Shown here piece after piece: positions 1 to 64,000 of a stretch of DNA of 64,000 nt (the first letter of the stretch is position 1; every line of letters starts with the position of its first letter). The DNA is from Haloarcula halophila (GTDB lineage Archaea > Halobacteriota > Halobacteria > Halobacteriales > Haloarculaceae), in assembly GCF_029278565.1 (NCBI RefSeq), contig NZ_CP119559.1, positions 1,488,001-1,552,000 of the forward strand, read 5' to 3'. Position numbers and translations under genes: made by a program. The notes beneath the pieces were generated by a model. That model was not told where the DNA came from. It did not search any database and saw only the letters and a program-made list of their open reading frames with translations.

Positions 1-524
1 CGGTCGACGACGGAGCGCCGTTGCCCACCGCGTGCCCGGATCGCGTCCTGAACCGACAGGAGATCCCGCCGGAGCACGGGGAGAAACCGGAACGTGAGCG
101 CGACGCCGACACCGAGCGCCTGGCCGAAGCGGCCGGGGACGTGTCGCTGGATGGCGGCCCGCGTCGCCCGAACCGGCGTCGTCCGGACGTAGGCTGCGCT
201 GACGAACAGTACCAGGAGGACGCGGGTCACCGCGACTGTCGGCACCAGCGCGCGGTCGGGGGCCAGCCAGGGCGACCCGAGGACCACCGCGGCCGAGAGC
301 GGCCCGAGCGCGAGGATAGCGACGACGAACCAGTAGTTCCGGAGCACCGTCAGCGGCGAGAGCCGTCCCGCCGTCAGCACGACCCCGGCGAGAACGGCCA
401 GCCCGGCGAGCCGGGTCGGTGTCGGTCGGGCGAAGACGGCGACGGCGAACCCCACCTGGAAGGCGAGTTTCGACCGCGCGTCGAGCCGATGGGCCACCGT
501 CGCACCCGGTTCGTAGGTCAGCAT
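1..524 (-). CDS. bioN: ECF transporter T component BioN-like (3' end outside window)
   Basis: Membrane-embedded coupling subunit of an energy-coupling factor importer, joining the ATPase to the substrate-binding BioY. About 174 residues are visible; the C-terminus lies beyond the left edge. The protein opens with a short amphipathic segment and HRLDARSKL, the usual N-terminal pattern of CbiQ/BioN proteins, followed by several hydrophobic helices. Its ATG overlaps the end of the upstream ATPase gene (ATGCTGA), which suggests translational coupling. The order bioY-bioM-bioN on one strand supports a biotin importer. The C-terminal coupling helices with the Ala-Arg-Gly signatures are probably partly beyond the edge. 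EcfT of another vitamin is possible, but the adjoining BioY makes biotin most likely. Confidence 0.85.
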   Translation of the reverse strand, partial: MLTYEPGATVAHRLDARSKLAFQVGFAVAVFARPTPTRLAGLAVLAGVVLTAGRLSPLTVLRNYWFVVAILALGPLSAAVVLGSPWLAPDRALVPTVAVTRVLLVLFVSAAYVRTTPVRATRAAIQRHVPGRFGQALGVGVALTFRFLPVLRRDLLSVQDAIRARGGQRRSVVD

Positions 525-1219
525 CCCGCGTCGACACCGAGCGGTTCCAGATCGGGCACGACCGTCTCGGGATCGCCGTCGGCGACGATCCGACCCTCGG
601 ACAGAGCGACGATCCGGTCCGCCCGCTCCCGGAGGTCCCGTAGATCGTGCGTGACGACGACGACGCTGGTCCCCTCGGCGGCGAGTTCGTCGAGTTTCGC
701 GAGTACCGACCGCCGCGCCCGTAGGTCCAGGCCGGCGAAGGGTTCGTCCAGCACGAGATGGGTCGGTTCCATCGCCAGCGCTCCGGCGATCGCCACCCGG
801 GCTTGCTGCCCGCCCGAGAGTGCGTCGATACGTGCCTCCTCGCGACCGGCCAGGTCGACGGCCGCCAGTGCCTCGGTGACCCGGCGGTCGATCTCTGCCC
901 GCTCCAATCCTAGGTTCTCCGGGCCGAAGGCCACGTCGGCGCCGACGGTCGCAGCCACTAACTGATCGCGGGGGTGTTGGAACACCATCCCGACGCTCGT
1001 CCGTGCCGCGACCGGGTCCTCGGTCACGTCGACGCCGTCGACGGTGACGGTCCCCGAATCGGGTTCCAGCAGGGCGTTACAGTGGCGGACGAGCGTCGTC
1101 TTTCCGCTCCCGTTCGGGCCGACCAGCAGGAGAAACTCCCCGTCGGGGACGGTCAGCGAGACGCGGTCGAGAGCGACGGCGTCCCCGAACCGGTGGACGA
1201 GATCGGTGACGGAGATCAT
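518..1219 (-). CDS. bioM: ECF transporter ATPase BioM
   Basis: ABC-type ATPase of 233 residues that powers biotin uptake at the cytoplasmic face of the membrane. Walker A is GPNGSGKTT at residues 34-42, the Q-loop is in MVFQHP near 78-83, the ABC signature LSGGQ is at 134-138, Walker B is HLVLDEP at 154-160, and the switch His follows in VVVVTHDL. All catalytic elements are intact. The start codon overlaps the stop of bioY by 4 bases and its own stop overlaps the bioN start, so the three genes form one operon. The length matches EcfA/BioM proteins. The ECF assignment, rather than a general ABC transporter, rests on the neighbours. Confidence 0.93.
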   Translation of the reverse strand: MISVTDLVHRFGDAVALDRVSLTVPDGEFLLLVGPNGSGKTTLVRHCNALLEPDSGTVTVDGVDVTEDPVAARTSVGMVFQHPRDQLVAATVGADVAFGPENLGLERAEIDRRVTEALAAVDLAGREEARIDALSGGQQARVAIAGALAMEPTHLVLDEPFAGLDLRARRSVLAKLDELAAEGTSVVVVTHDLRDLRERADRIVALSEGRIVADGDPETVVPDLEPLGVDAGC

Positions 1220-1830
1220 ACGGCCTGTTGCCGGGCGAGCGCCCCACCCCGGACCAGCGCCAGCGTCGCGGCGATCTTGATAGCGTCACCCGGGAGAAAC
1301 ACCGCGGCACCGACCGTCGCCGCCTCCACCGGCGGGAGTCCCGCCGCGTAGGCCAGCCACGGCACGCCGACGGCGTAGATGACGACGAGACCGACGACGA
1401 GCGCGCCGGCCTGGACGCCGACCGAGACCTCCGAGAGCTGTCGAGGCCCCGAACCACGGTCGGCGATACTCCCGAACGGGCGGTGGACGATCGCTCCGAT
1501 GACGACCGCGGCCACGAGGAAGCCGATCAAGTAGCCCCCCGTCGGCCCGAGGACGTAGCCGAGCCCCGCGCCGCCGTTCGAGAACACCGGCGCGCCGGCG
1601 ATCCCGACCAGCAGATAGAGCGCGATCGAGAAGCCGCCCCAACGGGGTCCCAGCAGGAGGCCAGCGAAGTAGACGCCGAACACCTGAAACGAGATCGGTG
1701 CGGGGAGTCCCGGAACCGGGATCGAGACGTACGCGAACACGGCTGTCAGCGCCGCGAGGACCGCCGCGAGCGAGATGTGTTTGACTGCCTCGTCGCCGAC
1801 CAACTCGACGGAGTCGTGTTCCTGTGCCAT
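1216..1830 (-). CDS. bioY: Biotin transporter substrate-binding subunit BioY
   Basis: S component of the biotin ECF importer, an integral membrane protein of about 204 residues. The sequence shows the BioY pattern: an early helix followed by PVPGLPAPISFQVFGVYFAG, then LGPRWGG and a Gly-rich stretch VLGPTGGYLIGFL, with about six hydrophobic segments. The start is placed at the ATG of MAQEHDS because a TATATTTT box lies about 25 nt upstream on the same strand, the spacing of a leaderless haloarchaeal mRNA; upstream in-frame TTG and ATG codons would fall within or right beside that box. It is the first gene of the bioY-bioM-bioN operon. No BirA gene was seen nearby. Confidence 0.92.
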   Translation of the reverse strand: MAQEHDSVELVGDEAVKHISLAAVLAALTAVFAYVSIPVPGLPAPISFQVFGVYFAGLLLGPRWGGFSIALYLLVGIAGAPVFSNGGAGLGYVLGPTGGYLIGFLVAAVVIGAIVHRPFGSIADRGSGPRQLSEVSVGVQAGALVVGLVVIYAVGVPWLAYAAGLPPVEAATVGAAVFLPGDAIKIAATLALVRGGALARQQAV

Positions 1831-1850
1831 GCGGACCATTCCCTCGTCAA

Positions 1851-1860
1851 CCAAAATATA
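1851..1860 (-). promoter_or_regulatory. Box A (TATA) of the bioYMN operon
   Basis: On the minus strand the sequence TATATTTTGG is centred about 25 nt before the chosen bioY ATG. This is the normal distance from box A to the start point of a leaderless archaeal transcript, and it decides the bioY start codon. Experimental start-site data are lacking. Confidence 0.6.
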
Positions 1861-1928
1861 GCCGGCGGTTTACCAGAGGCTCGCGAAACCGAGAAACGGC
1901 CCGCGACGCGGGCAGCAAACGATCGAGG

Positions 1929-2540
1929 TTACCGCGCGGCGGCGGCGACGCGCTCTTTCTCTTCTTTCTGGTTGACGGCGTAGGCCTGGACGTCGTTGTT
2001 CGCAGCGCCGATCAGCTGCTGGGCCAGGGCCTCGGACGCGTCGGTCGTCGTCTTGAACGAACTGCCGTAGACGCCTTCGGCGATGAACTTCAGCGCCTGG
2101 TCGACGCGGCGCTGGGGAGCGACGTCGACGGCCTTCGGGACGGAGATGCCACCGTACTTCAGGCGGACAGTCTCCTCACGCGGGGCGCTGTGCTCGACGG
2201 CACTGACGAGCACCTGGACGGGGTTCTCTTCGGTGCGCTCGTGGACGATATCGAACGCGTCCCGAACGATCGAGGTCGCGAGCTGCTTTTTGCCCGTGTT
2301 CTCGTCGGTCTGCATCAGACGGTTGATCAGCCGTTCGACGATGCTGATCTCGCTTTTCTTGAACTGCTTGTCGGTGTGACGACCCATCGTGTGAGCGATG
2401 GGCGTGACAGTGATGTAGCGCTCGGTCGACGGATCGGAGTATTCGATGTCGGTGACCTCCCACTCGTCGAATAGCTTCGCGCGAGCAGTCTCGTCGTCGG
2501 CGCCGGGTGCGTCCGGCTCGGGGGAATCCTCTGTACTCAT
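1929..2540 (-). CDS. rps7: 30S ribosomal protein S7 (uS7)
   Basis: Small-subunit ribosomal protein of 203 residues that nucleates assembly of the 16S rRNA head and contacts the E-site tRNA. The conserved uS7 core is visible: KKSEISIVERLINRLMQ, then HERTEENPVQVL and KYGGISVPKAVDVAPQRRVD, ending with the basic helix AYAVNQKEEKERVAAAAR. The N-terminus (first 25 residues) is an acidic extension typical of haloarchaeal ribosomal proteins. It lies 2 nt downstream of rps12 and is surely cotranscribed with it. In many archaea the next gene is an elongation factor; here the following gene on the strand is bioY, with its own promoter. Confidence 0.97.
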   Translation of the reverse strand: MSTEDSPEPDAPGADDETARAKLFDEWEVTDIEYSDPSTERYITVTPIAHTMGRHTDKQFKKSEISIVERLINRLMQTDENTGKKQLATSIVRDAFDIVHERTEENPVQVLVSAVEHSAPREETVRLKYGGISVPKAVDVAPQRRVDQALKFIAEGVYGSSFKTTTDASEALAQQLIGAANNDVQAYAVNQKEEKERVAAAAR

Positions 2541-2542
2541 GA

Positions 2543-2971
2543 TTAGCGGACCGGTTTCTCTGCGTTACCGCGAACGAGTTCGATCAGCGAGACGCCGTTT
2601 ACCTTCTCGACCTTGTAGTTGACACCGGAGAGGTCGCCCATCGCACGACCCTTCGCGCCACCGATCCCGGCGATGGTGACTTCGTCGTGTTCGTCGATGA
2701 AGGAGATAGCGCCGTCACCGGGACAGAAGGCGGTGACCTGCTTGCCGTTCTTGATCAGCTGCACCCGCACGCATTTCCGGATCGCGGAGTTGGGCTGTTT
2801 CGCTTCGATTCCGACCTTCTCCAGAACGATGCCACGACCCTGAGGCGCACCCTCAAGCGGATCGGACTTCTTGCCGAGCCCGCGCTCTCGTCGCGCGTAA
2901 TCCGAGTCGGACCACCGATGCTTCTGGCGGTCTTTTTTGAGTTTACGGGCGGCGTATTTGCCGTTCGTCAT
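2543..2971 (-). CDS. rps12: 30S ribosomal protein S12 (uS12)
   Basis: Decoding-centre ribosomal protein of 142 residues. The start [20 protein letters not shown] matches the archaeal/eukaryotic uS12 N-terminus; an extension of 20 residues upstream is possible in frame but unlike the family. The conserved loop [20 protein letters not shown] and the later [16 protein letters not shown] segment are intact. Because the divergent chemotaxis gene separates it from nusA, it needs its own promoter; a TTAAG-type box about 30 nt upstream fits this. A perfect 14-base palindrome lies immediately before the ATG. Confidence 0.97.
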
Positions 2972-2972
2972 A

Positions 2973-2986
2973 GTACGAATTCGTAC
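2973..2986. promoter_or_regulatory. 14-base perfect palindrome before rps12
   Basis: GTACGAATTCGTAC is a perfect inverted repeat ending one base before the rps12 ATG on the minus strand. With a box A-like TCTTAAG centred near 3001, the predicted start of transcription falls inside the palindrome. It could be an operator or a short hairpin at the mRNA 5' end; chance is also possible. Confidence 0.4.
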
Positions 2987-3153
2987 CCGACGGAGGTACT
3001 TAAGACTCCTCTTTCCGATCCGTGCACGCACCGCGTGTGTCGTGGTCTAGCGCGGGAATCCGGCACGTCGAGAGCCGTATTCACACCTGATAACCAGGGG
3101 GGTGGATTTACTATCAGCCTCGCGAAAGCATCCGGAAATCACTCGGGACAGGA

Positions 3154-5544
3154 ATGAAGGCACGATCACTACTCCCAGTTGCGGTCCGGAAAAGCTACTT
3201 ACGCAAGTTCGCACTCGCGGTCGGTGTCATCGCCGTCGTCGTCCTCAGTGCGGGACTGGTAGCGCAGGGGTCCATCGCAGCGGAACTGACCACACAGCGC
3301 AACGACGAACTGCTGACGGCCACGGAACAGGAAGCCGCGGCGTTGGATCAGTGGGTCAGCGAACAGCGCGAAGCGACCAGACTCCTCTCGAATCACTACT
3401 ACATCAGCGGCGCTACGGACACCCGGATCGAAGCGACGATCAAGAACGAACGGGAACGGCGGAACCGAACCGTCGACGAGATCCATCTGGTGAATCTCGT
3501 GACCAGCGAGATCGACCGGAGTACCAACGAATCGATGACCGGGAGGACCCTCTCGGAGATGTCGATCGCCTGGGAGCGCGGGACACTCGTCTTCGACGGC
3601 CGCAACGACGTCGCCCGCTCGAAGGTGTTCCGCTGGGACGGCGACTATCATATCGCCTTCGCCAGCAAGATCCCCGACCGCACGCGGGCGGTCGTGTTCA
3701 CCTACGACATCAGTACGCGCGGCTCGCAGTTCCGGTCCACCATTGAGGGCGGGAAGACCCAGGTGCTGTCCCCGGCCGGTGAGATACAGATCGCCGAGAA
3801 CGAGTCGAGAATCCTGACCCGCTACGCCGACGGCACCGAGAACGAGGTGCTCCAGGCCAGCCGAAACACCACGAACGGGACCGTCCAGGGCGGCGGTGAG
3901 CTGTTCGCCTACACCGAGAGCGACGAGACGAACTGGGTCCTCGTCAAGCGAGTCCCCGTCGAGAACGCCTTCGCGGTCCGGAACCGCGTCCAGCGGAACA
4001 TCTTCGCGTTGCTCGGCCTCGCGCTCGTCGGGTTCGTCGCCTTCGGGGCCTTCGTCGGCCGGGACATTCGTCGATCGCTCGCGGCGGTCACGAACCGGGC
4101 CGACGCGCTAGCGGCTGGCCGGATCGGCGACGACACCACGGACACCGACCGGATGGACGAGATCGGACAGGTCGAAGACGCCTTCGGTGACATCGCGTCG
4201 TATCTCCAGACGGTCGCCGACCAAGCCGACGCGCTGGCTCGACAGGAGTTCGACGACCCCGTCCTCGATCGGGCGGTCCCCGGCCGACTCGGCGAGTCCC
4301 TGGACGAGATGCGGGTCGACCTCGAAGGGTTCATCCACGACATCGAACGAGCAAAGACCGAGGCCGAGCAGGCCCAGCGGGAGGCCGAGGAACTGGCCGA
4401 GTCACTGGAACGCCAGGCCGAGGAGTTCTCGACAGTGATGCGTGCCGCCGCCGACGGCGACCTCTCACAGCGACTCGACACGGACACCGACAACAAGGCG
4501 ATGGCCGAGATCGCGACGGCGTTCAACGAGATGGTCGCCCAGTTGGGCCAGACCGTCGTCCACATCCGGGAGTTCGCCGCCGACGTCGAGGACTCCGCCG
4601 AACAGATCAGCGCCAGTGCGACCGAAGTCCAGAACGCGAGCGAGGGGGTCAGCCGGTCGGTCCAGGAGATCGCCGCCGGCGCCGACGACCAACACGAGCA
4701 CATCCAGCGGGCCTCCGACGAGATGTCGAATCTCTCCGCGACCATCGAGGAAGTCGCCTCCCAGGCCGACGAGGTCGCTACCACCTCCCGGGAGGCTGCC
4801 GAGATCGGTGAGACCGGGCGCACTCGCGCGACGGACGCCGTCGACGTGATGAACGACATCGAGCGCCGGGCCGAGACGACGATCGACCGCGTCGAGGCCC
4901 TCGACGAGGAGATGACCCGGATCGGCGAGATCGTCGACCTGATCGACGACATCGCCGAGCAGACGAACATGCTCGCGCTGAACGCCTCGATCGAGGCCGC
5001 CCGGGCCGGCGAGGCCGGCGAGGGCTTCGCCGTCGTCGCCGACGAGATCAAACAGTTGGCCGAGGAGACCGGCGAGGCCACCGAGGAGATCTCGACGGTC
5101 ATCGCGGAGGTCCAGTCCTCGACGGGCGAGGCCGTGACCGACATCCGGGAGATGGGCGACAGCGTCTCCGAGGGGATCGAGACCGTCGACGGGGCGATCG
5201 AGTCACTGGAAGCCATCGTCGACCGCGTCGAAGCGGTCAACGAGGGGATACAGTCGATCAACGCCGCCACCGACGAACAGGCCACCGCGACCGAGCAGAC
5301 CGTCTCGATGGTCGACGAGATCGGCTCGATCAGCGAGGAGACCGCCGGTCAGGCAGAGGACGTCGCTGCCTCGGCAGAGGAGCAGACGGCGACGATCAAC
5401 GAAGTGAGCGACAGCATCGACTCGCTGGCCGGCCAGGCGACCGACCTCCGGGAGCTACTGGGACAGTTCGACGTCGAGACGACCCAACACGGCAACACTG
5501 GGGGTTACGAGCCCGACGACGAGGCAGCGGCCGACGACGACTGA
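3154..5544 (+). CDS. Methyl-accepting chemotaxis transducer (Htr family)
   Basis: Membrane-bound taxis receptor of 796 residues that controls CheA and hence archaellum rotation. The order is: TM1 near residues 20-42; an extracytoplasmic sensor region of about 240 residues with several N-glycosylation-like sites; TM2 near 283-303; a HAMP domain directly after, and a second HAMP-like segment near 430-480; then a long coiled-coil signalling domain whose hairpin tip reads [19 protein letters not shown] starting near residue 602. Methylation-type Glu/Gln pairs flank the tip. The ligand is unknown; the sensor resembles a Cache-type domain by size and position only. It sits alone, convergent with nusA and divergent from rps12, inside a usually continuous information-processing cluster. 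Confidence 0.93.
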
Positions 5545-5592
5545 TAGGGCCGTCGCTGGCGGGTCCAGACGCGAAAGAACTACCGAACGGAC

Positions 5593-6018
5593 TCAGGTCA
5601 ACTCGATGCCGTCGATCCCGTAGTGCCGTCGTGCGAGGTGTCGCGCCGCGTCGATGTTCCGGCCCTCGCGGCCGATCGCGGCACCACGGTCCTCCTGTGC
5701 GACCTCGACGTACGCGATCGTGTCGTCGTTCTCCGAGATGGTGACGTTGTACACCGCCGCCGGGGCCAGCGCGTTCGCGACGAAGTCCTCGGCGGTGTCG
5801 GCGTCCTCGACCAGTTTCACGGGTCGGCCGATCCGTTCCTCGACGGTCGTGACAGTCTCGCCGCCAGGTCCGATGGCGTCGGCTATTTCGCCGCGTTTCA
5901 CCAGGTAGACGACCTGGTCGTGAGCCTCGTCGATCACGCAGTCCCGGACGGTGACGGCTGCCTCGTCCTCGAAGAGGGCGACCAGCTGTCGCGCGTCGTC
6001 CGAGAGCTCGACGCGCAT
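5593..6018 (-). CDS. nusA: NusA-like transcription elongation factor
   Basis: Short archaeal NusA of 141 residues made of two KH RNA-binding domains, without the bacterial S1 and N-terminal RNAP-binding domains. The KH signatures are GPGGETVTTVEERIGRPVKL (first) and AIGREGRNIDAARHL (second, GREG in place of the common GxxG). The start ATG directly abuts the rpoA2 stop, sharing one base, so it is the last gene of the rpoH-B2-B1-A1-A2-nusA operon. It is thought to act with RNA polymerase on nascent RNA; its exact archaeal role is not well defined. Confidence 0.93.
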   Translation of the reverse strand: MRVELSDDARQLVALFEDEAAVTVRDCVIDEAHDQVVYLVKRGEIADAIGPGGETVTTVEERIGRPVKLVEDADTAEDFVANALAPAAVYNVTISENDDTIAYVEVAQEDRGAAIGREGRNIDAARHLARRHYGIDGIELT

Positions 6019-7193
6019 CAGTCCTGACTCGCGCCCATCCGGAGGTCGACGTCACCCGTCCCGAGCTTGATCGGCTTCCCGACGATGACGTTCTCGGTGA
6101 CCCCGTCGAGTTCGTCGACCTCGCCGTGGATGGCGGCGTCGAGCAGGTGGTTGACCGTCACCTCGAAGGCTGCGCGGGCGAGCACGGAGTCTTTCGACCC
6201 CGAGATGCCGTGGCGGCCGATCGACTCGATTGTCCCCTCGTTTGTCATGATGTCCGCGACCAGCATCAGATGGCGGACGTTCACGTCGTCGAGCCCCTGC
6301 TCTTCGAGGGTGTTCATCGTCTCGTTGATCAGCGTCTCGCGGGCCGCCTCGATGCCCAGTTCTTCGTTGATCTCGTGGATGTTGTTACACGTCGTCCGGG
6401 ACGCGTCGACACCTTCGATACCGAGTACCTCCCCGAAGTCCGACCCCTCGGTGTAGAGGACGAACTCCTCGCCGCTGTCGGTCTCCTCCTTGCGGATGAC
6501 GACCCGGGAGATGTCCTCGATACCTTTGAAGACGATGTCCCGCAGTTCCTCGACGAGTTGGAGGAGGTCCCGGTAGCTGGGTTCCTCCGGGCCGAACTCG
6601 ATGACGGTCCCGACCTGCCGGGCCGTGACACCGAGGTTGGATTCGATGGTGTCGGCGATCTCCTCGGCGATCGCGTCGACGTCGTTGACGGTCGGCCACC
6701 GTTCTAACAGCGTCTGTTCGTTGAGATCGATCTCGACGAGCATGTCGGCGACGTTCGTCGAGATGTCACCCAGCGCGAGGATCTTCGTGGCCTCGATCTT
6801 CCAGACGACCTCGTGGGCTCGCTCGCGATCGGTCGCGTACTCGTCCTCCAGATGGACCGTCATCATCGGCGTGTCCGGTGTTTTCCGGGCGTCGACCAGT
6901 TCGATGAGCCGCGGGAGCCCCTGGGTCACGTCGATCTCGGCGACACCGGCGTAGTGGAACGTGTTCATCGTCATCTGCGTTCCGGGTTCACCGATCGATT
7001 GGGCCGAGACAGTGCCGACCGGATCGAGCGGGTCGACGCGGGTGTTCTGGTACTTCGACTCGACGGCCTTGGCGATTCGGTCGGCCTCCTCGACGTCGAC
7101 CGCTCGCTCTTCGATCGTGCTGTACACGTCGTTTTTGAGCCGTCGGGGAAGGTCCGTGTCCTCGACGACGGCCTCGATGTCTTCGGATACCAT
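6018..7193 (-). CDS. rpoA2: DNA-directed RNA polymerase subunit A''
   Basis: C-terminal half of the largest RNAP subunit (391 residues), which forms part of the active-site cleft, jaw and clamp. The trigger-loop region is visible as [20 protein letters not shown] followed by HYAGV; the C-terminal block with [20 protein letters not shown] is also conserved. It begins one base after the rpoA1 stop region and shares its last base with the nusA start. The A'/A'' split is general in Archaea. Length is normal for haloarchaea. Confidence 0.97.
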
Positions 7194-7194
7194 G

Positions 7195-10104
7195 TTAGTC
7201 GTCCCCCTCGGCCATCCACCAGTCGTCGGCGTGTTCCGAGAGGTTGGTGCGTTCGGTACGCTGCCCGAGGAAGCTCTCTTTTTCCTCCTCGCTGTCGAAC
7301 TCCTCGTTCAGGACGTTGTCCGCGATCTCCTCGACGTCGACGGCGGCCCCCTCCTGACTGGAGGAGACGTTGACCGGCGAGGTCCCGTCTTCGCCGAACT
7401 CGAACTGGACGATCGTATCCGAGGTGTCCCGGACGGTACCGTCGTACTGCGTCTCCAGTTCGGAGAGGGCGTTGATGAGTCGGCGCTGGAGGTAGCCGGA
7501 CTTGGAGGTCCGGACTGCCGTATCGACCAGCCCCTCGCGGCCACCCATCGCGTGGAAGAAGAACTCCTTCGGGCCGAGCCCGGACCGATAGGAGGACTCC
7601 ACGAAGCCGTGGGCGTCCGAGGAGAGATCGTCCTCCTCGAAGTGAGAGAGCGTGCGGTTCTCGTAGCCGCGGTTGATCCGCTCACCACGGACTGCCTGCT
7701 GGCCGACACAGCCGGCCATCTGCGTGAGGTTCAGCATCGACCCACGCGCGCCGGACTCGGCCATCACGACGGCCGGGTTGTCGTCGCTGAAGTGGTCTTC
7801 GGCGATGTCACCGGCGGAGTCACGTGCCTTGCCCAGCGTCTGCATGATCTTCATCTCGAGGGTCTCGTCGACCGTTCGGCCGGGCAGCGATTCGAGGTCG
7901 CCCCGCTCGTAGGTCTCGATGAGTTCCTCGACGCGGTTGTAGGCGTTGTCTATCGCGTCGTTGATCTGTTCTTCTGCCTCGGCGGGGATGGACTCGTCGT
8001 CGATACTGATGGAGAACCCGAAGTGCATGATCGACCGCATCGCCAACGCCGAGATCTCGTTGACCAGGATCCGCGCGCGGGTCTTCGAGTAGTCCTTCGC
8101 GATGGTGTCGACGACTTCGCCGCCGAAGGCACCGACAGCGTCCTCGTCGATAGTGCCCGAGACCATCTGTCCGTCCTCGATGACGACGTTGTCGCCGGCC
8201 GAGGAGGTGAAGTCCAGGTTGAGATCGTCGGGCAGGAGTTCCGAGAACAGCGAGCGGCCGGTCCAGTAGGGCTCGCCGGCCTCGTCCTCGCCGTCGGGGG
8301 CGGGCAGTTCGTCGATACGTGTCGCCCGGAGCATGTCCAGGGCCTGGGTCTCGTTGAACTGCGGGTTGGTGTGGGTCAGCAGGTAGGTCCCGCTGATGTG
8401 GTCCTGAATCGCGCCGATGATGTTCTCGCCGAACCGGGGCGAGAGCATCTGTTCCTGCACGCGCATGAGGACACGGGCCTCCGCACGGGCCTCCTCGTTC
8501 TGCAGCGCGTGCATGTTCATCTCGTCGCCGTCGAAGTCGGCGTTGTACGGCGGACAGACCGTCGTGTTCAGCCGGAACGTCTTGTACGGCATCACGACGA
8601 CCTCGTGAGCCATGATCGACATCCGGTGCAGCGACGGCTGGCGATTGAACACGATGATGTCGCCGTCGACGAGGTGGCGGCTGACCTCCCAGCCGGCATC
8701 GACCTTCTCGGCGAGTTCCTCGCAGTTCTTCTCGGTGACCTTGAGCCGACGGCCGTCCGGCCGCTGGACGTAGTTTGCGCCAGGGTGGGCCTCGGGGCCG
8801 TTTGCGACGTAGTGGCGGGCCTCGTCGAGGTTGCGCTCGTTGACGTTCATCGTCTGGGTCATCTCCTTTGCGACCCGGTCGGGAACGCCGACCTCGTTGA
8901 GCGATAGGGTCGGGTCCGGCGAGATCACGGTCCGGGCGGAGAAGTTGACGCGCTTCCCGGAGAGCGAACCGCGGAACCGTCCTTCCTTCCCCTTGAGACG
9001 CTGGGAGAGGGTCTTCAGTGGCCGGCCGGAGCGGTGTCGCGCCGGCGGCGTCCCGCTGATCTCGTTGTCCATGAACGTGGTGACGTGGTACTGCAGCAGT
9101 TCCCAGAGGTCCTCGATGATCAGCTGTGGCGCACCGGCCTCGCGGTTCTCCATGAACCGCTGGTTGATGCGGATGATGTCGACCAGTTTGTGAGTGAGGT
9201 CGTCCTCGGACCGCTGGCCGTTGTCCAGCGTGATCGAGGGACGGGCCGTCACCGGCGGTACTGGGAGCACAGTGAGGATCATCCACTCGGGCCGGGACCG
9301 CTCGGGGTTCATCCCCAGGACTTCGATGTCCTCGTCCGGGATGTCCTCGAACCAGTCCCGGATGTCGCTGGGCATCAGCTTGTTCATGTCCTCTTCGGTC
9401 AGATCGACGTTGAGCGCCTTCTCCAGCGCTCGGCGGTCCTCCTGTCGGGGGCGGAACTCGCCGCTGAGGATCTGCTGGACGCGCTCGGCGTCGATGCCCG
9501 TCTCCTCGGCGAGGTCCGTCGGCGCGATCGGATCGTCGGCCTCCTCCATGGCCGCGGCGATTCGCTCGGGGTACTCCGAGGACAACACCTGCTGGACCTC
9601 GTAGTAGGTCGTGGGCTTCTCGTGTTTGATGTCGTACTGCTTCTCGCCACAGAACGGACAGCGGTCCTTCTTGCGTGCCTGGCGGATCGCCGACTTGGTG
9701 ACGTCGTTGAGGTCCCGACCGAGGTCACGCGTCCGCTGGAGCTGTTCGCCGAACTCCTCGCGTTCGCTCTCGTCGAGACAGAGCCGCGAACAGTCCCGGC
9801 AGGTCCCACGAAGGAGCCGTCGGATGAGCTTCGCGAAGCCGACGTGGATCACCGGCGCGGCCAGTTCGATGTGCCCGAAGTGGCCGTTACACGAGCCGGA
9901 GTGTTTCCCGCAGGTCTTACACTCCAGGCCGGGATCGATGACCCCGAGTCGGGGGTCCATCAGCCCCATGTCGATGGGGAAGCCGTCGTCGTCGTACGTA
10001 TCGGCCGTGATTACCTTCGTGGCCGACATGTCTCGGTACTCCTCGGGGTCCATCAGCCCGAAGCTGAGTTGCCCGATCTCTTTGGGTGTCTGCTGTGAAC
10101 TCAT
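7195..10104 (-). CDS. rpoA1: DNA-directed RNA polymerase subunit A'
   Basis: N-terminal part of the largest RNAP subunit (969 residues), carrying the clamp and the catalytic Mg2+ site. The zinc site at the start is C62-x2-C65 with C72 and H75; further Cys pairs lie at 102/105 and 149/152. The metal-binding motif [10 protein letters not shown] is intact, as is the bridge-helix region near [20 protein letters not shown]. Residues about 170-245 form an acidic insertion relative to the archaeal core as I recall it, and contain a helix-turn-helix-like stretch around 193-216. The gene lies 1 nt after rpoB1 and 1 nt before rpoA2 in the operon. Confidence 0.98.
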
Positions 10105-10105
10105 C

Positions 10106-11932
10106 TTAAACTGCGTCCTCCAGTTCGATTCGCGGAGCGATACCCAGTGCCTTCATCTCGTCTAACAGGAGCTTGAACGCATAGGACATCTCGACCTCGT
10201 GGATGTCGGTCTCCTCCTCGCAGTTGGGACAGTAGATCCGCCGCTGTTCGACGTTCTCGACGGCGGTCATCCCACACTGGCCACAGACGTTGATCCACTC
10301 GCGGTCGGACTCGTCGAGCAGGCGCTCTTTGAGCGCCATCGCCGCGCCGTGTCCGATGAGCACGTCCCGTTCCATCTCCCCGACGCGCAGGCCACCTTCG
10401 CGGGCCCGCCCCTCGGTGGGCTGTCGGGTCAGGACCTGCACCGGCCCGCGTGAACGGGCGTGCAGTTTGTTCGAGACCATGTGGTAGAGCTTCTGGTAGA
10501 AGATGTCCCCGACGAAGATCTCGGCCTCGATCTTCTCGCCGGTGACGCCGGAGTACATCGTCTCCTTGCCCGACGAGGAGAACCCGTGGTCCTCCAGGGA
10601 GCCGCGGAGTTCCTCCTCGTCTTCCCCGGTGAAAGCGGTCCCGTCGACGCGCCGGCCTTCGAGTGCGCCGACCTTGCCCCCGATCATCTCCAGGATGTGT
10701 CCGACGGTCATCCGGGAGGGGAGCGCGTGGGGGTTGATGATGAGGTCCGGCACGACACCCTCCTCGGTGAAGGGCATGTCCTCCTGGGGTGCGATGTGAC
10801 CGACGACACCCTTCTGACCGTGTCGGGAGGCGAACTTGTCGCCCAGTTCCGGGATGCGTTCGTCACGCACGGAGACCTTCGAGAGCTTCGAGCCGTCCTC
10901 GCCCTCCATCAGTGTGACCGTGTCGACGACTCCGGATTCGCCCGAGCGCATCGTGACGCTGGTCTCGCGGCGCTTCTGGGGCGAGAGGCCACCCATGTCG
11001 TCCGGTTCTTCGAGGAACCGGGGCGGGCTGGTCTTGCCCAGCAGGACGGCGTTCTCGCCGACCTGGGTCTCGGGGTTGACGAGCCCGTCGTCGTCTAAGT
11101 GGGTGTAGGCTTCCTCGCCGCGTGACCCACGGACCTCGTCGTCGGGAATCTCGAAGCGGTCCTCCTGACCGCCGGGATAGCGCCGTTCCTCGCCCTCGTA
11201 GGTCCGGAAGAAGTGCGACCGCGAGAGCCCACGATCGACCGAGCCCTGGTTCATCACCAGGGCGTCCTCGATGTTGAACCCCTCGTAGGACATCACGGCG
11301 ACGACGAAGTTCTGTGCCGCCGGGCGGTCGTCGTAGCCGATCTGCTCGGTGGTCTGGGTCTTGACCATCGAGAGCTGCGGGTAATGCAGGAGGTGCTGGC
11401 GCGTGTCCGGGCGAATCCGGTAGTTCGCGCTGGGCAGCCCCAGAGACTGTTTGATCATCCCCGAACCCATCGTGATCCGCGGGCTGGCGTTGTGCTCGGG
11501 GTAGGGGATCATCCCCGCACCGATCCCGAACATCAACTGCGGGTCGATTTCGAGGTGCGTGTGGTTCTCGGTGAGTTCGTCCTCGTCGACCCCGACCAGG
11601 ATGTCCTCCTCTTCCTCGGCGTCGATAAACTCGACGAGTCCGCGGTCGACCAGATCGTCGAAACCGAGTTCGCCCGCTTTGAGCTGCTCGACCTCCTCGT
11701 CGGAGATGAGCGACTCGCCGTTCTCGACGATCAGCAGCGGACGCCGAGCACGGCCGGCGTCGGCGTTGATGATGACTTCGTCCGTGCGGTCCTTGACCGA
11801 CACGTTGACCATCTGGGAGACGTCCCCCCGTCGGCGGGCCTGTCGGACCTGTTGTGCGAGCTGTTCGGGGTCGGGGTGTGTCCCGACCAAACTACCGTTG
11901 ACGTATACTTTGGCTTCTCGTCCCTGACTCAT
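10106..11932 (-). CDS. rpoB1: DNA-directed RNA polymerase subunit B'
   Basis: C-terminal part of the second-largest RNAP subunit (608 residues), with the hybrid-binding region and wall. Conserved blocks include [20 protein letters not shown], the active-site segment [16 protein letters not shown], and the terminal zinc ribbon [20 protein letters not shown]. The start [17 protein letters not shown] is reached 3 nt after the rpoB2 stop. The haloarchaeal and methanogen pattern of a split B subunit is seen here directly as two separate reading frames, not a frameshift. Confidence 0.98.
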
Positions 11933-11935
11933 TGT

Positions 11936-13501
11936 TTAATCGTCCGCGGGCGTCTGTTCGATCGACTCGATGCCGGGGATACCCTGGACCCCCATCTCGG
12001 CGAGTTCCTGTTTCAGTTCCTGTGGCTCCGCGACGTCCTGTGAGAGTTCCATGGCTTGGGCGAAGTTCTTCACCAGGCCACAGTTGGGACCCTCGGGCGT
12101 CTCCGAGGGGCAGATACGACCCCACTGGGTCGCGTGGAGGTCACGCGCCTCGAAGTGGGGCTGGCTGCGCGAGAGCGGCGAGCGGAGGCGCCGGAGGTGT
12201 GAGAGCACGCCCATGAAGTCCGTCCGGTCGACCAGTTGGCTCACGCCGGAACGGCCCCCGACCCAGTTCCCCGTCGCGATGGGGTGTTCGAGCCGTTCGG
12301 TCAGCACGTCCGAGCGGACCACCGTCGAGACAGAGAGTTGGCGGTTCCGCATGTTCGCGCGTTCGAGCTGATACTTCACGTCCCGGGCGAGCTTGTTCAG
12401 CGCGGTCCGGAACAGGTCGGTCATCAGGTCGCCGCTGACCTTCAGCCGCTTGTTGGCGTAGTGGTCCTTGTCGTCGGACTCCCGGCGGTCCAAGGCGAGT
12501 TCGAAACACGCCTCGGCCATCCGGCAGAGGTAGTAGGCCTTGTTGATCCGGACCTCCTCCTCGTCGACGCCCTCCTCGTGGAGATGCGGGAGCAGGTACC
12601 GGTCGATGACGTAGTTGGCGCGTTTGAGCTGGTAGTTCTTGCCCTGGCCGGAGGCGACGCGCTGGCCCAGCGTCTCGATGGCCTCTTCGGTCGTCTGGAC
12701 TTCCGCTTCCTCCAGGTTTTCCAGCATGAACTTCACGATCTCGGGGTCCTCGCTCACCCGGTGGACGATCTCCTCGTCGGACTCCAGCCCGAGCGCGCGC
12801 ACGAGCGTCACGAAGTCGATGCTGCCCGAGACGGACGGGAAGGATACTTCGAGCAATCCGTCGCGGGTCCGTTCACAGAGCACGAGTGCGCGGTAGCCAC
12901 GGCGCTGGGAGAAGGTCTTCGCGACCTGGACCTCGTCGCCGTACTTGGTGTCGTACTCCGCGAGGATCTTGTTCGGCGCGAGGTCCTCGCTGGTCATCAG
13001 CACCCGCTCGGAGCCGTTGACACAGAAGTAGCCACCGGGGTCGGCGGGGTCCTCGCCGATGTCGATCAGTTCCTCGTCGGAGAAGCCGACGATGTTACAC
13101 TTGTTCGAGCCGACCATGATCGGCATGCGACCGATCTTCGTCTCGGTCCGGTCGACGACCTCCTCCGGTTCCTCCTCGCCACCGCGGACGATGGCCATCT
13201 CCATGAACACCGGCGCGGAGTACGTGATGTTGCGTAGCCGAGCCTCCTGGGGATAGAGCAGTTCCTCGCTGCCGTCGGCCTCGCGGACGCGGGGGGTGAC
13301 GACGCGAACGTCGCCGAGTTCGACCCACACCGGCTCCTGGCCTTCCTTGTCGCCGATGTCGGTATCGATGGTCTCTTTCTCGTCGACGACCTGTTGCATC
13401 CCTCGATCGAGGAAGGCGTTGAACGAGCGGAAGTGGTGTTCTGCGAGCCGTTCCTTACCGAAATATTCGCGTGAGATCTTGCGGCGGTCCTGTGTGTCCA
13501 T
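11936..13501 (-). CDS. rpoB2: DNA-directed RNA polymerase subunit B''
   Basis: N-terminal part of the second-largest RNAP subunit (521 residues), containing the protrusion, lobe and fork. Visible landmarks are the region around RVLMTSEDLAPNKILAEYD and the C-terminal fork segment WGRICPSETPEGPNCGLVKN. Its ATG overlaps the rpoH stop by one base, and rpoB1 follows after 3 nt. Length and order match other haloarchaea. Confidence 0.98.
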   Translation of the reverse strand: MDTQDRRKISREYFGKERLAEHHFRSFNAFLDRGMQQVVDEKETIDTDIGDKEGQEPVWVELGDVRVVTPRVREADGSEELLYPQEARLRNITYSAPVFMEMAIVRGGEEEPEEVVDRTETKIGRMPIMVGSNKCNIVGFSDEELIDIGEDPADPGGYFCVNGSERVLMTSEDLAPNKILAEYDTKYGDEVQVAKTFSQRRGYRALVLCERTRDGLLEVSFPSVSGSIDFVTLVRALGLESDEEIVHRVSEDPEIVKFMLENLEEAEVQTTEEAIETLGQRVASGQGKNYQLKRANYVIDRYLLPHLHEEGVDEEEVRINKAYYLCRMAEACFELALDRRESDDKDHYANKRLKVSGDLMTDLFRTALNKLARDVKYQLERANMRNRQLSVSTVVRSDVLTERLEHPIATGNWVGGRSGVSQLVDRTDFMGVLSHLRRLRSPLSRSQPHFEARDLHATQWGRICPSETPEGPNCGLVKNFAQAMELSQDVAEPQELKQELAEMGVQGIPGIESIEQTPADD

Positions 13502-13728
13502 TATTCCACCACCAGTCGGTATACGACTGCTTCGTCGGTCGTTCGCGAGTCGCGGACGATACGGATGACGTCACCGACCTCGGCGTCGTCCGGGAGTCCC
13601 GGATCGGCGCGTTTGATCTTCGGGAGGTCGGTCTTCTTGATATCGTACTCGTCGAGCACTGCTTCGAGGTCGTCCTCGTCGACGACGCTGTGGTCGGGGA
13701 CGAGGTCGTGTTGACTTACATCTACCAT
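13501..13728 (-). CDS. rpoH: DNA-directed RNA polymerase subunit H
   Basis: Small RNAP subunit of 75 residues, homologous to the C-terminal domain of eukaryotic Rpb5, at the downstream DNA entry. The protein starts [20 protein letters not shown] and has the typical [21 protein letters not shown] core and the C-terminal [10 protein letters not shown] longer start 21 residues upstream is in frame but would add a Pro/Arg-rich tail unlike the family. First gene of the RNAP operon; a TTATATG box lies about 80 nt upstream, so a leader of roughly 50 nt is expected. Confidence 0.96.
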
Positions 13729-13805
13729 GTGTGTGCGTGTGCGTGGGGCCTGTGGCTGGAGAAGGTTGCTGTCACGAGATACTACAGGCACTTATCGTCG
13801 GGACG

Positions 13806-13812
13806 CATATAA
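13806..13812 (-). promoter_or_regulatory. Probable box A of the RNA polymerase operon
   Basis: The minus strand reads GCGTTATATGCGTCC here, a good archaeal TATA element. It lies about 80 nt before the rpoH ATG, which would give a transcript leader of about 50 nt, unlike the near-leaderless promoters elsewhere in the window. The leader has a run of GT/GC-rich bases and no clear Shine-Dalgarno site. Confidence 0.5.
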
Positions 13813-13965
13813 CGCTTGCCAACTTGGCCGGCAGCAGCTATCTGACCCCGGCCCCACACACGGACCGTGAGAAGCGCTTACGTGCGTGGCGGTTCGACCA
13901 GCGCAGATATAGAAGTTTGGGTCCCGTCACGGGTCACCATCCCAGGGCGCCACCGTTTGGAAAGT

Positions 13966-13973
13966 CTTAATAC
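13966..13973 (+). promoter_or_regulatory. Box A of the tRNA-Asp gene
   Basis: CTTAATAC lies about 41 nt before the mature tRNA 5' end. This places the transcription start about 15 nt upstream of the tRNA, so a short 5' leader must be removed by RNase P. Confidence 0.55.
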
Positions 13974-14010
13974 TCCCACCGGGATACGAATGAGTGCAGC
14001 AAGGCAGCGT

Positions 14011-14083
14011 GCCCGGATGGTGTAGTGGCCCATCATACGACCCTGTCACGGTCGTGACGCGGGTTCAAATCCCGCTCCGGGCG
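14011..14083 (+). tRNA. tRNA-Asp (anticodon GTC)
   Basis: A full cloverleaf can be drawn. The acceptor stem GCCCGGA pairs with TCCGGGC, with a G discriminator base. The anticodon arm CGACC-CTGTCAC-GGTCG carries GTC, and the T arm GCGGG-TTCAAAT-CCCGC is canonical. The D arm contains GGTGTAGTGGCCCATCA. The CCA end is not encoded, as usual in Archaea. No intron is present. Confidence 0.97.
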
Positions 14084-14189
14084 TTTCTCTGAATTCAACT
14101 CGACAAGCGAGGCGCTCGTCGCCGAGGGACGTCTCGGATCGCCGGAGACGCCGATAGACTGTTTAGGATGCCGGCCAGAACAGGTAGGC

Positions 14190-14843
14190 ATGGACGACGT
14201 GGACGGCGAGGAGATGCCAGGGGCGATCGTCGAGCCGTTCCTCGAACGGGAGGAAGGGGCCAGAGCGTTGTTGCGAGAGCTCGAACGACTCGCCGTCGAG
14301 GGACGCCACGAGGAAGTCCGCGAGCGAGTGAGAGACCTCGCGGAGAACAACGAATCCGTCTTCTATACGGTCGCGTTCAGTCTCACGAACTCCCGGCAGT
14401 TCTTCGGCGACGTGGAGGCACAACTGGACGTGACCGCCGCCGACCGGCTCCGGGACATCGCAGAGACGTTCCCCTCGCTGGCCGAACCGTTCAACATCGT
14501 TCGCACGGAGATCGCCGAGGACCGGCACAACCCCGTGACCGATACGAGCTACACGGTGACCTACCACCACGGCGTCGAGTCGCCGATGGTGACCTACCGG
14601 CCCCGTTCGGGAGACGTAGATCTGTACGAGTCGAGTGGCACCCCGAGCGAACTCCTGGGTGTCTCGACTGATCTGGCGGCGGCGACGACCGACGCTCTCG
14701 ATGTCGCTCTGGAGAACGACTACTCGGTCAACACCGAGGAGTTGAGCGCGCTCATCGACAGGCGCGAGGAACTGGAGACCGAGCTATCGAAGCTCCGGGA
14801 TCAACTGGACGAACTCCGTCGGACGCCGGTCAACGACGAGTGA
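14190..14843 (+). CDS. Uncharacterised haloarchaeal protein with C-terminal coiled coil
   Basis: A 217-residue acidic soluble protein whose function I do not recognise. The first 120 residues are mainly predicted helix rich in Arg/Glu, the middle (about 120-150) has YTVTYHHGVESPMVTYRP, which looks like beta strands, and the last 35 residues (RREELETELSKLRDQLDELR) form a clear coiled coil, suggesting self-association. The ATG is supported by a TGTTTAGGA box centred about 26 nt upstream. It stands alone downstream of tRNA-Asp. No integrase or attachment repeat accompanies it. Strand bias and codon use match its neighbours. Confidence 0.75.
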   Translation: MDDVDGEEMPGAIVEPFLEREEGARALLRELERLAVEGRHEEVRERVRDLAENNESVFYTVAFSLTNSRQFFGDVEAQLDVTAADRLRDIAETFPSLAEPFNIVRTEIAEDRHNPVTDTSYTVTYHHGVESPMVTYRPRSGDVDLYESSGTPSELLGVSTDLAAATTDALDVALENDYSVNTEELSALIDRREELETELSKLRDQLDELRRTPVNDE

Positions 14844-14946
14844 GTCGGCGGCGTCCCCGACCCAGTATTGTTGGATTTCGTGAAAGAACACAGTGGAACT
14901 GTGGCGTTTATGTATCGTCGTCCAATACGTGGGAACAAGATTCTCA

Positions 14947-15267
14947 ATGGGACTGGACCGACTGACAGATCAGGTCGACAAGGAAAGTCGCGACCTTGCC
15001 ATCCTCGAAGCCGTCATCGAGTCGGGGCCGATCGGGATCGTCCGGCTCGCAGAGGAGACCGGTATCGCCGAGCACAAGGTGCGGTACTCGCTGCGGATGC
15101 TCGAAGACGACGAACTGGTCGAGCCGACGCCACAGGGCGCGGTTCCGGCTGACAACATCGACGAGCGAATCGCCGCCATCAACGAGGGGATCGACGACCT
15201 CGTCGCACAGCTCACGGAGCTTCGCGGACTCACGCCGAGCGTCGAGCCCGCAGAGAGCGGGCAGTAG
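14947..15267 (+). CDS. Winged helix-turn-helix regulator, small
   Basis: A 106-residue DNA-binding protein. A winged HTH occupies about residues 10-65: DLAILEAVIESGPIGIVRLA and EETGIAEHKVRYSLRMLEDD form helices 1-3, followed by a short wing (ELVEPTPQGAV). The C-terminal 40 residues are helical (IDERIAAINEGIDDLVAQL), a likely dimerisation helix. The start is set at the ATG of MGLDRLTD because upstream in-frame codons add a hydrophobic, non-family tail. The target is unknown; the phosphodiesterase gene starts 30 nt downstream and may be cotranscribed. Confidence 0.8.
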   Translation: MGLDRLTDQVDKESRDLAILEAVIESGPIGIVRLAEETGIAEHKVRYSLRMLEDDELVEPTPQGAVPADNIDERIAAINEGIDDLVAQLTELRGLTPSVEPAESGQ

Positions 15268-15297
15268 TCATTTCTGGCGCGGTCGCCAACCGCCGGT

Positions 15298-15786
15298 ATG
15301 GAGATCGCCATCGTCAGCGACACGCATATTCCGTCACGGGCCAGCGGGATTCCGGCCCCGTTCCGGGAGCGTATCGAAGCGGCCGACCACGTGATCCACG
15401 CGGGCGACTTCGACAGTGACGGGGCGCTGTCGAACGTCCGAGCGATGTCGGCCCGACTGACCGCCGTCGCGGGGAACATGGACCCACGGACCGGGCTTCC
15501 GGAGACGGCGACGGTCGAACTCGGCGGCGTGACCTTCGTCGTCACCCACGGGACCGGCTCGCGGCGGGGCTACGAGGACCGCGTCGCCGACACGGTACGG
15601 CACGAAGCCGGGACCGACGCCGTCGGTATCGCGGGCCACACCCACGAACTGCTGGACACGGTCCACGACGGCGTTCGGCTCCTGAACCCGGGTAGTGCGA
15701 CGGGAGCAGCGCCGGCCGACCGGACGACGATGCTGACCGCCGACGTGAGCGACGGCGATCTCAGTCTAACGGTTCACGAACACTGA
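15298..15786 (+). CDS. Metallophosphoesterase, YfcE/MJ0936 family
   Basis: A 162-residue calcineurin-like phosphodiesterase. The metal-binding motifs are all present: SDTH near residue 8, HAGDFDS (GD motif), GNMD (GN-D variant), THG and GHTH. Family members hydrolyse phosphodiesters with Mn2+ or Ni2+ in vitro; the cellular substrate is not known. The gene follows the small wHTH regulator with a 30-nt gap. Its last 26 bases overlap the 3' end of the convergent phosphatase gene. Confidence 0.9.
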   Translation: MEIAIVSDTHIPSRASGIPAPFRERIEAADHVIHAGDFDSDGALSNVRAMSARLTAVAGNMDPRTGLPETATVELGGVTFVVTHGTGSRRGYEDRVADTVRHEAGTDAVGIAGHTHELLDTVHDGVRLLNPGSATGAAPADRTTMLTADVSDGDLSLTVHEH

Positions 15787-16552
15787 CCGCCGTCGCCAGC
15801 AGTTCTTCGGCCGCGTCGCCGGTCGGTGCGAACGCAGACAGTGGCCCCTCCGCCCGACGGCGACAGCCGGCTTCGGTCGCCAGCAACTCCCCGGGGATCT
15901 GCTCGCGCTCGTCGGGGTGGAGACAGACGAACCCGTCTAGCCCACCGCGGGACAGCAGCGCCCAGTGGACGACGGGCGCCCAGGTCTGGATGCACCGCTT
16001 GGCGGTCTGTCCCAGTTCCCAGCGGATCTCGTCGGCGTTCTCGCGCCCGGGACCGTCGTAGACGACGGGATGTCCGATGACGAAGGCGACGGTCCCGGCC
16101 TCGACGGGTGGCGTCTCGCCGTCGGTGACCGAGACCGACTCGCCGTTGTGGGTCACGCCACCGTCCCGGACGGCGACGTAGGTGTCGCCGAGCGCCGGGA
16201 GGGTGACCGCCGCGGCGACGGGATCGTCGGTGTCGGCGTCGACGGCCGCGACAGAGACCCCGAAGGTCGGGATGCCCGCGGCGAAGTTGTTCGTCCCGTC
16301 GAGGCCGTCGACGACCCAGCGGTAGTCGCCGTCGCCCTCGTGGTGGCCGGACTCCTCGGCCGTGATGGCGTGGTCCGGGAACTCGGCCCGGAGGCGGTCG
16401 ACGATCCGCCGCTCGGCCTCGCGGTCGGCGTGGGCCTTCACGTCGGTGGTCCCGTACTCGGCGTCGGTCGTGCCGTCGACGAACCGTTCACGGAGGTAGT
16501 CGCCGGCGTCCTCGGCGGCAGTCCGTGCGACGGGTGCGAGATCGGTCGACAC
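15761..16552 (-). CDS. Inositol monophosphatase / fructose-1,6-bisphosphatase family
   Basis: Mg2+-dependent sugar-phosphate phosphatase of about 263 residues. Signature motifs seen are EESGHHEG (metal-binding Glu), WVVDGLDGTNNF (the WxxDxLDGTxNF motif) and, at the C-terminus, a region equivalent to WDxAAG that is weakly kept (HWALLSRGGLDGFV). The start is taken at a GTG giving VSTDLAPVARTAAEDAGDYL; the frame stays open far upstream but into the next gene's region, so a slightly longer start cannot be excluded. The product may dephosphorylate myo-inositol-1-phosphate or fructose-1,6-bisphosphate. The 3' end overlaps the phosphodiesterase gene by 26 bp. Confidence 0.86.
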   Translation of the reverse strand: MSTDLAPVARTAAEDAGDYLRERFVDGTTDAEYGTTDVKAHADREAERRIVDRLRAEFPDHAITAEESGHHEGDGDYRWVVDGLDGTNNFAAGIPTFGVSVAAVDADTDDPVAAAVTLPALGDTYVAVRDGGVTHNGESVSVTDGETPPVEAGTVAFVIGHPVVYDGPGRENADEIRWELGQTAKRCIQTWAPVVHWALLSRGGLDGFVCLHPDEREQIPGELLATEAGCRRRAEGPLSAFAPTGDAAEELLATAVSVREPLD

Positions 16553-16574
16553 GATGGCGTCGTCGGCCAGGACG

Positions 16575-16898
16575 CTATCGGCTCTTTCGGTTCCGACCGA
16601 GGCGGGCCAGCGCCCACAGGCAGACGGCGCCGCCGACGGCAGCCAGGGCCGCCCCGACGGGCCGGAGTACCCCACCCGGCAGTCGTGTGATCGCCTGGGG
16701 AGCCTGTGCGGTCGGGACGAGCAGAAAGCGGAAGCCGAGCCCGACGACGACGAGCAGGCCGCCGACGCCGTAGTCCCGGCGCACGGCAGTGGTCGCGGTG
16801 CCGCCGGTGACGGTCCTGACGGCGTGAAACGCCAGGAGCAACCCCGCAGTCGACCCCATCGCGTGCAACAGCACGAACGCCGCGAGCCGGGTGTCCAT
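16575..16898 (-). CDS. Small multi-span membrane protein, unknown function
   Basis: A 107-residue protein with three to four hydrophobic segments (about residues 5-27, 44-62, 78-98) and short Arg-rich loops; the C-terminus is basic (GRNRKSR). I do not recognise a family. It lies 22 nt upstream of the IMPase gene on the same strand and is probably cotranscribed. The opposite-strand frame through this region is uninterrupted, but the hydrophobic pattern argues that this strand is coding. Confidence 0.7.
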   Translation of the reverse strand: MDTRLAAFVLLHAMGSTAGLLLAFHAVRTVTGGTATTAVRRDYGVGGLLVVVGLGFRFLLVPTAQAPQAITRLPGGVLRPVGAALAAVGGAVCLWALARLGRNRKSR

Positions 16899-17012
16899 AC
16901 CGCCCCTGGGGGACTCCGGGTGACACCCGCCGCGGTACCGGCATCGGTTGCCGCCGTCGGCCGGGCTTGCACCTATCGGCGTCCTTTTTCCGACAGCGAC
17001 CCCAGCGGGGGT

Positions 17013-17777
17013 ATGGAGGTCTTCGCGGTCGAGGGGCTACCCGAAGTGCAACCCGGCGACGACGTCGCCCGCCTCGTCGTCGAACAGACGGATCTCCGGG
17101 ACGGCGACGTGGTCTGTATCGCTAGCACCGTCGTCTCGAAGGCGGCGGGTCGGCAGGCCGACCTCGACGACTACGCGCCCGGGGAGCAGGCCCGCCGGAT
17201 CGCCGACGCCATCGGGTCGGTCACCGGCGAGCGCAAGGACCCCCGGTTCGCACAGGCCGTCGTCGAGGAGAGCGAGGAGATCCTCACGGAGGCCCCGTTC
17301 GTCCTCGCGGTCACCCGGTTCGGTCACATCACGGTCAACGCCGGCATCGACCGCTCGAACGTCCCGGACGCGGACCTGCTCTTGCTCCCCGAAGATCCGA
17401 CTGTGAGCGCGGCGCAGTTGCGGGCCGACATCCGCGAGCGGGCGGGCGTCGACGTGGCGGTGATCGTCACGGACACCTCGGGTCGGCCGTTCCGCCTGGG
17501 CCAGCGTGGCGTCGCGCTGGGCTGGGCCGGCATCCCGGCCGCACGCGACTGGCGCGGCGAACACGACCGCGAAGGACGGGAACTGAGCGCCACCGTCCAG
17601 GCGGTCGTCGACGAACTCGCCGCTGCCGCCAACCTGGTCACCGGCGAGGGTGCCGGCGGAACCCCCGTCGCGGTCGTCCGTGAGTTCGCCTTCGGCGATC
17701 ACGACGACAGCGACGCCCTCTATCGCGAGGAGGACAGCGACGTCGTCCGCGAGGCGCTCAGAGAGTGGTCACTGTAA
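17013..17777 (+). CDS. cofE: Coenzyme F420-0:L-glutamate ligase
   Basis: CofE (254 residues) adds gamma-linked glutamates to F420-0 using GTP, completing coenzyme F420. The protein starts MEVFAVEGLPEVQPGDDVAR and shows the family pattern DGDVVCIASTVVSKAAGR, RFGHITVNAGIDRSNV and IVTDTSGRPFRLGQRGVALG, with ITVNAGID and TDTSGRPFR as hallmarks of the GTP/metal site. The ATG is preferred over longer in-frame starts because a CTTTTTCC box lies about 27 nt upstream. The mer gene begins 1 nt after the stop, so the cofactor-maker and a cofactor-user are coupled. Confidence 0.94.
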   Translation: MEVFAVEGLPEVQPGDDVARLVVEQTDLRDGDVVCIASTVVSKAAGRQADLDDYAPGEQARRIADAIGSVTGERKDPRFAQAVVEESEEILTEAPFVLAVTRFGHITVNAGIDRSNVPDADLLLLPEDPTVSAAQLRADIRERAGVDVAVIVTDTSGRPFRLGQRGVALGWAGIPAARDWRGEHDREGRELSATVQAVVDELAAAANLVTGEGAGGTPVAVVREFAFGDHDDSDALYREEDSDVVREALREWSL

Positions 17778-17778
17778 C

Positions 17779-18753
17779 ATGTACGCTATCGAACTCACCC
17801 CGGAACACCCGGTCGCACAGCTCGCAGACTTCGCCACCCAGGCCGAACAGGAGGGCTTCGACGCCGTCTTCGCCAGCCACCACTACAACAACCGCGACCA
17901 GTTCATGGCGCTGTCCCAGATGGCCGCTCGCACCGACGAACTCCTGTTGGGACCAGGCATCGCCAACCCCTACGAGACCCACCCGGTGACGCTGGCCTCG
18001 CGAGTCGCGACACTCGCGGAGCAGAGCGACGGGCGGGCCGTCTTCGGCGTCGGACCTGGCGACAAGTCGACGATCAGGAACCTCGGGTTCGACCACGACG
18101 ACGCGCTCCGGCGGGTCTTAGAGACGTTCAAAGTCGCAAAGCGGCTCTGGGACGGCGAGCGCGTCGACCACGACGGGACCTTCGAGGCCGTCGACGCCGG
18201 CCTCAACTACGACGCCGGCGAGATCCCGGTCTACGTGGGCGCACAGGGGCCACACATGACACGGATGGCTGCGAAACACGCCGACGGCGCGCTGTACAAC
18301 GGCTCACATCCGAAGGACCTGGCCTGGGCTCGCGAACAAGTCACGGAGATGGCCGACGACCGCGTCGCCGAGGGGGAGTTCGACCTGGCAGCCTACGCCA
18401 GCGTCTCGGTCGCCGAGGACGCCGACGCCGCCCGCGAAGCCGCGCGCCCGCCGGTCGCGTTCGTCGCCGGTGGCTCACCCCCACCCGTGCTGGACCGCCA
18501 CGGCATCGACCACGACACCGCGGGCGAGATCGGTGACGCCATCTCCGCCGGCGAGTTCGAGGATGCCTTCGGGATGGTGACCGAGCCGATGCTGGACGCG
18601 TTCTGTGTCGCCGGCACGCCCGACGAGGTAGCCGAGCGGACCGAAGAACTGCTTGCCCACGCCGACAGCGTGGTGTTCGCGTCACCACTCGGCCCCGACA
18701 TCGAGACGGCTATCGACCTGCTTGGGGCGGTTGTCGACCGCCAGCACCGCTGA
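17779..18753 (+). CDS. mer: F420-dependent 5,10-methylenetetrahydromethanopterin reductase-like (Mer)
   Basis: Bacterial-luciferase-fold F420-dependent oxidoreductase of 324 residues. The core includes MYAIELTPEHPVAQLADFA, FASHHYNNRDQF, GPGIANPYETHPVTLASRVA and VYVGAQGPHMTRMAAKHADG, close to methanogen Mer. Haloarchaea do not make methane, so it probably acts in C1-pterin or folate metabolism, perhaps in place of MetF; this is inference. It overlaps nothing upstream but follows cofE by 1 nt. The 3' end overlaps a convergent small membrane gene by 44 bp. Other luciferase-like F420 enzymes are the alternative. Confidence 0.88.
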   Translation: MYAIELTPEHPVAQLADFATQAEQEGFDAVFASHHYNNRDQFMALSQMAARTDELLLGPGIANPYETHPVTLASRVATLAEQSDGRAVFGVGPGDKSTIRNLGFDHDDALRRVLETFKVAKRLWDGERVDHDGTFEAVDAGLNYDAGEIPVYVGAQGPHMTRMAAKHADGALYNGSHPKDLAWAREQVTEMADDRVAEGEFDLAAYASVSVAEDADAAREAARPPVAFVAGGSPPPVLDRHGIDHDTAGEIGDAISAGEFEDAFGMVTEPMLDAFCVAGTPDEVAERTEELLAHADSVVFASPLGPDIETAIDLLGAVVDRQHR

Positions 18754-18928
18754 ACAGCGAGAGCACGGCACCGATCGAGAGGTAGCCAAAGACGGCCGAA
18801 GAGAGCCCGACGAACGTCGCACCGATGAGGATCAGGACGGCCGAGATCGGGTCACTCAGTGCGATGTCGATGAACCTGCCGGGCATGTCGATGACGCTCT
18901 GGACGAGTTGTGAGAGGAGGCCTTGCAT
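18710..18928 (-). CDS. Small membrane protein (72 aa)
   Basis: A 72-residue protein with an amphipathic N-terminal helix (MQGLLSQLVQSVIDMPGRF) and two hydrophobic segments between residues 24 and 60 (PISAVLILIGATFVGLSSAV, then SIGAVLSLF). The C-terminus is Gly/Pro-rich. Function unknown. The 3' end lies inside the end of mer on the other strand (44 bp overlap). The hydrophobic pattern and start position support a real gene, but the evidence is limited. Confidence 0.65.
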   Translation of the reverse strand: MQGLLSQLVQSVIDMPGRFIDIALSDPISAVLILIGATFVGLSSAVFGYLSIGAVLSLFSGAGGRQPPQAGR

Positions 18929-19011
18929 ACCCGGTCGTTAGCGGTGGCCCCACTTTGTGTTTCCGTTCGTGGCGAGTCAGCTATTTCCCGCTGGCGCGGT
19001 AGCTACCACGT

Positions 19012-19272
19012 ATGGCCGAAGACGTTTCGCTCGACGAATTTCTGCACGACGACGAGTCCGCGGAGGCCCCGGCTGAGGACTCAACAGGATCGGAGCCGAC
19101 GAGCGACGACGGTACAGCGACCGACCGTGGCGAGTCCGACGACATCGAACCCGCGACGACGACCTACGCCTGGTCCGGCGACGGGGCGGCCTGTGCAGCC
19201 TGTGGCACCGTCGTCGAGCGCCGCTGGCAGCAGGACGGCTCCCTCGTCTGTTCGGCCTGCAAGGAGTGGTAA
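19012..19272 (+). CDS. Small acidic zinc-ribbon protein
   Basis: An 86-residue protein: residues 1-50 are a highly acidic, probably disordered tail, and the last 36 residues carry two CxxC pairs (CAACGTVVERRW and CSACKEW) forming a zinc ribbon. Proteins like this are common in haloarchaea and their role is not established. The ATG is supported by a GCTATTTCC box about 29 nt upstream. A 153-nt gap separates it from the MoxR operon on the same strand. Confidence 0.8.
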   Translation: MAEDVSLDEFLHDDESAEAPAEDSTGSEPTSDDGTATDRGESDDIEPATTTYAWSGDGAACAACGTVVERRWQQDGSLVCSACKEW

Positions 19273-19425
19273 CGCGAGTGTGTGTCGGGTGCCCATCCAC
19301 CAGAGTTACGTGTCCTCACACCTAAGGAGCCGCCATACTGGAACCGCGCATGGAGTGGGCGAACACCCGTGACGACCCGATTGTCACCCTCCCGTCGCCG
19401 GTGTTCGTCGCGCGGGCCACAACCT

Positions 19426-20385
19426 ATGACTGACACGGATACATCACGCGGACAGCAGTCGGACAGTCCCGTACGTGACGCGACACGGGTCGCGACGCGC
19501 GTCATCGAGAACGTCGAGGAAGTCATCGTCGGCCACCACGACGAGATCGAACACATCGTCATCGCCCTGCTGGGTCGCGGCCACGTCCTCCTGGAGGACG
19601 TCCCCGGGGTCGGCAAGACCATGCTCGCCCGATCGGTCGCCGCCTCCTTCGACGGGGAGTTCAAGCGGGTGCAGTTCACCCCGGATCTGCTCCCCACTGA
19701 CGTCACCGGCGTCAACGTCTTCAACCAGAAGACCCAGGAGTTCGAGTTCCGGCCCGGTCCGATCTTCGCCAACGTCGTCCTGGGTGACGAGATCAACCGC
19801 GCCCCGCCAAAGACCCAGTCGGCGCTGCTGGAGGCGATGGAGGAAGGGCAGGTCTCCGTCGACGGAACGACCCACGCCGTCCCCAGCCCCTTCACCGTCA
19901 TCGCCACGCAGAACACCGTCGAGCGCAACCGGGCCTACGACCTGCCGATGGCCGAACTCGACCGGTTCATGACGAAACTCCACCTCGGCTATCCGGAAGC
20001 CGACGAGGAGTCGGCGATGCTGGGCGAGGTCGTCGGCCACCACCCCATCGAGGAACTGACCTCGGTGGCGACCTTAGAACAGTTGACGGCCGCACAGAAC
20101 ACCGTCGCCGACGTGACAGTCGAGGAGCCGATCCGGACCTACGCGACGCGACTGGCCCGGTTTACCCGCGAACACGCCGAACTGGGCGTGAGCCCCCGGG
20201 GGAGTATCTCGCTGCTTCGAGCGGCACAGGCCCGGGCGGTCCTGGACGGCCGTGAGTACGTCGTCCCCGACGACCTCCAGACCGAGGCCCCGGTCGTGCT
20301 CCCCCACCGGATCCGGACCGACAGCAGCGACCAGTCGGCGACCGACCTCGTCCGTGAGGCCCTCGACAGCGTTCCGGTCGAATGA
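19426..20385 (+). CDS. MoxR-family AAA+ ATPase
   Basis: A 319-residue AAA+ chaperone-like ATPase. Walker A is EDVPGVGKTMLARS near residues 59-72, Walker B and the adjacent DEIN signature are in VVLGDEINRAPPKTQSALLE, and the sensor-1 Asn is in VIATQNTVE. The MoxR pattern (EGQVSVDG, SPRGS) is complete. It is first in a three-gene operon with a DUF58 protein (4 bp overlap, ATGA) and a transglutaminase-like membrane protein. In other organisms such trios help assemble or activate surface or metal-dependent enzyme complexes; the client here is unknown. Confidence 0.93.
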   Translation: MTDTDTSRGQQSDSPVRDATRVATRVIENVEEVIVGHHDEIEHIVIALLGRGHVLLEDVPGVGKTMLARSVAASFDGEFKRVQFTPDLLPTDVTGVNVFNQKTQEFEFRPGPIFANVVLGDEINRAPPKTQSALLEAMEEGQVSVDGTTHAVPSPFTVIATQNTVERNRAYDLPMAELDRFMTKLHLGYPEADEESAMLGEVVGHHPIEELTSVATLEQLTAAQNTVADVTVEEPIRTYATRLARFTREHAELGVSPRGSISLLRAAQARAVLDGREYVVPDDLQTEAPVVLPHRIRTDSSDQSATDLVREALDSVPVE

Positions 20386-21353
20386 GACCGACACGCCGGG
20401 GCCTGGCCGTGCTGCTCGTCGCGGCGGCGGCGTTCGTCATGGGGACGCGGTACGGGCAGGCCGGGCTCAACGCCGTCGCCGGCCCGGCAGTGGTACTGTT
20501 CCTGGCAGCGACCGTCCAGGTGCTGTGGTCCGGTCCGCCGACGATCGACCGGGACAAGCCTCGCCGGGGATACCCCGGCGACGAACGGACCGTCGCGTTC
20601 GACGCCGACGGCAACGGGCTCGCTCGACTGGCGGACGAGGTCCCCGACGGCGTCGACGGCGACGGGCGGGTCACCCGCTCGCTGCCCACGACGGTCCGGT
20701 ACGACGTGACCTACACCGACCGCGGTCCCAAGCAGTTCGGCCCGGTCGAGGCCGTCGTCACCGATCCGCTGGGACTCGTCCGCAGACAGTATACGGTCGA
20801 CGCGACGACCGAGACGCTGGTGTACCCGCCGGTGTACCGGATCGGCGGCCCGAAGACGTTCTCGCGGACGCTCGCGCCCGACGCCGAGGACCGACAGGCG
20901 TTCGACCGCCTGCGCGAGTACGTTCCCAGCGACTCGCTGCGGGACGTCCACTGGAAGTCGAGCGCCAAACGCGACGAGATGCTCGTCAAGGAGTTCGCCG
21001 ACCACCACAGCGACCAGGGGTTGCTCGTCGTCGGCGAGGCCGACGAGGGGGTCGCCGACGAGATGGCGGCCGCTACCGCGACGGTCGCGATGGCCGCACT
21101 GGAGGCCGGACTGACCGTCGAGTTGACCGTTCCGGGCGGGACCGTCTCGAAGGGATACGGCGACACCCACCGGACCCGACTGCTGGAGACGCTCGCACGG
21201 ACCGGCGCCGGCGAGACCGGGCGGGCCGACGCGGCCGACATCCTCGTGACGGCCCGCGAGACGGGCGTGACCGTCACCATCGAGGGACGCCGACACCGCT
21301 TCGGGGACGTGACGACCAGCCGCGAGAACCCGCTGGCCGGGGGTGAGGCATGA
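20382..21353 (+). CDS. DUF58 domain protein, MoxR partner
   Basis: A 323-residue protein with two N-terminal membrane helices (about residues 8-25 and 30-48) followed by a beta-rich segment and the DUF58 core. The diagnostic DUF58 motif is present as REYVPSDSLRDVHWKSSAKR. The C-terminal part resembles a von Willebrand-A-like fold as is usual in the family. Overlaps of 4 bp with both neighbours indicate coupled translation. The function of DUF58 proteins is not firmly known; they are linked to MoxR ATPases. Confidence 0.9.
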   Translation: MRPTRRGLAVLLVAAAAFVMGTRYGQAGLNAVAGPAVVLFLAATVQVLWSGPPTIDRDKPRRGYPGDERTVAFDADGNGLARLADEVPDGVDGDGRVTRSLPTTVRYDVTYTDRGPKQFGPVEAVVTDPLGLVRRQYTVDATTETLVYPPVYRIGGPKTFSRTLAPDAEDRQAFDRLREYVPSDSLRDVHWKSSAKRDEMLVKEFADHHSDQGLLVVGEADEGVADEMAAATATVAMAALEAGLTVELTVPGGTVSKGYGDTHRTRLLETLARTGAGETGRADAADILVTARETGVTVTIEGRRHRFGDVTTSRENPLAGGEA

Positions 21354-23548
21354 ACGGGCCGACCGTCTGGCTTCGGGACCGGTTGCCCGACGAGCCCCGC
21401 CTGTTCGCGCTGCTGTCGGTCGCGCTGGTGCTCGGAGCGCCGCTGCGGACGATGTACCACCTCACCGACGTGGTCGGGTCGCCGACGCTGTTTCTCGTGT
21501 TGGTGGCGCTGGCACTGGCCGGTGCGACCCTGATCGCCCGGGTGTTACGGCCCGGTTTCGCCATCGCGATCGGTGCCGTCCTGTTTACCGCCGGGATCGC
21601 CTGGTACGTGACGAACCTCTCGACCGATCCCGAGCTGGCTGCGCTGGTGCGTGACACGATCGCGCTCGTGACCGGCCGATCGCTGCTCCAGATCGCCAAC
21701 GTCCGGCTGTGGGTGTTATCGTTCGCGCCCGCACCGGTGTTTCTGACGTGGTACTTCGCGCTGCGACGGTGGTACGTCACCGCGACAGTCAGCGCGGGGA
21801 CGACGCTCGCCTTCTTCGTGCTGACGACGGACGCCGGGCTGGTGACGACGCTGCTCGGCGTGGTCGGCGCGGTCGCGACGCTCGGGTTCGGGAACCTGGA
21901 CGTGATCGACGAAGGGACCGAGCCGGCTCCCGACCCCGACACGGACGGCTCCGCAGACGGGATCGACGCCAGCCGGCGGGCGGTACTGGAACAGCTCGCG
22001 GCAGTCATCATCGTTCCGTCGGTGGTCTCGACGATCCCCTCGGTCACGGGGAGTTCGTTGTCGTTTACCGACGACACCGACGGTCCGACCATCGAGACGA
22101 GTCTGATCAACGCGGACGAGACGCTGTCGGTCCAGGGCGACATCTCGCTGACGCCGACCGTGCGGTTCACCGTCGAGAGCGACGAACCCCGCTACTGGCG
22201 GGTCGCGGCCTACGACCGCTACACCGGTGACGGCTGGGTCCGAACCGGGAGTGCGCGCTCCTACGGCGGACGCCGGCTCTCAGGCCCGGACGGCGACAGC
22301 CGGACGCTCCGACAGTCCTTCGAGGTCGAATCGGCGATCGCGACGGCTCCCGGTGCCTGGAAAGCAGTCCGGTACCGCGGCGATCCCGACTTCGAGGTGA
22401 CCGCCCACGACGGGTTCCAGCCGGCGGGGGAGCTGTCGGTCGGCGATAGCTACGAGGTCACCTCCGAGGTCCTGCTCGCGACACCTCAGCAGCTCCGGGA
22501 CGCGGGGACCGACTATCCCGACCAAGTCCGCCAGCGCTACCTCCAGTTGCCCGACAGCACACCCGATCGGGTCCGCGAGCGGACCACGACCCTGACCAGC
22601 AACGCCGAGAACCCCTACGAGACGGCGCTGGTCGTCGAGCAGTGGCTCGAAAACAACCGCGAGTACTCCCTGGAGGTCGACAGACCCGACCGGAACGTCG
22701 CCGATCGCTTCCTGTTCGAGATGGATCGAGGCTACTGCGTCTACTTCGCGACGACGATGGTCGTGATGTTACGGACCCAGGGTATCCCGGCACGGCTGAC
22801 GGTCGGCTACACGCCGGGCGAGCGCGTCGACGAGGAGCGGTGGGTCGTCCGCGGGCTGAACTCCCACGCCTGGGTCGAGGTGTACTTCCCCGAGCAGGGG
22901 TGGGTACGGTTCGACCCGACCCCCACCGGCCCGCGCGAACAGGCCGAGCAGAGCGAACTCGAAGACGCCCGCAGTGCCGCGGTCCCCAACGTCGATACCG
23001 GGCAGACCGGCAGCCAGGGGTTCAGTTCGACACCGACGCCGACGCCGCCACCGCTGACCGAAACCGACACCAACGCCACAACCGACACGGGCGCGACGCC
23101 GACGCCGCTACAGAACAATCCCGACACGCCGTCGGGACCAGGGAATCCCGGGGCGGCCGCCGACGGGATCGGCAGCGACATCGACCTCCCGTCCCGCGAA
23201 GAGGCCACACTGGGAGTCGTCGCCCTCCTGGGGGTCGCCGCGGGTGCCCGCCGGAGCGGGCTCTCGGAACGCCTGTACAGGGCAGTGTGGGTCCGGTACC
23301 AGCGACGGGTCGACCCCGAGACGGACGTCGAGCGGGCGTTCCAGCGTGTGCTGTACGTCCTCGGTCGTCGGAACCGGCAACGACGGGACGGTGAGACGGT
23401 CCGGGCCTACCTCGATGCGATCGATGCGGACCAACGGGTTCGTCGGCTGGCACAGCTACGCGAACGGGCGCGATACGGCGGCCGGGTCGACGAGGCGACC
23501 GCCGACACAGCCGTCGAACTCGCCGACGAAGTGGTCTCCGAGCAGTGA
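21350..23548 (+). CDS. Transglutaminase-like membrane protein (TgpA family)
   Basis: A 732-residue protein with about five to six N-terminal membrane helices (residues 15-190), a large extracellular part, and a transglutaminase-like core whose Cys-His-Asp triad is C463 (GYCVYF), H506 (NSHAWVEVYF) and D522 (RFDPTPTG). After a Thr/Pro-rich linker a last membrane helix near 624-640 leads to a cytoplasmic tail of the DUF4129 type. The order is that of bacterial TgpA. It is the last gene of the MoxR-DUF58-TgpA operon. A cell-surface protein-modifying or peptidase role is likely, but the substrate is not known. Confidence 0.9.
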   Translation: MNGPTVWLRDRLPDEPRLFALLSVALVLGAPLRTMYHLTDVVGSPTLFLVLVALALAGATLIARVLRPGFAIAIGAVLFTAGIAWYVTNLSTDPELAALVRDTIALVTGRSLLQIANVRLWVLSFAPAPVFLTWYFALRRWYVTATVSAGTTLAFFVLTTDAGLVTTLLGVVGAVATLGFGNLDVIDEGTEPAPDPDTDGSADGIDASRRAVLEQLAAVIIVPSVVSTIPSVTGSSLSFTDDTDGPTIETSLINADETLSVQGDISLTPTVRFTVESDEPRYWRVAAYDRYTGDGWVRTGSARSYGGRRLSGPDGDSRTLRQSFEVESAIATAPGAWKAVRYRGDPDFEVTAHDGFQPAGELSVGDSYEVTSEVLLATPQQLRDAGTDYPDQVRQRYLQLPDSTPDRVRERTTTLTSNAENPYETALVVEQWLENNREYSLEVDRPDRNVADRFLFEMDRGYCVYFATTMVVMLRTQGIPARLTVGYTPGERVDEERWVVRGLNSHAWVEVYFPEQGWVRFDPTPTGPREQAEQSELEDARSAAVPNVDTGQTGSQGFSSTPTPTPPPLTETDTNATTDTGATPTPLQNNPDTPSGPGNPGAAADGIGSDIDLPSREEATLGVVALLGVAAGARRSGLSERLYRAVWVRYQRRVDPETDVERAFQRVLYVLGRRNRQRRDGETVRAYLDAIDADQRVRRLAQLRERARYGGRVDEATADTAVELADEVVSEQ

Positions 23549-23575
23549 GCGTCGGGTTCCCCCGACAGTGTTTAA

Positions 23576-23896
<321 letters not shown>

Positions 23897-23990
23897 TCAC
23901 CCGAGTTCCCCTTCTGTGGTCCGTCACCGACGTTATCAGTGGCGACACTGGGGGTGCAACGTTTTTCCCTCGTGATCTCTCGAAACCGGT

Positions 23991-25070
23991 ATGGACCGCC
24001 ACCAGCTCGCCAAGGAGTCGCCGATCGGCGTGGTTCTGTTCGGCGGGCTGTTGCTCTTTGCCGCCGTGTTCTATCACATCGACGAGTTGCTCCTGCTGGA
24101 CAACCCGGTGGGTCCAGCCCTGGCGCTCCTGCTCGATGGTACACCGGCGCTGGCGCTCGTCGTCGCCGGGTACTGGCTCTGGTGCTCGCCCTTCGATCCC
24201 AAAGGGCGGTGGACAGTGTCGACCTGGACAGTCGCCGGGAGCGTCGCCGGCGGACTCGTCATCGGTGGGACCATCGGCGTCCGACTCTACGAAGGGCGAC
24301 CTCTGGTAGAACCGGTGTTTCCGCTGTTGACCGGGCTCGGGATGGGCGGGGTCGCCGGCGCAGTCGCCGGCTACTTCAACGCGCGAGCGAAGCAGGACGC
24401 ACGCCGGGCTGCGGTCCTGACCGACGCCTTGTCTTTCGTCAACAGCGTCATCAGACACGATCTGTTGAACGATCTGACGGCGATCCGCGGGCATGCAGAC
24501 GTCCTCGCCGAGGACCACCGACCGGAGAGCGTCGACGTCATCAGCCGGAAGGCCAACGAGGCGACCGAGCGTATCGAGACCAGTCGATCGATCGTCGAGA
24601 CGGTGACCGGCAATGGGAGCTTCGAGCCGATCGATCTGGTCGCGGTGGTCGAGGCGGTGACCGCACAGACGAGAGAGACGACACTGGCGACAGTGACGAC
24701 CGACTGTCCCGAGACGGCGATGGTCCGGGCCAACGACGGACTCGAATCGATCGTCGACAACCTCGTCGAGAACGCCGTCGAACACGCGGAGGGAGCCGAG
24801 CCGCGCGTCCACGTCACCGTCAGCCAGACCGCCGGGACGGTCCGGCTGACCGTCGCCGACGACGGCCCGGGCATCGACCAGGCGACCGCACGCACACTGT
24901 TCGACAACGCCTCGGGCGACGCGAGCGGGCTGAGCATCGTCGACCGCCTCGTCGCGGCCTACGACGGGACCGTGTGGGCGACCCCCCGCAGCAGGTACGA
25001 CGGACTCGGGGCACCCGAGTGGGACGAAACCGGCGGGACAGTGTTCGTCGTGGACCTCCCGGCGGTCTGA
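23991..25070 (+). CDS. Membrane-bound sensor histidine kinase
   Basis: A 359-residue kinase with four N-terminal membrane helices (residues about 10-120), no obvious extracellular domain, and a cytoplasmic kinase core. The H-box is SVIRHDLLNDLTAIRGHAD near residue 155; the N-box is NLVENAVEHAE, the G1 box VADDGPGI, and a shortened G2 region GDASGLSIVDRLVAAY precedes the end GTVFVVDLPAV. It therefore should bind ATP and autophosphorylate. No response regulator is next to it (orphan kinase). The signal is unknown; the membrane domain itself may sense it. Confidence 0.9.
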   Translation: MDRHQLAKESPIGVVLFGGLLLFAAVFYHIDELLLLDNPVGPALALLLDGTPALALVVAGYWLWCSPFDPKGRWTVSTWTVAGSVAGGLVIGGTIGVRLYEGRPLVEPVFPLLTGLGMGGVAGAVAGYFNARAKQDARRAAVLTDALSFVNSVIRHDLLNDLTAIRGHADVLAEDHRPESVDVISRKANEATERIETSRSIVETVTGNGSFEPIDLVAVVEAVTAQTRETTLATVTTDCPETAMVRANDGLESIVDNLVENAVEHAEGAEPRVHVTVSQTAGTVRLTVADDGPGIDQATARTLFDNASGDASGLSIVDRLVAAYDGTVWATPRSRYDGLGAPEWDETGGTVFVVDLPAV

Positions 25071-25098
25071 GCGAGTGCGGGTCCGGAGTCACAGGGAG

Positions 25099-25518
25099 TC
25101 ACCGCAACGTCCGGAGTCCGAACTGATCGAACCAGTGGTCGACCCCGGTCCGAAGCAACGCTTCGACGATCCCGACGGCGACTGCGACACCCAACAGGAG
25201 CGGCCAGACGGTCAGATACGACGAGAGCGGGTGGAGGTGACTGCCGTAGAGTGACTGCCAGACCGTATCGCCCAGTATCCACAGCGTCATCAGAGTCGGT
25301 GTGAGCAACGACAGCCTGAGCAGCAGATACAGCGGGACGGCACCGCTCAGGAACATCCCGCCGCCGGCATAGAGGAAGCCGACGGCGACAGCCGGGAGCG
25401 AGCTATCCCCGAAGGACACACCCGACGAGAAGATCCAGGTGAGGACGGCCACCGCGTAGCCGACGCCACCGGCCGTCGAGATGACACCGGCACTGTGGTG
25501 GGAGGGCAGTCGGACCAT
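25099..25518 (-). CDS. Haloarchaeal membrane protein, unknown function
   Basis: A 139-residue protein with four hydrophobic segments and a C-terminal basic, aromatic tail. The start is placed at the ATG of MVRLPSHHS because a Tn box (GACTTTTTGTG) lies about 30 nt upstream; an in-frame start 8 codons earlier would overlap it. I do not recognise the family. It is convergent with the histidine kinase gene (28-nt gap). Confidence 0.65.
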   Translation of the reverse strand: MVRLPSHHSAGVISTAGGVGYAVAVLTWIFSSGVSFGDSSLPAVAVGFLYAGGGMFLSGAVPLYLLLRLSLLTPTLMTLWILGDTVWQSLYGSHLHPLSSYLTVWPLLLGVAVAVGIVEALLRTGVDHWFDQFGLRTLR

Positions 25519-25600
25519 ATCGGGGGTTCCGGTGCCGACCACAAAAAGTCAATCGGGAGACGTGTCGGGAGCCCGATCGACCTGGGACGGTGACAGCACC

Positions 25601-26218
25601 TCAGAAGAACTGGAACAGATCGTCGCGCCGTGCGTCGTGGAGGTGGGTCCTGACCGCTTCGTTCAGGGCGTCGATATCGCCGCGTTTGGCGCTGATCGGT
25701 GCGATCGTCTCCTGCCACTGCTGCCAGGGCGGGTGCAGCCCCAGTCGATCACAGAGTTCGTTCAGCCGTTCGTCCTCGTCGTCGACCTTGTCCATCTTGT
25801 TGACCGCGACGACCGGTTCGACGCCGACCTCCCGGAGGAAGTGGAACATCTCCACGTCGTGGGGGATCTCGTCGGGGCCGGAGTGGCGATCGATGATGTC
25901 GACGACGGCCTTCCCGTCGACGACGAGGACGCCGACCAGGATCTTCTCGGCGTTGGTCTCGACGTAGCGGACGACGTCGGCCTTGATCCGCTCGCGCACG
26001 TCGTCGGGGACGCCCTTCATGAACCCGAAGCCGGGCAAGTCCGTCAACACGAAATCGGGGCCGGCCCAGTCGTAGTGGTTCGGGCTGCGGGTGACCCCGG
26101 GGTTCTGGCCAGTGTCGAAGGTGTGGCCGGTCAGCTCCCGCATCAGCGTCGACTTGCCGACGTTGGACCGGCCGACGAGGACCACCTCGCTGCCGCGGTT
26201 GGGGCGTGACTCGAACAT
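25601..26218 (-). CDS. engB: GTP-binding protein EngB
   Basis: A 205-residue TRAFAC GTPase of the EngB/YsxC type. G1 is [11 protein letters not shown] near residue 16, G2 includes the Thr in [10 protein letters not shown]3 is DLPGFGFM, G4 is NKMD, and G5 is ISAKRGD. The bacterial homologue helps late large-subunit ribosome assembly; an analogous role is likely here. It is divergent from the DUF389 gene with a 91-nt gap. Confidence 0.93.
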
Positions 26219-26309
26219 ACCCCGTCTACTCCGTCGAACGGGAAAAGCGCGTCAGTTTCCGCCTGGCCCCGACAGGGCCTTTTTGTCCCCAGGGATCGGA
26301 CCGATAGCC

Positions 26310-27596
26310 GTGCGGCTGGTCCAGATCACGATTCCGACGGGCAAGCGAGACGCGGTGTTGGACGTCCTCGAAACCGAGGAGATCGACTACGTACTGAACG
26401 ACGAGACGAGCGGCCGGGAGTTCACCGCCGTCGTCTCGTTCCCGCTGCCGACCAACGCCGTCGAGCCGGTGTTGGAGGAACTCCGGTCGGTCGGGATCGA
26501 CGACGACGCCTACACCGTCGTCCTGGAGGCCAACACAGTCATCTCGAAGCGATTCGAGGAACTCGAAGACCGGTACGCCGAGGAGGAAGACGAGGACCGT
26601 ATCGCCCGCGAGGAACTGACGGCGAAGGCCCGGGACCTGGCACCGTCGCTGTCGACCTACGTCATCATGACGGTCATCAGTGCGGTCATCGCCACGGCCG
26701 GGCTCCTACTGGACTCGCCGGCGGTCGTCGTCGGCTCGATGGTCATCGCGCCGTTGATCGGGCCAGCGATGACCGCGAACGTCGGGACCGTCGTCGACGA
26801 CCACGAGTTGTTCGTCCGCGGGGTCAAGCTCCAGGCGATCGGCTTGCTCGTGGCCATCGCGAGCGCGACCGTCTTCGCGGCGCTCGTCCGCTACGCCCAC
26901 GTCATCCCACCGCTGGCCGACGTTACCTCGGTCGGGCAGATCCGCGAGCGGGTCGCGCCCGACTTCCTCTCGCTCGTGGTCGCGATCGGTGCCGGCGCGG
27001 CGGGCGTACTCAGTCTCACCAGCGGCGTCTCGACGGCACTGGTCGGCGTGATGATCGCCGTCGCGCTCATCCCGCCGGCGGCGACGGTCGGCATCGGCAT
27101 CGCCTGGGGCCAACCGCTCGTGAGCCTCGGATCGGGCGTGTTGGTGCTGGTGAACGTCCTCTCGATCAACCTCGCGGTCCTCGTGGGGTTGTGGTACCAG
27201 GGGTACCGGCCCGAACACTGGTTCCGGGAGGGTGACGCTCGTTCGGCGACCATCCAGCGGATCGGCGTCCTCGTGGTCTCGATTCTGGTCCTCTCGGCGT
27301 TTCTGGGGGGCGTGACACTCGACTCGTTCAACCGCGCGACGACCGAGGAGGACATCCGAACGGGGATCGAAGACGGCGCCGACGAGCACGTACGGATACT
27401 CGGCGTGGAGGTCGAGTACACCAACACGGCCATCTTCCAGCGACCCCAGCGCGTGATCGTCACCGTCGGCCTCCCGCCCAGCGCGAACGGCGGACCGCCG
27501 GGACTGGCCGACGAGTTCGACGCCATCGCCGACCGGGCCGCCGGGCGGGACGTGGAGACCGAGGTCCACTACGTCACCGTCGAAAGTACCGCCTAA
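26310..27596 (+). CDS. DUF389 family membrane protein
   Basis: A 428-residue protein: an N-terminal soluble domain (about 1-110) starting VRLVQITIPTGKRDAVLDVL, then six or so membrane helices, and a C-terminal soluble part after residue 350. The conserved DUF389 block is SPAVVVGSMVIAPLIGPAM. The start is a GTG about 24 nt after a CCTTTTTGTCC box; an ATG farther upstream would extend into the divergent engB gene. No function has been established for the family. Confidence 0.85.
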   Translation: MRLVQITIPTGKRDAVLDVLETEEIDYVLNDETSGREFTAVVSFPLPTNAVEPVLEELRSVGIDDDAYTVVLEANTVISKRFEELEDRYAEEEDEDRIAREELTAKARDLAPSLSTYVIMTVISAVIATAGLLLDSPAVVVGSMVIAPLIGPAMTANVGTVVDDHELFVRGVKLQAIGLLVAIASATVFAALVRYAHVIPPLADVTSVGQIRERVAPDFLSLVVAIGAGAAGVLSLTSGVSTALVGVMIAVALIPPAATVGIGIAWGQPLVSLGSGVLVLVNVLSINLAVLVGLWYQGYRPEHWFREGDARSATIQRIGVLVVSILVLSAFLGGVTLDSFNRATTEEDIRTGIEDGADEHVRILGVEVEYTNTAIFQRPQRVIVTVGLPPSANGGPPGLADEFDAIADRAAGRDVETEVHYVTVESTA

Positions 27597-27623
27597 CGGT
27601 CAAGGTCGGCTTTGAGCGTACGA

Positions 27624-27634
27624 TTATATAAATA
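27624..27634 (+). promoter_or_regulatory. Box A of the SIMPL-domain gene
   Basis: TTATATAAATA is a near-ideal archaeal TATA element, centred about 29 nt before the ATG at 27658. The transcript should have little or no leader. Confidence 0.65.
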
Positions 27635-27657
27635 GTGCCGGCCGCGTTCCCCCAGCT

Positions 27658-28368
27658 ATGGACGCGAAACTACTTGCGATCAGTGGCGCAGTCGTACTGT
27701 TGGCAGTCGGCGCTGTCGGCCTGACAGTCGGGAATACGGGACAGGCGACGACACCGGACAACGCGACGGTCAGCGTCAGCGCGGACGCGGACGTGGAACG
27801 GACGCCCGACCGGGCGGTCGTCACCGTCGCGGCCGTCGGTCGCGGTGAGACCGCCGAAGCAGCACGTAACGCCCTCAGCGGCGACGCACAGTCGATCCAG
27901 CAGGCACTCAGCGGCGAAGACGCGACGGTGACCTCCTCGCGGTTCCGGATCGAACCGGAGTACGAGCGGACCGAGACCGGCCGTGAACAGGTCGGCTACA
28001 TCGCCGTCCACACCATCGAGGCCGAGACCGGCGACGTGAACACGACCGGGACGCTCGTCGACACCGCCGTCGACGCCGGCGCCGACCGCGTCGAAGGGAT
28101 CCGCTACGAACTGAACGAACAGACCCGGCAGGACGCCCGCGAGGAGGCCCTGCAGACGGCGATGGATCGGGCGCGTGCCGACGCGGACACGGTCGCCGAC
28201 GCTGCCGACCGCTCGGTCGGTGACGTGGCCACGATCCAGACGAGCCAGAGCGACAACTACGTCGTCTACGCGGAGACCGCGGCCGCCGACGCCGGCGGGC
28301 GGACGACCATCCAACCGACGACGATCACCGTCGACGCGTCGGTCCAGGTGACCTACACGCTAGACTGA
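27658..28368 (+). CDS. SIMPL (DUF541) domain exported protein
   Basis: A 236-residue protein with an N-terminal hydrophobic signal or anchor (residues 5-25) and a DUF541/SIMPL domain: VSVSADADVERTPDRAVVTV, then the central YEVTE-like RIEPEYERTETGREQVGYIA and the C-terminal helix-rich repeat. Such proteins are periplasmic or surface-exposed in bacteria; their function is poorly defined. A strong TATA box precedes the gene. It stands alone between DUF389 and the exchanger pseudogene. Confidence 0.85.
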   Translation: MDAKLLAISGAVVLLAVGAVGLTVGNTGQATTPDNATVSVSADADVERTPDRAVVTVAAVGRGETAEAARNALSGDAQSIQQALSGEDATVTSSRFRIEPEYERTETGREQVGYIAVHTIEAETGDVNTTGTLVDTAVDAGADRVEGIRYELNEQTRQDAREEALQTAMDRARADADTVADAADRSVGDVATIQTSQSDNYVVYAETAAADAGGRTTIQPTTITVDASVQVTYTLD

Positions 28369-28430
28369 CGCGGCCAGACGGGCGGGTTCGAGAGGAACTT
28401 TCATCCCCCTGTCGCCAGTGGTCCTACTCG

Positions 28431-29389
28431 ATGGTCACAGGCGGCCCCGTCGTCCAACTCGGTGTCATCGTCGGCTCCGTGCTCGGCCTCTGGGTCGGCG
28501 CACGGCTCCTGGTAGACGCCGTCGTGCGTCTCGCCCGCCGCTTTGGCCTCTCGGACCTCACTATCGGGCTGACGATCGTCGCGGCCGGCACCTCGACGCC
28601 GGAGCTTGCCGTCTCGGTCGACAGCGCATTGAAGGGGCTGGGCGACATCGCCGTCGCGAACGTCCTCGGGTCGAACATCTACAACCTGGCGTTCATCCTC
28701 GGGATCGTCTCGCTGATACGGGTCCTGCCAGTCACCGAGGGGCTCGTCCGGCGGGACGGCGTCGCCCTGCTGGCGAGTGTCGGCCTCGGCGGTGTCGTCC
28801 TGCTCGACGGCGCTGTGACGCGGATCGAGGGGGCCGTCCTGCTGGGCTCGTTTCTGGCGTACACGGCGTATCTCCTCCGGACCACGGGCGGGACCGAATC
28901 GGCGTCTGCGGACGCCGTGACGCGAGGGGTCACCGAACGGGTGTCGTTCCGCGGCCGGGACGCCCTGTTGTGGTCGCCGGACTGGCGATCATCCTGGTGA
29001 GTGGGGACTACATGGTGCTGGCGGCGTCGGCGCTGGCCCGCGGCGCCGGGATCTCCGAGTGGGTCATCGGCGGCACGATCGTCGCGGCCGGCACCTCGAC
29101 CCCGGAGTTCGCCGTCTCGCTGGTGGCGATCAGACGTGGGAGCCTCGGCGTCTCCATCGGGAACGTCGTCGGTAGCAACATCTACAACAGCACGGGTATC
29201 GTCGGCGTGGCGGCGCTCGTCCGCCCGCTGACGGTCAGCGGGACGGCGGCGGAGACGCTGCTGTGGCTGGGGGTCGTCTCGGTCGCCATGGTCACGGCGC
29301 TGTGGACCGGGCGCGTGCTGTCCCGACTGGAGGGGGCGCTGTTCGCGGCCTCGGAGATGGTTCGGTGGGCGCTCGGACTGCTCGGGTAG
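28431..29389 (+). pseudogene. Na+/Ca2+ exchanger (CaCA family) interrupted by a frameshift
   Basis: Two halves of one CaCA antiporter lie in different frames. The first frame (28431-29000) encodes the N-terminal half with alpha-repeat 1 (GTSTPELAVSVDSALKG and VLGSNIYN). The second frame, read from about 28970 to 29389, encodes alpha-repeat 2 (GTSTPEFAVSL and VVGSNIYNSTG) and the last helices. The switch near 28970 is of the kind produced by loss of one base; with one base restored the product would be about 319 residues, normal for the family. No slippery heptamer is visible at the switch, so programmed frameshifting is unlikely. It may be a recent pseudogene or a sequencing error. Confidence 0.8.
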
Positions 29390-30388
29390 TCACTCCTCGT
29401 CGAAGGGGAGTTCGAGTTCGTAGTCGACGGCCTCGACGGCGGCGTCGAGGACGCCCTCGACGTTGTCGGCTTCGGTGACGCTCATGTAGTGGTCGGCCTC
29501 GACGTCCGTCGAGAGGTCGCTCTTGTTGGCGATCGTCAGGACCGGCACGTCGAAGCGCTCGGCGATGGCGTCACGGAGTTCGAGTTGCTGGGAGAGGGGG
29601 TACCCACAGTTGCCCGTCGGGTCCAGCAGGACCAGGACGGCGTCGGCGGCGTGTTCGAGCGCGCTGACCGCCTGTGACTCGATCTCGTTTCGCTCCTCCG
29701 GCGGTCGGTCCAGCAGTCCCGGCGTGTCGACCAGTTGGTACCGGATGCGCCCGTCCTCGAAGTGACCGACGCGGATCTGTGTCGTCGTGAAGGGGTAAGC
29801 CGCGATCTCGTTGTCCGCGCGGGTGACGGTGTTGACGAAGGAGGACTTGCCGACGTTGGGGTAGCCGGCGACGACGATGGTCGGCTCGTCGGGTCGGATG
29901 TCGGGGAGGACTTTCAGGGCGTCACGGGCCGTCGAGACGGCCGCGAGATCCTCCTCGACCTGTTCGACGACGTCGGCCATGCGGGCAAACGCCTGCTTGC
30001 GGAGTTTGCGGGCGGTCTCCTTGTCGCCGCGGACGAGACGGCTCTCGTACTCCTGGCGGATCTCCTTTGCTTTCCGGCCGGCCCAGGAGACGCGCGAGAG
30101 GTGCTGTTTCAGGTCGTCGATACCCTGTTGCTGGTCGCTCTCGGCGGAATCGTCGATCACGGCGTCGGCCAGTTCCACGTAGAACGGCTCCAACTCGTCG
30201 ATGGTCGGCCAGGACTGGGCGACGTTCTGGAGGTTGTCCGAGACGATGTTCGAGGCGGTCATCAGCATCGACTGCTGGGCCTCGACGCCCTCCTTGGCGC
30301 CGCCGGCCCGGGTCGCTCGCGAGAACGCCTTGTCCAGTATCTCCTCGGACGTCGGCGTCGTCGGTAGATTCTCGAAGGGATGGCTCAT
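29390..30388 (-). CDS. Nog1/Obg-like GTPase
   Basis: A 332-residue NOG1-type GTPase. A helical N-terminal domain of about 160 residues precedes the G domain: G1 AGYPNVGKSSFVN, G3 DTPGLLDRPPEE, and G4 NKSD. The N-terminal part (YVELADAVIDDSAESDQQQ and SWAGRKAKEIRQEY) is NOG1-specific. The eukaryotic homologue works in 60S ribosome biogenesis; a ribosome-assembly role is likely in Archaea. The ATG of MSHPFENLP was chosen because earlier in-frame codons lie in the divergent promoter region. The stop is immediately beside the exchanger stop, convergent. Confidence 0.92.
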   Translation of the reverse strand: MSHPFENLPTTPTSEEILDKAFSRATRAGGAKEGVEAQQSMLMTASNIVSDNLQNVAQSWPTIDELEPFYVELADAVIDDSAESDQQQGIDDLKQHLSRVSWAGRKAKEIRQEYESRLVRGDKETARKLRKQAFARMADVVEQVEEDLAAVSTARDALKVLPDIRPDEPTIVVAGYPNVGKSSFVNTVTRADNEIAAYPFTTTQIRVGHFEDGRIRYQLVDTPGLLDRPPEERNEIESQAVSALEHAADAVLVLLDPTGNCGYPLSQQLELRDAIAERFDVPVLTIANKSDLSTDVEADHYMSVTEADNVEGVLDAAVEAVDYELELPFDEE

Positions 30389-30509
30389 TGACACGGTGTA
30401 GACGGCGACGGGGTAAAAGGTCGTCCAATCGGCGATTGGCGTGTGTACAGTCGCCACAGCGGCCCGCTTTCGGCCGACCGCTTTTGTCGCTCGCGCCGTG
30501 ACTACCGGT

Positions 30510-30830
30510 ATGGCACACATCGACGCCGGCGAACTCCTGCCAAACGAGCACGTCCAGCAGATGGCCGCCGCGGGCCGAGTCACACAACTACACCGCGGGC
30601 ACGCCTACGCAGAGGCGGGCGATACCTTCGAGATCGACGGGCAACGGTTCGAGGTGACCGACGTGACCCGGCGAACGCTCGGCGATCTGACCGACGAGGA
30701 CGCCCGCCGCGAAGGGTCTGAGGACCTGGATGCCTACCGCCAGCGGCTCGAACGCGTCCACGACTCCTTCGAGTGGGACGACGACAGCGAGGTCGTCCGC
30801 CACCGGTTCGAAGCCGTCGACGGCGAGTGA
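30510..30830 (+). CDS. ASCH/PUA-like domain protein
   Basis: A 106-residue protein resembling ASCH domains: the N-terminus has a GR-rich strand (AGRVTQLHRGHAYAEAGDTF), then RFEVTDVTRRTLGDLTDEDA with REGSEDLDAYRQRLE, the common ASCH pattern of a beta strand and a helix after Leu-x-Asp-Leu-Thr. ASCH proteins are thought to bind RNA. Assignment is from pattern only. It is divergent from the Nog1-like gene and convergent with hisE (2-nt gap). Confidence 0.72.
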   Translation: MAHIDAGELLPNEHVQQMAAAGRVTQLHRGHAYAEAGDTFEIDGQRFEVTDVTRRTLGDLTDEDARREGSEDLDAYRQRLERVHDSFEWDDDSEVVRHRFEAVDGE

Positions 30831-30832
30831 GG

Positions 30833-31129
30833 CTACCGTCGCGTTTCCAGTTCGTCCAGCAGGTCCTCGACGTCCATCTCCTTCATCGACAGCAGGACGA
30901 GCATGTGGTAGACGATATCCGCGGCTTCGTGGGCGATCTCCTCACGGTCGTCGTCTTTGGCTGCCAAAACGAGTTCCGTCGTCTCCTCGCCGAGTTTCTC
31001 TAAGACGGCGTTTTCTCCTTTCTCGTGGGTGAACAGCGAGGCAGTGTAGGAGTCCTCGGGGAGAGTCTCCTTGCGGTCCTCGATGACCTCGAACAGCTCC
31101 CGGACGATGTCGGCGTCGCTGTCGCGCAT
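30833..31129 (-). CDS. hisE: Phosphoribosyl-ATP pyrophosphatase
   Basis: A 98-residue MazG-like all-alpha enzyme of histidine synthesis, hydrolysing PR-ATP to PR-AMP. The sequence shows the HisE signature SYTASLFTHEKGENAVLEKL and EETTELVLAAKDDD with HEAADIVYHMLVLLS, which carries the metal-binding Glu and Asp residues. HisI is not fused and not nearby, so the two functions are separate. It lies 36 nt upstream of the end of pdxT, so the two may be cotranscribed, but they serve different pathways. Confidence 0.95.
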   Translation of the reverse strand: MRDSDADIVRELFEVIEDRKETLPEDSYTASLFTHEKGENAVLEKLGEETTELVLAAKDDDREEIAHEAADIVYHMLVLLSMKEMDVEDLLDELETRR

Positions 31130-31165
31130 ACCGGCTCGTCGACGGGCGAGCGTTTCAACCCGTCG

Positions 31166-31750
31166 CTACGCCTCGAAGAAGACCAGATCGTGGAGCCGGG
31201 AGTCCGCGGTCAGCTCCGGGTGGAAGGAAGTCCCGACGACGGGACCGTCACGGACCGCAACCGCCTGATCGTCCCAGGTCGCCAGGACCTCCACGTCGTC
31301 GCCGACGTAGTCGATCAGCGGCGCCCGGATGAACACCGCCGGGAACGGTTCGTCCAGCCCCGAGACGTCGAGGGCGGCCTCGAAACTGTCTTTCTGTCGG
31401 CCGAAGGCGTTGCGCTCGACGGTGACGTCGACGAGGTTCAGCGTGTCCACGCGGTCGTCGTGGGCGTCGCTGGCGGCGACGATGAGCCCGGCACAGGTCG
31501 CGAGCACGGGTTTTCCGGCCGCGACGTGGGTCTGGATCTCCTCGTCGAGACCGATGCGGTGGATGTGTCGTGAGATCGTCGTGGATTCGCCACCCGGCAT
31601 GAGCAAGACGTCACAGTCGGGGACGAGCCCGGCCTCGCGGATCTCGACGACCTCGGCAGTCTCGTCGTGGGCCGCGGCGGCCCGTTCGATCGCCGCCGCG
31701 TGTTCCGAGACGTCGCCCTGGACAGCGAGTACACCCGCCCGAAGAGTCAT
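31166..31750 (-). CDS. pdxT: Pyridoxal 5'-phosphate synthase glutaminase subunit
   Basis: Class-I glutamine amidotransferase of 194 residues supplying ammonia to PdxS in de novo PLP synthesis. Characteristic motifs are AGVLAVQGDVSEHA at the start, LMPGGESTT, the nucleophile Cys in LATCAGLIV, and the C-terminal TSFHPELT with the catalytic His. The triad is complete. pdxS is not in the window. The start at MTLRAGVLA is preferred over an in-frame codon 9 residues earlier. Confidence 0.94.
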   Translation of the reverse strand: MTLRAGVLAVQGDVSEHAAAIERAAAAHDETAEVVEIREAGLVPDCDVLLMPGGESTTISRHIHRIGLDEEIQTHVAAGKPVLATCAGLIVAASDAHDDRVDTLNLVDVTVERNAFGRQKDSFEAALDVSGLDEPFPAVFIRAPLIDYVGDDVEVLATWDDQAVAVRDGPVVGTSFHPELTADSRLHDLVFFEA

Positions 31751-31838
31751 GTGACACGGTACGGGGGCGGGAGTCAAAACCCCCTCGCCTCGGTGACAGT
31801 GCCAAACCGTTAGGTAGCGGGCGGCCCCTACCCGTGGT

Positions 31839-32873
31839 ATGGCACGGCGACGGCGGGACCCGGTCGAAGCGAACGCGGACCCATCCGAAGACCTCTACGA
31901 GATCGCGGACTGGGAGCCCCGCTCCGTTCTCGACCGGTTCGCCCACTGGCTCTACTACGTCTCCCTGCGGGCGATCCGGTGGCTGACGGTCCTGCTCGCG
32001 ATCCTCATCCTCGGTCTCCAGATCCTGTTCGGGAGCCTGGGCGCGATCGGCGATCAGCCGGTCGTCGCCGGGATGGCGCTGCTGTCGGCGGTCCCCGCGC
32101 TGGCGCTTGCCGCCTACATCTGGTACGCGGACGTGACGACCCAGGAACCGCTGACACTGCTCGTCGGGACCTTCCTGTTGGGTGTGCTGTTCGCGGGGTT
32201 TGCGGGCTTCCTCAACGTCTTCATCGGCGTCCCGGTCCAGGCGATCGGGTCTGGGTTCGGGCTGTTTCCCCCGGCCGGCCAGTTCTTCTTCTTCTTCCTG
32301 GTCGTCGGTCCCGTCGAAGAAAGCGTGAAACTGCTGGCCGTGCGCCTCTATGCGTTCCGTGACGACCGGTTCGACGCGGTGATCGACGGGGCGGTCTACG
32401 GCGCCGCGGCGGGACTGGGCTTTGCGACCATCGAGAACGCCTTGTATATCTCTCAGAACACCGAGATCGTCGGCGGGACGTTCCGGGCGATCGGGGAGAG
32501 CAGCGGAATCACCGCGATCCGGGCACTGGCCGGTCCGGGCCACGTCATCTACTCGGCGTTCGCCGGCTACTACCTCGGTCTAGCGAAATTCAACCCGAGA
32601 GAGGCCGGCCCGATCGTCCTCAAGGGGTTGCTCATCGCCTCGATCATCCACGCGATGTACAACACGCTGGCCAGCCCGGTGACGTTCATCATCTCGGAGG
32701 TGTACAACGTCGACTATCTCGTCGCCTTCTTCGGGTTCGTCGTCGTCTACGACTCGGTGTTCGGGTTCGTCCTGGTACGGAAACTGCGGGCGTACCGACA
32801 GGCGTACTCGCGGGCCCACGAGACCGACGACGGGCCACAGTATCGAGCCGAAGAGACCGAGTTCGAGTCCTAA
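31839..32873 (+). CDS. PrsW-like intramembrane metalloprotease
   Basis: A 344-residue membrane protein with a soluble N-terminus of about 30 residues and eight or so membrane helices. PrsW motifs are the EE pair in VGPVEESVKLLAVRLY near residue 160, the central YGAAAGLGFATIENALY, and His residues in GPGHVIYSAFAGYYLG and ASIIHAMYNTL. All candidate zinc ligands are kept. In Bacillus, PrsW cleaves an anti-sigma factor; no such target exists in Archaea, so its substrate is open. Its stop overlaps that of the convergent ribE by 4 bp. Confidence 0.87.
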   Translation: MARRRRDPVEANADPSEDLYEIADWEPRSVLDRFAHWLYYVSLRAIRWLTVLLAILILGLQILFGSLGAIGDQPVVAGMALLSAVPALALAAYIWYADVTTQEPLTLLVGTFLLGVLFAGFAGFLNVFIGVPVQAIGSGFGLFPPAGQFFFFFLVVGPVEESVKLLAVRLYAFRDDRFDAVIDGAVYGAAAGLGFATIENALYISQNTEIVGGTFRAIGESSGITAIRALAGPGHVIYSAFAGYYLGLAKFNPREAGPIVLKGLLIASIIHAMYNTLASPVTFIISEVYNVDYLVAFFGFVVVYDSVFGFVLVRKLRAYRQAYSRAHETDDGPQYRAEETEFES

Positions 32874-33445
32874 CAGAGCTGTTCGACGTACTTGGCGACG
32901 ACGTCGACCTCTAGGTGGACCGGGTCGCCGACCGACTTCTCCGAGAGCGTCGTCTCGTCGTAGGTCGTCGGGATGATCGCGACGTCGAAGTGCTCGTCGT
33001 TGCGGGCGGCGACGGTGAGGCTGATGCCGTCGACGGTGATCGATCCCTTCTCGACGAGGTAGTCCCGCTGGGCGTCGGGCAGCGAGAAGGAGAACGTCCA
33101 GTCCTCACCCTCCTGGTCGATGCCGACGACCTCGGCAGTGGCGTCGACGTGACCCTGGACGATGTGGCCGTCGAACCGGCCGTCGGCGGGCATCGCTCGT
33201 TCGAGGTTGAGCCGGTCGCCCGCCCGGATCTCGTCGAGGAACGTCCGGGCGAGCGTCTCCTGGGCGAGGAACACCTCGAACCAACCCTCGCCGAACGCCT
33301 CGACGGTGAGACAGGCGCCGCTGACGCTGATCGACTGGCCGTGGTCCAGTTCCGAGAACGGGGCGTCGATCCGGAGCCGACGGCCGCCCTCGTCGTCTTC
33401 GACTGCGAGTACTTCGCCGGTCGACTCGACGATACCGGTGAACAT
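32870..33445 (-). CDS. ribE: Riboflavin synthase alpha subunit
   Basis: A 191-residue bacterial-type riboflavin synthase, converting two lumazine molecules to riboflavin. Two lumazine-binding repeats are visible: MFTGIVESTGEV with SVSGACLTVE in the first, and GHIVQGHVDATAEV with ITVDGISLTVAA in the second. This type, not the archaeal RibC type, is usual in haloarchaea and reflects an old gene transfer from Bacteria. The C-terminus (VDVVAKYVEQLC) is standard. It has its own promoter region upstream and converges with the PrsW-like gene. Confidence 0.94.
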   Translation of the reverse strand: MFTGIVESTGEVLAVEDDEGGRRLRIDAPFSELDHGQSISVSGACLTVEAFGEGWFEVFLAQETLARTFLDEIRAGDRLNLERAMPADGRFDGHIVQGHVDATAEVVGIDQEGEDWTFSFSLPDAQRDYLVEKGSITVDGISLTVAARNDEHFDVAIIPTTYDETTLSEKSVGDPVHLEVDVVAKYVEQLC

Positions 33446-33570
33446 ACCCCCTGTAGGTCCGAGTGCGCAGAAAGCCCTTCGCTTCCGTGTCCGCGAGCGT
33501 CGACTACTCCCTACGGTCCGATGAACGTATACTCGAATCCGAGTTAGTTTTATTCACGATTGATCACAAA

Positions 33571-33580
33571 GGATATAATC
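33571..33580 (+). promoter_or_regulatory. Box A of the 53-residue gene
   Basis: GGATATAATC lies about 26 nt before the ATG at 33602, spacing that fits a leaderless transcript. It is the best support that the small downstream frame is a gene. Confidence 0.5.
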
Positions 33581-33601
33581 GAGACGGTGATACCAGTGGG
33601 T

Positions 33602-33763
33602 ATGTCACCGAAGGGTACGGCCGACGCCCGCGACGACGACAGCGACTGGACAGCGCGGCACGCACGGCTCCGATCCCGGGAGCGACGCCCCTCCGTCGCC
33701 GACGCCGACGAGGACGAGGACGCGTGGGAACTGCGCCACGCGGAGACGAAACGCAACGCCTGA
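33602..33763 (+). CDS. Small acidic protein (53 aa)
   Basis: A 53-residue highly charged protein (MSPKGTADARDDDSDWTA at the start; DADEDEDAWELRHAETKRNA at the end) with no hydrophobic core and probably no stable fold on its own. No domain recognised. A TATA box at leaderless distance supports expression. It is convergent with pgk with a 10-nt gap. It could also be spurious, since short GC-rich frames are common here. Confidence 0.5.
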   Translation: MSPKGTADARDDDSDWTARHARLRSRERRPSVADADEDEDAWELRHAETKRNA

Positions 33764-33773
33764 AAAGCCGTTC

Positions 33774-34976
33774 TCAGCGCTTGAGGACTTCGACGCCGAC
33801 GAGTTTCGCGCCGGTGAGCGCGCGGATGTAGGCCCCGCCCGCGATCGAGACGTGCCCGAACTCGTCTTCCGACATGCCGTACATCTCGATGGCACGGGAG
33901 GTGTCGCCGCCCCCGACCACGGAGAAGCAGTCGGTGTCGGCGATGGCTTCCAGCACGCCGGCCGTGCCGACGGAGAACCGTTCGTCCTCGAACATCCCGA
34001 GCGCACCCTTCACGAAGACCGCCTCGGAGTCGCGGATGATCGGGGAGTACTCCATGACCGTCTCCGAACCCACGTCGAGATACGAGACCGTCTTCTCCTC
34101 GATGTCGTCGACGGCCTGTTCGGCGCGGTCACCGTCGTCCTCGTAGGCCAGGTCCACGGCCAGCGTGATCTGGTCGCCGTGGTCGTCAAGCATCGTCTCG
34201 ATCTTCCCGCTGTTTGCCTCCCACTGCTCGTCGTAGAGGTTCGCGTCGTCGATGTCGTAGCCGACGGGGTGGCCCGCCGCACGGAGGAACAGTTCGCCGG
34301 CGATCCCGCCCAGCAGGAAGTCGTCGACCTTCTCGTCGAGGTGGGTCATCACGTCGATGACGTCGGTGGCCTTGGTGCCGCCGACGACCATCGTCACCTG
34401 GCCGTCGAACTCCTTCTCTGCGATGGCGGTGTTGGCCTCGTACTCGGTCTCCATGACCCGGCCGGCGTAGGCGTCCATCACCAGCGGGAACCCCACGAGG
34501 GAGGCGTGCGAGCGGTGGGCCGCCGAGTAGGCGTCGTTGATGTAAGCGTCGAACTCGCCTTTCAGCGTCTGGACGAACTCGGTCTGGGATTTGACCTCGG
34601 AGTCCTCCTCGGGGAGTTCGTCGTCGCACATCCGGGTGTTCTCCAGGACGAGCACGTCACCACCGTCCAGATCGGCGATGTCGTGGATGGCCTGGGGGCC
34701 GTAGGTCTCGTCGACGAAGTCGACGGCCTGGTCGATGTGGGCCGCGAGGATCTCGGCGTGCTGTTCGAGCGAGACGAAATCGTCACGGCCGGGGCGGCCC
34801 TGGTGGGCCATGACCGCGATCTCGAACTCCCGGTCGACCAGTTCGCGGATCGTCTCGGCGTGGCGGTCGAACCGGCGGTTGTCCTGTACCTCGCCGTCCT
34901 CGACCGGCGAGTTGAGGTCGAGGCGGACGAGGACGCGCTGGCCGTCCTCGAGGTCGTCGAGCGTCTGGAACGTCAT
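33774..34976 (-). CDS. pgk: Phosphoglycerate kinase
   Basis: Glycolytic/gluconeogenic enzyme of 400 residues interconverting 1,3-bisphosphoglycerate and 3-phosphoglycerate. Landmarks are RVLVRLDLNSPVEDG near the N-terminus, the basic patch HQGRPGRDDFVSLEQHA, the hinge region VVGGTKATDVIDVM, and the C-terminal FSVVGGGDTSRAIEMYG nucleotide loop. The usual GGAK is GGTK here, seen in other haloarchaeal PGKs as far as I recall. It follows gap on the same strand after 241 nt and has its own AT-rich box (ACTAAAC) about 30 nt upstream. Confidence 0.96.
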   Translation of the reverse strand: MTFQTLDDLEDGQRVLVRLDLNSPVEDGEVQDNRRFDRHAETIRELVDREFEIAVMAHQGRPGRDDFVSLEQHAEILAAHIDQAVDFVDETYGPQAIHDIADLDGGDVLVLENTRMCDDELPEEDSEVKSQTEFVQTLKGEFDAYINDAYSAAHRSHASLVGFPLVMDAYAGRVMETEYEANTAIAEKEFDGQVTMVVGGTKATDVIDVMTHLDEKVDDFLLGGIAGELFLRAAGHPVGYDIDDANLYDEQWEANSGKIETMLDDHGDQITLAVDLAYEDDGDRAEQAVDDIEEKTVSYLDVGSETVMEYSPIIRDSEAVFVKGALGMFEDERFSVGTAGVLEAIADTDCFSVVGGGDTSRAIEMYGMSEDEFGHVSIAGGAYIRALTGAKLVGVEVLKR

Positions 34977-35217
34977 GTCAGAGGGGACGCCGGCCGTGTG
35001 TTTAGTCGTTTCCGAGTCGGGCCGGCGCGTGGCGAACCAGAGCCGAACGGGGAGGACCGACCTGCGACCGGACAACCGGGCGGCGGAGTCGGTCTCGACC
35101 GCCGGTGGTCTCCCGACGCACGCAGCCGTCCCCTCGTGGCAGGTTCCTCGGAGTACGTCGGGACCGTCGAAAACGGGTAGAATACGGGACTCAGACGAAA
35201 CGTCGGAGCAGGGCCGG

Positions 35218-36225
35218 TTACGCCTCGGTGATGTACTGCGCCACGTCGAGCATCCGGCACGAGAAGCCGTACTCGTTGTCGTACCAGGTCAGGATCTTCG
35301 TCTGTCCGTTGACGACGTTCGTCGACTCCAGGTCGACCTGCGTCGAGTAGGGGTCGCCGAGGATATCCGTCGAGACGACGTCCTCGTCGGTGACACCCAG
35401 GACACCCTCCAGTTCGCCGGTAGCGGCCTCCTCGAAGGCGGCGTTGACATCAGCCTCGGTCACGTCGTCGTCGAGGTCGACGACGAACTCCGTGATCGAG
35501 CCGTTGGGGACCGGGACGCGGATGGCCATCCCGTCGAGTTTGCCTTCGAGTTCGGGCAGAACCTCGGTAGTCGCCTGTGCGGCGCCCGTCGAGGTCGGGA
35601 TAATGTTCTCGGCGGCCGCGCGGCGGCGCCGGGGCTTACCGTTGGGACCGTCCATCAGGTTCTGGGAGCCGGTGTAGGCGTGGACGGTCGTTAGCTGGCC
35701 GACGTTGATACCGAACTCCTCGTCGAGCACCTTCGCCACGGGGGTGATGGAGTTCGTCGTACAGGAGGCGTTCGAGACGACGTCCTCGCCGTCGTACTCG
35801 TCCTCGTTGACGCCGTAGACGATCTGTTTGACGGGGTCGTCACCTTTCGGCGGTGCCGAGATCAGGACCTTGTCGGCACCCGCTTCGAGGTGCTGACTGG
35901 CGTCTTCCTTGGTGCGGAAGATGCCGGTCGCCTCGAAGGCGACATCGACGTCGAGGTCGTCCCAGGGGAGCTGGGTCGGGTCGGTCTCGTGGAAGACGCC
36001 CGCCTCGAAGTCGGTACCCTCGACCGAGAGAACACCGTCTTCGACGCCTACACCGTCGAGTGTTCCCATAACGGTGTCGTACTGTGCGAAGTAATCGATC
36101 TCGTCGTCGTCCATCACGTCGTTGATCCCGACGATCTCGACGTCGTCGTTCTCCAGCGAAGCACGAAATACGTTCCGGCCGATCCGGCCGAAGCCGTTGA
36201 GGCCGACACGAACTGGGTCGCTCAT
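35218..36225 (-). CDS. gap: Glyceraldehyde-3-phosphate dehydrogenase, type I (bacterial type)
   Basis: A 335-residue NAD(P)-dependent class I GAPDH. The NAD fold begins VRVGLNGFGRIGRNVFRAS; the catalytic Cys is in SNASCTTNSITPVAK with the His in TVHAYTGSQNLMDGP; the C-terminus has TWYDNEYGFSCRMLD. This is the bacterial-like enzyme that haloarchaea obtained by gene transfer and use mainly in sugar breakdown; the archaeal type II enzyme is a different family. pgk lies downstream. The upstream region carries an AT-rich stretch with two CCCGTGT direct repeats, possible regulator sites. Confidence 0.96.
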   Translation of the reverse strand: MSDPVRVGLNGFGRIGRNVFRASLENDDVEIVGINDVMDDDEIDYFAQYDTVMGTLDGVGVEDGVLSVEGTDFEAGVFHETDPTQLPWDDLDVDVAFEATGIFRTKEDASQHLEAGADKVLISAPPKGDDPVKQIVYGVNEDEYDGEDVVSNASCTTNSITPVAKVLDEEFGINVGQLTTVHAYTGSQNLMDGPNGKPRRRRAAAENIIPTSTGAAQATTEVLPELEGKLDGMAIRVPVPNGSITEFVVDLDDDVTEADVNAAFEEAATGELEGVLGVTDEDVVSTDILGDPYSTQVDLESTNVVNGQTKILTWYDNEYGFSCRMLDVAQYITEA

Positions 36226-36436
36226 ACCGCTTAGAATACCTTCGGTTCAGAGTAAAGAGTTTTCGGAGTTGTCGCGGATTATTGTTTGTTTGTGCGCGTT
36301 CCGTACCGAACAGGACCGTATACACGGGACTGTTTCACACGGGAGAGACGACCGTGAGTGAATGTGTTCGATCCACCGTCAAGAACGGACCCCGACAGAA
36401 GGCTTTTGAGACGGACGACCCAACCATCGAGTAGTA

Positions 36437-36820
36437 ATGAGACGCGACGACGACGATCCGTTCGACGAGTTCTTTCGGGAGATAGAGCGGATGATGGACG
36501 AGATGATGGGCGCCGAGGGGGAGGTCCACATCGATCGGGACACGAGTGCGGACGGCGGGAACATCCACGTCGACGTCCACGAGACCGACGAGGAGGTCCG
36601 GGTCGTCGCCGACGTCCCCGGTGTCGAAAAGGAGGCGATCGATCTGAAGTGTGACGGCACGGTGTTGACCATCGACGCCGGCAGTCACGACCGGGAGTAC
36701 CACGAACGGCTCACTCTACCGAGCCGAGTCGACGAGCACTCCGCTTCGGCGACGTACAACAACGGGATCCTCGAAGTCACCTTCGACCGCGAAGAGGACT
36801 CGGCCGACATCGAGCTATAG
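36437..36820 (+). CDS. Hsp20 / alpha-crystallin small heat-shock protein
   Basis: A 127-residue small heat-shock protein. The N-terminal arm (DPFDEFFREIERMMDEMMG) is typical; the alpha-crystallin domain runs from about residue 38 with VRVVADVPGVEKEAIDLKCD and ends with YNNGILEVTFDREED, the GxLxV-type motif (GILEV). The C-terminal I-x-I anchor is present as DIEL only in weak form. It acts as an ATP-independent holdase. Divergent from gap; a CTTTTGAG box lies about 34 nt upstream. A hairpin with a T-run before it follows the stop. Confidence 0.9.
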   Translation: MRRDDDDPFDEFFREIERMMDEMMGAEGEVHIDRDTSADGGNIHVDVHETDEEVRVVADVPGVEKEAIDLKCDGTVLTIDAGSHDREYHERLTLPSRVDEHSASATYNNGILEVTFDREEDSADIEL

Positions 36821-36840
36821 CGACCCACTTTTTACTGCAC

Positions 36841-36862
36841 GGGGTCGCCGATGGCGATCCCC
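36841..36862 (+). terminator. Hairpin after the Hsp20 gene
   Basis: GGGGTCGCC and GGCGATCCCC pair into a stem of about nine base pairs with one G-U wobble and a GAT loop. A T5 tract (ACTTTTTAC) lies a few bases before it, just after the stop codon. Archaeal termination often needs only the T-run; the hairpin may stabilise the 3' end. Confidence 0.45.
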
Positions 36863-36979
36863 TCCCCCCTTGTAACGGGAAAAGGGCCGGACGCTCACTC
36901 CGTTCGCGTCCGCTGAACCGCTTCGATCGGTGGCTGCTTACCGCAGGAGACGCGTTCCGTCGGGTGGGCTACACGCCAC

Positions 36980-37843
36980 TTACCGCTCCGAAGTCTCTCG
37001 TATCAGTCCCGCGAGATCGTCCCAGAATCCGACTTCGTACTTCGCCGCGCTATCGATAGTCGGTCGTGCGTTCGTCTCGGTCACGACTGTGCGGTCGTCG
37101 GTCACGAGCAGATCGACCCCCAGATAGTCGATGTCCAGCACCGCGGCCGCTCGTTCGGCCAGCCGTCGGTGTTCGGAAGGGAGGTCGACGCCGGTCGCCT
37201 CGGCACCGCGGTGGACGTTGTGCTTCCAGCGGCCGTTCGCCCGTTGCTCCTCGGACAGACGACGCTCGACCGCTCCGACGTACTCGCCGTCGAGGACCAT
37301 CGCCCGATAGTCGCGGGCGTCGGGGAGGTACTCCTGGACCAGAAACGATCGGTCCCCAGTCGCGCGGTAGTCGTGTACCAAGTCGAGGTAGTCCGCGATT
37401 CCCAGGAAGGAATCGAGGTCGTGAGCGACCGTGACACCGACACCGCGGGTCGTCGAGTTGGGTTTGACGACGACGGGCGGGCCGATTCGCTCGAAGGCAG
37501 CCACGAGGTCGGCCTCGTCAGCCGGATTCGATACGACGACCGTCTCCGGGACTGGCAAGTCGGAGTTCCCGAGTCGTGCTAACACGTCCGCCTTGTTCCG
37601 TGAGCGGAGGATGGCCTCGCGGTCGTTGATCCACGGGACATCGAGCATCGCGTCAGCGACGGCCCCCTCCATGATGCGCGAGGGGTAGACGAGGCCCACG
37701 TCGTAGGTCCCGAAGGGCGACTCACCGAGGGGAATCGCCCGTTCGGCGGTCTCGACGTGGCCGATCTCGATGCCACGCTGGGCGAGTGGCTCGCGCATCC
37801 GCTCGAAGGTCTCGGCGCGGGTGGCGACGGCGAGTCGGAGCAT
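36980..37843 (-). CDS. ATP-grasp ligase, RimK-like
   Basis: A 287-residue ATP-grasp enzyme. The pre-ATP-grasp region comes first, then SNPADEADLVAAFERIGPPV and VVVKPNSTTRGVGVTVAHDL (nucleotide-binding Lys and Gly-rich loop), FLVQEYLPDARDYRAMVLDG, and near the end YLGVDLLVTDDRTVVTETNA, where the Asp/Glu/Asn metal ligands lie. Such enzymes add amino acids (often glutamate) to a protein or peptide tail; its acceptor is not known. The start MLRLAVATRAETFERM is chosen by homology to RimK; the long open frame upstream is non-coding in style. Confidence 0.87.
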   Translation of the reverse strand: MLRLAVATRAETFERMREPLAQRGIEIGHVETAERAIPLGESPFGTYDVGLVYPSRIMEGAVADAMLDVPWINDREAILRSRNKADVLARLGNSDLPVPETVVVSNPADEADLVAAFERIGPPVVVKPNSTTRGVGVTVAHDLDSFLGIADYLDLVHDYRATGDRSFLVQEYLPDARDYRAMVLDGEYVGAVERRLSEEQRANGRWKHNVHRGAEATGVDLPSEHRRLAERAAAVLDIDYLGVDLLVTDDRTVVTETNARPTIDSAAKYEVGFWDDLAGLIRETSER

Positions 37844-38012
37844 CTGGTGGAGTAAAGAGCGGTCGCTACAAAGACCTGTCTCAGTTGCGTTTGGCCGGGG
37901 CAGGCAAGCCGTCGCAGTCGGGGTCCACCGCGAGCGCCGTGACTGAGAGAAAAGTCGAAGAAACCGCGATCGGTTAGCGAGCGGTGCGGGAAATGGTGGG
38001 GAGGCCAAGCAT

Positions 38013-38030
38013 CCGCGCCTTCGGGCGCGG
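38013..38030. repeat. Inverted repeat 1 downstream of the first thermosome gene
   Basis: CCGCGCC and GGCGCGG form a 7-bp perfect stem around TTCG on the plus strand, the very stable cUUCGg tetraloop form. It is one of three hairpins in the 290-bp space between the thermosome gene and the ATP-grasp gene. Confidence 0.6.
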
Positions 38031-38035
38031 TTCTC

Positions 38036-38056
38036 GGAATCGCCGCAGGCGATTCC
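38036..38056. repeat. Inverted repeat 2 downstream of the first thermosome gene
   Basis: GGAATCGCC and GGCGATTCC form a perfect 9-bp stem with a GCA loop. On the plus strand it is followed by GCCTTTTTCC, a terminator-like arrangement for transcripts in that direction; on the minus strand it is within the thermosome 3' region. Confidence 0.6.
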
Positions 38057-38071
38057 GCCTTTTTCCCCAAG

Positions 38072-38127
38072 TTTTTACGCGGGGGTCGAGCGCTCGCCCG
38101 AGCGAGCGCGAGGCCCTCGCGTAAAAA
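38072..38127. repeat. Inverted repeat 3, long, flanked by T5/A5
   Basis: A 56-nt near-perfect hairpin: the outer stem TTTTTACGCG pairs with CGCGTAAAAA, more G-C pairs follow, and after a small internal loop GCGCTCGC pairs with GCGAGCGC around CCGA. It starts 6 nt after the thermosome stop codon. Read on the thermosome strand, the T5 tract comes first, which alone may end transcription. Confidence 0.6.
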
Positions 38128-38133
38128 GTGGGT

Positions 38134-39810
38134 TTACATCATGCCGCCCATACCGCCGCCCATGCCACCCATGCCGCCGGGAGCGCCACCGGGCGCGCCG
38201 CCCTCGTCCCCGTCACCGGAGGTCGAGAGGTCGCCCGCAGCGATGATGTCGTCGATCTTGAGCACCAGGTTCGCGGCCTCGACAGCCGAGGAGAGCGCCT
38301 GGCGCTTGGCGTGAGCCGGTTCGACGACGCCCGTTTCGAGGGTGTCCTCGACATCGCCGGTGAAGACGTTCAGGCCGGCGCTGACCTGGCCGTCCTCGTG
38401 GGCCGCACGGAGGTCGACCAGCGTGTCGATGGAGTCCAGGCCGGCATTCTCGGCCAGCGTACGCGGGATGATCTCCAGCGCGTCGGCGAAGGCCTCGACG
38501 GCCAGCTGTTCGCGGCCCTCGACGGAGTCGGCGTAGTCCCGCAGACGGGCAGCGACCTCGATTTCCGGTGCGCCGCCGCCGCCCAGGACCGTCCCGTTGG
38601 CGACCGTGCTGGCGACGACGTCGAGTGCGTCCGTGACGCCGCGTTCGAGCTCGTCGACGACGTGGTCGGTCGAGCCGCGCAGGAGCAGCGTGACGCCGTG
38701 GGCGTCAGCTCCAGTCCCCTCGACGTAGAACAGACCCTCGGCAGCGTCGCGCTCGACGGAACCGTGCCCGAGATCGTCTTCGGTGGCGGAGTCCAGATCG
38801 GAGACGACGCGAGCACCCAGAACCTCCTTCAGGAACTCGATATCGGATTTCTTGGCCCGTTCGACGGCGAGGATACCCTGCTGTGCGAGGTAGTGCTGGG
38901 CCATGTCGTCGATGCCCTTCTGGCAGAAGACGACGTTGGCACCGGTCGCGGCGATCTGATCGACCATCTCCTTGAGCTGTTCCTCTTCCTTGTCGAGGAA
39001 CGTCTGGAGCTGGCTCGGGTCGTCGACCGAGAGCTGGGCGTCGACGTCGGTCTCGTCCAGTTCGATCGCCGTATCGATCAACAGGACCTTCGCGTCGTCG
39101 ACGTTCTCCGCCATCTCTTCGTGGACGGCGTCCTTGTCGATGACGGCGCCTTCCAGCAGTTCGGAGTTGCCGGCGGAGCTACCGGTCTGGGTCTCGATGT
39201 TGAGATACTCCAGGTCCGCGACGACCGAGCCGTCCTCGGCCTCGACGGTGACGGCGTTGACGGCGTCGACGATGAGCTGGGCGAGCAGTTCTTTGTTGAG
39301 CTCGGCGCCCTTGCCGGTCATCGAGGTCTCGGCGACCTTCCGGAGCAGGTCCTCGTCGTCGGGGTCGACGTCGGTCGCGATGTCGGCGACGATCTCCTTG
39401 GACTCGCTTGCGGCCATGTCGAAGCCTTTGATGATCGCCGTCGGGTGGATATCCTGCTCCAGGAGATCCTGGGCGTTCTTCAGCAGCTCGCCCGCGATGG
39501 CGACGGCGGAGGTGGTACCGTCACCGGCTTCGTCCTCCTGGGTCTCGGCGACCTCGACGATCATCGAGGCCGTCGGGTTGTCGATGTCCATCTCCTGGAG
39601 GATCGTCACCCCGTCGTTCGTTACGGTGACGTCGCCCATCGAGGAGACGAGCATCTTGTCCATCCCTTTCGGCCCGAGTGTCGACCGGACCGACTCGGCG
39701 ACCGCGCGAGCCGCGGAGATGTTGTGTTCCTGTGCAGATTTGTCCTTCATCCGCTGGGAGTCCTCTCCCAGGATGATCATCGGCTGTCCCTGCATCTGAC
39801 GTTGACTCAT
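38134..39810 (-). CDS. ths: Thermosome subunit (group II chaperonin), copy 1
   Basis: A 558-residue group II chaperonin subunit that folds proteins in an ATP-driven double ring. The equatorial motifs [31 protein letters not shown] and DGTTSAVAIAGELL are intact, the latter holding the catalytic Asp; the apical helical protrusion and the second equatorial block GGGGAPEIEVAARL are normal. The C-terminus is a GGM-rich tail ([14 protein letters not shown]). The start MSQRQMQGQPMIILGEDSQR is fixed by a TTTTATATA box about 31 nt upstream. A second thermosome gene lies at 51 kb; mixed rings are likely. Confidence 0.97.
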   Translation of the reverse strand: MSQRQMQGQPMIILGEDSQRMKDKSAQEHNISAARAVAESVRSTLGPKGMDKMLVSSMGDVTVTNDGVTILQEMDIDNPTASMIVEVAETQEDEAGDGTTSAVAIAGELLKNAQDLLEQDIHPTAIIKGFDMAASESKEIVADIATDVDPDDEDLLRKVAETSMTGKGAELNKELLAQLIVDAVNAVTVEAEDGSVVADLEYLNIETQTGSSAGNSELLEGAVIDKDAVHEEMAENVDDAKVLLIDTAIELDETDVDAQLSVDDPSQLQTFLDKEEEQLKEMVDQIAATGANVVFCQKGIDDMAQHYLAQQGILAVERAKKSDIEFLKEVLGARVVSDLDSATEDDLGHGSVERDAAEGLFYVEGTGADAHGVTLLLRGSTDHVVDELERGVTDALDVVASTVANGTVLGGGGAPEIEVAARLRDYADSVEGREQLAVEAFADALEIIPRTLAENAGLDSIDTLVDLRAAHEDGQVSAGLNVFTGDVEDTLETGVVEPAHAKRQALSSAVEAANLVLKIDDIIAAGDLSTSGDGDEGGAPGGAPGGMGGMGGGMGGMM

Positions 39811-39833
39811 AATCAGGCGAAGATTGTATGTGG

Positions 39834-39845
39834 TTCTATATAAAA
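39834..39845 (-). promoter_or_regulatory. Box A of thermosome copy 1
   Basis: The minus strand reads CTTTTATATAGAA. The core TTTATATAGAA is identical to that of the other thermosome gene and lies at almost the same distance (34 against 35 nt) from the ATG. A shared control, as for heat-shock genes in haloarchaea, is a reasonable inference. Confidence 0.7.
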
Positions 39846-39983
39846 GTATGGGTTGATACCGCTCGACCGTCACGAGGGGGTGCCGGCCCGAATCGGTGAA
39901 ACCGCACCACTACGGGGCTATCTACTGGATATTGTGACACACGGTCACACGGGACAGCGGCGAGCGGCGAGCGGGTTTATATA

Positions 39984-40373
39984 TTACTCTACGGGTTCCT
40001 TCCAGTGGACGTTGACCGATCCGACGACGAACGCGTCCTTCCCGTCGGCGTTGCGACGGAACTGGAGCGTGTTCTCGCCCTCGTCGAGACGGTCGGGAAC
40101 GACGGTGTCCATCCAGTACTGCCAGCCGTCGCCGATCGCGATGTCGAACCCGGAGAGGGCCTCCCCGTTGACGAGCAGTTCGTGGTCGTAGTCGCCCACG
40201 TCGTAGACCTGCATCTCGACGTAGGGGTCGGCAGGGTCGGCGACCGGAACCTCGAAGTCGAGCCGATCGGTCCGATCGCCGACGAACTCCGCCCAGGGAA
40301 CGTCGAGGGAGTCCGCCGACGGACCGAGGTGTTGCTGGAACGTACAGCGCGCGTAGTTGGCACGGTGAGCCAT
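39984..40373 (-). CDS. Haloarchaeal conserved protein, beta-rich, unknown function
   Basis: A 129-residue soluble protein. The N-terminus MAHRANYARCTFQQHLGPSA leads into a beta-sandwich-like segment with alternating hydrophobic residues (DRLDFEVPVADPADPYVEMQ, VYDVGDYDHELLVNGEALSG, and GENTLQFRRNADGKDAFVVG). I recognise the pattern as haloarchaea-specific but cannot assign a role; a lectin- or carbohydrate-binding-like fold is conceivable. The start at MAHRANY is preferred over an in-frame codon 9 residues earlier. Divergent from the DUF460 gene. Confidence 0.72.
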   Translation of the reverse strand: MAHRANYARCTFQQHLGPSADSLDVPWAEFVGDRTDRLDFEVPVADPADPYVEMQVYDVGDYDHELLVNGEALSGFDIAIGDGWQYWMDTVVPDRLDEGENTLQFRRNADGKDAFVVGSVNVHWKEPVE

Positions 40374-40484
40374 ACTGGTGCCGTGGGCCGCCACCCTCAA
40401 AAAGGCGCACCGGTACGCCGTCGACCGAACGACGCCGGTGGGGCTCGGAACGGATTTATTGTCACTGGCCGCCTACGCCCGTGC

Positions 40485-42458
40485 GTGAATCGCACGGCAG
40501 CCCTGGACGCGGTCGTCTTCGGGGTCGACATCCAGAGCGGCGACGTGCGCGGGGACGCTCCCTCCTACGCGCTTGTAGTCTTCGACGGGGAGTCCATCGA
40601 GCGCGACGTGGTCTCACGGCGGAAACTCCGCCGACGGATCGAGGCCGAGGAGCCGGCGATGGTCGCCACGGACAACATGTACGAACTGGCCGCCGACAAG
40701 GACCAACTCGTCCACTTCCTCGGACAGCTCCCGGACGAGACGCGCCTGGTCCAGGTGACCGGCGACGAGCAGCCGGAACCGCTCTCCCGGGTCGCCAAGC
40801 GCCACGGCGTCCCGTACGGCAAGAAGCCGATGCAGGAGGCCGAGGCCGCCGCACGCCTGGCGGCGGCGAACGTCGGCCAGGAGGTGTCGGCCTTTACCGA
40901 CACGACCGAAGTCAAGGTCGCTCGCGGGCGCTCGACCGGAAAAGGCGGTTGGTCCGAGGACCGGTACACCCGCCGCATCCATGGCTCTGTCAAGACCCAC
41001 AGTCGGGAAGTCGAGTCCGCCCTGGAGGAGGCCGGCCTGGAGTACGACCGCGAGGTCACCGAGAAGTACGGCGGCTTCTCGAACGCCGTCTTCCGCGTAC
41101 AGGCGCGTCCACAGGACATTCCGGTCTCCCGGAACCGATCGGGCGACACCCGCGTCGAGATCGAGCGGGTCCGCCGGGACGGCATCGAGTTCCGCCCGCT
41201 GGCCAAACGCCGGGACCACGTCGTCGTCGGCGTCGACCCGGGGACGACGACGGCCGTCGCCATCGTCGGTCTCGACGGCGAGGTACTGGACGTCTACTCC
41301 TCGCGGACCGACGACGCGGCCGCGACGACGGAGTGGATCATCGAACGGGGCCGCCCGGTCGTCGTCGCCGCCGACGTGACGCCGATGCCAAACACCGTCG
41401 AGAAACTCCGCCGATCGTTCAACGCCGCCGGCTGGACGCCCGACCGGGACCTCCCGGTCGACGAGAAGAAACACCGGACCCGCGAGGAGGGGTACGACAA
41501 CGACCACGAGCGGGACGCGATGGCGGCCGCGCTCTACGCCTACGAGGACCACGAGGACCAATTCGATCGCATCGCCAGCAAGGTCCCGCCACAGGAGGAA
41601 GTCGGCCCGGTCGTCGCCCGCGTCGTCGCCGGCGAGGAGTCCGTCGAGGCGGTCCTGTCGGACATCACCGGCGAGGACGACGACGAAGAGGAGACAGCCA
41701 CCCACGAACCGCGGGAGCTGACCGAGGAGGAAGAGGAGATCCGGCGGCTCGAATCGCGGATCGACCGGCTCGAATCGCACGTCGAGGACCTCAAATCGAC
41801 CATCCAGCGCAAGGACGACCAACTCGAAGAGAAGGACAAACAGCTAGAGAAGGCCCGAAGCGAGGGCCGGCGCGAGGTCCGCAAAGACCGGGAGGTCACC
41901 CGGCTCCAGCGGCGCAACGACGCACTGGAACGGGACCTGGAGGCCGAACGCGAGAAACGTGAAGAACTGTCGGACAAGCTGGAACGGTTGAAATCCCTCT
42001 GGAAGCTCGACCACTCGAACTTCGCGGACGTCTCGGAGAAACAGGAGGGGCTGGTCCCGGTCAAGGTCGTCGAGCAGTTCACCCGAAGCGACATCGAGAA
42101 CGCCGACGAGCGGTTCGGCCTGGCCCCCGACGACGTGATCATGTTCCGGGACGCCTCCGGCGCCGGCCGGTCGACGGCCGAACTGCTCGCGGAGATCGAC
42201 CCCCGTATCGTCCTCCGGTCGGGGAACCTCTCGGACGCCGCCGACGAGGTGCTGTTCGACCACCGTGTCCCGGTCGCACCCGCGGAACTAGTCACCGTCC
42301 AGGAGGTCGACGAACTGGCCGTGGCCCGCGAACGCGAGGTCGAGGCGGCGGTCGCCGACTGGGAGGACCGCGCCGAGGACCGCAAACGCGAGCGCAACGC
42401 CGAGATGGTCGACCAGATCATCAGCGAACACCGCGCGGACCGCCCGGTCGAGGACTAA
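40485..42458 (+). CDS. DUF460 protein with RNase H-like domain and coiled coil
   Basis: A 657-residue cytoplasmic protein of the archaeal DUF460 family. Residues 1-230 form one conserved region with RNase H-like features (VFGVDIQSGD at the start); residues about 245-370 form a second one starting VVVGVDPGTTTAVAIVGLDG, reminiscent of RuvC/YqgF nucleases, with Asp residues at likely metal positions; 410-505 is a long coiled coil rich in Glu/Lys/Arg; and the C-terminus has a small alpha/beta domain. The start is a GTG, since no ATG occurs suitably. The family has no settled function; nucleic-acid processing is inferred. Confidence 0.85.
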   Translation: MNRTAALDAVVFGVDIQSGDVRGDAPSYALVVFDGESIERDVVSRRKLRRRIEAEEPAMVATDNMYELAADKDQLVHFLGQLPDETRLVQVTGDEQPEPLSRVAKRHGVPYGKKPMQEAEAAARLAAANVGQEVSAFTDTTEVKVARGRSTGKGGWSEDRYTRRIHGSVKTHSREVESALEEAGLEYDREVTEKYGGFSNAVFRVQARPQDIPVSRNRSGDTRVEIERVRRDGIEFRPLAKRRDHVVVGVDPGTTTAVAIVGLDGEVLDVYSSRTDDAAATTEWIIERGRPVVVAADVTPMPNTVEKLRRSFNAAGWTPDRDLPVDEKKHRTREEGYDNDHERDAMAAALYAYEDHEDQFDRIASKVPPQEEVGPVVARVVAGEESVEAVLSDITGEDDDEEETATHEPRELTEEEEEIRRLESRIDRLESHVEDLKSTIQRKDDQLEEKDKQLEKARSEGRREVRKDREVTRLQRRNDALERDLEAEREKREELSDKLERLKSLWKLDHSNFADVSEKQEGLVPVKVVEQFTRSDIENADERFGLAPDDVIMFRDASGAGRSTAELLAEIDPRIVLRSGNLSDAADEVLFDHRVPVAPAELVTVQEVDELAVAREREVEAAVADWEDRAEDRKRERNAEMVDQIISEHRADRPVED

Positions 42459-42536
42459 CGACGAGTGTCACGATCTGTCGGCGTGTCTGTGTGAGGTCTC
42501 GCGGAGTCCCCCTCCGCGTTCGACTGCCGGGGCAGT

Positions 42537-42734
42537 TCAGGGGAGTCCACCCGCCCCGCCCATGCCGAACGCGGCCATGAGCGTGGAGACGAGTCCGTAG
42601 ACGACGAGCGCGAGACCGGCGACGACGAACGCGATCCCGGCTGCGATCAGCGGTGCCTGTGACGCGACGAGTCCGATCCCACCGACTGCGACGACGATAC
42701 CGGCGATACCGACCGCGCCGAGTTTGTCGAGCAT
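42537..42734 (-). CDS. Small membrane protein (65 aa)
   Basis: A 65-residue hydrophobic protein with two membrane helices (about residues 7-27 and 29-54) and a Gly-rich C-terminus (GMGGAGGLP). The ATG is about 30 nt after a TTTTTTC tract, in keeping with a leaderless promoter. No function known. It lies 37 nt downstream of the SCP2-like gene on the same strand. Confidence 0.65.
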   Translation of the reverse strand: MLDKLGAVGIAGIVVAVGGIGLVASQAPLIAAGIAFVVAGLALVVYGLVSTLMAAFGMGGAGGLP

Positions 42735-42771
42735 ACCTCGATTCCTCCGGTCGGCGAAAAAAGCCCGTCGG

Positions 42772-43182
42772 TCAGTACTCGAAGCCGGTGTCGATCCCCT
42801 GAGCGGCGGCGACCATCTCGGCGATAGCGTCCTGCCGGCGCAACAGCGTCATCGTGTTCCCCTCGACGTCGAAGGTCCCGCTCATCACCGACTCCGAGAC
42901 GTCCAACTCGCCCTGCAGTAGGGCCTTCCAGGCGGCGTATGGCCCCCGAAGGGCGAAGTCGTAGTCGCCGTTTGTGCTGATGGCGGCACCGGTACAGGTG
43001 CCGTCGTCGACGTCGACGACGATCGTGACAGAATCACCCTCGTACGTGTCGTCGGCCTGGATCTCGAACTCGAAGGTCGCGACGAACTCCTCGGCGGCCG
43101 TCCGGAACTCGGTCCGGTCGTTGAGCCGGTCGCGCCACTGCGTGGCCCACTCGTCGGCGTCTCCGGGTAGTTTCACACTCAT
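42772..43182 (-). CDS. SCP2 sterol-carrier-like domain protein
   Basis: A 136-residue protein with an SCP2-type lipid-binding fold. The pattern of alternating strands (FEFEIQADDTYEGDSVTIVV and GTCTGAAISTNGDYDFALRG) followed by the conserved AWKALLQGELDVSESVMSG helix is typical. The ligand in Archaea is unknown; isoprenoid lipids are a natural guess. It is 15 nt downstream of the lipoprotein gene on the same strand and probably part of its operon. Confidence 0.85.
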   Translation of the reverse strand: MSVKLPGDADEWATQWRDRLNDRTEFRTAAEEFVATFEFEIQADDTYEGDSVTIVVDVDDGTCTGAAISTNGDYDFALRGPYAAWKALLQGELDVSESVMSGTFDVEGNTMTLLRRQDAIAEMVAAAQGIDTGFEY

Positions 43183-43197
43183 TGTCGGCAGTCCCGA

Positions 43198-43692
43198 TCA
43201 GATGTTCTCGAAGTTCGCTGCCGGGATCAGTGCCTCGACCAGGTTGTCCGTGAGCATCCCGACGAGCGCGTTCGACGGACCGCTGACGAGGAAGGCGCCG
43301 CTGTCGGCTTTCGCGTCCTCCAGCGTCATCGGCGTCTCCGAGAGGTAACTCCGGAAGGACTCGGCGCTCTCGGTGAGCAGTTCCGCCCGTCGGCGCTGAA
43401 ACTCCGTCTGGGCTTGCGTCTGGTTGATCGAGCCGTTCTGGACACGTTCGGTGATCTCCGTTCGTATCGATTGGAGTTTGGCGGGGTCGGGCCGGATAGC
43501 GGCCGTCACCGTCGCCGTGTCGCTCCCCTCGGTCGTCTGAACGGAGGTCTCGGTCGGTGTCCCGTCGAGGTCCGTCTCGGTGGGGTCGATCGACTCCTCG
43601 TCGCCGTCGGAGGAGACACAGCCGGCCACGGAGGCGACCGTCCCGGAGGCCGCGAACTTCAGAAAGTGTCTGCGGTCGTGCTCGTCGCTCAT
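43198..43692 (-). CDS. Tat-dependent lipoprotein, unknown function
   Basis: A 164-residue exported lipoprotein. The N-terminus has a twin-arginine motif (DRRHFLKFAASG) and lipobox-like VAGC with Cys25, followed by a Thr/Asp/Glu-rich linker of about 45 residues, common in haloarchaeal surface lipoproteins. The remainder is helical (LQSIRTEITERVQNGSINQT and ETPMTLEDAKADSGAFLVSG). No domain is recognised. It heads a likely operon with the SCP2-like protein. Divergent from eIF1A. Confidence 0.8.
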   Translation of the reverse strand: MSDEHDRRHFLKFAASGTVASVAGCVSSDGDEESIDPTETDLDGTPTETSVQTTEGSDTATVTAAIRPDPAKLQSIRTEITERVQNGSINQTQAQTEFQRRRAELLTESAESFRSYLSETPMTLEDAKADSGAFLVSGPSNALVGMLTDNLVEALIPAANFENI

Positions 43693-43790
43693 ACTGTCAA
43701 AACAGTTCGGAGTACGCCGAATAAGGATTGTGGTTGGTGGTCCCAAGCTAGTCGACAGAAGTTAAACCTCCCGGGAACGAACGTCCGCGC

Positions 43791-44078
43791 ATGAGCGACA
43801 ACGACAGCCGGAAGGACCTCAGGATGCCCGAGGAGGACGAGGTGTTCGCGATCGTCACAGACATGCTCGGTGCGAACCGGGTGACGGTCCGCTGTATGGA
43901 CGGGGTCGAACGAACCGCCCGGATCCCGGGCAAGATGCAGAAACGTATCTGGATCCGGGAAGACGACGTGGTGCTCGTCGAGCCCTGGGACTGGCAAGAC
44001 GAGAAGGCCGACATCACCTGGCGCTACGAGAAACAGGACGCGGACCAACTCCGCGAGGAGGGACACATCCAGGAGTAG
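43791..44078 (+). CDS. eif1A: Translation initiation factor aIF1A
   Basis: A 95-residue OB-fold factor that helps scanning and start-codon recognition on the small subunit. The sequence [20 protein letters not shown] begins the fold (LRMPEEDE), then [20 protein letters not shown] with [20 protein letters not shown], the hallmark of IF1A. RIO1 kinase follows after 33 nt. Such a cluster with RIO1 and the KH protein is a known archaeal arrangement in ribosome biogenesis and translation. Confidence 0.96.
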
Positions 44079-44111
44079 CCACCGCATGACACGACAAGTG
44101 AGGGCCGAGAC

Positions 44112-45062
44112 GTGACAGAGGCGGAGTTCGGACTCCTCGACACCGACGAGGTCGAGACACCGGGTGACGAGTGGGAGGAAGTCGACGTTTCCGACACCGA
44201 AGCCGATCGCATCGCCCGCAAGCGGGACCGCGAGTTCAGCCAGTTTCGCGAGCGTATCAAGGACGCGGACCAGTTCAAAGTCGAGGCCAGCGTCTTCGAC
44301 GACGCCACCTACGGCGCGCTGTACAAACTCGTTCAGGACGGCCACATCGACGCCTTCGGTGGCCCGATCTCGACAGGCAAAGAGGCCAACGTCTACACCG
44401 CACTGTCGGGCGAGAAAGAGGTCGCGGTCAAGGTCTACCGTATCAACGCCTCCGATTTCAAGGACATGCGGGGGTATCTCGACGGCGACCCGCGCTTCGA
44501 GGGAATCGGTTCGGACAAGAAGAAGGTCGTCACCGCCTGGGTTCGCAAGGAGTCGTCGAATCTGAAACGGGCGCGTCGGGCGGGCGTCCGGACGCCCGAA
44601 CCCATCGCCGTCGAGCGCAACGTCCTCGTCATGGAGTATCTGGGCACCGAGGAGGGGCGGGCCCGCAGGCTCAGCGAGGTCCACATCGAGAACCCACAGA
44701 TGGCCTTCGACGTCGTCAAAGAGTACATGCGACGGCTCTACGACGCCGGCCTGGTACACGGCGACCTCTCGGAGTACAACATCGTCTTCCACGAGGGGCA
44801 ACTGTACATCATCGACCTCGGGCAGGCGGTCACCGTCTACCATCCCAACGCCGAGGAGTTCCTCGAACGGGACTGCCGGAACGTGGCGAACTTCTTCGCC
44901 CGCCAGGGCGTCGAAACTTCCCCCGACGACCTGCTCGCGTACGTCCGGGAGTACGCGACGCCGCGGGACAACGACGACACCGACCGGGGAGCCGACGACG
45001 ACGCGGTCGCGGCCGAACGCGAGGACGGCGGGACGGACGATGTCGACGATCCGTCGGCGTAA
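44112..45062 (+). CDS. rio1: RIO1-family serine protein kinase
   Basis: A 316-residue atypical kinase. The RIO1 nucleotide loop is STGKEANVYTALSG, the catalytic Lys is in VAVKVYRI, the catalytic Asp in LVHGDLSEYNIVFH, and the metal-binding Asp in IIDLGQAVTVYHP. The flexible loop is normal. After residue 285 the tail is acidic and haloarchaea-like. In eukaryotes RIO1 acts in late 40S maturation. The start is a GTG; an ATG 25 nt upstream meets a stop. It is cotranscribed with eIF1A and followed by the HTTM gene. Confidence 0.96.
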   Translation: MTEAEFGLLDTDEVETPGDEWEEVDVSDTEADRIARKRDREFSQFRERIKDADQFKVEASVFDDATYGALYKLVQDGHIDAFGGPISTGKEANVYTALSGEKEVAVKVYRINASDFKDMRGYLDGDPRFEGIGSDKKKVVTAWVRKESSNLKRARRAGVRTPEPIAVERNVLVMEYLGTEEGRARRLSEVHIENPQMAFDVVKEYMRRLYDAGLVHGDLSEYNIVFHEGQLYIIDLGQAVTVYHPNAEEFLERDCRNVANFFARQGVETSPDDLLAYVREYATPRDNDDTDRGADDDAVAAEREDGGTDDVDDPSA

Positions 45063-45120
45063 CCCGAAGCGCCCTTTCAGTCAGGCAAAGCGCTAAGAGG
45101 CACACCTGTCGACTGGACGT

Positions 45121-46623
45121 ATGGGCACCTGGCAGGAACGACTCCCGGCCCGGCTCCGGGCCGCCGTCCGCGACCGCGTCGCCGTCGACACGCGGGCGCT
45201 GGGGGTCGTTCGCATCTCGCTCGGGCTGTTGCTGCTGTCGGATCTCCTGTTGCGCGCCCGGGATCTCCGCGCCCACTACAGCGACAGCGGCGTCTTCCCG
45301 CGACCGGCGGCGATCGAGTTGTACGACCCGCTTTCGGTTCATCTGGCGGTCGGCGACGTGCCGGAGTTGGCCGCACTGTTCGCGCTTCAGGGAGTCGTGG
45401 CACTCGCCTTCCTCGTTGGCTACCGGACACGGCTGGCGACGCTGTTGACCTGGCTGCTGTGGCTCTCGCTGCACGCACGGTTCCCGATGGCACTCAACGG
45501 CGGGGACACGCTGGTTCGGCTGACGCTGTTCTGGTCGCTGTTCGTCCCGCTCGGTGCCCGGTTCTCCGTCGACGCGCTCCACCACGAGGCTCCGCCGACA
45601 CGGGTCGCCTCGCTCGGTACCGCCGCGTTGCTGGGCCAGGTCGTGTTCATGTACGGCACCAACGCCACGCTCAAACACATGGGGACGGTCTGGGCGGCCG
45701 GCGACGGCCTGACCTACACGCTCCGACTGGGCCATTTCACGACCGCCTTCGGGGAGTTCCTCGGGACCGTCCCGCTCGTGACAACTGTCCTTGGGTATAC
45801 CGTCTTCGTCCTCTGGACGCTCTCGCCCGGCCTCCTGCTCCTGACGGGGTGGAGACGCACACTCCTCGCCTCGCTGTTCGTCTCGATGCACGTCGGGATG
45901 GCCCTCTCGATGCATCTCGGCCTGTTTCCGGCGGTCGTCGTCGTGGTGTTGCTCCTCTTTCTCCCGACGCCCGTCTGGGACCGCCTGCTCCCGCCCGAGC
46001 GGATCGAACGACTCCGGCGTCCCGCGCTGGAGGGGGTTCTCAGCGGACTCTATCCGACGTTGTCGACCCCCGACAGGCTCGCCCGGTTGCGTGCTCACCT
46101 CCGTGTCGTGGCCGTCGTCGTCGTCCTCGTCTCGCTACTGTTCGTCGGGGCGTTCAACGCACAGCTGCTGACCAACCGGGCCGACGTCGGTCCGCAGGAC
46201 ACGACCCCCGAGCCGCTGGAGACCTACGGCGAGACGCTGTATCTGACCCAGTACTGGAACATGTTCGCACCGGACCCGCTCCGGGAGACGGGGTGGTACC
46301 GCCTCCCCGGGACCCTGGCGAACGGGACGACGGTCGGCGTTGCCCACGGCGGCCCCGTCACCGATGACCGGCCGGCCGGGCTGGACGACCTCGCTCACCA
46401 GTACCCCAACCAGCGCTGGCGTAAGTACCTGAGCAACCTCCGGCAACCGGGGTACGCCGCCGAGCGGGACCTGTTCCTCCAGTACCACTGCGAGCAGTGG
46501 AACCGCAAGCACGACGCCGACCTCGAAACGATCGAGTTCGAGTACGTCACGCTCTGGGTGACCGACGACGGGACCGTCCGACAGGGGACCGACCACCTCA
46601 CGAGTCACAGCTGCGACCCCTGA
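45121..46623 (+). CDS. HTTM-domain membrane protein
   Basis: A 500-residue protein with the horizontally transferred transmembrane (HTTM) domain, related to vitamin-K-dependent gamma-carboxylase. It has about eight membrane helices from residue 30 to 345, with the diagnostic pair of short motifs around LGVVRISLGLLLLSDLLLRA and LHARFPMALNGGDTLVRLTL. The final 150 residues form an extracellular region (LYLTQYWNMFAPDPLRETGW) conserved in HTTM proteins. Its function in haloarchaea is unknown. It is inserted between RIO1 and the KH gene, two ribosome-biogenesis genes, without overlapping either. Confidence 0.88.
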   Translation: MGTWQERLPARLRAAVRDRVAVDTRALGVVRISLGLLLLSDLLLRARDLRAHYSDSGVFPRPAAIELYDPLSVHLAVGDVPELAALFALQGVVALAFLVGYRTRLATLLTWLLWLSLHARFPMALNGGDTLVRLTLFWSLFVPLGARFSVDALHHEAPPTRVASLGTAALLGQVVFMYGTNATLKHMGTVWAAGDGLTYTLRLGHFTTAFGEFLGTVPLVTTVLGYTVFVLWTLSPGLLLLTGWRRTLLASLFVSMHVGMALSMHLGLFPAVVVVVLLLFLPTPVWDRLLPPERIERLRRPALEGVLSGLYPTLSTPDRLARLRAHLRVVAVVVVLVSLLFVGAFNAQLLTNRADVGPQDTTPEPLETYGETLYLTQYWNMFAPDPLRETGWYRLPGTLANGTTVGVAHGGPVTDDRPAGLDDLAHQYPNQRWRKYLSNLRQPGYAAERDLFLQYHCEQWNRKHDADLETIEFEYVTLWVTDDGTVRQGTDHLTSHSCDP

Positions 46624-46655
46624 GAACCGGTCGCAGGACGGCTTGCACGCCGAAG

Positions 46656-46663
46656 TTTTAAAC
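46656..46663 (+). promoter_or_regulatory. Box A of the KH-protein gene
   Basis: TTTTAAAC is centred about 34 nt before the ATG at 46694. A promoter of its own suggests that the KH gene does not depend on read-through from the HTTM gene. Confidence 0.5.
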
Positions 46664-46693
46664 GGGCTGGCCCTCTTACGAACGGATATACTT

Positions 46694-47242
46694 ATGCAAC
46701 ACGTGAAGATTCCGCAGGACCGGATCGGTGTTCTCATCGGCGACGGTGGTGAGACGATGCGCGAGATCGAGGACCGCGCGGAGGTCCGTCTCGACATCGA
46801 CTCCGAGGACGGATCGGTCAAGATCGAGACCGTCGGCGACCCCGTGACGGCGCTGAAGGGGCCGGACATCGTCAAGGCGATCGGCCGCGGGTTCTCCCCG
46901 GACGACGCGCTGGCGCTGCTCGAAGACGACATGATGATGTTCGAGCTCATCGACATCGAGGCCGCCTCCCGCAACAAGAACGACTTCCGCCGGCAGAAGG
47001 GCCGGCTCATCGGCGAGGGTGGACGGACCCGCGAACTCATGCAGGAACTGACGGGTGCCGCGGTCGTCATCTACGGCTCGACCCTGGGAGTCATCGGCGG
47101 CCCCGAACAGGTCGACGCCGTCCGCGAAGCGGTAGAGATGCTGCTGGACGGCGCTCCCCACGGGTCGGTGTACTCGTTCCTCGAACGGAAACACAACGAG
47201 ATGAAACACAAGGGCCTGGAGTACCACCAGTTCACGGGCTGA
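46694..47242 (+). CDS. KH-domain ribosome-assembly protein (Dim2/Krr1-like)
   Basis: A 182-residue protein with two KH domains. The first carries IPQDRIGVLIGDGGETMREI (GDGG as the GxxG loop), the second RLIGEGGRTRELMQELTGAA (GEGG loop) and ends FLERKHNEMKHKGLEYHQF, a tail close to eukaryotic Dim2/Pno1. It likely binds the 3' region of 16S rRNA during small-subunit maturation, in line with RIO1 nearby. A start 17 codons upstream is in frame but lies within the promoter; the ATG of MQHVKIPQD is preferred. Confidence 0.94.
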   Translation: MQHVKIPQDRIGVLIGDGGETMREIEDRAEVRLDIDSEDGSVKIETVGDPVTALKGPDIVKAIGRGFSPDDALALLEDDMMMFELIDIEAASRNKNDFRRQKGRLIGEGGRTRELMQELTGAAVVIYGSTLGVIGGPEQVDAVREAVEMLLDGAPHGSVYSFLERKHNEMKHKGLEYHQFTG

Positions 47243-47246
47243 TCAG

Positions 47247-48458
47247 CTAGTCCGCGTAGACCCGGATCGAGTTCCCCTGCACGTACAGTCGCCCTCCGGC
47301 CAGCACCAGCGTGTCCGGGACCCGTCGGTGCTCGATCGTCCAGCGTTCGCTCCCGTCGGCAGCCGCGATGGCGGTGAGACGGGTGCCGACACACAGATAG
47401 ACGGTCGGTCCCGCGGCGACCGGTGCCGAGACGAACGAATCGGGCGACCACGTCCACCGCGTGCTCCCGTCGGCCATGTCCAGTCCCACGACTGTCACCG
47501 AACCGTCGGTCTCGACGCCGGTGACGAGCGTCGATCCCGCGACAGCGGGCCGGAGCGGCAACACGCTCCGATCGTCTGACGGTTCGGCGATCGTCGTCGC
47601 CCACCGCTGATCGCCGGTCTCGAGGTGGATCGCACGGATCGACCCGTCACTGGCCGGGACGTACGCCGATCGGGCGACGATCACGGCCTCGCTGATGTGC
47701 TGCAGGACGGCCGAAAACCGGAAGCGACGCCGCCCGGTCGCCCGGTCGAGTCCGACGATCGACCCGTTCCCAGCCGGGACGACGACGGTCCCGTCGGTGA
47801 CGGCAGGCGTGCCGGTGGCGTGCTCGAACCCCCGTTGCCATTGCTCCCGTCCCGAGTCGAGCGCCAGCGCAGCGACCGTCTCCCGGCCGGCGTACACCGT
47901 CCCATCGGCGATAGCCGGTGCCGACGTGACGCGCTCGCGGACCGACCACGACCACCGCTGTTGGCCCGTCTCCGCGTCGAGAGCTTTGACGCCCGCGTCA
48001 CCGGCCCCGACGACGACGGTCCCGTCCGCGACCGCGGGGGTGTGAAAGATCGCCCCCGTCCCCGGCGTGTACCACCGTCGCTGTCCGGTACCGCTGTCGA
48101 AAGCGTGGACGCCCCCGTCGTCGTCGCTGGCGTAGACGGTCCCGTCGACGACCGCAGCGGTTCTGAGTTCGCCCTCACTGGCTGTGAGCCGTCGGACCGC
48201 CGTCGGTTTCGACTGGGGGCCGGCCGCTTCGGGGACGCTGGCGCTGTTTCGGGGGCCGCGCCGGAGGCCTGGCCAGTCGGCCGTGCCCGTACTGGTTGAC
48301 ACAGCGGTCGGGGTGGCCGTCGCCCGCTCGCGTGTGGTCGCGGGCGTCCGATCCCGTGTCTCCGTCGCGGTCCGCTCGCTGGGGGACCGCAACTCCAGAC
48401 ACCCCCCGGCCCCGACACCGGCAGCGAGCGCAGCGAGGAACTGTCGTCTGTGGGTCAT
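47247..48458 (-). CDS. PQQ-type beta-propeller Tat lipoprotein, copy A
   Basis: A 403-residue exported protein. The N-terminus MTHRRQFLAALAAGVGAGGC has a Tat-type RR and a lipobox with Cys20, followed by a Thr-rich linker. From about residue 85 there are seven or so repeats of the PQQ type (for example AVVDGTVYASDDDGGVHAFD and ETGQQRWSWSV), i.e. a beta-propeller outside the membrane. No PQQ ligand residues or dehydrogenase partner were recognised, so it may be a binding or structural propeller. The start overlaps the stop of the upstream paralogue by 4 bp. Confidence 0.88.
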   Translation of the reverse strand: MTHRRQFLAALAAGVGAGGCLELRSPSERTATETRDRTPATTRERATATPTAVSTSTGTADWPGLRRGPRNSASVPEAAGPQSKPTAVRRLTASEGELRTAAVVDGTVYASDDDGGVHAFDSGTGQRRWYTPGTGAIFHTPAVADGTVVVGAGDAGVKALDAETGQQRWSWSVRERVTSAPAIADGTVYAGRETVAALALDSGREQWQRGFEHATGTPAVTDGTVVVPAGNGSIVGLDRATGRRRFRFSAVLQHISEAVIVARSAYVPASDGSIRAIHLETGDQRWATTIAEPSDDRSVLPLRPAVAGSTLVTGVETDGSVTVVGLDMADGSTRWTWSPDSFVSAPVAAGPTVYLCVGTRLTAIAAADGSERWTIEHRRVPDTLVLAGGRLYVQGNSIRVYAD

Positions 48459-49768
48459 TCCGGCGGCTCCTCCGTCTGTACGGCGATCAACCGTCTGCGG
48501 ACGGCATAGAGGAGCGTCCCGCCGGCGACGGTGGACTGGTACACGCTCCGTCCCGGTCCGACCGGGCCGCGGACGGTCCCGTCGGCGATATCGATCCGGT
48601 GGTTGCCGACGTACACTGCCTCGGGGGTGACCGTCGGGTGTCCGCGCACGGGCCGCCCGACGTCCAGGGACCGCTTCCAGCGGACCGTCCCGTCCGACGG
48701 CGCCAGGAGACGGACGCCGCCGTCCCAATCCGCGACGACGACGCCGGCCGGCGAGCGGGCGGGGCCGGTCGGGACATCCGGATCGATCGAGCGCTGCCAC
48801 TGCCGGCTCCCGTCGTCGCGGTCGACTGCCAGCACGCGGCCCTGCTCCGTGGTGACGTAGATCCGATCGTCGTCGACCGCGGTGGTGTTGTAGGGACCGG
48901 CGCCGTCGGAGCGGCTCCAGCGTTCCCGTCCGGTCGCCGCGTCCAGCGCGTACAGCGTGTCGCTAGACCCGACGTAGACGGTGCCGTCTACGACGGCAGG
49001 CGTCGCCTCCTCCTGTATCTCGGTGTCGACGCGCCACCGACGGCGGCCGGTCGACAGATCGATCGCGACGACTGCGCCCGTCAGCCGGTCGTACATGACG
49101 CTCGCGTAGACGGTCCCGTCGACGACGGTCACCGGGACGTTCGGCGGGTAGCCGGTCTCGTAGGTCCACTGCTCGCTCCCGTCGCTCACCGAGACCGCGT
49201 GGAGTTTCCCGTCCGTGGCGCCGAACACGGCAGTCCCGTCGGCGACGGCCGGCGTCGCGTAGACGTCCCCGCCGACCGAAGCGCGCCACTGCTCGCTCCC
49301 GTCGCGCCCGTCGAGAGCGAGCATCGCGCCGCCGTAGAGTCCCGCCAGGACGGTGTTGTCGACCACGGCGACGCCGGCCCTGGGGAAGATGTTCCTGTCG
49401 ACCTCGGTCTGCCACTTCGCCCCGACACGGTCCCGCGGCCCGGTCGCGTCGGCCGCGTAAGCGGTGTTTTGCTGGTCGTGATAGGCGGTCGTCCACTCGC
49501 CTGCGATCTCCCGGTTCGGTTCCGGCGTCGCGAACGGGGTCCGCGTCTCCGTCGGCGTCTCCGGGGCCGCCGTCTCGGAGCGCGCCGCCTGGGTCGCAGT
49601 CGCGGTCGACGCGTCCGGACTGGCCGTCGCCGCCGGAGTCGTCTCCTGGCGATCACTCCGCAAGCAGCCGCCGATCCCGGCCGTCCCCAGTGTGGCCGCG
49701 ATCGACCGCACGACCCGCCGCCGGGACAGGCGGCGTGACTCGGCACTCCCCTCGCTGCGCTGGCCCAT
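48455..49768 (-). CDS. PQQ-type beta-propeller Tat lipoprotein, copy B
   Basis: A 437-residue protein related to the gene downstream. A twin-arginine region (ESRRLSRRRVVRSIAATLG) leads to a lipobox GIGGC with Cys35 and a long Thr/Ala-rich linker. The propeller begins near residue 95 with repeats such as AVVDNTVLAGLYGGAMLALD and ATPAVADGTAVFGATDGKLH. The two genes overlap by 4 bp (ATGA) and form a two-gene operon, probably from a tandem duplication. The partner or ligand is unknown; no redox gene lies alongside. Confidence 0.88.
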   Translation of the reverse strand: MGQRSEGSAESRRLSRRRVVRSIAATLGTAGIGGCLRSDRQETTPAATASPDASTATATQAARSETAAPETPTETRTPFATPEPNREIAGEWTTAYHDQQNTAYAADATGPRDRVGAKWQTEVDRNIFPRAGVAVVDNTVLAGLYGGAMLALDGRDGSEQWRASVGGDVYATPAVADGTAVFGATDGKLHAVSVSDGSEQWTYETGYPPNVPVTVVDGTVYASVMYDRLTGAVVAIDLSTGRRRWRVDTEIQEEATPAVVDGTVYVGSSDTLYALDAATGRERWSRSDGAGPYNTTAVDDDRIYVTTEQGRVLAVDRDDGSRQWQRSIDPDVPTGPARSPAGVVVADWDGGVRLLAPSDGTVRWKRSLDVGRPVRGHPTVTPEAVYVGNHRIDIADGTVRGPVGPGRSVYQSTVAGGTLLYAVRRRLIAVQTEEPPE

Positions 49769-49886
49769 ATTCGATCAGTGTCACACGATCACTTGATGAT
49801 TTGCCACGACACGAACGGCGAAACCGGACTTCCCTGTCGACCCGGTGAGTCGGTACGCGTCCCGTCAGAACGACCGACAGGCGTAA

Positions 49887-49895
49887 CATATATTG
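49887..49895 (+). promoter_or_regulatory. Box A of the Orc-like ATPase gene
   Basis: CATATATTG lies about 36 nt before the GTG start codon. It supports use of the GTG, since no ATG lies at a suitable place. Confidence 0.5.
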
Positions 49896-49926
49896 ATTCA
49901 GCCCCGAAAGAGACTCAAAGAATACC

Positions 49927-50991
49927 GTGGGAAACGATAGCACTGGTTCGGGCGGCGGGACAGACACCGACAGCGATTCCGGCCAGACCGTCTCGGATGT
50001 CGTCGACAAACTCGAACAGATCCGGACGGACGCCGACGCCGACTCGGTGACCGACGGTGTCCTCTTGGACCAACTCGAAGCGGTCGAGCAGCGACTGTTG
50101 TCGTTCGGCGAGGCGCTGGGTGGCCCTGCCGAGGACGTGACCGACCTCCCGTTTACCGAGGAGGCCGGCCTGGATCACATGCCGGAACCGCTGTACGTCC
50201 GCCACGACACGGAGATGCTGAACCAGGTCACCTCCTGGTTGCTCCAGGACCAGCACATCGGGCTCGTCAGTCCCTACGGCTCCGGGAAGTCCGCGTTCCG
50301 CGAGATCGTCCTCCGGGACCTGGGCAAACACGACCGGTTCGTCGTCACGCACCTGGACAACCCCGGCGAGACCACCGCCCGCAAGCTCTACGAGACGATC
50401 CTCACGGCCGGCTACTCGGCGGGTTACTCCGTCGACTTCGGGCGCTACTCGCAGGTCCGCAACGGGATCCCGTGGGCGACGGCCGACGCCAAACAGGCCG
50501 TCCGCGAGATGGTCCGGCGGGTCCGGGAGGACGACCGGACGCTGTTGCTGGTCGTCGACGAGATCGAGGTGCTGGACGCCGAGTTGCTGTCGCCGCTGCA
50601 GGTCGCGGGCGACGCCGGGGTCCGTCTGTTCCTCTCGGGCACGCCCGAGGGCAAGCGCCGCGTGGCCGAGATCCGCGGGACCCTGGACTCCCGACTGCGC
50701 TACTACGAGGGGATCGACCCGTTCTCTCCCAGCGACGTCGCCGAGTACATCGCCCGCTCGCTGGCCTACTTTCGGGGCGAGGAGTACGACGGACAGCCCC
50801 CGGACCTGTTCACCAAGGCCGCGATCGAGGACATCCACGAGCGGACCGAGGGCAACCCCCGGGAGGTCCGGATCGAGTGTCGTGAACTGTTCACCCGGGC
50901 GGCGTTCGTCTGGTACCGCACTGGCCAGGATATCGACCGTATCCAGATCACGCCCGAACTCCGTCACCGCCGGTTCGGAATGGGCCAGTGA
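49927..50991 (+). CDS. Orc1/Cdc6-like AAA+ ATPase
   Basis: A 354-residue AAA+ ATPase. After an acidic, low-complexity N-terminus of about 45 residues and a helical part, Walker A is SPYGSGKSA near 115-123, Walker B is LLVVDEIEVLD near 207-217, sensor 1 is in RLFLSGTPEG, and a sensor-2-like Arg is in EGNPREVRIECREL. The order is that of STAND/Orc1-type ATPases, but the winged-helix DNA-binding domain of real Orc1/Cdc6 is absent; the protein ends shortly after the lid. I see no origin-recognition repeats in the flanks, so an initiator role is not supported. It is alone on its strand before the thermosome. Confidence 0.78.
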   Translation: MGNDSTGSGGGTDTDSDSGQTVSDVVDKLEQIRTDADADSVTDGVLLDQLEAVEQRLLSFGEALGGPAEDVTDLPFTEEAGLDHMPEPLYVRHDTEMLNQVTSWLLQDQHIGLVSPYGSGKSAFREIVLRDLGKHDRFVVTHLDNPGETTARKLYETILTAGYSAGYSVDFGRYSQVRNGIPWATADAKQAVREMVRRVREDDRTLLLVVDEIEVLDAELLSPLQVAGDAGVRLFLSGTPEGKRRVAEIRGTLDSRLRYYEGIDPFSPSDVAEYIARSLAYFRGEEYDGQPPDLFTKAAIEDIHERTEGNPREVRIECRELFTRAAFVWYRTGQDIDRIQITPELRHRRFGMGQ

Positions 50992-51086
50992 CACACCGCC
51001 GCTTGTGCGGCCAGGTACCGGGCGGATACCCCCAGTTCTGTAATCCTGCCACATCCTCCAGTGCATTAGGACGCTGAGTTCCGCTC

Positions 51087-51106
51087 CGGCGGGAGCTTCC
51101 CCGCCG
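51087..51106 (+). repeat. Perfect inverted repeat upstream of thermosome copy 2
   Basis: CGGCGGG and CCCGCCG pair perfectly around AGCTTC. A second short inverted repeat (GCGGTA/TACCGC at 51121-51142) follows. These lie between the ATPase stop and the thermosome box A. They could end the upstream transcript. No T-run follows closely. Confidence 0.4.
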
Positions 51107-51185
51107 TATTTAAAACCACTGCGGTACGGCATCACATACCGCTTTAGCGCCGTCTGTCCCGGGCTCCCGGGCCACCTCCAGTAGA

Positions 51186-51196
51186 TTTATATAGAA
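51186..51196 (+). promoter_or_regulatory. Box A of thermosome copy 2
   Basis: TTTATATAGAA, 35 nt before the ATG. It is identical in sequence, and nearly identical in position, to the element before thermosome copy 1. Confidence 0.7.
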
Positions 51197-51220
51197 GGAC
51201 AATCAATCATCGTCTTGACT

Positions 51221-52918
51221 ATGGCTCAACAGCAGATGGGCAACCAGCCCCTTATCGTACTCTCCGAGGAGTCCCAGCGGACATCCGGGAAAGACGCGCA
51301 GTCCATGAACATCACGGCCGGCAAGGCCGTCGCCGAGTCCGTTCGGACCACACTCGGTCCGAAGGGCATGGACAAGATGCTCGTCGACAACTCCGGCTCC
51401 GTCGTCGTCACGAACGACGGCGTCACCATCCTCGACGAGATGGACATCGAGCACCCCGCGGCGAACATGATCGTCGAGGTCGCCCAGACCCAGGAGGACG
51501 AGGTCGGGGACGGCACGACGACGGCCGTCGTCATCGCCGGTGAACTCCTCTCGAAGGCCGAGGAACTGCTGGACCAGGACATCCACGCCACCATCCTGGC
51601 CCAGGGGTACCGCCAGGCCGCCGAGAAGGCAAAGGAGATCCTCGAAGAGAACGCCATCGAGGTCGACGCCGACGACACCGAGAGCTTGGAGAAGGTCGCC
51701 GGCACGGCCATGACCGGCAAGGGCGCCGAGTCCTCGAAGGACGTGCTGGCCGAACTCGTCGTCCGTGCGGTCCAGGCCGTTGCCGACGAGGACGGCACCG
51801 TCGACACCGACAACATCCAGATCGAGACCGTCGTCGGCGGCGCGACCGACGAGTCCGAACTCGTCGAGGGCGTCATCGTCGACAAGGAGCGTGTCCACGA
51901 CAACATGCCCTTCGCCGTCGAGGACGCCGACATCGCGCTGCTGGATACGGCGATCGAAGTTCCCGAAACGGAACTCGACACCGAGGTCAACGTCACCGAT
52001 CCCGACCAGCTCCAGCAGTTCCTCGACCAGGAGGAGAAACAGCTCAAAGAGATGGTCGACAAGCTCGCCGAGGTCGGCGCCGACGTCGTCTTCTGCCAGA
52101 AGGGCATCGACGACATGGCCCAGCACTACCTCGCCCAGGAGGGCATCCTGGCGGTCCGCCGTGCCAAGAAGTCCGACATCGACGCGCTCTCGCGTTCGAC
52201 GGGCGGCCGCATCGTCTCGAACATCGACGACATCACCGAGGACGACCTCGGCTTCGCCGGCTCCGTCGCCCAGAAGGACATCGCCGGTGACGAGCGGATC
52301 TTCGTCGAGGACGTCGAGGACGCGAAGGCCGTCACGATGATCCTCCGTGGTGGCACCGAACACGTCGTCGACGAGGTCGAGCGCGCCATCGAGGACTCGC
52401 TCGGCGTCGTCGCCGCCACGCTGGAGGACGGCAAAGTCCTGCCCGGCGGCGGTGCCCCCGAGACCCAGCTCGCCCTCGGTCTGCGCGACCACGCCGACTC
52501 GGTCGGCGGCCGCGAGCAACTCGCCGTCGAGGCCTTCGCCGACGCCATCGACGTCATCCCGCGCACCCTCGCCGAGAACGCGGGTCACGACCCGATCGAC
52601 TCGCTGGTCGATCTCCGTAGCCAGCACGACAGCGGCAACACCACCTTCGGGCTGGACGCGTACACCGGCGATGTCGTCGACATGGAAGAAGACGGTGTCG
52701 TCGAGCCCCTCCGTGTGAAGACCCAAGCTATCGAGTCCGCGACCGAAGCCGCAGTGATGATCCTGCGCATCGACGACGTCATCGCCGCTGGCGACCTCAA
52801 GGGTGGCCAGGGCGACGACGACGACGAGGAAGGCGGCCCAGGCGGCCCCGGCGGCGCGCCCGGCGGTATGGGCGGCGGCATGGGTGGCATGGGCGGCGGC
52901 ATGGGCGGCATGATGTAA
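51221..52918 (+). CDS. ths: Thermosome subunit (group II chaperonin), copy 2
   Basis: A 565-residue chaperonin subunit, a paralogue of the gene at 38-39.8 kb. The motifs [50 protein letters not shown] and [14 protein letters not shown] are complete. The C-terminal tail is Gly/Met-rich ([18 protein letters not shown]) after a DDDDEE run. An in-frame TTG two codons upstream was passed over in favour of the ATG. The two copies share most of the equatorial sequence but differ in the apical domain, as expected for subunits of mixed rings. Two strong hairpins follow the stop. Confidence 0.97.
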
Positions 52919-52934
52919 GCGAGGTCCGAGCAGC

Positions 52935-52953
52935 GAGGGACCGACAGTCCCTC
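52935..52953 (+). terminator. Hairpin 1 after thermosome copy 2
   Basis: GAGGGAC and GTCCCTC form a perfect 7-bp stem with a CGACA loop, starting 17 nt after the stop codon. No T-run follows directly. Confidence 0.5.
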
Positions 52954-52966
52954 ACGACCTCCCGCC

Positions 52967-53002
52967 GCGCGCCGGTCGCTCGTCGCGATCGAACCGGCGC
53001 GC
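52967..53002 (+). terminator. Hairpin 2 after thermosome copy 2
   Basis: GCGCGCCGGT and ACCGGCGCGC form a perfect 10-bp GC-rich stem around a 16-base loop, itself able to form a small stem (TCG/CGA). It may protect the 3' end or help stop transcription. Confidence 0.5.
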
Positions 53003-53174
53003 TGTGCGTGCCGGATGTTTCCCGGCCCGCCCCGCTCGCTAACTGATTTCGCTCCGTTTTCGCTTTCGTAGCACTTGCCACGTTCGAGTGGATGAGGACT
53101 GTAGACCCGACTCCGCCGACGAGCGCTGAGCCGAGTCGAAAGGGTTCTCACCGTCGCCGCGTGAGTCCCGGCCA

Positions 53175-54137
53175 GTGTCGCTGCTCGGTATCTTCGCGTC
53201 GGCTATCCTCCCGGTCGTCGGTGTGGCGGTGCTGGGGTTCCTCCTGGGTCGGTTCGAGAACGTCGACGCCGACCCGCTCAACACGATCACCGTCTACGTC
53301 CTCGCGCCGGCACTGGTCGTCCACAGCCTGACGACCTCGGAGTTGGCCGGCGGGACGATCCTCGCGGTCGTCGCCGCCGTCGGTCTCTTCACCGCGGCGA
53401 TGCTCGCGGTCGCGGAGGGGATCGGACGGCTCTGGGGCCACACCGAGCCGTTCCTGGGCGCGTTCGTCCTCGTGAGCGTCTTCCCCAACACCGGCAACTA
53501 CGGCATCCCCCTGGCCGACTTCGCCTTCGGCCCCACCGGGCGGAGCGTCGCCGTCCTCGTGACGGCCCTCCAGGGCGTGTTGTTGTACACGGTGGGTATC
53601 TACGTCGCCGCCCGGGGCAGTGGGAGCAGTCCGCTGGCGGACATGCGCCGGGTGTTCGGCGTCCCGCTGGTGTACGCCGTCGTCCTCGCGCTGGCGGTGC
53701 GGTGGCTGGGCGTCGTTCCACCGACCGAATCGACGCTCATGCAGACGCTGGCGTTGCTGGGCAACGCCTCGATCCCCGTGATGTTGCTCATCCTCGGGAT
53801 CCAGCTGTCCTCGGTCGACGTGGCGGGGACCCTCCGCCCGGTCGGGGTCGCGAGCGCGTTGAAACTTCTATTGGCACCCCTGGTCGCCACCGGGGCGGTG
53901 CTCGCGACCGGCGGACTCGTCGGTTTCGGGAACGGGACCGCGGCTCGCGTGGTCGTGCTCCTGCTTGCGACCCCGACCGGCGTGACGACGCTCATCCTCG
54001 TGGGCGCGTTCAGCGTCGACGAGGCGGGCGTCGAACCCGGCGAGTTCGTGAGCGCGACAGTGTTCGTGACGACAGTCGCGAGCGTGCTTACGGTGACACT
54101 GCTGGTCGCCGCGTTGCAGTCAGGACTGCTCGTCTGA
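53175..54137 (+). CDS. AEC family transporter
   Basis: A 320-residue auxin-efflux-carrier-type secondary transporter with about ten membrane helices arranged as two five-helix halves. It starts at a GTG giving VSLLGIFASAILPVVGVAVL; family motifs are the GFLLGR near the first helix, FVLVSVFPNTGNYGIPLADF in helix 4 and MLLILGIQLSSVD. The substrate is unknown; small organic anions are common for the family. The last 18 bp overlap the 3' end of the convergent pseudokinase gene. Confidence 0.87.
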   Translation: MSLLGIFASAILPVVGVAVLGFLLGRFENVDADPLNTITVYVLAPALVVHSLTTSELAGGTILAVVAAVGLFTAAMLAVAEGIGRLWGHTEPFLGAFVLVSVFPNTGNYGIPLADFAFGPTGRSVAVLVTALQGVLLYTVGIYVAARGSGSSPLADMRRVFGVPLVYAVVLALAVRWLGVVPPTESTLMQTLALLGNASIPVMLLILGIQLSSVDVAGTLRPVGVASALKLLLAPLVATGAVLATGGLVGFGNGTAARVVVLLLATPTGVTTLILVGAFSVDEAGVEPGEFVSATVFVTTVASVLTVTLLVAALQSGLLV

Positions 54138-55517
54138 GGGCAGCGAGCGCACTAACCGCCAGCAGTCCCGACGAACCTCCGCAGCCGTCTCGTAGCGACT
54201 CAGCTTCCGTCCCGCAGTCGCCTTCCTGACGATGGCGTCGACGGCGTCGGGGAGCTGTGGTTCTCGTTCGCTCGGTGCCGGAACTCCCTCGGTCAGTATT
54301 GTCTTCCGGACAGCGCCGTACTCGCCGGTTATCGGCGGTCGGCCGGTCAGGAGCCGGTAGCAGACGGCCCCGAGCGCGTAGACGTCGGTCGCGGCGTCGA
54401 CGGTGCCGTACGATCGGTCGAAATACTCCGGGGCGGCGTAGCGCGGGTCGAGGTAGTTCGCCGGCTGGACGTGCTCCCGGACCATCGTGAGTATCCCGAC
54501 GTTGTCCAGTCGGGGGGCCGGCAGTCCCGAGAGTTCACTGGACGGATAGACGACCGTCTTCGGGTCGAGTCCGCCGTGGACCACGCCGTTGTTGTGACAG
54601 TGGGCGAGCGCGCCCGCGAGGTGAGCGGTCTCCCGTAGCGCACGCTCGACGCCGACCCGGCCACGGTCGGCAAGTGTCCCGTCGAGATACGGGGTCGCGA
54701 CCCACGGACGGGGGTAATCCCCCCAGTCGTGGACGGTCGCGATCCCCTCGTGGACGGCCAGCCCGTCCCACTGGGCCAGCGCCTCGGCGACGCCGGCACC
54801 GAACGCCCGCCGGATCTCCTCGTCATCGGGCGGGTCGAACAGTCGGAGTGCAACGCCGTGGTCCTCGCCGTCGATGGTCGCCCGGGTCCGCAACACCGAG
54901 CCGTACCGGACCGCCTGTTCCGGTTCGACGACAGCGATCTCCTCGAAGTTCCCCAGGAGACTGATCGCCTGGAACGCCTCGGACTGTTCGGCACGGGCGA
55001 GCCGTTCGCGCCGTGTCACGGCGGCCGGGTCACCCCGGTGTTCGCGGTCTGCGGCTCGCTCGGGATCGGCGGTCCGGCCGCTGGTGTCGGTCTCTCGCTC
55101 GACGACACCCGGTCGGACCGGCTCCGCCTGTTGACTGTCGACGGCCTGTCTGACGGCGCCGAGGACGCTGCCGCCGTCGGCGGCACGGTCGAACTCCCAG
55201 ACCGTCGCGTCCGCGATCGCACTCGAGAGGCGTTTCCGGTCACGGTGATCGGCGACGACCCGGCGGACGGCGTCGGTGTGGTCGGCCGCAAGCGTCGCGA
55301 GCGTCCTGACGAGGACCTGCGTGTCCTCCGCCTCGGGGAGTCGGCCGACGAGTCGCTCGGTCAACGCCGGGACGACCGACGGATCGGCGTCGGCCAGGAG
55401 ACAGAGCGCACGCGCCGCCGCCCGGTCCGCGTCGCTCTCTAGAGCCGACAACAGCGGCGTCCCGAAGACGGACAGCAGGCTGTCGGCACTGTCCTCGGGG
55501 CCGGCGCCCGAACTCAT
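54120..55517 (-). CDS. Kinase-fold protein, predicted pseudokinase, with N-terminal HEAT-like region
   Basis: A 465-residue protein. Residues 1-130 are helical repeats resembling HEAT/ARM units (LCLLADADPSVVPALTERLV); 130-180 is an Arg/Glu-rich linker; 190-460 is a Ser/Thr kinase-like fold. The position of the VAIK lysine reads VALRLF (R225), the HRDLKPxN loop reads HGGLDPKT (314-321), lacking the catalytic Asp and Asn, and the DFG equivalent reads DNV (338-340). The APE (362-364) and the DVYALG helix with its conserved Asp (378) are intact. So the fold is kept but phosphotransfer is unlikely. A signalling scaffold or allosteric role is inferred. Partner unknown. Confidence 0.82.
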   Translation of the reverse strand: MSSGAGPEDSADSLLSVFGTPLLSALESDADRAAARALCLLADADPSVVPALTERLVGRLPEAEDTQVLVRTLATLAADHTDAVRRVVADHRDRKRLSSAIADATVWEFDRAADGGSVLGAVRQAVDSQQAEPVRPGVVERETDTSGRTADPERAADREHRGDPAAVTRRERLARAEQSEAFQAISLLGNFEEIAVVEPEQAVRYGSVLRTRATIDGEDHGVALRLFDPPDDEEIRRAFGAGVAEALAQWDGLAVHEGIATVHDWGDYPRPWVATPYLDGTLADRGRVGVERALRETAHLAGALAHCHNNGVVHGGLDPKTVVYPSSELSGLPAPRLDNVGILTMVREHVQPANYLDPRYAAPEYFDRSYGTVDAATDVYALGAVCYRLLTGRPPITGEYGAVRKTILTEGVPAPSEREPQLPDAVDAIVRKATAGRKLSRYETAAEVRRDCWRLVRSLPSDEQS

Positions 55518-55604
55518 ATCCGTCTGGTTGGCACCCGCTCACAAGAATCTCAGTCAGACGGCCGTCACACGCCCGTCGACGCCGACAGCCGAACGGCCAC
55601 CGCG

Positions 55605-57092
55605 TCAGTCGTCGGCGGTCGCCGGCCCGCCCGACGCGCGCGGGTCGGCGTCCCGCCATGTCCCACGGAGGAACCAAGCAGTCGCGATCCCGGCGGCGAG
55701 GACGTTCGAGACGCCGAAGGCCAGCCAGATCCCTTGTTCGCCCAGCGACTGTGCGAACAGGTCCGTCAGCGTCGGCCCGAGCCAGGCCGGGATCGCCACC
55801 GGTCGGGAGGCGACCCACGCGACGGGCAGACGGATGATCCCCAGCATCGTCACGGCCATCGCGGCCGCGGTGAGCGTCTTCCCGGCTCCGCGGAACCCGC
55901 CAGAGTACGCCCGGACGATACCGATGAAGCCGAAGGTGGGGGCGACCCACTGGAGGAATTCCGCGCCGATACGGACCACCTCCGGGTCGTCACTGAAGAC
56001 GCTGACGACCGTCGGTGCAGCGAAGATGGTGACCGCGCCCAAGGCAGTGAGGATGACGAACGAGACTTTCGCGGCGAAGTGGTTCGCCTTCGCCGCCCGG
56101 TCGGGCCGGTTCGCGCCGAGGTTCTGGCCGGTCATCGTCTCGACGCCCCGATCCATCGCGATCGCGGGCATGAAGACCAGCGAGAACACGCGGATGCCGA
56201 CCCCGAAGGCTGCGACGACGGTCACCGAGAACGTCCCGACGATGAACAGCATAGCGTTGATCGACAACGCCCGGCCGGTCCCTTCGAGGGAGGCCGGAAT
56301 GCCCAGTCGGAGCAGTTTCCCCAGATACGGGAGGTCCGGCACCATGTCACGGAGGTGGATCTGGATGCCCCGCGTCCCCCGGAGCATGATGGCGACGCCG
56401 ACGGCGAAGGCAAGCCCCCGCGAGAAGATCGTCGCGACAGCGGCGCCGATGACGCCCAGTTCCGGGAACGGTCCCCAGCCGAAGATCAGGAACGGGTCCA
56501 GAGCGATGTTCAACACGACCGTCCCGAACATCACGAGCATCGGCGTGATCGTGTCGCCGGCCCCGCGCATCAGCGCGATGAACACGAAGAAGCCGAACAT
56601 CGTCGACAGGCCCAGCGAGACGACCTGGAGGTAGCCCGTCGCACCCGGTAGCACCTGCTGGGACGCCCCCAACAGCGCCAGGAAGTCCTCAACGAAGAAG
56701 AAGCCGATCGCGCCCAGGATGAACGAAGCGCCGACTGCGAAGGTCAGAGTCTGTGAGGCCGCGTATTGGGCTTTCTTCGGCTCGTCGGCACCGGTGTGTT
56801 GGGCCACCAGAACGCTGCCGGCCACGGAGAGCCCCATGCCCAGCGAGATCAGCAGGAAGATCATCGGGAAGGCAAACGAGATCGCCGCGAGCGCCGTCGT
56901 GGAGTACTGACCCAGCCAGAACGTATCGGCGAGGTTGTACGCGACCTGGAGCAGGTTCGTGACGACGATGGGGAAAGAGAGATACAGCAGCGGCTTTCCG
57001 ATGTCGCCGCTCGTGAGATCGAGTTGCTCCTGGCCCTTGAACAGCGTGTCGAGGCGGTCGACGATCCGCTCGGCGACGCTTCGGGGACTCAT
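55605..57092 (-). CDS. MATE-family multidrug/Na+ efflux transporter
   Basis: A 495-residue transporter with twelve predicted membrane helices. The family's pattern is clear: an amphipathic start, then GKPLLYLSFPIVVTNLLQVA, YNLADTFWLGQYSTTALAAI with SFAFPMIFLLISLGMGLSVA, and in the second half TGRALSINAMLFIVGTFSVT. The ATG overlaps the TetR stop by 4 bases, so the pair is an operon with the regulator first. Substrates are probably lipophilic cations or drugs. A palindromic operator lies before the tetR start. Confidence 0.92.
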   Translation of the reverse strand: MSPRSVAERIVDRLDTLFKGQEQLDLTSGDIGKPLLYLSFPIVVTNLLQVAYNLADTFWLGQYSTTALAAISFAFPMIFLLISLGMGLSVAGSVLVAQHTGADEPKKAQYAASQTLTFAVGASFILGAIGFFFVEDFLALLGASQQVLPGATGYLQVVSLGLSTMFGFFVFIALMRGAGDTITPMLVMFGTVVLNIALDPFLIFGWGPFPELGVIGAAVATIFSRGLAFAVGVAIMLRGTRGIQIHLRDMVPDLPYLGKLLRLGIPASLEGTGRALSINAMLFIVGTFSVTVVAAFGVGIRVFSLVFMPAIAMDRGVETMTGQNLGANRPDRAAKANHFAAKVSFVILTALGAVTIFAAPTVVSVFSDDPEVVRIGAEFLQWVAPTFGFIGIVRAYSGGFRGAGKTLTAAAMAVTMLGIIRLPVAWVASRPVAIPAWLGPTLTDLFAQSLGEQGIWLAFGVSNVLAAGIATAWFLRGTWRDADPRASGGPATADD

Positions 57093-57685
57093 GCCTCGAC
57101 CTCCTGTGGATCGGCAAGCAGGTGCGTCTCGACGTACTCGGTCAACATCTGCTTGGTACAGGCGACCGGCCGTCCGGTGGTGACCCGTTCGGTCGCCGCG
57201 CCCGTCAGGACCGTCACGATGAACTGTGCCGTATCGTCCGGTTCGAGTTCGGGATCGAAGCTTCCGTCCTCGATCCCGGCCTCGATGATATCGGTGAGTT
57301 CGTCGACGAGGTAGTCGTCGAACCGCGTCAGTCGTTCACGGAAACCCGGTTCGTACGGTGCCTGGGCGCGGATCTCCAGGATCGCCGTCCCGAACTCCTG
57401 GTCGTCGCCGTCGGGCTTGTCCAGAACGTCGTCGATCAGATCCAGCAACCGCTCGCGGGGCGTGCCGTCGTCTGGGGCGCCGGTTCGCTCGGCGAACCCG
57501 TCGTAGAGATACTCCAGGAACGCACACAGCAACTCGTGTTTGCTGTCGTAGTGGTAGTGGAGGGCCGCCTTGCTCTTGTCGGACTCGTCGGCGATGTCCT
57601 GCATCGTGAGGTCGGCGTACCCGTGGGCACACAGCGCGCGATAGGTCGCGCCCATGATGTCGTCTGCAGTGTCGCCGTTGCTCAT
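57089..57685 (-). CDS. TetR/AcrR-family repressor
   Basis: A 198-residue repressor. The N-terminal TetR HTH is visible: IMGATYRALCAHGYADLTMQ then DIADESDKSKAALHYHYDSK, with the KAALHYHYDSKHEL recognition helix. The C-terminal ligand pocket is helical, with the typical LIDDVLDKPDGDDQEFGTAI helix. Its stop overlaps the MATE ATG by 4 bp. It very likely controls its own operon by binding the palindrome just upstream. The start is taken at the ATG of MSNGDTADD, immediately after an in-frame GTG. Confidence 0.93.
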   Translation of the reverse strand: MSNGDTADDIMGATYRALCAHGYADLTMQDIADESDKSKAALHYHYDSKHELLCAFLEYLYDGFAERTGAPDDGTPRERLLDLIDDVLDKPDGDDQEFGTAILEIRAQAPYEPGFRERLTRFDDYLVDELTDIIEAGIEDGSFDPELEPDDTAQFIVTVLTGAATERVTTGRPVACTKQMLTEYVETHLLADPQEVEA

Positions 57686-57699
57686 CACCGATAACTAAC

Positions 57700-57713
57700 T
57701 GACTGGTCAGTCA
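57700..57713. promoter_or_regulatory. Palindromic operator of the tetR-MATE operon
   Basis: TGACTG-GT-CAGTCA is a two-fold symmetric sequence with 6-bp arms and a 2-base centre, 15 nt before the tetR start. It has the size and symmetry of TetR-family operators and is well placed to block transcription. Binding has not been shown. Confidence 0.6.
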
Positions 57714-57799
57714 AGAACCCGTCGGTCCCTCGATACGATGGTATGTATCGACACGCCACAGCCGCTGGTCGGGCAGTTACCGGCAGAACGACGGCGCGG

Positions 57800-58261
57800 T
57801 CACTCCTCGTCGAGGTCGAGGTCGAACTGTTCGTTTTCGCTTGCGGCGTTGAGGACGACTGACGTGTTCGATTCCTTGATGTCGGGATCGGTCAACAACT
57901 CCTTGATCTGAGCGTTCATCCCGTCCGTATCGGTGAACTTCCCGATGGCGATGATGTCGTAGTCGCCGGTGACCTCGTAGACCGAGATCATCTGTTTGTG
58001 CTGTTTGAGGTCCTCGGTGACATCGGGCAGGGACGATCCCTCGACTTTCAACTGGACGATCGCTGTGACGTCGTAGCCGAGTGCCCCGTAGTCGACCTTG
58101 GGCGTGTAGCCGTTGATGATTCCCTCGTCTTCGAGTGTCGAGAGGTGGTTCGAGACCGTCGTTACAGAGACGTCGAGGTCCTCACCGAGGCTTCGGAGAC
58201 TGGCGCGTCCATCCCCCAACAGGGCATTCACTAGCTTGCGGTCGAGATTTTCGTACGTCAT
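57800..58261 (-). CDS. lrp: Lrp/AsnC-family transcription regulator
   Basis: A 153-residue regulator: an N-terminal HTH ([20 protein letters not shown], then [20 protein letters not shown]) and a C-terminal RAM ligand-sensing domain ([36 protein letters not shown]). It is divergent from glnA with a 126-bp shared intergenic region, an arrangement described for other haloarchaea, where Lrp acts on glnA; here that control is an inference. The ATG of MTYENLDR is used; a TTG four codons earlier is possible. The C-terminal tail is acidic. Confidence 0.92.
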
Positions 58262-58387
58262 ACCATCCAATCACACCCCGTGGGCATTAGAATTTTACGA
58301 ACGTCCAGATGGCTGGGCGGAGTTCGGAATCTTTGCGCAAATCAGCAGGGTTTTAGTAGTGCCAGTGTTCCTATCCGGTGTTCAAAG
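58262..58387. promoter_or_regulatory. Shared lrp/glnA promoter region
   Basis: This 126-bp space holds two outward promoters. For lrp an AAAATTCTAATG box lies about 25-30 nt before the start on the minus strand; for glnA, GGTTTTAGTAG lies about 30 nt before the ATG. The Lrp product is a likely ligand here, but no certain operator can be named. Confidence 0.5.
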
Positions 58388-59746
58388 ATGACAAGCGAAC
58401 TCTCCGACGAGGCAGAGGCAGTGCTCGACGAGATCGAAGAGAAGGACGTCGATTTCCTTCGACTTCAGTTCACAGACATCCTCGGCACAGTCAAGAACGT
58501 CTCCGTCCCGGCCGACCAGGCCGAGAAGGCGTTCACCGAAGGGATCTACTTCGACGGGTCGTCCATCGACGGCTTCGTCCGCATCCAGGAGTCGGACATG
58601 CGCCTGGTCCCGGACCCGTCGACGTTCGCCCTGCTCCCGTGGCGGAACCGCGACGACATCGAGGGTGGTAACAGCGCGCGTCTGATCTGTGACGTCCACG
58701 ACACCTCGACGGACGCGCCGTTCGTCGGCGACCCGCGTGGCGTCCTGCAGGACGCACTCGACCGCGCCGAAGAGATGGGCTACACCGTCAACGCGGCCCC
58801 CGAACCGGAGTTCTTCCTCTTCGAGGAGGACGAGGACGGTCGCGCGACCACGAAGACCAACGACGCCGGTGGCTACTTCGACCTCGCGCCGAAGGACCTC
58901 GCCAGCGACGTTCGCCGTGACATCATCTACGGCCTCGAAGACATGGGCTTCGACATCGAAGCCTCCCACCACGAGGTCGCTCAGGGCCAACACGAGATCA
59001 ACTTCGAGTACGACGACGCCCTGTCGACGGCCGACAACGTCGGTACCTTCCGCTCGGTCGTTCGCGCCATCGCGGCCGAACACGACCTGCACGCGACGTT
59101 CATGCCCAAGCCGATCCCGCGCATCAACGGCTCGGGGATGCACACGCACATCTCGCTGTTCGAGGACGGCGAGAACGCGTTCCACGACAGTGACGACGAG
59201 TTCGACCTCTCGGAGACGGCCCACAGCTTCATCGCCGGCATCCTCGAACACGCCCCGGCCCTGGCCGCCGTCACCAACCCGACGGTCAACAGCTACAAGC
59301 GGCTCGTCCCCGGCTACGAGGCACCCGTCTACGTCGCCTGGTCGGACCGCAACCGCTCGGCCCTGATCCGCAAGCCGGCCGCACGCGTCCCGGCCGCCTC
59401 GCGTATCGAGGCCCGCTTCCCCGACCCGTCGTGTAACCCGTATCTCGCCTTCGCGGCGCTCATCCACGCCGGCCTGGACGGCGTCGAGAAGGGGCTCGAC
59501 TGTCCGGACCCGGTCCGCGAGAACATCTACGAGTTCGACGAGGAGAAACGCGAGGAGTACGGCATCGAGACGCTGCCGACGAACCTCGGAGAGGCCGTCG
59601 ACGCGCTCGAAGAGGACGAGGTCGTCCTCGACGCGCTCGGCCCGCACGTCTCCGAGAAGTTCGTCGAGGCCAAGCGCGAGGAGTTCAAGGACTACCTGGT
59701 CGACGTCTCCCAGTGGGAGATCGACCGGTACCTGGAAACCTTCTAA
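58388..59746 (+). CDS. glnA: Glutamine synthetase type I
   Basis: A 452-residue GS that makes glutamine from glutamate, ammonia and ATP. The grasp domain opens [20 protein letters not shown]; conserved blocks are [27 protein letters not shown] with the metal-binding Glu, [20 protein letters not shown] with the substrate loop, and [20 protein letters not shown]. Length and motifs match archaeal GSI. The start is fixed by the conserved SDEAEA region; earlier in-frame codons lie in the promoter. A poly-gamma-glutamate operon follows 330 bp downstream on the same strand. Confidence 0.97.
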
Positions 59747-59764
59747 GCGCCGGCACACGACGAC

Positions 59765-59782
59765 ACACGGATCGCTCCGTGT
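59765..59782 (+). terminator. Hairpin after glnA
   Basis: ACACGGA and TCCGTGT form a perfect 7-bp stem with a TCGC loop, 18 nt after the glnA stop codon. It has no T-run directly after it. Confidence 0.45.
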
Positions 59783-59977
59783 CGGTATCCGCCACCGATT
59801 CTTTCGGCACACGAGTCCCGAGAGCGACTGCGCTGTTCTGCCGGCCTCGCAGCGGGGACAGCTGCTGACATCGGCGAACCGAGCGTGAGGGGACCGTCCT
59901 GCCCACGGCGGAGTCGACATCCGACCGTGGGTCGGGGTCCCACCCGCTGACACGCTGAACCACAGCGTCGGTGAGAC

Positions 59978-59987
59978 AAAGCTTATG
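59978..59987 (+). promoter_or_regulatory. Box A of the pgsCBA operon
   Basis: AAAGCTTATG resembles a haloarchaeal box A. It lies about 95 nt before pgsC, so the mRNA should carry a leader of about 65 nt, unlike most genes in the window. A GGGGGAG at 60062-60068, 8 nt before the ATG, is a good Shine-Dalgarno site. Confidence 0.5.
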
Positions 59988-60061
59988 CCTGGCAATCAAC
60001 TACAGCGGGGCAGAACCGTCGGATACAGCCCGTGTAGGGGCCGCAAAGCGGTGCCGGGCGA

Positions 60062-60068
60062 GGGGGAG
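60062..60068 (+). promoter_or_regulatory. Shine-Dalgarno site of pgsC
   Basis: GGGGGAG lies 8 nt before the pgsC ATG. It is notable because most genes here look leaderless; it supports the ATG at 60077 as the start. Confidence 0.5.
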
Positions 60069-60076
60069 TTGGACTA

Positions 60077-61261
60077 ATGCTGATCGCCACGACAGTGATG
60101 CTCGTCGGTCTGGTCATCGGGGTGGGAGCGGCGCAGTTAGCCGGGTTGCGCCTCGGTGGCGTGATCGTCGTTCCACTCGTCTCGGTGTATCTCCTCAGGA
60201 GTTTCGCGACGTTTCCCGTCTTCCTCGCCAGCGTCGGGGCGGCGTACGTCTCGCTTCGCGTTATCAAGAACCGCGTCTTGCTCTACGGACGACCCGTGTT
60301 CGTCGTGAGTGTGCTGATCGGTGCGCTCGTGCCCGTCCTGGTGTTCGAGTTCCTCGCTATCGCTGCCGGGATCGACATCGGACTGACACAGGTCGAGTTC
60401 GTCGGTAGCGTCCTGCCGGGCATCGCGGCGTACAACTACCATCGAATCGATGCGGAAAAGCGGGTCCTCGACATGGTGTGGAGCCTCGCGACCGTGCTGT
60501 TGCTGACGGTCGTCGGGATCGGACTGGTGATCCTCGTCGGCCTCTCGCCGCTGGCCGGAGCGTTGCCACCGTTGCTGTTGGGTCCGAACTCCGATATCGC
60601 GGTCGCGTTCGACCTGGTCGTTGACCGGCCGAACCTCCCGGTGCTGGCCTCGGACACCCTGGCAGTCAGCCTGCTCTCGGTAGGATTGCTCGTTTCGGAA
60701 GCACTCCGGTCGCGGTACGGGCTTCGGATCGGGGGCGTGATCGTCGTCCCGCTGATCGTCCTCATCGCGTTCCGTAACGGCTGGATGCTCCCACTGTGGA
60801 TCGGAACGGCCGCGACAGCGTACCTCGCGGTGCAGTTCGTCCACTGGTGGACGCTGTTGTACGGCCGTGTCGTCCTCGGGTTGGGTGTCATTGTCGGCCT
60901 CCTGGGGAGTATCTCCGCCGTCACAGTCGTCCCGGTCCAGCACGGACTGTTGCCGTTTTTCGTCGGTATTCTCGGGGGTGTGACCGGCTACAATCTCCAC
61001 GTGGTGCCGCCGGCGGAGCGGCGCGCGAACCTCTTCGTGACCGGCGGTGTCTTCGTCACGGTTGTCGCCATCGCTCGACTGTTCGTCATCCCACCGGCGT
61101 CCGGACTCCTCCAGTACGTCTCCGGGAGACACGTGGCCGCCGGAGCGGTGTGTTGTCTTCCCGCGCTGTACGAACTCTACCATCTCGAACGACTCCGGCC
61201 GGACGATGAAATCACTGTTGCCCCCGAAGCCACCGGACCGGACCCGAGCGAGGAGTTGTGA
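60077..61261 (+). CDS. pgsC: Poly-gamma-glutamate synthesis membrane protein PgsC/CapC, internally duplicated
   Basis: A 394-residue integral membrane protein. Two related halves are visible: GLRLGGVIVVP (residues 23-33) with LLYGR (68-72) recur as GLRIGGVIVVP (215-225) and LLYGR (260-264), a period of 192 residues; GIAAYNYH near 115 has its counterpart GVTGYNLH near 301. Each half has the size of a bacterial PgsC/CapC (about 150 residues), so this is a fused tandem duplicate of about ten helices. PgsC works with PgsB at the membrane to polymerise glutamate. The C-terminus is acidic. Its stop overlaps the pgsB start region. Confidence 0.88.
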   Translation: MLIATTVMLVGLVIGVGAAQLAGLRLGGVIVVPLVSVYLLRSFATFPVFLASVGAAYVSLRVIKNRVLLYGRPVFVVSVLIGALVPVLVFEFLAIAAGIDIGLTQVEFVGSVLPGIAAYNYHRIDAEKRVLDMVWSLATVLLLTVVGIGLVILVGLSPLAGALPPLLLGPNSDIAVAFDLVVDRPNLPVLASDTLAVSLLSVGLLVSEALRSRYGLRIGGVIVVPLIVLIAFRNGWMLPLWIGTAATAYLAVQFVHWWTLLYGRVVLGLGVIVGLLGSISAVTVVPVQHGLLPFFVGILGGVTGYNLHVVPPAERRANLFVTGGVFVTVVAIARLFVIPPASGLLQYVSGRHVAAGAVCCLPALYELYHLERLRPDDEITVAPEATGPDPSEEL

Positions 61262-62445
61262 CCATGGACGTGCCGTTCGATCGTGACACCGTCGCACGCC
61301 TTCTCAAGTGGGGCTGGGCCGGCGTGACGGATGCGCTCGGTGCCGGCCCCGTCCACCGGCGACGACTGGCCGCGATCGATACCCGGATCGTCGTCTCCGG
61401 CGTCCGGGGCAAGTCCTCGGCCACCCGGTGGCTCCACGACGTGTTCCACCGGCGGGGGAACGATGTCATCGCGAAGATCACCGGCGACGAACCCGTCACG
61501 CTCTACAACGGCACCGAACGACCCGTCGAGCGGGACGGGCAGGTTCGTCTCTACGAGAACGAGCGTGAACTCCAGCGTGTATCTAACGCGGATGTTGCGG
61601 TAATCGAGAATCAAGGGATCAGACAGTACACGACGCGGCTCGTCAACCAATCGTTCGTGAAACCGGACGTACTGTTCCTGATCAATGTCCGGGAGGACCA
61701 CATGGACACGCTCGGCCGGACCAGGACGGCGATCGCGCGGTCGCTGGCCCGGAGTGTCCCTGCCGGGACGACGGTTATCAACGGCGAATCCGACCCGCAA
61801 CTCCGGTCGTACCTGACCAGAGAGCTCGAACGACGTGACGCGGTCGTCAGACACGTCGATCCGCCCGGCTGGGCCACCGAGTACCCCGGCTGTGAGGTCG
61901 TCTTCGGTCTGAACGAGGTACTCGACGCGGTCGGTGAACCGCCACTCTCGCCGGCCGACGTCGACCGGAAACTCGCCTCGATGGCCCCGGAATGGCAGGT
62001 CCTTCCGAACGGGAAAGTGCACGACGCAGCCGCCGTCAACGACGTCCAGAGCACGGAGATCGTCAGACGGGCGCTGGTCGGCGAGAGCGGGACGGTCGTC
62101 GAACCGCTGGTGAACCTCCGTGCCGACCGCCGGGGACGGACAGCGTCGTTCCGTCGGTATCTGGGGGCGCTGTTGGCAGACGGCCACGCCGGGGAGATCC
62201 ACGCCCTCGGCGACGGCCGCCACGCGTTCGCCAACACGGCGGACTTTCCCGTCCGAACGTACGGCGAGGGGGCGGCCCCCGAGTCGGTTCTGACGGACGT
62301 GCTCGCTGCCGGCAATCCGGTACTCGTCATGGGCAACACCGTCACCGAGTTCATGCGCGACATCCAGGCCGAGATCGAAGCACGGACGATCGACCGGGAA
62401 CCGGCCGCAATCACTCGACAGGAACGGGCGGTGAGCCGACAGTGA
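61258..62445 (+). CDS. pgsB: Poly-gamma-glutamate synthase PgsB/CapB
   Basis: Mur-ligase-like ATP-dependent amide ligase (395 residues from the GTG). The P-loop is VVSGVRGKSSATRWL (GVRGKSS near 48-54), and the diagnostic NVREDHMDTLG follows near 143. Further blocks are VIENQGIRQYTTRLVNQSF and, near the end, VLVMGNTVTEFMRDI. It forms gamma-amide bonds between glutamates via a phosphorylated intermediate. A GTG overlapping the pgsC stop (GTGA) and an ATG two codons later are both possible starts. The pgsA start overlaps its stop in the same GTGA manner. Confidence 0.92.
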   Translation: MTMDVPFDRDTVARLLKWGWAGVTDALGAGPVHRRRLAAIDTRIVVSGVRGKSSATRWLHDVFHRRGNDVIAKITGDEPVTLYNGTERPVERDGQVRLYENERELQRVSNADVAVIENQGIRQYTTRLVNQSFVKPDVLFLINVREDHMDTLGRTRTAIARSLARSVPAGTTVINGESDPQLRSYLTRELERRDAVVRHVDPPGWATEYPGCEVVFGLNEVLDAVGEPPLSPADVDRKLASMAPEWQVLPNGKVHDAAAVNDVQSTEIVRRALVGESGTVVEPLVNLRADRRGRTASFRRYLGALLADGHAGEIHALGDGRHAFANTADFPVRTYGEGAAPESVLTDVLAAGNPVLVMGNTVTEFMRDIQAEIEARTIDREPAAITRQERAVSRQ

Positions 62446-64000
62446 CCGACAGTGGCCGCTCACGCCGTGCGTTGCTCCGGACCGTCGGAACTGTAGCGGG
62501 TACCGCTCTGGCGGGGTGTGGCACTATCGCAGACGTGTTCCCCGCCTCGGACCCACCGGACACCGGCCCACAGTCGTCCGCGACCGCGGTTCGGGGACGT
62601 GTCGTCGACACGGGAGGAACGCCAGTTGTGGACGCCGACGTGACGGCACTCGGTACCGGCGGGACTAACCTCGCGACAGCACGAACCGACGACGGGGGCC
62701 GGTTCTCGCTTTCGGTGCGTCGGCCAGTTTGGGTTCGCGTCCGGAAAGACGGCTACAACGAGCGTGTTCGGGCCTGCCGACCAGGACCGACACACAGGAT
62801 TGTCGTGACCGAAGCGACCGGAACGGCGACGCTCACCTTCGGTGGCGATACGATGTTCGCTCGACGTTTCTACACCGACCCGACAGACCAGTTGAACCCC
62901 CGGGCACGCATCGATCCGGGCGATCGGCGTGGTGACCACGACGCGATCCTCGATCCGATCGAGCCGGCGTTATCGGCCGCTGACCTCACCTCGGTGAACC
63001 TCGAAACCCCGTTGACGACGCGGGGTCTGCGTCACCCGGAGAAGACCTATTCCTTCGCCTCACACCCCGTCGCTGCCGACGCGCTCGCCGCCGCCGGCGT
63101 CGACTACGCGGCGCTGGGAAACAACCACGTCCTCGACGCGCTCGGGCCGGGGCTCCGGGACACGACCGCGGCGCTCGCCGGGGCCGGCGTCGGCTACTCC
63201 GGTGCCGGGACCTCGGCGGCGGCCGCCTGGGAGCCACACGTCCAGGGGGCCGGCGACCTCACCGTCGCGTTTCTGTCGTGTACGACGATCACCGGCGACT
63301 TCTACGCGATCGATCTGGCTGCGAACGGGCCGACCGACAGGCCCGTCACCGTCACCATCGACGGCGAGTCCCGGACCGTCCCTGCCGGCGTCGGGGCCGC
63401 CCGTGCGACGACCGATCGGCTCGACCGAGCCGTGAGACGCGCCGACGAGACTGCCGACGTCGTCGTCGTCCAGATCCACGGTGGCGAGCCGTACCAGCGG
63501 ACACCGACACCCGACGTGCGACGGCTCACAGCGACGGCCGCTCGGAGCGGGGCGGATCTCGTGGTCAACCACCACCCGCACGTCACAGGCGGGATCGAGC
63601 GGGTCGAGGGAGCGCTCGTCGCGTGGTCGCTGGGCAATCTCGTGTTCGACCAACGGATCTGGCCGACGTTCCCGACGTACCTGTTGACCGTCACTGTCAG
63701 TGCCGAGGGCGCCGAACGGGCGACCGTTGACCCGGTCCTGATCGACGGGTTCGTCCCCCACGGGATCGTCGGCAAACCGAACAGGACGGTGACCTGGAAC
63801 ACACTCGCGACATCGAGCGAGGAAGCGACCGCCACGCGGTCCGGTGTCACGTTCGGTGCGGGGAGTCGGCCCGAGCGGGCTGTGAGCAAGCAGTTCCCCG
63901 AGCGCGGTGCGATCTATGCCCGGGAGGTCGGCTGGGTAGCCGGAGTCACGGAGGGGCAAATCCGACTCGGGCGTGACCTCCTGCCGACCGGTCGGTTCGA
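62442..64000 (+). CDS. pgsA: PgsA/CapA-like poly-gamma-glutamate protein, Tat lipoprotein (3' end outside window)
   Basis: About 519 residues are visible; the end lies beyond the window. A twin-arginine region (RSRRALLRTVGTVAG) and lipobox LAGC (Cys26) predict an exported lipoprotein. Residues about 47-122 look like a carboxypeptidase-regulatory/CNA-B-type beta-sandwich (VRGRVVDTGGTPVVDADVTA and GRFSLSVRRPVWVRVRKDGY). From 128 the CapA metallophosphatase-like domain follows: GGDTMFARRF, NLETPLTTRG, LGNNHVLDALGPG, VVVQIHGGEPY and SLGNLVFD. The extra N-terminal domain is not usual in the Bacillus protein. The GTG start overlaps the pgsB stop by 4 bp. It probably helps polymer transfer or anchoring at the surface. 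Confidence 0.88.
   Translation, partial: MTDSGRSRRALLRTVGTVAGTALAGCGTIADVFPASDPPDTGPQSSATAVRGRVVDTGGTPVVDADVTALGTGGTNLATARTDDGGRFSLSVRRPVWVRVRKDGYNERVRACRPGPTHRIVVTEATGTATLTFGGDTMFARRFYTDPTDQLNPRARIDPGDRRGDHDAILDPIEPALSAADLTSVNLETPLTTRGLRHPEKTYSFASHPVAADALAAAGVDYAALGNNHVLDALGPGLRDTTAALAGAGVGYSGAGTSAAAAWEPHVQGAGDLTVAFLSCTTITGDFYAIDLAANGPTDRPVTVTIDGESRTVPAGVGAARATTDRLDRAVRRADETADVVVVQIHGGEPYQRTPTPDVRRLTATAARSGADLVVNHHPHVTGGIERVEGALVAWSLGNLVFDQRIWPTFPTYLLTVTVSAEGAERATVDPVLIDGFVPHGIVGKPNRTVTWNTLATSSEEATATRSGVTFGAGSRPERAVSKQFPERGAIYAREVGWVAGVTEGQIRLGRDLLPTGRF

Follow-up and report, generated by a model that had tools for sequence, protein, structure and literature searches.

Much is known of pseudokinases in eukaryotes, whereas their study in bacteria is only beginning. 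Among the eukaryotic examples, SCYL1-3 and ULK4 join a dead kinase domain to HEAT repeats, with the kinase domain first and the repeats after it, and are used as scaffolds. In the excerpted text of PMC12599244, a pseudokinase is defined as a protein without at least one of the β3 Lys, the HRD Asp and the DFG Asp, and the bacterial pseudokinases ActPs2, ActPs3/MviN and EssB/YukC are described as having lost the β3 Lys (Arg in ActPs2), the HRD Asp and the DFG motif; these proteins are often membrane-linked, and MviN works by partner recruitment (PMC12599244). The phrase "archaeal pseudokinase" was not found in the literature searched, and the combination of "pseudokinase" and "haloarchaea" returned only work that, judging by its title and the start of its abstract, is on another subject.

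The window analyzed here (the whole stretch of 64,000 nucleotides) derives from the Haloarcula halophila genome (4.04 Mb, 4 contigs) and contains the gene for a protein that we refer to as pseudokinase A (G000:C1:1542123-1543517), with an ATG start and an intact frame in the window translation (Table 1). We consider it rather probable that this protein, which combines a dead Hanks-type kinase with a HEAT-like solenoid, serves without catalysis as a scaffold for docking at the membrane, or as a signal relay, and acts beside its paralogue, pseudokinase B. Upstream of A are genes for a TetR regulator and a MATE transporter, all three being codirectional in the window (Pfam), with 87 bases between MATE and A; a convergent Mem_trans permease gene overlaps the end of the A ORF by 18 bases.

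Table 1. Features of the pseudokinase A locus, in window coordinates, with the basis of each assignment.
Feature	Position	Strand	Basis
HEAT-pseudokinase A, 465 aa, complete ORF	54120..55517	(-)	ORF and translation; Pkinase above Pfam cut-off; eight orthologues
HEAT-like alpha-solenoid, ~residues 7-114	55176..55499	(-)	AlphaFold model; HEAT in relatives
Pseudokinase domain, ~residues 190-460	54138..54950	(-)	A3 profile against PDB; Pfam best stretch residues 292-402
R225 codon, β3 (VAIK) lysine position	54843..54845	(-)	Alignment with four intact kinases
G316 codon, catalytic HRD Asp position (HGG)	54570..54572	(-)	Alignment with four intact kinases
N339 codon, metal-binding DFG Asp position (NVG)	54501..54503	(-)	Alignment with four intact kinases
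MATE transporter gene	55605..57092	(-)	MatE, 201 bits
Mem_trans (PF03547) permease gene	53175..54137	(+)	ORF; Pfam

Pfam Pkinase matched the window protein at 38.7 bits (cut-off 31.7) over the C-lobe only, and with phmmer the closest solved relatives were PknB-type kinases (E 1.5e-19). A profile built from 16 family members (A3) matched PknB in the PDB at E 2e-31 over both lobes, the match spanning profile positions 227-471 and thus the whole kinase domain, so that the fold is that of a Hanks-type kinase. The single-sequence AlphaFold model rendered the kinase domain poorly (mean pLDDT 45.5), and Foldseek with this model gave no match at E <= 0.001. An NCBIfam scan returned kinase models that scored far under their cut-offs; a single-protein scan of genome contigs returned one weak planctomycete kinase and nothing else, and a search of viral contigs returned two weak matches (L162 and L163).

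Alignment with four intact haloarchaeal kinases, each of which keeps every catalytic and structural residue counted, places R225, G316 and N339 of the window protein at the positions of the β3 Lys, the HRD Asp and the DFG Asp. All three residues expected of an active Hanks-type kinase are therefore missing, and by the definition given above the protein is a pseudokinase, as the preliminary description of this DNA had predicted and as the alignment that it proposed bears out. The Arg at the ATP lysine, HGGLDPKT in the catalytic loop, and the retained APE (AAPE) and DVYALG motifs are all as described there. Its list of three lost features was correct and yet too short: the glycine-rich loop is gone, and A246 and T321 stand at the αC Glu and the HRDxxxxN Asn. 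Similarly, its reading of "DNV for DFG" was right about the loss and one residue out in register, since L-D-N-V-G of the window protein lies under V-S-D-W-G of the four intact kinases, with the Gly kept and the Asp replaced by Asn in N-V-G. The residues that hold the C-lobe together are kept, namely E364 (APE Glu), D378 (αF Asp) and R441 (αH/I Arg).

The same pattern extends across the family, for which we aligned 54 members: nine of branch A, 15 of branch B and 30 others (27 of the 36 pseudokinases from the 40 further membrane-protein loci described below were taken, and the B copy L050 is not included because the BLAST list feeding the alignment did not contain it). An Asp at the HRD position occurs in none of the 54 (G in 40, A in eight, S in four, C in one, and T in one), so that the loss is not by chance, as argued earlier. 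The β3 Lys is retained in five members, the αC Glu in two, the catalytic-loop Asn in nine and the DFG Asp in 18, while H314, W272 (hinge region), E364, D378 and R441 are identical in all 54, and LDPRYAAPEY, the P+1/APE platform, ranks with the most strongly conserved stretches. Because the HRD Asp is never present while the structural residues always are, these counts fit a domain conserved for its surface and fold and not for phosphotransfer, although some relatives, with the β3 Lys (5/54) or the DFG Asp (18/54), might be able to bind nucleotide.

SelO and SidJ are kinase-fold proteins that lack the classic motifs and are enzymes nonetheless. SidJ is also named in the excerpt cited above (PMC12599244). 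That pseudokinase A is likewise an atypical but active enzyme, with moved catalytic residues or another kinase-fold reaction (AMPylation, glutamylation), strikes us as decidedly unlikely. The fold is under purifying selection and D318 is common to 34 of the 54 members, both of which would suit such an enzyme; however, at none of the catalytic or metal positions do all 54 share an acidic residue or a lysine, and H314 is the sole invariant residue among the catalytic loop positions counted. Possible, although doubtful, is a switch in which the altered pocket takes a ligand and the resulting shape change is relayed to a membrane partner, with no phosphate transfer. The invariant W272 would be in keeping with this, as would the N-lobe of A, which evolves most slowly in two of three pairwise comparisons (in the remaining one it equals the C-lobe), whereas the absence of the glycine loop, the β3 Lys and the DFG Asp from A makes ATP binding by this protein look unlikely.

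In the AlphaFold model, residues 7-114 form successive antiparallel helices (pLDDT mostly 66-89); elsewhere the model is unreliable. VIA structure matches covered residues 3-113 only and comprised alpha-solenoids and other helical domains with Z up to 9.6, a value that the tool itself flags as indecisive where helical repeats are concerned, and the solenoid matches are ambiguous. In Pfam no HEAT model matched the window protein itself; HEAT_2, HEAT and HEAT_EZ scored above cut-off in the homologous N-termini of three of the 10 relatives scanned (L124, L129 and L064). The HEAT-like N-terminus that the preliminary description proposed is thus well supported by kinship and agrees with the helical model, but has no Pfam score of the protein's own behind it.

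Pseudokinase A is one branch of a Halobacteriales pseudokinase family. A search with A in 60 related genomes gave some match in 26, and branch A comprises eight orthologues: seven from the genus, which share about 62-85% identity with A, and that of G032, at 41-46% (two aligners). With its own genome, A occurs in nine genomes, and its members group as a single clade (SH-aLRT 95) in a quick tree that leaves the deepest branches unordered, so that the HRD Asp may have been lost once or twice. Branch B is a full-length paralogue with 34-44% identity, present in 16 genomes including the own genome (the G022 copy being L050), and all nine genomes with A also have B. Separate from both in this tree is a second clade, of 10 rows, made up of degenerate proteins resembling kinases, which includes L071 of the own genome (G000:C1:1304932-1305558) together with L068-L070 and L072-L075; by eye, some of this clade, L068 and L070 among them, seem to have propeller repeats of the PQQ type. 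Among the Pkinase matches seen in the own genome, only L001 (G000:C1:880109-880822) has intact motifs (YRDLKPEN and DFN, by eye), and the gene after it resembles a VWA-type protein, also by eye.

Values of dN/dS between A and four of its seven genus orthologues were 0.18, 0.29, 0.31 and 0.39, about twice those of the neighboring genes (MATE, 0.09-0.18; permease, 0.11-0.29). As the frame is kept in all eight orthologues and dN/dS lies at 0.18-0.39, A is clearly under purifying selection and is not decaying, even though it evolves faster than its neighbors. A decaying former kinase without function might be read from the many lost catalytic residues and from the doubled dN/dS, but purifying selection in the four pairs computed, frames open in all nine members of branch A, and structural residues that are invariant throughout the family largely refute this, and we regard it as extremely improbable.

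The codirectional genes of the window could also be read as an operon in which TetR, MATE and the pseudokinase together regulate export, and MATE does precede A at eight of the nine A loci. However, a MATE orthologue is present in 31 of the 32 genus genomes (own included) and A in eight of them, the G032 copy of A is located elsewhere, and at two MATE loci lacking A there was no remnant of A in the 1.5-kb flanks. We consider such an operon very unlikely, and the adjacency of MATE and A is probably one of position with no functional tie.

A different gene order characterizes the rest of the family. Directly downstream of B, and reached by way of the conserved neighbors of B, is a gene for a polytopic membrane protein of about 243 aa, from a protein family of about 245 aa that has no Pfam name; hydropathy shows a hydrophobic protein with a number of membrane segments, and W57, R103, G163, G178 and T179 are invariant over 18 members. 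Among the 60 relatives and the own genome, the membrane protein occurs in 19: all 16 with B, plus three (G044, G051 and G059) that carry more distant HEAT-pseudokinases. In 18 of these, its gene comes right after that of the pseudokinase and on the same strand; the exception by its coordinates is G051. A profile search of 392 genomes of the order detected the membrane protein in 92, from which 40 further loci were picked by hand for spread over families, hence not at random. In 35 of the 40, a family pseudokinase is directly upstream on the same strand, with gaps of -11 to 547 bases; the other five are L123 (pseudokinase on the opposite strand, more than 3 kb from the membrane protein), L140, L141, L157 and L158, the last being G051 again. 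A distant membrane-protein subfamily, read in two loci (L140 and L141), has no adjoining pseudokinase in either. Across the union of both sets, the two genes are adjacent in 53 of 58 genomes, from families f1, f4, f10, f12 and f17, and since the membrane protein matches at most six places per genome, the probability of chance adjacency is well under 1%. With a broader profile, the membrane protein was found in 28 of 392 genomes of the phylum, 27 of them of the same order; the single match beyond it (G482) is very weak (E 7e-4). Weak matches from this search are grouped with the distant subfamily of L140 and L141.

Outside branch A, the usual form of the family is therefore a two-gene unit, a soluble HEAT-pseudokinase followed by a polytopic membrane protein, and the adjoining membrane protein is a strong candidate for the partner of the family. 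No membrane-protein gene is next to A in any of the nine A genomes, and the single copy of the own genome is beside B, so that A belongs to the family by descent and not by synteny.

In the own genome, B and its membrane partner (L045:4675-10007; G000:C1, about 772363-777695; membrane protein at L045:9279-10007) are divergent to genes for HtrII (HAMP and MCPsignal) and sensory rhodopsin II (SRII; Bac_rhodopsin, E 3e-60), the name of the latter resting on its HtrII neighbor. This arrangement is kept in several genera of family f1: SRII is intact at 13 of the 16 B loci, a remnant at one (G024) and absent at two (G022 and G026), and genes of the SRII and HtrII cluster are present at 12 of 21 loci from other f1 genera (two of which, L044 and L053, are also among the 16 B loci). 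No rhodopsin is beside the unit outside f1 in the loci clustered. A necessary tie between B and SRII is countered by these non-f1 units, by B loci without SRII, and by SRII genomes without B (15 of the 26 in the genus whose SRII match is strong), leaving the association as a lead only; the adjacency may be inherited gene order. It seems rather unlikely that Halobacteriales carry an unrecognized signaling module, in which the polytopic protein is a sensor that signals via the dead kinase and HEAT solenoid and not via phosphorylation, and that in f1 this is wired to SRII/HtrII phototaxis, with A as a second, free pseudokinase tuning the same complex.

For a non-catalytic scaffold or relay, which we favor, the protein-binding surfaces would be the pseudokinase C-lobe, with its P+1/APE platform, and the HEAT solenoid. 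Together, the pseudokinase and the membrane protein would make up a docking complex anchored in the membrane, with the membrane protein as its sensor or anchor and the pseudokinase as the part that recruits a client or switches it. As a duplicate, A may have lost its own membrane-protein neighbor or never had one. Because A is found only where B and its partner occur, it is probably tied to the B complex, and would work with this complex or compete at it. We infer this place for A from paralogy and from co-occurrence among related species, which are not independent observations. The earlier suggestion of a scaffold that acts on a partner is probably correct, in that it agrees with all the sequence evidence. 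With a family kept for its non-catalytic surface and gene order pointing to a candidate partner, the role of an archaeal dead kinase can be tested directly in genetically tractable haloarchaea.

Compared with known systems, the closest described fold is that of the bacterial PknB-type Hanks Ser/Thr kinases, with which the family shares the C-lobe by sequence and the fold by its profile. The window protein differs from PknB in that all catalytic and metal residues are replaced and in having an N-terminal HEAT-like solenoid, and the Pfam scan gave neither a membrane segment nor a PASTA domain. The intact haloarchaeal kinases L060, L063, L065 and L066, obtained in the same search, have a related domain with the same style of hinge (P-x-P-W), but still have the Lys, Glu, HLD, Asn and DWG in place, together with other accessory regions. 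Like ActPs2, ActPs3 and EssB as described in the excerpt of PMC12599244, pseudokinase A has lost the β3 Lys, the HRD Asp and DFG; unlike those proteins, its family is archaeal, has Gly, Ala or Ser and not Asn at the HRD Asp (of the ActPs2 pair of Arg and Asn, R225 fits and G316 does not), has a HEAT-like N-terminus, and has its membrane part as a separate neighboring gene. In contrast to the order in SCYL1-3 and ULK4, the archaeal solenoid precedes the kinase domain, which sets the window protein apart from that type. The build of HEAT repeats and dead kinase that it shares with SCYL and ULK4 is probably convergent, having apparently arisen independently.

Follow-up and report, generated by a model that had tools for sequence, protein, structure and literature searches.

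A two-unit PgsC in the pgsC-pgsB-pgsA operon of Haloarcula halophila and its counterparts in other haloarchaea

Introduction

The pgsC gene in the 64,000-nucleotide stretch of Haloarcula halophila DNA analysed here (the window) raises the question of whether one chain can hold two PgsC units and, if so, where the doubling came from and what it may do in the synthase. In Bacillus, glutamate is polymerised by PgsB together with PgsC, and export has been assigned to PgsA with PgsE (PMC5751247). For the CapBCA complex of B. subtilis, in-cell proteomics by crosslinking and by co-fractionation has been reported, along with a confident predicted structure (PMC10090944). The first-pass annotation of the window read its PgsC as two copies of the bacterial unit fused in one chain and followed by an intact PgsB, and proposed that the fusion either fixes the stoichiometry of the synthase or makes a larger membrane channel.

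Two CapC units in one PgsC chain

The Pfam model PF14102 (Caps_synth_CapC) matched the window PgsC in two stretches (E = 3.6e-27 and 95.6 bits for the whole protein), and both stretches exceeded the curated cut-off of 27 bits (75.9 and 39.9 bits). Local alignment of residues 1-190 with residues 191-394 gave a score of 170 over about 160 residues, whereas 1000 shuffles gave a mean of 43, a standard deviation of 7.2 and a maximum of 74. The GLRxGGVIVVP and LLYGR motifs recur at a spacing of exactly 192 residues, as read from R25/R217 and R72/R264. When the whole genome was searched, no second PF14102 match appeared down to E = 10. The halves thus align and no single-unit PgsC turned up elsewhere in the genome, so the first-pass reading of two fused units, with repeats 192 residues apart, holds.

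With two units and 394 aa, the protein does not match the single-unit bacterial form of about 150 aa, and against TIGR04011, the bacterial PgsC equivalog, it scored 34.8 bits, under the curated cut-off of 96.45. An artefact, be it an assembly duplication or a missed stop joining two genes, has practically no likelihood: the halves share only some 27-32% identity, and 80 loci show this two-unit arrangement.

Table 1. Features of the pgs operon in the window
Feature	Position	Strand	Evidence
pgsC, double-unit PgsC/CapC, 394 aa	60077..61261	+	PF14102 twice; full-length match to haloarchaeal doubles
CapC unit 1, residues 10-129	60104..60463	+	PF14102, 75.9 bits
GLRLGGVIVVP motif, copy 1, residues 23-33	60143..60175	+	R25 and G28 invariant in 39 doubles
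LLYGR motif, copy 1, residues 68-72	60278..60292	+	G71 and R72 invariant in 39 doubles
CapC unit 2, about residues 202-308	60680..61000	+	PF14102, 39.9 bits
GLRIGGVIVVP motif, copy 2, residues 215-225	60719..60751	+	G220 invariant, R217 in >90% of 39 doubles
LLYGR motif, copy 2, residues 260-264	60854..60868	+	Y262, G263 and R264 invariant in 39 doubles
pgsB, Mur-ligase-like poly-gamma-glutamate synthase subunit, 393 aa	61264..62445	+	TIGR04012, 106 bits
pgsA/capA-like	62442..64000, running past the window end	+	PF09587, 209 bits; PF13620, 40.7 bits

Distribution of the double form

PF14102 matches were present in 68 of 292 Halobacteria genomes, nearly all of them in frames at least about 380 aa long. 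We built a profile from an alignment of 39 doubles (A1) and ran it against 391 Halobacteria genomes, 78 of which contained relatives. Among the matches listed, 80 loci in 72 of the 391 genomes were full-length doubles that covered the profile almost end to end, and the same search found no intact single-unit PgsC in these genomes. The double form is therefore universal among intact haloarchaeal PgsC. Besides the broken and split copies described below, the exceptions were a match at a contig edge (G608), one with a truncated second copy (G556), a fragment (G035) and a highly diverged double (G136). The fusion that the first-pass annotation set against the single unit of Bacillus is thus real and lies in a Pgs operon, but it is not peculiar to this genome: it is the standard, ancient and widespread form of PgsC in haloarchaea.

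Outside Halobacteria, within the wider phylum, one family (f13), probably of methanogens, carried the gene in eight genomes as seven doubles and one decayed copy. Unit 1 of the decayed copy, which lies on the minus strand of L048 at about 1480-1854 (genome G484), contains an in-frame TAG. A further genome of the wider phylum, G449, encodes a 159-aa single-unit PgsC followed by pgsB. Searching PLSDB plasmids by tblastn with the window PgsC returned nine records, all haloarchaeal and all annotated PgsC/CapC; with the 159-aa single unit, the plasmid search likewise returned haloarchaea only. A scan of named genomes yielded only three close relatives, and viral contigs scanned with both the double alignment and the single unit yielded none.

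Some copies were found broken. In G201 (L012:1474-2633), a double PgsC is frameshifted exactly inside the second GG motif, through either a sequencing error or a real lesion. Two species of one genus (G096 and G629) carry a split orphan pair (L080:1612-2621 and L081:1549-2558), in which the YGR of a 128-aa unit-1 remnant has become HRR and a separate ORF of 207 aa, overlapping the remnant, encodes unit 2 with YGR intact. No PgsB was found in the 6-kb stretch holding this pair, which adjoins a 617-aa gene resembling, by eye, asparagine synthase. The reading frames of the pair remain open in each of the two species, so the split pair may have taken on a new role.

A single ancient duplication and unequal constraint

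We placed 24 N halves and 24 C halves in a maximum-likelihood tree with the G449 single unit and B. subtilis PgsC, the latter a yardstick sequence whose identity was checked by its TIGR04011 score alone (150.9 bits). All C halves were set apart from the rest by a single branch supported at 99/99. The N halves grouped on the other side with the single units, and the branch of the N group was recovered in 51% of bootstrap trees, the single-unit branches being very long and unstable in position; the G449 unit was distant from both halves. The window PgsC shares the unit spacing of the haloarchaeal doubles, and its unit 2 lies in the C clade. As no N half pairs with the C half of its own protein, the tree implies a single duplication before the sampled doubles diverged, and double PgsC, judged from these sequences, descends from one ancient duplication-fusion. 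In both halves, the f13 doubles nest among those of haloarchaea, a position suggesting acquisition by transfer from haloarchaea.

Across the 39 doubles, the two units share the motifs R-x-x-G, YGR and G-x-x-A-Y-N. The residues kept in both are R25/R217, G28/G220, the G-R of YGR (71-72/263-264), G115/G301 and R129/R315, together with A-Y-N at 118-120/304-306, where the window itself has G304. Unit 1 alone keeps Y38, P47, A56, P114 (of the bacterial "PG") and D132, PG and the Asp being lost from unit 2, and it has 16 invariant positions out of 168 against 6 of 155 in unit 2. Between the window and Halovenus (L034), we obtained dN 0.206 and dS 1.21 for unit 1 (dN/dS about 0.17), and dN 0.314 and dS 1.18 for unit 2 (dN/dS about 0.27); dS was saturated in comparisons with L033. 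These ratios indicate purifying selection on both units, with unit 1 the more constrained.

The lower Pfam score of unit 2 (39.9 vs 75.9 bits), its fewer invariant positions and the loss of PG and Asp could also mean that it is a degenerate scaffold helix bundle and that a single PgsC unit does the work, as in the bacterial form. We consider this unlikely, since unit 2 is under purifying selection and deeply divergent doubles all retain its R-x-x-G, YGR, G-x-x-A-Y-N and R315; moreover, the two species with the split pair (L080, L081) keep YGR in the unit-2 ORF while unit 1 has decayed.

Predicted membrane topology

Both hydropathy and low-confidence structure models are compatible with an arrangement in which each unit has six helices in matching register and an additional helix lies at 350-372. 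Averaged over 28 non-redundant doubles, the net loop charge in unit 1 was +1.2 for loops 1-2, +2.0 for loops 3-4 and +0.1 for loops 5-6, and the corresponding values in unit 2 were +2.3, +1.8 and +1.5; loops 2-3 and 4-5 and the linker were near neutral or acidic. Under the positive-inside rule, this matching alternation suggests that both units share one membrane orientation, although the nearly neutral loop 5-6 of unit 1 is a weak point of the pattern and the helix boundaries, taken from low-confidence models and hydropathy, are a weak basis. The same orientation is expected when each of the fused copies crosses the membrane an even number of times. Structure prediction gave a pLDDT of 37 for the whole PgsC (4-sequence alignment) and of 53 for a single unit (7-row alignment), both too poor for a fold search, and a sequence search of one PDB copy returned no structure related to PgsC.

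Operon partners and the likely polymer

The genes pgsC, pgsB and pgsA form a tightly packed operon in which the Mur-ligase-like pgsB and the PGA_cap-bearing pgsA neighbour pgsC. An alternative GTG start of pgsB at 61258 overlaps the pgsC stop, and the GTG start of pgsA at 62442 overlaps the pgsB stop. In 22 of 22 distinct double loci inspected, PgsB directly adjoins PgsC, often with overlapping ends. The window PgsB has a Walker A (P-loop) motif, GVRGKSS, and is the sole TIGR04012 match in the genome. Its 106.2 bits lie below the curated cut-off of 222.7, so the "intact PgsB" of the first-pass annotation is better described as a divergent archaeal PgsB. The pgsA gene extends about 556 bases beyond the window, to about 704 aa in total (extension read in L059). 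By eye, its product begins with a Tat-type (twin-arginine) lipoprotein signal, SRRALLRTVGTVAGTALAGCG, followed by a CarboxypepD_reg domain and then PGA_cap.

Just upstream of the operon lies glnA (58385-59746; glutamine synthetase, by eye), and beside it a divergent Lrp/AsnC-type regulator (57800-58270). The PgsB of many haloarchaea and of f13 is 531-546 aa long (L066:6538-8178, L075:3199-4794 and similar), carrying an N-terminal extension of about 130 residues with a weak match to DUF1508, below the cut-off; the window PgsB is the short form.

It is quite unlikely that the operon makes or exports another gamma-glutamyl or amide-linked polymer or conjugate, to which, rather than to stoichiometry, the double PgsC would be suited. 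PgsB and PgsC do match their equivalog models only below cut-off, many haloarchaea have the N-terminally extended PgsB, and no PghP-type hydrolase (PF05908) was found in the window genome; against this, homologues of PgsB, PgsC and PgsA co-occur, and haloarchaea such as Natrialba aegyptiaca make L-poly-gamma-glutamate (PMC3815933). The glutamate racemase model TIGR00067 had no match in the window genome, which, as far as this model goes, is consistent with an L-polymer as in that species. For species with a double PgsC, we found no experiment in the literature linking the operon to a polymer.

A covalent pseudo-dimer as the proposed membrane subunit

We consider it probable that this PgsC is a covalent pseudo-dimer, derived from one ancient tandem duplication-fusion and serving as the membrane subunit of a haloarchaeal poly-gamma-glutamate synthase. 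The two units would pack next to each other, oriented alike in the membrane, and replace two copies of bacterial PgsC. Their conserved basic loops (R-x-x-G, YGR and AYN-R) would face the cytoplasm and dock PgsB, which would activate glutamate with ATP and elongate the chain on the cytoplasmic side. The paired units would then act in the membrane as a platform or path for the lengthening polymer, which the lipoprotein PgsA would receive outside. Unit 1, which keeps PG and Asp132, probably does the PgsB-coupled work, with unit 2 as a more relaxed partner. The sequences show the two units, their single origin, the operon, the motifs retained and lost, and the charge pattern; we infer the dimer geometry, this division of labour, the path of the polymer and L-poly-gamma-glutamate as the product. 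The haloarchaeal complex most likely works as the Bacillus one does, with a double PgsC in place of two copies; as we found no stoichiometry of bacterial PgsC in the literature, this substitution is likewise our inference.

Of the two roles first proposed for the fusion, fixing the synthase stoichiometry would fit units that share an orientation and are both under purifying selection. The other, a larger channel for a thicker or faster-exported polymer, has the doubled membrane mass in its favour and nothing else; if bacterial PgsC is itself an oligomer, as it may be, the fused chain would form the same channel, and we regard this role as very unlikely.

We tentatively put forward, as a possibility that falls short of probable, that haloarchaeal PgsC is an obligate pseudo-heterodimer with divided labour, in which the ancestral role coupled to PgsB stays with unit 1 and unit 2 is a remodelled copy. 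If true, the fusion would reveal the PgsC of all poly-gamma-glutamate synthases as a parallel dimer. That a tandem fusion has persisted since early in the history of this gene in haloarchaea hints that the working unit contains an even number of parallel PgsC copies. Double PgsC is a useful natural experiment on PgsC architecture, and it offers a single-chain construct for structural work and for mutating one unit at a time.

Comparison with known systems

Public records already hold double PgsC under the name PgsC/CapC, without comment on the doubling, and we found no discussion of the duplication in the literature. One example is WP_014030701.1 of Haloarcula hispanica, which shows about 70% full-length identity to the window PgsC; the same C-B-A operon lies whole on plasmid pHH126, with no essential difference from the window operon, and the annotation "poly-gamma-glutamate biosynthesis protein PgsC/CapC" leaves the duplication unmentioned. 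In Haloquadratum walsbyi, a CapBCA locus has been reported and a poly-gamma-glutamate capsule proposed (PMC1544339); the description consulted does not discuss unit duplication.

B. subtilis PgsC/CapC belongs to the same family (PF14102) as both window halves, has PgsB and PgsA as neighbours and shares YGR and G-x-x-A. However, it is one unit of 149 aa whereas the window PgsC is two, it passes TIGR04011 (150.9 bits for the yardstick sequence, against 34.8 for the window PgsC), and its gene order is B-C-A rather than C-B-A. The 159-aa PgsC of G449 (L049/L077) resembles the window protein in lying directly upstream of PgsB, but it consists of one unit.
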